Assembly (NCBI GenBank): GCA_018667995.1
Contig: JABIQT010001117.1
Span: 1-7,133 of the forward strand
DNA: 7,133 nucleotides
From: Candidatus Latescibacterota bacterium
GTDB taxonomy: Bacteria > JAAXHH01 > JABIQT01
Direction of reading: 5' to 3'
Every line of letters begins with the position of its first letter. Positions within the stretch are counted from its first letter, which is position 1. The translations under genes and the position numbers were made by a program. The notes under the pieces were generated by a model, which made no database searches, was not told the DNA's origin, and saw only the letters and a list, made by a program, of their open reading frames with translations. This document shows, one piece after another, positions 1-7,133 of this stretch.

Positions 1-377
1 AATGTGAGTGCGAACCCGATGGCGAAAGCCGATCCGCCTATAATACCTCCGAGAAGTACACCGCCCAGAATGCTCGCCATAACTTCGACACTGGCCATGC
101 CGAATAATTCAAAAACGACCCAGAATATCCCCAGCAGCATTGATGTCATAGCAAGGGGCATTAGGTAGAGATTACGATACGCTGCTACTCTGAGCGTACG
201 AATCAAAGCTGTCAGACCGGTGGTACCGTATAGGTCCGGGTCAGACTGGTATAGATAATGGATCAGGCGCGCGGGCTGGAAGTAAATCCATTTCAGAAGC
301 ATTCCGTAGTGACGGATATTGAGTGGATTGACCGTGTCGGGCAGGGAAGGACCGGAATAGGTAGGAAAGGTGAACAT
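1..377 (-). CDS. Unrecognised membrane protein, N-terminal part (runs off left edge)
   Basis: An open frame begins at ATG 377-375 and continues without a stop to the window edge, giving 125 codons. A purine-rich GAGAGGA lies 9 bases upstream of the ATG, which supports this start. The visible protein opens with about 70 soluble, aromatic-rich residues (MFTFPTYSGPSLPDTVNPLN, then RHYGMLLKWIYFQPARLIHY). Two strongly hydrophobic segments follow, at about residues 71-93 and 98-124. The second contains paired glycines at 105-106, 110-111 and 114-115, a glycine-zipper pattern typical of tightly packed membrane helices. There is no cleavable signal peptide at the N-terminus, so the soluble head probably stays cytoplasmic. 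I do not recognise the family. Codon use looks coding and the hydrophobic pattern is coherent. The C-terminal part is outside the window, so total length and function are unknown. It is codirectional with the operon to its right but more than 400 bases away from it. Confidence 0.7.
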   Translation of the reverse strand, partial: MFTFPTYSGPSLPDTVNPLNIRHYGMLLKWIYFQPARLIHYLYQSDPDLYGTTGLTALIRTLRVAAYRNLYLMPLAMTSMLLGIFWVVFELFGMASVEVMASILGGVLLGGIIGGSAFAIGFALT

Positions 378-386
378 CTCGTTTTA

Positions 387-393
387 TCCTCTC
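387..393 (-). promoter_or_regulatory. Ribosome binding site of the left-edge membrane protein
   Basis: GAGAGGA on the minus strand, 9 bases from the ATG at 377. It is the main evidence that the left-edge frame starts here rather than being part of a longer overlapping frame. Confidence 0.6.
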
Positions 394-721
394 GAAGCGC
401 CCGACACCGTGTATTTCGCATGTGGAATAGGATACCGCTTGATGATGCAGGCTATTTTTAGAGGGGACAGCCCGATCATTAGACCGGTGTCCGAGTAGCC
501 AGGAATCAACAGCGGCAGGTATTCTCGTAGGACATGCGACTATGTCGATTGCACTTTTCATATTTTTGAGCCAGGAATCGTCCGGAACAGGCCGGGTAGG
601 ACCTGCCAATTGGCGTACCTGTCGCTTTCGAATTTCGGTAAACGATACAGAAGGCACGGCAATTGATACTTATTCAGTTGTTAATGTCTACTTGAGATAG
701 CTTCAGGCGACCGTAACATCA

Positions 722-749
722 CCTATAATATATATTTACGGATTTTCAA
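722..749 (-). promoter_or_regulatory. Weak candidate promoter reading toward the left-edge gene
   Basis: On the minus strand TTGAAA (749-744) is followed after 16 bases by TATAGG (727-722), inside an AT-rich patch. The -10 box is a poor match (4 of 6), and the start codon it would serve is about 340 bases away. The plus strand of the same patch contains a perfect TATAAT (724-729) without a good -35. AT-rich DNA produces such matches easily, so the assignment is tentative. Confidence 0.2.
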
Positions 750-809
750 TAGATAGTCAAGGGGTTCGGTGCTTTTTTTTCGTTTGGTGTCAGTTTTATT
801 CGTTTTGAC

Positions 810-2393
810 TCATATCATCATCTGTTCATAGGGGCCCAGGTCAGTGTCTTGACCCCTATTGAAGTGTCGTCCCTTCAGGTACTTTATCTCCACTTCCACA
901 TCCCTGAGGTAGATCGCGGGCAACGTATCCGGGTCGTCCTCCAAAAGGACTATCTGTAGATTGTTTGCCCCCTGCACAGGCCAATGATTCTGGTCCAGTC
1001 GCCAAATGAACCAGTACCCGGAACCTGTACGGTACCGCGGGGCCTTCATGCGGTACATTTCGTTGATAATCCGTGCCGACGAATCGGGCAGTTCCTGGCC
1101 GTTGAGCCGGAATGATAACCTGACCTTTTCCGTCACGTTCATGACTCTCATGCGGATTATCACTTCATGGATGCGGTGCGCCCCGCCCCAGCGGGAAAGA
1201 TCATCGCTGATGGAGAAAAGAATATCTGCTCTGCCCTTAGCGGACAAGTCAGCCGGAACCTGCATGGACAGACCGGGTTCTAATGAGGGTTGACCGTATC
1301 GTCCCGTCTCCGTTGGCAGATAATAGTATTTATCCTGGGTGGCCATGATGTCTGGATGGGGCAGCTCGCGCAGCTTCTCATAAAACGTGGATTCGTAGGG
1401 CCAATTGCCGAACCAGTGACCGAGATAAAGGCCGTCAATGCCCTGTTCCCAGTAGTTGCACGCCGCGGCACGCACGATTTCAATCGGCGCCTCCTGGAGT
1501 CTATCAGAATCCACGTGGCTCTGAATAGTGCCGTGAACCCTGCACGGGTAGCCGTGAGCGGCCTGCACCAGCGATCGGAAGTTAGCCATGGTGTCGACCA
1601 GCTCTGGCCCCGAGAAGGTCTGCCCCACCAGCACATCGACGATGGCTTCCTTTATCCACGTCTTAACGTCGAGCCCTACGGACATACAGCCGTCGACGTT
1701 GGCAGGTACACGAATCACCAGCTCGCGATCGGCTCCGCTGGCCTTTACGGCCCCATGGACGCGCCGTACCCAGGCGGTCATTATCTCGCACCCGCTTGCA
1801 ATCTCATCGGGATGGAAATAGTACGGGAAATAGTTTAGCTGGAGCTCAAAGCCATCGATATCATATCGAAGTAGCGTATCCTCAATGAGTGCAAACCGTT
1901 CCTCGCGCACTTCTTCATGCTTGAAATCAAGGCATGTGAGACCGGGAAATGACGGGTCAATCCCTCCCATGCCCCCGATTTCCAGGTGTTGATTTTCGAA
2001 CCGAAAGTTCGAGCAACGCACGTCTTCATCGCGGGGTCCTCGGCCCTGCTGGACAAGAAGTGTGGGATAGATCAACATCCCTTTTTCATGTGCCCGTTGA
2101 CTCATAATAGTGAGAGGATCCTCCACCTCGTCAATGAGATGACGAGCGTTCTGGTTGGCACGCCTGAATATGAGATGGGGCCATTTCTCCACATTGTCTC
2201 CCCACAATTCGCCAACTGTGGTGTCATGTAGTACGGTGCGTCCATCGCCAAGGCAGAACATGATGGCCTGAATCGGCGTACCTACAAGTTCATCAACCCC
2301 GGCTTCGTATTCCTCGCGCTGAATGGGAGGCTCGTACATATAGATAAGTGGATGGCGGCCATCGTGGTAGAACATCATGGTAGGCTGTGCCAA
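810..2393 (-). CDS. Putative glycoside-hydrolase-like TIM-barrel protein with C-terminal beta domain
   Basis: The product is 527 residues with no signal peptide or membrane segment, so it is probably cytosolic. Translation starts at TTG 2393-2391, chosen because a perfect AAGGAGG lies 6 bases upstream; the next in-frame ATG (residue 6) would be 21 bases away. Residues 1 to about 345 read like a (beta/alpha)8 barrel of the family-10-like glycosyl hydrolase type: a strand MLIYPTLLV near 106-114, YDIDGFELQLNY at 177-188 followed by aromatic and His/Asp/Glu residues, and GIDGLYLGHWFG at 318-329. E183 and D197/E198 are plausible active-site acids, but I cannot assign catalytic roles. Residues of about 376-505 alternate hydrophobic and polar residues like a beta-sandwich. 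It lies 19 bases downstream of the substrate-binding protein gene, so the two are almost certainly cotranscribed. A sugar-processing role is inferred from fold resemblance only; another TIM-barrel enzyme is possible. Confidence 0.6.
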   Translation of the reverse strand: MAQPTMMFYHDGRHPLIYMYEPPIQREEYEAGVDELVGTPIQAIMFCLGDGRTVLHDTTVGELWGDNVEKWPHLIFRRANQNARHLIDEVEDPLTIMSQRAHEKGMLIYPTLLVQQGRGPRDEDVRCSNFRFENQHLEIGGMGGIDPSFPGLTCLDFKHEEVREERFALIEDTLLRYDIDGFELQLNYFPYYFHPDEIASGCEIMTAWVRRVHGAVKASGADRELVIRVPANVDGCMSVGLDVKTWIKEAIVDVLVGQTFSGPELVDTMANFRSLVQAAHGYPCRVHGTIQSHVDSDRLQEAPIEIVRAAACNYWEQGIDGLYLGHWFGNWPYESTFYEKLRELPHPDIMATQDKYYYLPTETGRYGQPSLEPGLSMQVPADLSAKGRADILFSISDDLSRWGGAHRIHEVIIRMRVMNVTEKVRLSFRLNGQELPDSSARIINEMYRMKAPRYRTGSGYWFIWRLDQNHWPVQGANNLQIVLLEDDPDTLPAIYLRDVEVEIKYLKGRHFNRGQDTDLGPYEQMMI

Positions 2394-2399
2394 GGGGAT

Positions 2400-2406
2400 C
2401 CTCCTT
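2400..2406 (-). promoter_or_regulatory. Perfect Shine-Dalgarno deciding a TTG start
   Basis: AAGGAGG on the minus strand, 6 bases before TTG 2393-2391. It lies wholly inside the 19-base gap after the stop codon of the binding-protein gene (TAA 2415-2413). Initiation on the second gene can therefore be efficient despite TTG and may be coupled to termination on the first. Confidence 0.8.
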
Positions 2407-2412
2407 GATTGG

Positions 2413-4089
2413 TTATTCTATATTGGAACCGATGTAGACGTCCATGTAGCCCGTGTTGTTTCCCCAAAATGGAAAGAATCCGTTCTTGTCGCGCTTGATT
2501 CCCTTTATCCAGGGCTTACGCAGGGAGGCAATCTTATCATAGTAAATGAAGGCGGCGCCTGCATCTTCTGCCAGGATCTTTTCAGCCTTTTGATAAAGCC
2601 CAATTCGCCGATCCGGATCCATCTCTGAGGCCGCTTGATCAACCAGGGCATCAAATGATTTATTCGCCCATGGATGGCGACTATATCCCTTTGGCTGAGA
2701 ATGCCATACCATTGATAGCATATTGTTGGGATCCGGATAATCATAATGGTACTGAATCAGGCTCATGGGAATCTGCCACTGGAATTGGGCCGCCCGATAG
2801 GCGCTTCGCTCGACTACGCGGATATCCAGATTGATATTCAGATTCTGCTTTAGCATCTGCTGAAGAGCCTGGGCCGTAATCTGGTTGTCGATTCTGTTTA
2901 TCCAAAGTTCTTGTCTTGGAAAACCCCTGCCATTGGCATATCCGGCCTCTGCGAGAAGCTCACGTGCCCTTTTTACATCGAACCGTTGCAGGTCGTCGAA
3001 TCTTCCGTCCGAATATCCCGGGAACCCGGGCGGCAACATGGTGTATGCGGGTTCCGCCATTCCCTGAAGTACCACACGGCAGATCAACTCACGATCGATG
3101 GCATGTGCGATAGCCCGCCGAACGCGGACGTCGCCGAATGGGGCCACGTTCGGATCAAAGAACAGGTAGTTTGTTTCGAAGTCCGGACTGATGTCCAGTT
3201 CATGACGGAGCTGGGGATGTGAGCTGATACGTGGAAGATCTACAGGCGTAAGCAGTTGATAGTCGACCTCATTGTTCTCGTAGGCCAAGGTCCCACCAGC
3301 CATCAGATCTGTATTTGTGAAGATACCAACTATTCGCTCCAGATATGCCTTGTGGGGACCATTGTATAATGGGTCCAGGACAAATTCGAATTTGGTGCCG
3401 TGGAGCCATGAATCCAATTTGAAAGTCGAGTTGCTTACGCAATTCTCAGCCTCCGTCCATCTTGGCCCATATTTTTCGACCTGCCAGGAAGGAACGGGAC
3501 CCGACGTGGGGAATGAGGCGATTAGTGGGATGTAGGGACATGGCCTCTCCGTAGTTATTACAAATGTGTAATCATCGATGGCCTCCAGGCCTAGTTTGTC
3601 TGCATCCTTCAATTGTCCCTGATTGAAAGCTTGAGCGCCCTTAATATCATAGTAAAGAGAGGCATTCACATTGGCGCTGGCAGGATCTACTATTCGCACA
3701 TAGGTATAAACAAAGTCGTGTGCCGTTACGGAACGGCCATCGCTCCACTTTGCGCCACGCCTCAGGTGGAAGGTCCACTGATGCCCATCATCCGAGACCT
3801 CCCAGCTATCCGCCGCCGCCGCCGTGAGTTCGTTGTTTTCATCCAGCCTCGTTAGGCCCTCGAATGAGAATACGGCGCCACCGGCCTGATATACCGCAAT
3901 ACTAATATCTAATGTGGTCGGTTCCTGGAGTAGAAAACGGTACGTCTGTCGTTCCAGAGGGGCGGCGTCTGACGGCATGGTCTTGCCAACCGTATTGGTT
4001 ATCACCTGAGCTGAATAGACATTTACTGCAATGCTCGAAGATAAAATCAGGAGACCGACAATGAGCCTTTTTCCTGGCACATACAGCAT
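2413..4089 (-). CDS. Oligopeptide-type ABC transporter substrate-binding protein (SBP family 5, OppA-like)
   Basis: The product is 558 residues, the usual length of OppA/DppA-type receptors. The N-terminus has a Sec-type signal: K7-R8, a hydrophobic core at 9-22, and a likely cut after VYS or VYSA near residue 26-27. There is no lipobox cysteine, so it should be a soluble periplasmic or released receptor. The family 5 signature is clear at 92-130: AADSWEVSDDG, then WTFHLRRGAKWSDG and TAHDF. Other conserved blocks are STFKLDSW (221-228), DVRVRRAIAHAIDR (320-333) and DYPDPNNM (450-457). C184 and C217 could form a disulfide. The end (SLRKPWIKGIKRD, 522-534) resembles OppA more than nickel- or sugar-binding members. 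The ATG at 4089 has AAGGA 9 bases upstream. It is first in its operon, ahead of the TIM-barrel gene, and divergent from the racemase-like gene. No permease or ATPase genes accompany it here. The family also carries non-peptide ligands, so substrate is open. Confidence 0.92.
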   Translation of the reverse strand: MLYVPGKRLIVGLLILSSSIAVNVYSAQVITNTVGKTMPSDAAPLERQTYRFLLQEPTTLDISIAVYQAGGAVFSFEGLTRLDENNELTAAAADSWEVSDDGHQWTFHLRRGAKWSDGRSVTAHDFVYTYVRIVDPASANVNASLYYDIKGAQAFNQGQLKDADKLGLEAIDDYTFVITTERPCPYIPLIASFPTSGPVPSWQVEKYGPRWTEAENCVSNSTFKLDSWLHGTKFEFVLDPLYNGPHKAYLERIVGIFTNTDLMAGGTLAYENNEVDYQLLTPVDLPRISSHPQLRHELDISPDFETNYLFFDPNVAPFGDVRVRRAIAHAIDRELICRVVLQGMAEPAYTMLPPGFPGYSDGRFDDLQRFDVKRARELLAEAGYANGRGFPRQELWINRIDNQITAQALQQMLKQNLNINLDIRVVERSAYRAAQFQWQIPMSLIQYHYDYPDPNNMLSMVWHSQPKGYSRHPWANKSFDALVDQAASEMDPDRRIGLYQKAEKILAEDAGAAFIYYDKIASLRKPWIKGIKRDKNGFFPFWGNNTGYMDVYIGSNIE

Positions 4090-4143
4090 ATCATTGCGTC
4101 CTTGTCCGGTTGTGGGAGACGAGATGTCCGTGAATTAGTTGAG

Positions 4144-4155
4144 GTTATCCATAAC
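4144..4155. repeat. 12-base dyad next to the leftward -10 box (possible operator)
   Basis: GTTAT-CC-ATAAC is a perfect inverted repeat with a 2-base centre. It directly abuts the leftward -10 hexamer (4156-4161) and covers the predicted transcription start. That is a typical place for a repressor to act. The two-base centre argues against an RNA hairpin. A 5+5 dyad is short enough to occur by chance, so position is the only reason to list it. Confidence 0.3.
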
Positions 4156-4183
4156 ACTATAAACGGCTCGTTCCAGGAATCAA
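4156..4183 (-). promoter_or_regulatory. Candidate sigma-70-type promoter for the binding-protein operon
   Basis: On the minus strand TTGATT (4183-4178) is separated by 16 bases from TATAGT (4161-4156), matching consensus at 4 of 6 and 5 of 6 positions. Transcription would begin near 4149 and leave a leader of about 60 bases before the ATG at 4089. Confidence 0.45.
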
Positions 4184-4229
4184 GAGATAGCTGCTTGAAA
4201 ACACGTGGCCATACTTTCTCGCATATCGA

Positions 4230-4258
4230 TTGCCGGCGGAACGATGGTCTGTTATATT
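4230..4258 (+). promoter_or_regulatory. Candidate sigma-70-type promoter for the racemase-like/amidohydrolase operon
   Basis: TTGCCG (4230-4235), a 17-base spacer, then TATATT (4253-4258), matching consensus at 4 of 6 and 5 of 6 positions. Transcription would begin near 4265, about 45 bases before the GTG start at 4309. It lies back to back with the leftward promoter, with 46 bases between the two -35 boxes, room for one shared regulator site. Confidence 0.45.
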
Positions 4259-4296
4259 GCGGTTCGATTATTCGAAAAGCACGCAGTTCTCAGATC

Positions 4297-4302
4297 AAGG
4301 AG
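4297..4302 (+). promoter_or_regulatory. Shine-Dalgarno deciding a GTG start
   Basis: AAGGAG lies 6 bases before GTG 4309-4311. It fixes the start of the racemase-like gene well downstream of the most distal in-frame ATG (4102), whose leading stretch overlaps both candidate promoters. Confidence 0.8.
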
Positions 4303-4308
4303 TGCCCT

Positions 4309-5415
4309 GTGACGATTTCTGATGTCACTGTAGAACGATACACCTGGCCGAAGCCAAAACCCATCCGAAATGGCAAGTACACCTACGCAACGGTGGGACT
4401 GAATCTGGTCAATGTACATACGGACGAAGGCGTTTCGGGCATAGGGTGGGCGGGCGGCACCGCCGCGGGAAGGCCGGGAGAAATCGTATCCGCCTTGGTT
4501 GAGCACTACAAGCAGGCTCTGATAGGTGAGGATCCATTCGATTATCGGCGGCACTGGGATGCCATGTGGGAGCCCAAGATCGTAGGTCGGCGGGGCATGT
4601 CCACACAGGTTCTGAGTGCCATCGACATTGCCTTGTGGGATCTTATGGGAAAAATCCTTAAAAAGCCCGTGCACAAGCTTCTGGGCGGATTCCGGAATCG
4701 AATTCCCACCTATATCGCAGGCGGGTATTACGAGGAGGGGAAGGGGTTGAAGGAGCTCGCTCAGGAGATGGAGGACAGTCTTAGTCTGGGGGCACGAGCT
4801 GTTAAAATGAAAATCGGCGGGGTGACCATTGGGGAAGATGTTGAACGGGTGCGTGTGGTGCGTGAAACAATAGGTCCGGATATCAAGCTGATGGTGGACG
4901 CTAACAACGCCTATGCAGCCTATGAAGCCATAGATATCGCGCGAAAGATAGAGCCCTACGACATTTTCTGGCTCGAGGAGCCGGTAGCTCCTGACGATTA
5001 CGAGGGACATGCGCGGGTAGGTCAGTCTACACCCATACCCGTTGCGACGGGCGAGAATGAATATACGCGATATGGATTCCGCGATCTCATATCGCATCAT
5101 TCTGCAGATATCCTAAACGCGGACGCGCAGATCCTCGGTGGGATTACGGAGTTTATGCAGGTATCCGCCCTGGCCGCCGCCCATGATCTCCGCATCGCGC
5201 CTCACGGTGCTCAAGAAATTCATATTCATCTGGTTACGGCCATTTCCAACGGCTTAATCCTGGAGTTCTACAGGGAAACTGTGGATCCACTTCGCGGTAA
5301 GATATTCAAGAATCCACTTACTATTGACAAAGACGGCTGCACAACTGTTCCGGACCGTCCCGGACTGGGTGTTGAGCCGAACTACGAGTTGTTGAACGCC
5401 TACCGGGTTGGTTAG
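4309..5415 (+). CDS. Mandelate racemase/muconate lactonizing enzyme family protein (enolase superfamily)
   Basis: Read from GTG 4309 the protein is 368 residues, the usual family length. The open frame extends upstream to ATG 4102, but those 69 codons lack family resemblance and cover promoter-like DNA. The N-terminal capping domain covers about 1-125 and the barrel about 130-345. Visible catalytic residues: K166-x-K168 (VKMKIGG), metal ligands D197 (VDANN), E223 (WLEEP) and E249 (GENE), the D272/H299 pair (NADAQ; APHG) and E319 (LEF). Every one lies exactly two positions after the known mandelate racemase residue (164, 166, 195, 221, 247, 270, 297, 317). This places it in the mandelate racemase subgroup, whose members abstract a proton next to a carboxylate on Mg2+; most are acid-sugar dehydratases, some racemases. 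It is cytosolic. The substrate is not readable. It is first of two genes, followed closely by the amidohydrolase, and divergent from the binding-protein operon. Confidence 0.93.
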   Translation: MTISDVTVERYTWPKPKPIRNGKYTYATVGLNLVNVHTDEGVSGIGWAGGTAAGRPGEIVSALVEHYKQALIGEDPFDYRRHWDAMWEPKIVGRRGMSTQVLSAIDIALWDLMGKILKKPVHKLLGGFRNRIPTYIAGGYYEEGKGLKELAQEMEDSLSLGARAVKMKIGGVTIGEDVERVRVVRETIGPDIKLMVDANNAYAAYEAIDIARKIEPYDIFWLEEPVAPDDYEGHARVGQSTPIPVATGENEYTRYGFRDLISHHSADILNADAQILGGITEFMQVSALAAAHDLRIAPHGAQEIHIHLVTAISNGLILEFYRETVDPLRGKIFKNPLTIDKDGCTTVPDRPGLGVEPNYELLNAYRVG

Positions 5416-5423
5416 GCTAATAT

Positions 5424-5428
5424 GGAGG
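5424..5428 (+). promoter_or_regulatory. Shine-Dalgarno supporting a GTG start inside the longer frame
   Basis: GGAGG overlaps the most upstream ATG (5422) and lies 5 bases before GTG 5434-5436 in the same frame. The ATG itself has only a weak TAGG before it. The GTG start also gives the usual family N-terminus (a short lead into YDLIIYAGRV). Confidence 0.55.
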
Positions 5429-5433
5429 CTTAC

Positions 5434-6552
5434 GTGTTTGACTATGATTTGATCATCTATGCCGGCCGAGTGTTCTGTGAGGACACAGGTCTTGATGGGC
5501 CGGGAGCGGTTGCGATTGTGGGAGACAGGGTTGTGGAATCGGGAGCAGGCATAGCCGGATCGGCGAAGCAGACATTACGGTTTCCTGATGCGGTACTTCT
5601 CCCGGGATTGATTGATATGCATGCCCACCCCGGGCTACCCGAAACGCGCTATGGTGTGGATCCAGATGTAGAATTTCTGCGACGAGGCGTAACAACTGTG
5701 TTATCGCAAGGGGATGCTGGGGCGGGAGATCTCGATGAATATCTGGAAAAGGTGATAGCGGTGAGCAAAACACGCGTGCTCCTTGCTCTGAATCTTTCCA
5801 GAACCGGTGAAAAGAATCCCATTGCTAACATGGAATCGATCGATGATGCCGATACAAAGGCCTGTATTGCCGCGATCGAGTCAGGCGGAGATGCCATCTG
5901 GGGAATATCGTTCAACACAGGTACACATAATCCAGTAGATCCCCACGAGGTGATGGATCGCGGTCTTAGTGTGGCCGAGGCCACCGACAGTCCCATATTA
6001 TTTGGGAGCCGACAAGCTTCGGATTGGTCTCTGGATGACCAGCTCGCCCTTCTGCGGCCTGGTGACATCCTGACGTACTGCTTCAATGGTCGACCGGAAA
6101 ATCTCCTGGAAGACGGAGCCGTCAGGACAGGCGTGCTTGCCGCGAGCGATCGTGGGATCCGGTTTGATGTGGGGCACGGGATGGCATCCTTCAGTTATAG
6201 CATCGCCGAACCTTGTATCGAACAAGGATTCTGGCCTGATACCATATCCTCTGACCAATATCGCGAGCACACTGGTAGTGTACCACAACATGATCTCCCG
6301 CGTACCTTGTCCAAGTTAATTGCGGCGGGTATGCCCGAAGAGGATGCTTTTGCGAGAGTCACCTCACGTCCGGCTGAACTACTCGGTCTGAGCGAGGAGA
6401 TTGGTACGTTGATGCCGGGGGCCTGTGCAGACCTTGCTGTACTGAAATACAACGAAAGAGCGTCGTCGTTAGAGGACGTCGACGGCGTCAAAAAGCAGGG
6501 AGGCTGCTGGGAACCAGTGGCGACAGTCAGAGCAGGTGAGGTGGTATCCTGA
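5434..6552 (+). CDS. Amidohydrolase family protein, EF_0837/AHA_3915 deacetylase-like, with altered metal site
   Basis: From GTG 5434 the protein is 372 residues; an ATG at 5422 would add four. It is cytosolic, with no signal peptide. The order matches amidohydrolase/deacetylase proteins: N-terminal beta part (DLIIYAGRV), PGLIDMHAHPG with H63 and H65, RRGVTTVLSQGDAGAG, LNLSRTG at 119-125, DVGHGMASFSY around H248, DTISSD with D274, TSRPAELLGL at 310-319 and GACADLAVL at 329-337. Relatives hydrolyse amide bonds of small N-acyl compounds with one or two metals. Here the strand-4 position usually holding the carboxylated Lys reads GISFN (S159), the strand-5 His position reads PILFGS (G191), and the strand-6 His position reads LTYCFNG (Y215). 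HxH and the strand-8 Asp remain, so one metal could still bind, but classical binuclear hydrolysis looks unlikely. It begins 18 bases after the stop of the racemase-like gene (6 from ATG 5422), so the two are cotranscribed. Family call is firm; activity is not. Confidence 0.85.
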   Translation: MFDYDLIIYAGRVFCEDTGLDGPGAVAIVGDRVVESGAGIAGSAKQTLRFPDAVLLPGLIDMHAHPGLPETRYGVDPDVEFLRRGVTTVLSQGDAGAGDLDEYLEKVIAVSKTRVLLALNLSRTGEKNPIANMESIDDADTKACIAAIESGGDAIWGISFNTGTHNPVDPHEVMDRGLSVAEATDSPILFGSRQASDWSLDDQLALLRPGDILTYCFNGRPENLLEDGAVRTGVLAASDRGIRFDVGHGMASFSYSIAEPCIEQGFWPDTISSDQYREHTGSVPQHDLPRTLSKLIAAGMPEEDAFARVTSRPAELLGLSEEIGTLMPGACADLAVLKYNERASSLEDVDGVKKQGGCWEPVATVRAGEVVS

Positions 6553-6763
6553 CGTCTGGATAGGTTGCGGGCATCGGGGCCTGATCTGAAATAGGATTTT
6601 CAGCAAGGTATTCGCCGACCCTACTTGAAACCGACCGGAACCTGTTACGCATCCGGAGAATCGGGAAGCGGATGGGAAGGGAGGCATGCGCCCTGACGTT
6701 ACACGCTGGACTCAGCTGTACTGCAAACCGCTAGGTTGCGAGGAGCTCGCGCTGCACCGATGA
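6553..6763. other. Gap between converging genes
   Basis: The amidohydrolase operon and the right-edge gene converge here. Small inverted repeats are visible: CTGAAA/TTTCAG (6586-6603), CATCCG/CGGATG (6650-6674) and GCGAG/CTCGC (6738-6750). None is followed by a T-run in either direction, so no intrinsic terminator can be called. No coding frame is convincing. Confidence 0.4.
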
Positions 6764-7133
6764 CTATGGTGTTTCGGTATCTGCCGATATGATATCCTGC
6801 CGGATACGGTGCAATCCGGTCTTGGTTGCCACCCAGTAAAAGTCTTGGTCGGAGTCCCACGATTGTATATCTGAGCTTTTCAGGGCATTCTCGATCGCGA
6901 TGGTGGTCGGAGCCTCACGTAAGACATCGAAACCTGAATCCGTCGTCAGGTGAACGCGGCGCCCGCTGCTGGTATCGATGGTTATTCTTATATCGCCATT
7001 CTTCTGGGCATATATCTGAGCAGAAACAGCACCACCCGCCTCGACCGGGAGCGGGATATAATTCACAAACATCAGCCTCTCAGACTCTACGCTAAAGCGA
7101 GCAATCCCGGTAGCTGACAGGATCAAAAGGTGC
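6764..7133 (-). CDS. C-terminal tail of a propeller-repeat protein (Reg_prop-like), runs off right edge
   Basis: The minus-strand frame is open from the window edge to TAG 6766-6764, giving 122 residues. A TTG at 7126 is only an internal possibility: the frame continues upstream of it and no start is visible, so the gene begins outside the window. Three segments share the blade motif of two-component-regulator-type propellers (hydrophobic strand, T or S, small residue, G, hydrophobic residue, strand): LLILSATGIARFS at visible residues 2-14, VHLTTDSGFDVLR at 60-72 and YWVATKTGLHRIR at 99-111. These repeats fold as beta-propeller blades and usually sense ligands outside the cytoplasm. The chain stops 11 residues after the last motif, so there is no Y_Y_Y domain or histidine kinase at this end, unlike hybrid sensors. 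It may be a stand-alone propeller or one with its other domains at the N-terminus. It converges on the amidohydrolase operon and is probably not part of it. Confidence 0.65.
   Translation of the reverse strand, partial: HLLILSATGIARFSVESERLMFVNYIPLPVEAGGAVSAQIYAQKNGDIRITIDTSSGRRVHLTTDSGFDVLREAPTTIAIENALKSSDIQSWDSDQDFYWVATKTGLHRIRQDIISADTETP

Follow-up and report, generated by a model that had tools for sequence, protein, structure and literature searches.

The window, the whole 7,133-nucleotide stretch that was analysed, carries an amidohydrolase-superfamily gene with an enolase-superfamily gene just upstream. The genes called are:

810-2393, minus strand: open reading frame of 527 aa whose sole match is a sub-threshold one to GHL10 (glycosyl hydrolase-like)
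2413-4089, minus strand: family-5 (oligopeptide-type) solute-binding protein, divergent from the enolase/amidohydrolase pair
4102-5415, plus strand: enolase-superfamily gene with MR_MLE N- and C-terminal domains and the KxK, D, E and H motifs; its stop lies 6 bp before the amidohydrolase ATG, and translation probably begins further downstream than TTG 4102
5422-6552, plus strand: amidohydrolase-superfamily gene, 376 aa from the ATG at 5422 (alternative start GTG 5434), with the stop ending at 6552

The 376-aa protein scores above the gathering threshold for Pfam Amidohydro_1 (PF01979) and Amidohydro_3 (PF07969). Its best NCBIfam matches, NF006689 (PRK09237), PRK12394 and TIGR03583 (EF_0837), are all well below the curated cut-offs. 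For NF006689 the window protein reaches 256 bits against a cut-off of 371 and four relatives reach 237-260 bits; these five subfamily members thus fall 111-135 bits short, while the canonical paralogue L003 passes with 398. Using phmmer, we obtained near full-length alignments to 8WZY, 2ICS (EF0837), 8JE0 and 2OGJ. The same four structures are top by far when an AlphaFold2 model (21-row alignment, pLDDT 91.7, pTM 0.93) is compared with known folds by Foldseek and VIA-align 2 (Z 45-49, rmsd 1.8-2.4 Å); the remaining amidohydrolases do not exceed a Z of about 30, and, apart from EF_0837-like ones, dihydroorotases come much further down both the fold and the sequence lists. The EF_0837-type overall pattern that a first-pass annotation had recognised is therefore borne out by phmmer and profile alignments and by a confident model. 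Judged from sequence and model, the protein belongs to the amidohydrolase superfamily, with a predicted (β/α)8 fold and with the strand-1 HxH and the strand-8 Asp present.

In the superfamily assignment as listed for a related enzyme, the Mα metal is held by HxH, Lys and the strand-8 Asp, and the Mβ metal by the Lys and two other His (PMC6478659). In the phmmer and profile alignments to 2ICS, 8WZY and 2OGJ, GISFN of the window protein stands opposite GIKAR/GLKAR/GLKVR, ILFGS opposite LMVHI/MMVHV, and LTYCFNG opposite LTHCFNG/ITHCYNG/VTHCFNG. Since these three motif blocks line up with solved relatives, S163 occupies the position of the bridging Lys, G195 that of the strand-5 His and Y219 that of the strand-6 His. 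Residue numbers are counted from the ATG at 5422 and equal those of the first-pass annotation, which started at GTG 5434, plus 4; its S159, G191 and Y215 do align at the Lys, His and His sites, and its H63, H65 and D274 (H67, H69 and D278 here) are indeed kept. No Lys or His from elsewhere in the chain is restored to the lost sites by alignment or model. The positions are given below, with counts for the window protein plus the best 80 of 186 relatives (81 proteins, see below) and for 22 canonical homologues:

5620-5628, plus strand: codons of H67-A68-H69, the strand-1 HxH, Mα ligands, retained (H67 81/81, H69 81/81; canonical 22/22)
5908-5910, plus strand: codon of S163, position of the bridging (carboxylated) Lys in strand 4 (A 66, S 11, T 3, C 1, together 81/81; canonical Lys 22/22)
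6004-6006, plus strand: codon of G195, position of the strand-5 Mβ His (Gly 81/81; canonical His 16, Asp 6)
6076-6078, plus strand: codon of Y219, position of the strand-6 Mβ His (Tyr 81/81; canonical His 22/22)
6253-6255, plus strand: codon of D278, the strand-8 Asp, Mα ligand or general base, retained (81/81; canonical 22/22)

By its residues, then, the clade lacks exactly the Mβ ligand set (Lys, His, His) and keeps the Mα-only set (HxH, Asp). Sequence comparison likewise places the window protein outside the EF_0837/NF006689 equivalogue, because the bridging Lys and both the strand-5 and strand-6 His are missing and the family cut-off is not reached, while L003 reaches it.

The closest homologues share the substitutions, as a check of this point revealed for twelve orthologues in genomes of the same order (58-63% identity) and for all of the best 80 of 186 relatives. 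Paralogues from the same order, at about 33-36% identity, keep the canonical ligands. The 186 relatives came from a profile scan of genome contigs, with the best 80 (43-62% identity) taken for analysis, some of which share genomes with the twelve orthologues; a single-protein scan of the contigs, run before the profile scan, found no relatives. The 80 derive from metagenome-assembled genomes of Latescibacterota, Gemmatimonadota, Poribacteria, Zixiibacteriota, Chloroflexota, Planctomycetota and Spirochaetota. The patterns used to retrieve them included TTV[ML]SQGDA and GLVDLHAH, so part of the conservation of D98 and of HxH reflects the search itself; these patterns did not cover the lost-ligand positions, and SQGD is also found in the twelve orthologues, which were retrieved by protein search without patterns. 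We sought intermediate ligand sets in 384 genomes and found none, with 11 further homologues all canonical at the Lys, His and His positions. A separate EF_0837-type branch in related and distant genomes (L024, L128-L132) has Asp for the strand-5 His (AMIDF/VMIDF) and keeps the Lys and the strand-6 His; by sequence it is another metal-site variant. Within the subfamily, the otherwise conserved H252 of the GHG motif is absent in four members, and a sub-branch from Dehalococcoidia/SAR202 (L118, L110, L116) has Asp at H252 and Thr at R197.

We found that the losses are accompanied by a coordinated gain of S95, Q96, D98, E130, H283 and H290, which was absent from the first-pass annotation. N165 and R197 (75/81) are additional gains. 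According to DSSP on the model, the gained residues lie at or just past the C-terminal ends of the strands, which is the active-site face. Their codons are:

5704-5715, plus strand: S95-Q96-G97-D98 after strand 2, D98 being a candidate to replace a lost metal ligand (S, Q, G and D 81/81 versus D-A/T-G-S/G/T in canonical homologues)
5809-5811, plus strand: E130 after strand 3, a new invariant acid (Glu 81/81 versus L/M/I)
6010-6012, plus strand: R197 after strand 5, new and near-invariant (Arg 75/81, His 3, Thr 3)
6268-6291, plus strand: residues 283-290 in the loop after strand 8, with the new pair H283 (81/81) and H290 (80/81); canonical residues are S/N at the former and mostly Y/A/F at the latter

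D98 aligns to Asp89 of L007, a D-aminoacylase-like protein from the same genome, and this Asp89 falls on the GNCG Cys (Cys96) of the D-aminoacylase 1M7J; the alignment step behind the match of D98 with Cys96 covers a local stretch of 92 residues at low identity (29%). The strand-2 Cys is a metal ligand in subtype V, being Cys97 in the homologue OngB (PMC12017989). With D98 at the position of D-aminoacylase Cys96, the metal site may hold more than three ligands, and the lost Lys may be functionally replaced by this strand-2 Asp.

Maximum-likelihood analysis of 103 proteins puts the whole subfamily on one side of a single branch (support 100/100, recovered in 100% of bootstraps), with a long stem of 1.07 changes per column; given a program warning of long branches meeting and the midpoint root, we claim a clean split and read no direction from the tree. 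The canonical ligand set is taken as ancestral because it is present across the superfamily. The reading frame, described as intact in the first-pass annotation, is open over 5422-6552, and dN/dS between close orthologues is 0.10-0.13. The gene is hence under strong purifying selection, with no decay. Chance or decay is excluded as a source of the substitutions, since G195 and Y219 are both invariant (81/81) and dN/dS is that low.

Compared with EF_0837/PRK09237 (NF006689; 2ICS, 2OGJ, 8WZY, 8JE0), the subfamily has the same fold at 25-30% identity and the HxH, GHG and SxD motifs in common. However, it forms a separate clade in which the Lys and the strand-5 and strand-6 His are all replaced, VDAG(S) gives way to (L/M)SQGD, and E130, H283 and H290 are new. 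D-aminoacylase and the carbohydrate deacetylase OngB (subtype V, β-mononuclear; 1M7J, 3GIP, 9KB1) are more distant in fold (Z about 28 to the window model). Both they and the subfamily keep HxH and Asp and have a ligand-type residue after strand 2, Cys96/97 there and D98 here; their metal sits at Mβ, held by Cys/His/His, and they retain the His of strands 5 and 6, which in the subfamily are Gly and Tyr. With Asp at the Cys position and Gly and Tyr at the His positions, we rejected assignment of the window protein to D-aminoacylase (subtype V).

Several superfamily members have reduced metal sites. Uronate isomerase has HxH and Asp without the Lys or the two other His, like the set remaining in the subfamily. 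The likeness to it drawn in the first-pass annotation is correct for these surviving ligands and extends to nothing beyond them: the overall similarity of the window protein is to hydrolases, and uronate isomerase is not among the listed Pfam, NCBIfam and PDB sequence matches or the 50 fold-comparison rows, an absence that does not amount to exclusion. The latent dihydroorotase of Aquifex aeolicus (1XRF/1XRT, 3D6N) also has a reduced metal site and the same fold, but its Z of about 30 falls well short of the 45-49 reached by the EF_0837 relatives. The lactonase LigI combines the superfamily fold with a reduced ligand set and is reported to be metal-independent, whereas the whole Mα set is kept in the subfamily; no kinship to LigI is seen among the listed fold and sequence matches of the window protein, and a search of the open-access literature on its mechanism returned nothing. 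The α-mononuclear deaminases keep the strand-5 His as a ligand, in contrast to Gly in 81/81 subfamily members. This α-mononuclear class, of the adenosine/cytosine deaminase type, has one metal at Mα with HxH and Asp; the class itself is named in PMC12017989.

Overall, the simplest reading of these residues is a predicted single-metal (Mα) enzyme with a rebuilt active site. We consider it reasonably likely that the window protein belongs to a distinct, widespread sister clade of EF_0837/PRK09237 (cog3964-type) whose members are catalytically active and bind one Mα metal via H67, H69 and D278, probably also D98. Under this mechanism, D98 at the end of strand 2, at the Cys ligand position of D-aminoacylase, would help to hold the metal, which would polarise water or a substrate oxygen; acid-base chemistry would come from D278 together with the new H283, H290, E130 and Y219, and N165/R197 would bind the substrate. 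The first-pass annotation had proposed a mononuclear enzyme with a changed reaction. Its mononuclear part agrees with the loss of the Mβ set and retention of the Mα set; a changed, possibly non-hydrolytic reaction is plausible, and hydrolysis by one metal equally so. By analogy, we slightly prefer hydrolysis by one metal, as in adenosine or cytosine deaminase, over a non-hydrolytic step like that of uronate isomerase. More tentatively, the clade could represent a new metal-site subtype spread over several uncultured phyla, in which HxH, D98 and the strand-8 Asp hold one Mα metal, the strand-2 carboxylate replaces the strand-4 Lys, and the reaction is not one known in the family (possibly a non-hydrolytic one).

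The loss of three of the six canonical ligand residues could also mean that no metal is bound at all, with HxH and Asp serving as acid-base residues in a LigI-like manner. Metal-independent members are a recognised class of the superfamily (PMC12017989), and several of the new His, Asp and Glu could take acid-base roles. But the complete Mα set is kept in 81/81 and a new Asp stands at a known ligand position, and we regard this explanation as unlikely. The same Asp, along with the other new invariants that accompany the losses, can instead be read as part of a rebuilt binuclear site, where D98 would stand in for the bridging Lys and Y219, H283, H290 or E130 for the two His. Against this, Gly and Tyr are poor stand-ins at the two His positions, and H283 and H290 follow strand 8, near the Mα side of the barrel. 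We know of no subtype with such a ligand set and think it quite improbable.

That the three losses left a non-catalytic pseudoenzyme, acting as a binding or regulatory protein, is very improbable given the invariant HxH and Asp, the gain of six or more polar residues at the active-site end, the presence in several phyla and the purifying selection. Finally, the overall similarity to NF006689 and TIGR03583 might suggest that the protein is a normal EF_0837-type deacetylase and that its ligand positions were aligned wrongly. This is scarcely credible: the motifs align clearly to solved structures, agreement is 81/81, canonical homologues align without conflict, and all five members scored miss the NF006689 cut-off that the canonical paralogue passes.

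From its sequences, the subfamily is apparently an undescribed yet widespread bacterial amidohydrolase clade. We found no family model or paper for it among Pfam and NCBIfam models and the open-access literature, where a search for cog3964 gave nothing relevant either; to our knowledge, its ligand set, in which Gly occupies the strand-5 position and Tyr the strand-6 one, has not been described. Current models score the clade as relatives of deacetylases and metallohydrolases (NF006689, TIGR03583, below cut-off), yet it is without the two-metal residues, which marks genes in uncultured phyla whose annotation is likely wrong. With one of its metal sites switched cleanly and completely, the clade is a natural experiment in how a binuclear hydrolase becomes something else.

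The first-pass annotation also had the enzyme working with the adjacent enolase-superfamily partner, a link that proved weak. At 10/81 loci (window plus best 80 of 186), an enolase-superfamily gene is found no more than 1.5 kb away, in either orientation, as judged with a home-made gene caller that missed some genes; these neighbours belong mostly to unrelated subgroups (21-35% identity), and the source genome has about 50 such genes. The enrichment (P-value = 0.036 raw) loses significance after merging of related loci (P-value about 0.10-0.17), and other lineages have different enolases or none; we therefore rejected the partnership as a general feature of the clade. The window's neighbours are absent around the same-order orthologues, except for one distant enolase-superfamily gene beside the L020 orthologue. 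No operon partner conserved across the clade was found in the 81 loci, where lineage-specific neighbours include enolase-superfamily proteins, SelA-like PLP enzymes, M81 peptidases, DapA-like aldolases, isochorismatase, Gfo/Idh, FAD oxidases, class III aminotransferase and BNR proteins. The neighbourhood does not pinpoint the substrate. A canonical amidohydrolase paralogue from the same genome (L167, 333-5842 of its contig) lies downstream of two enolase-superfamily genes. In some Planctomycetota (L106, L111, L120), the subfamily gene occurs with genes for a SelA-like PLP enzyme, an MFS transporter, an M81 peptidase, an isochorismatase-like protein and enolase-superfamily proteins, a set that may mark one catabolic cluster.
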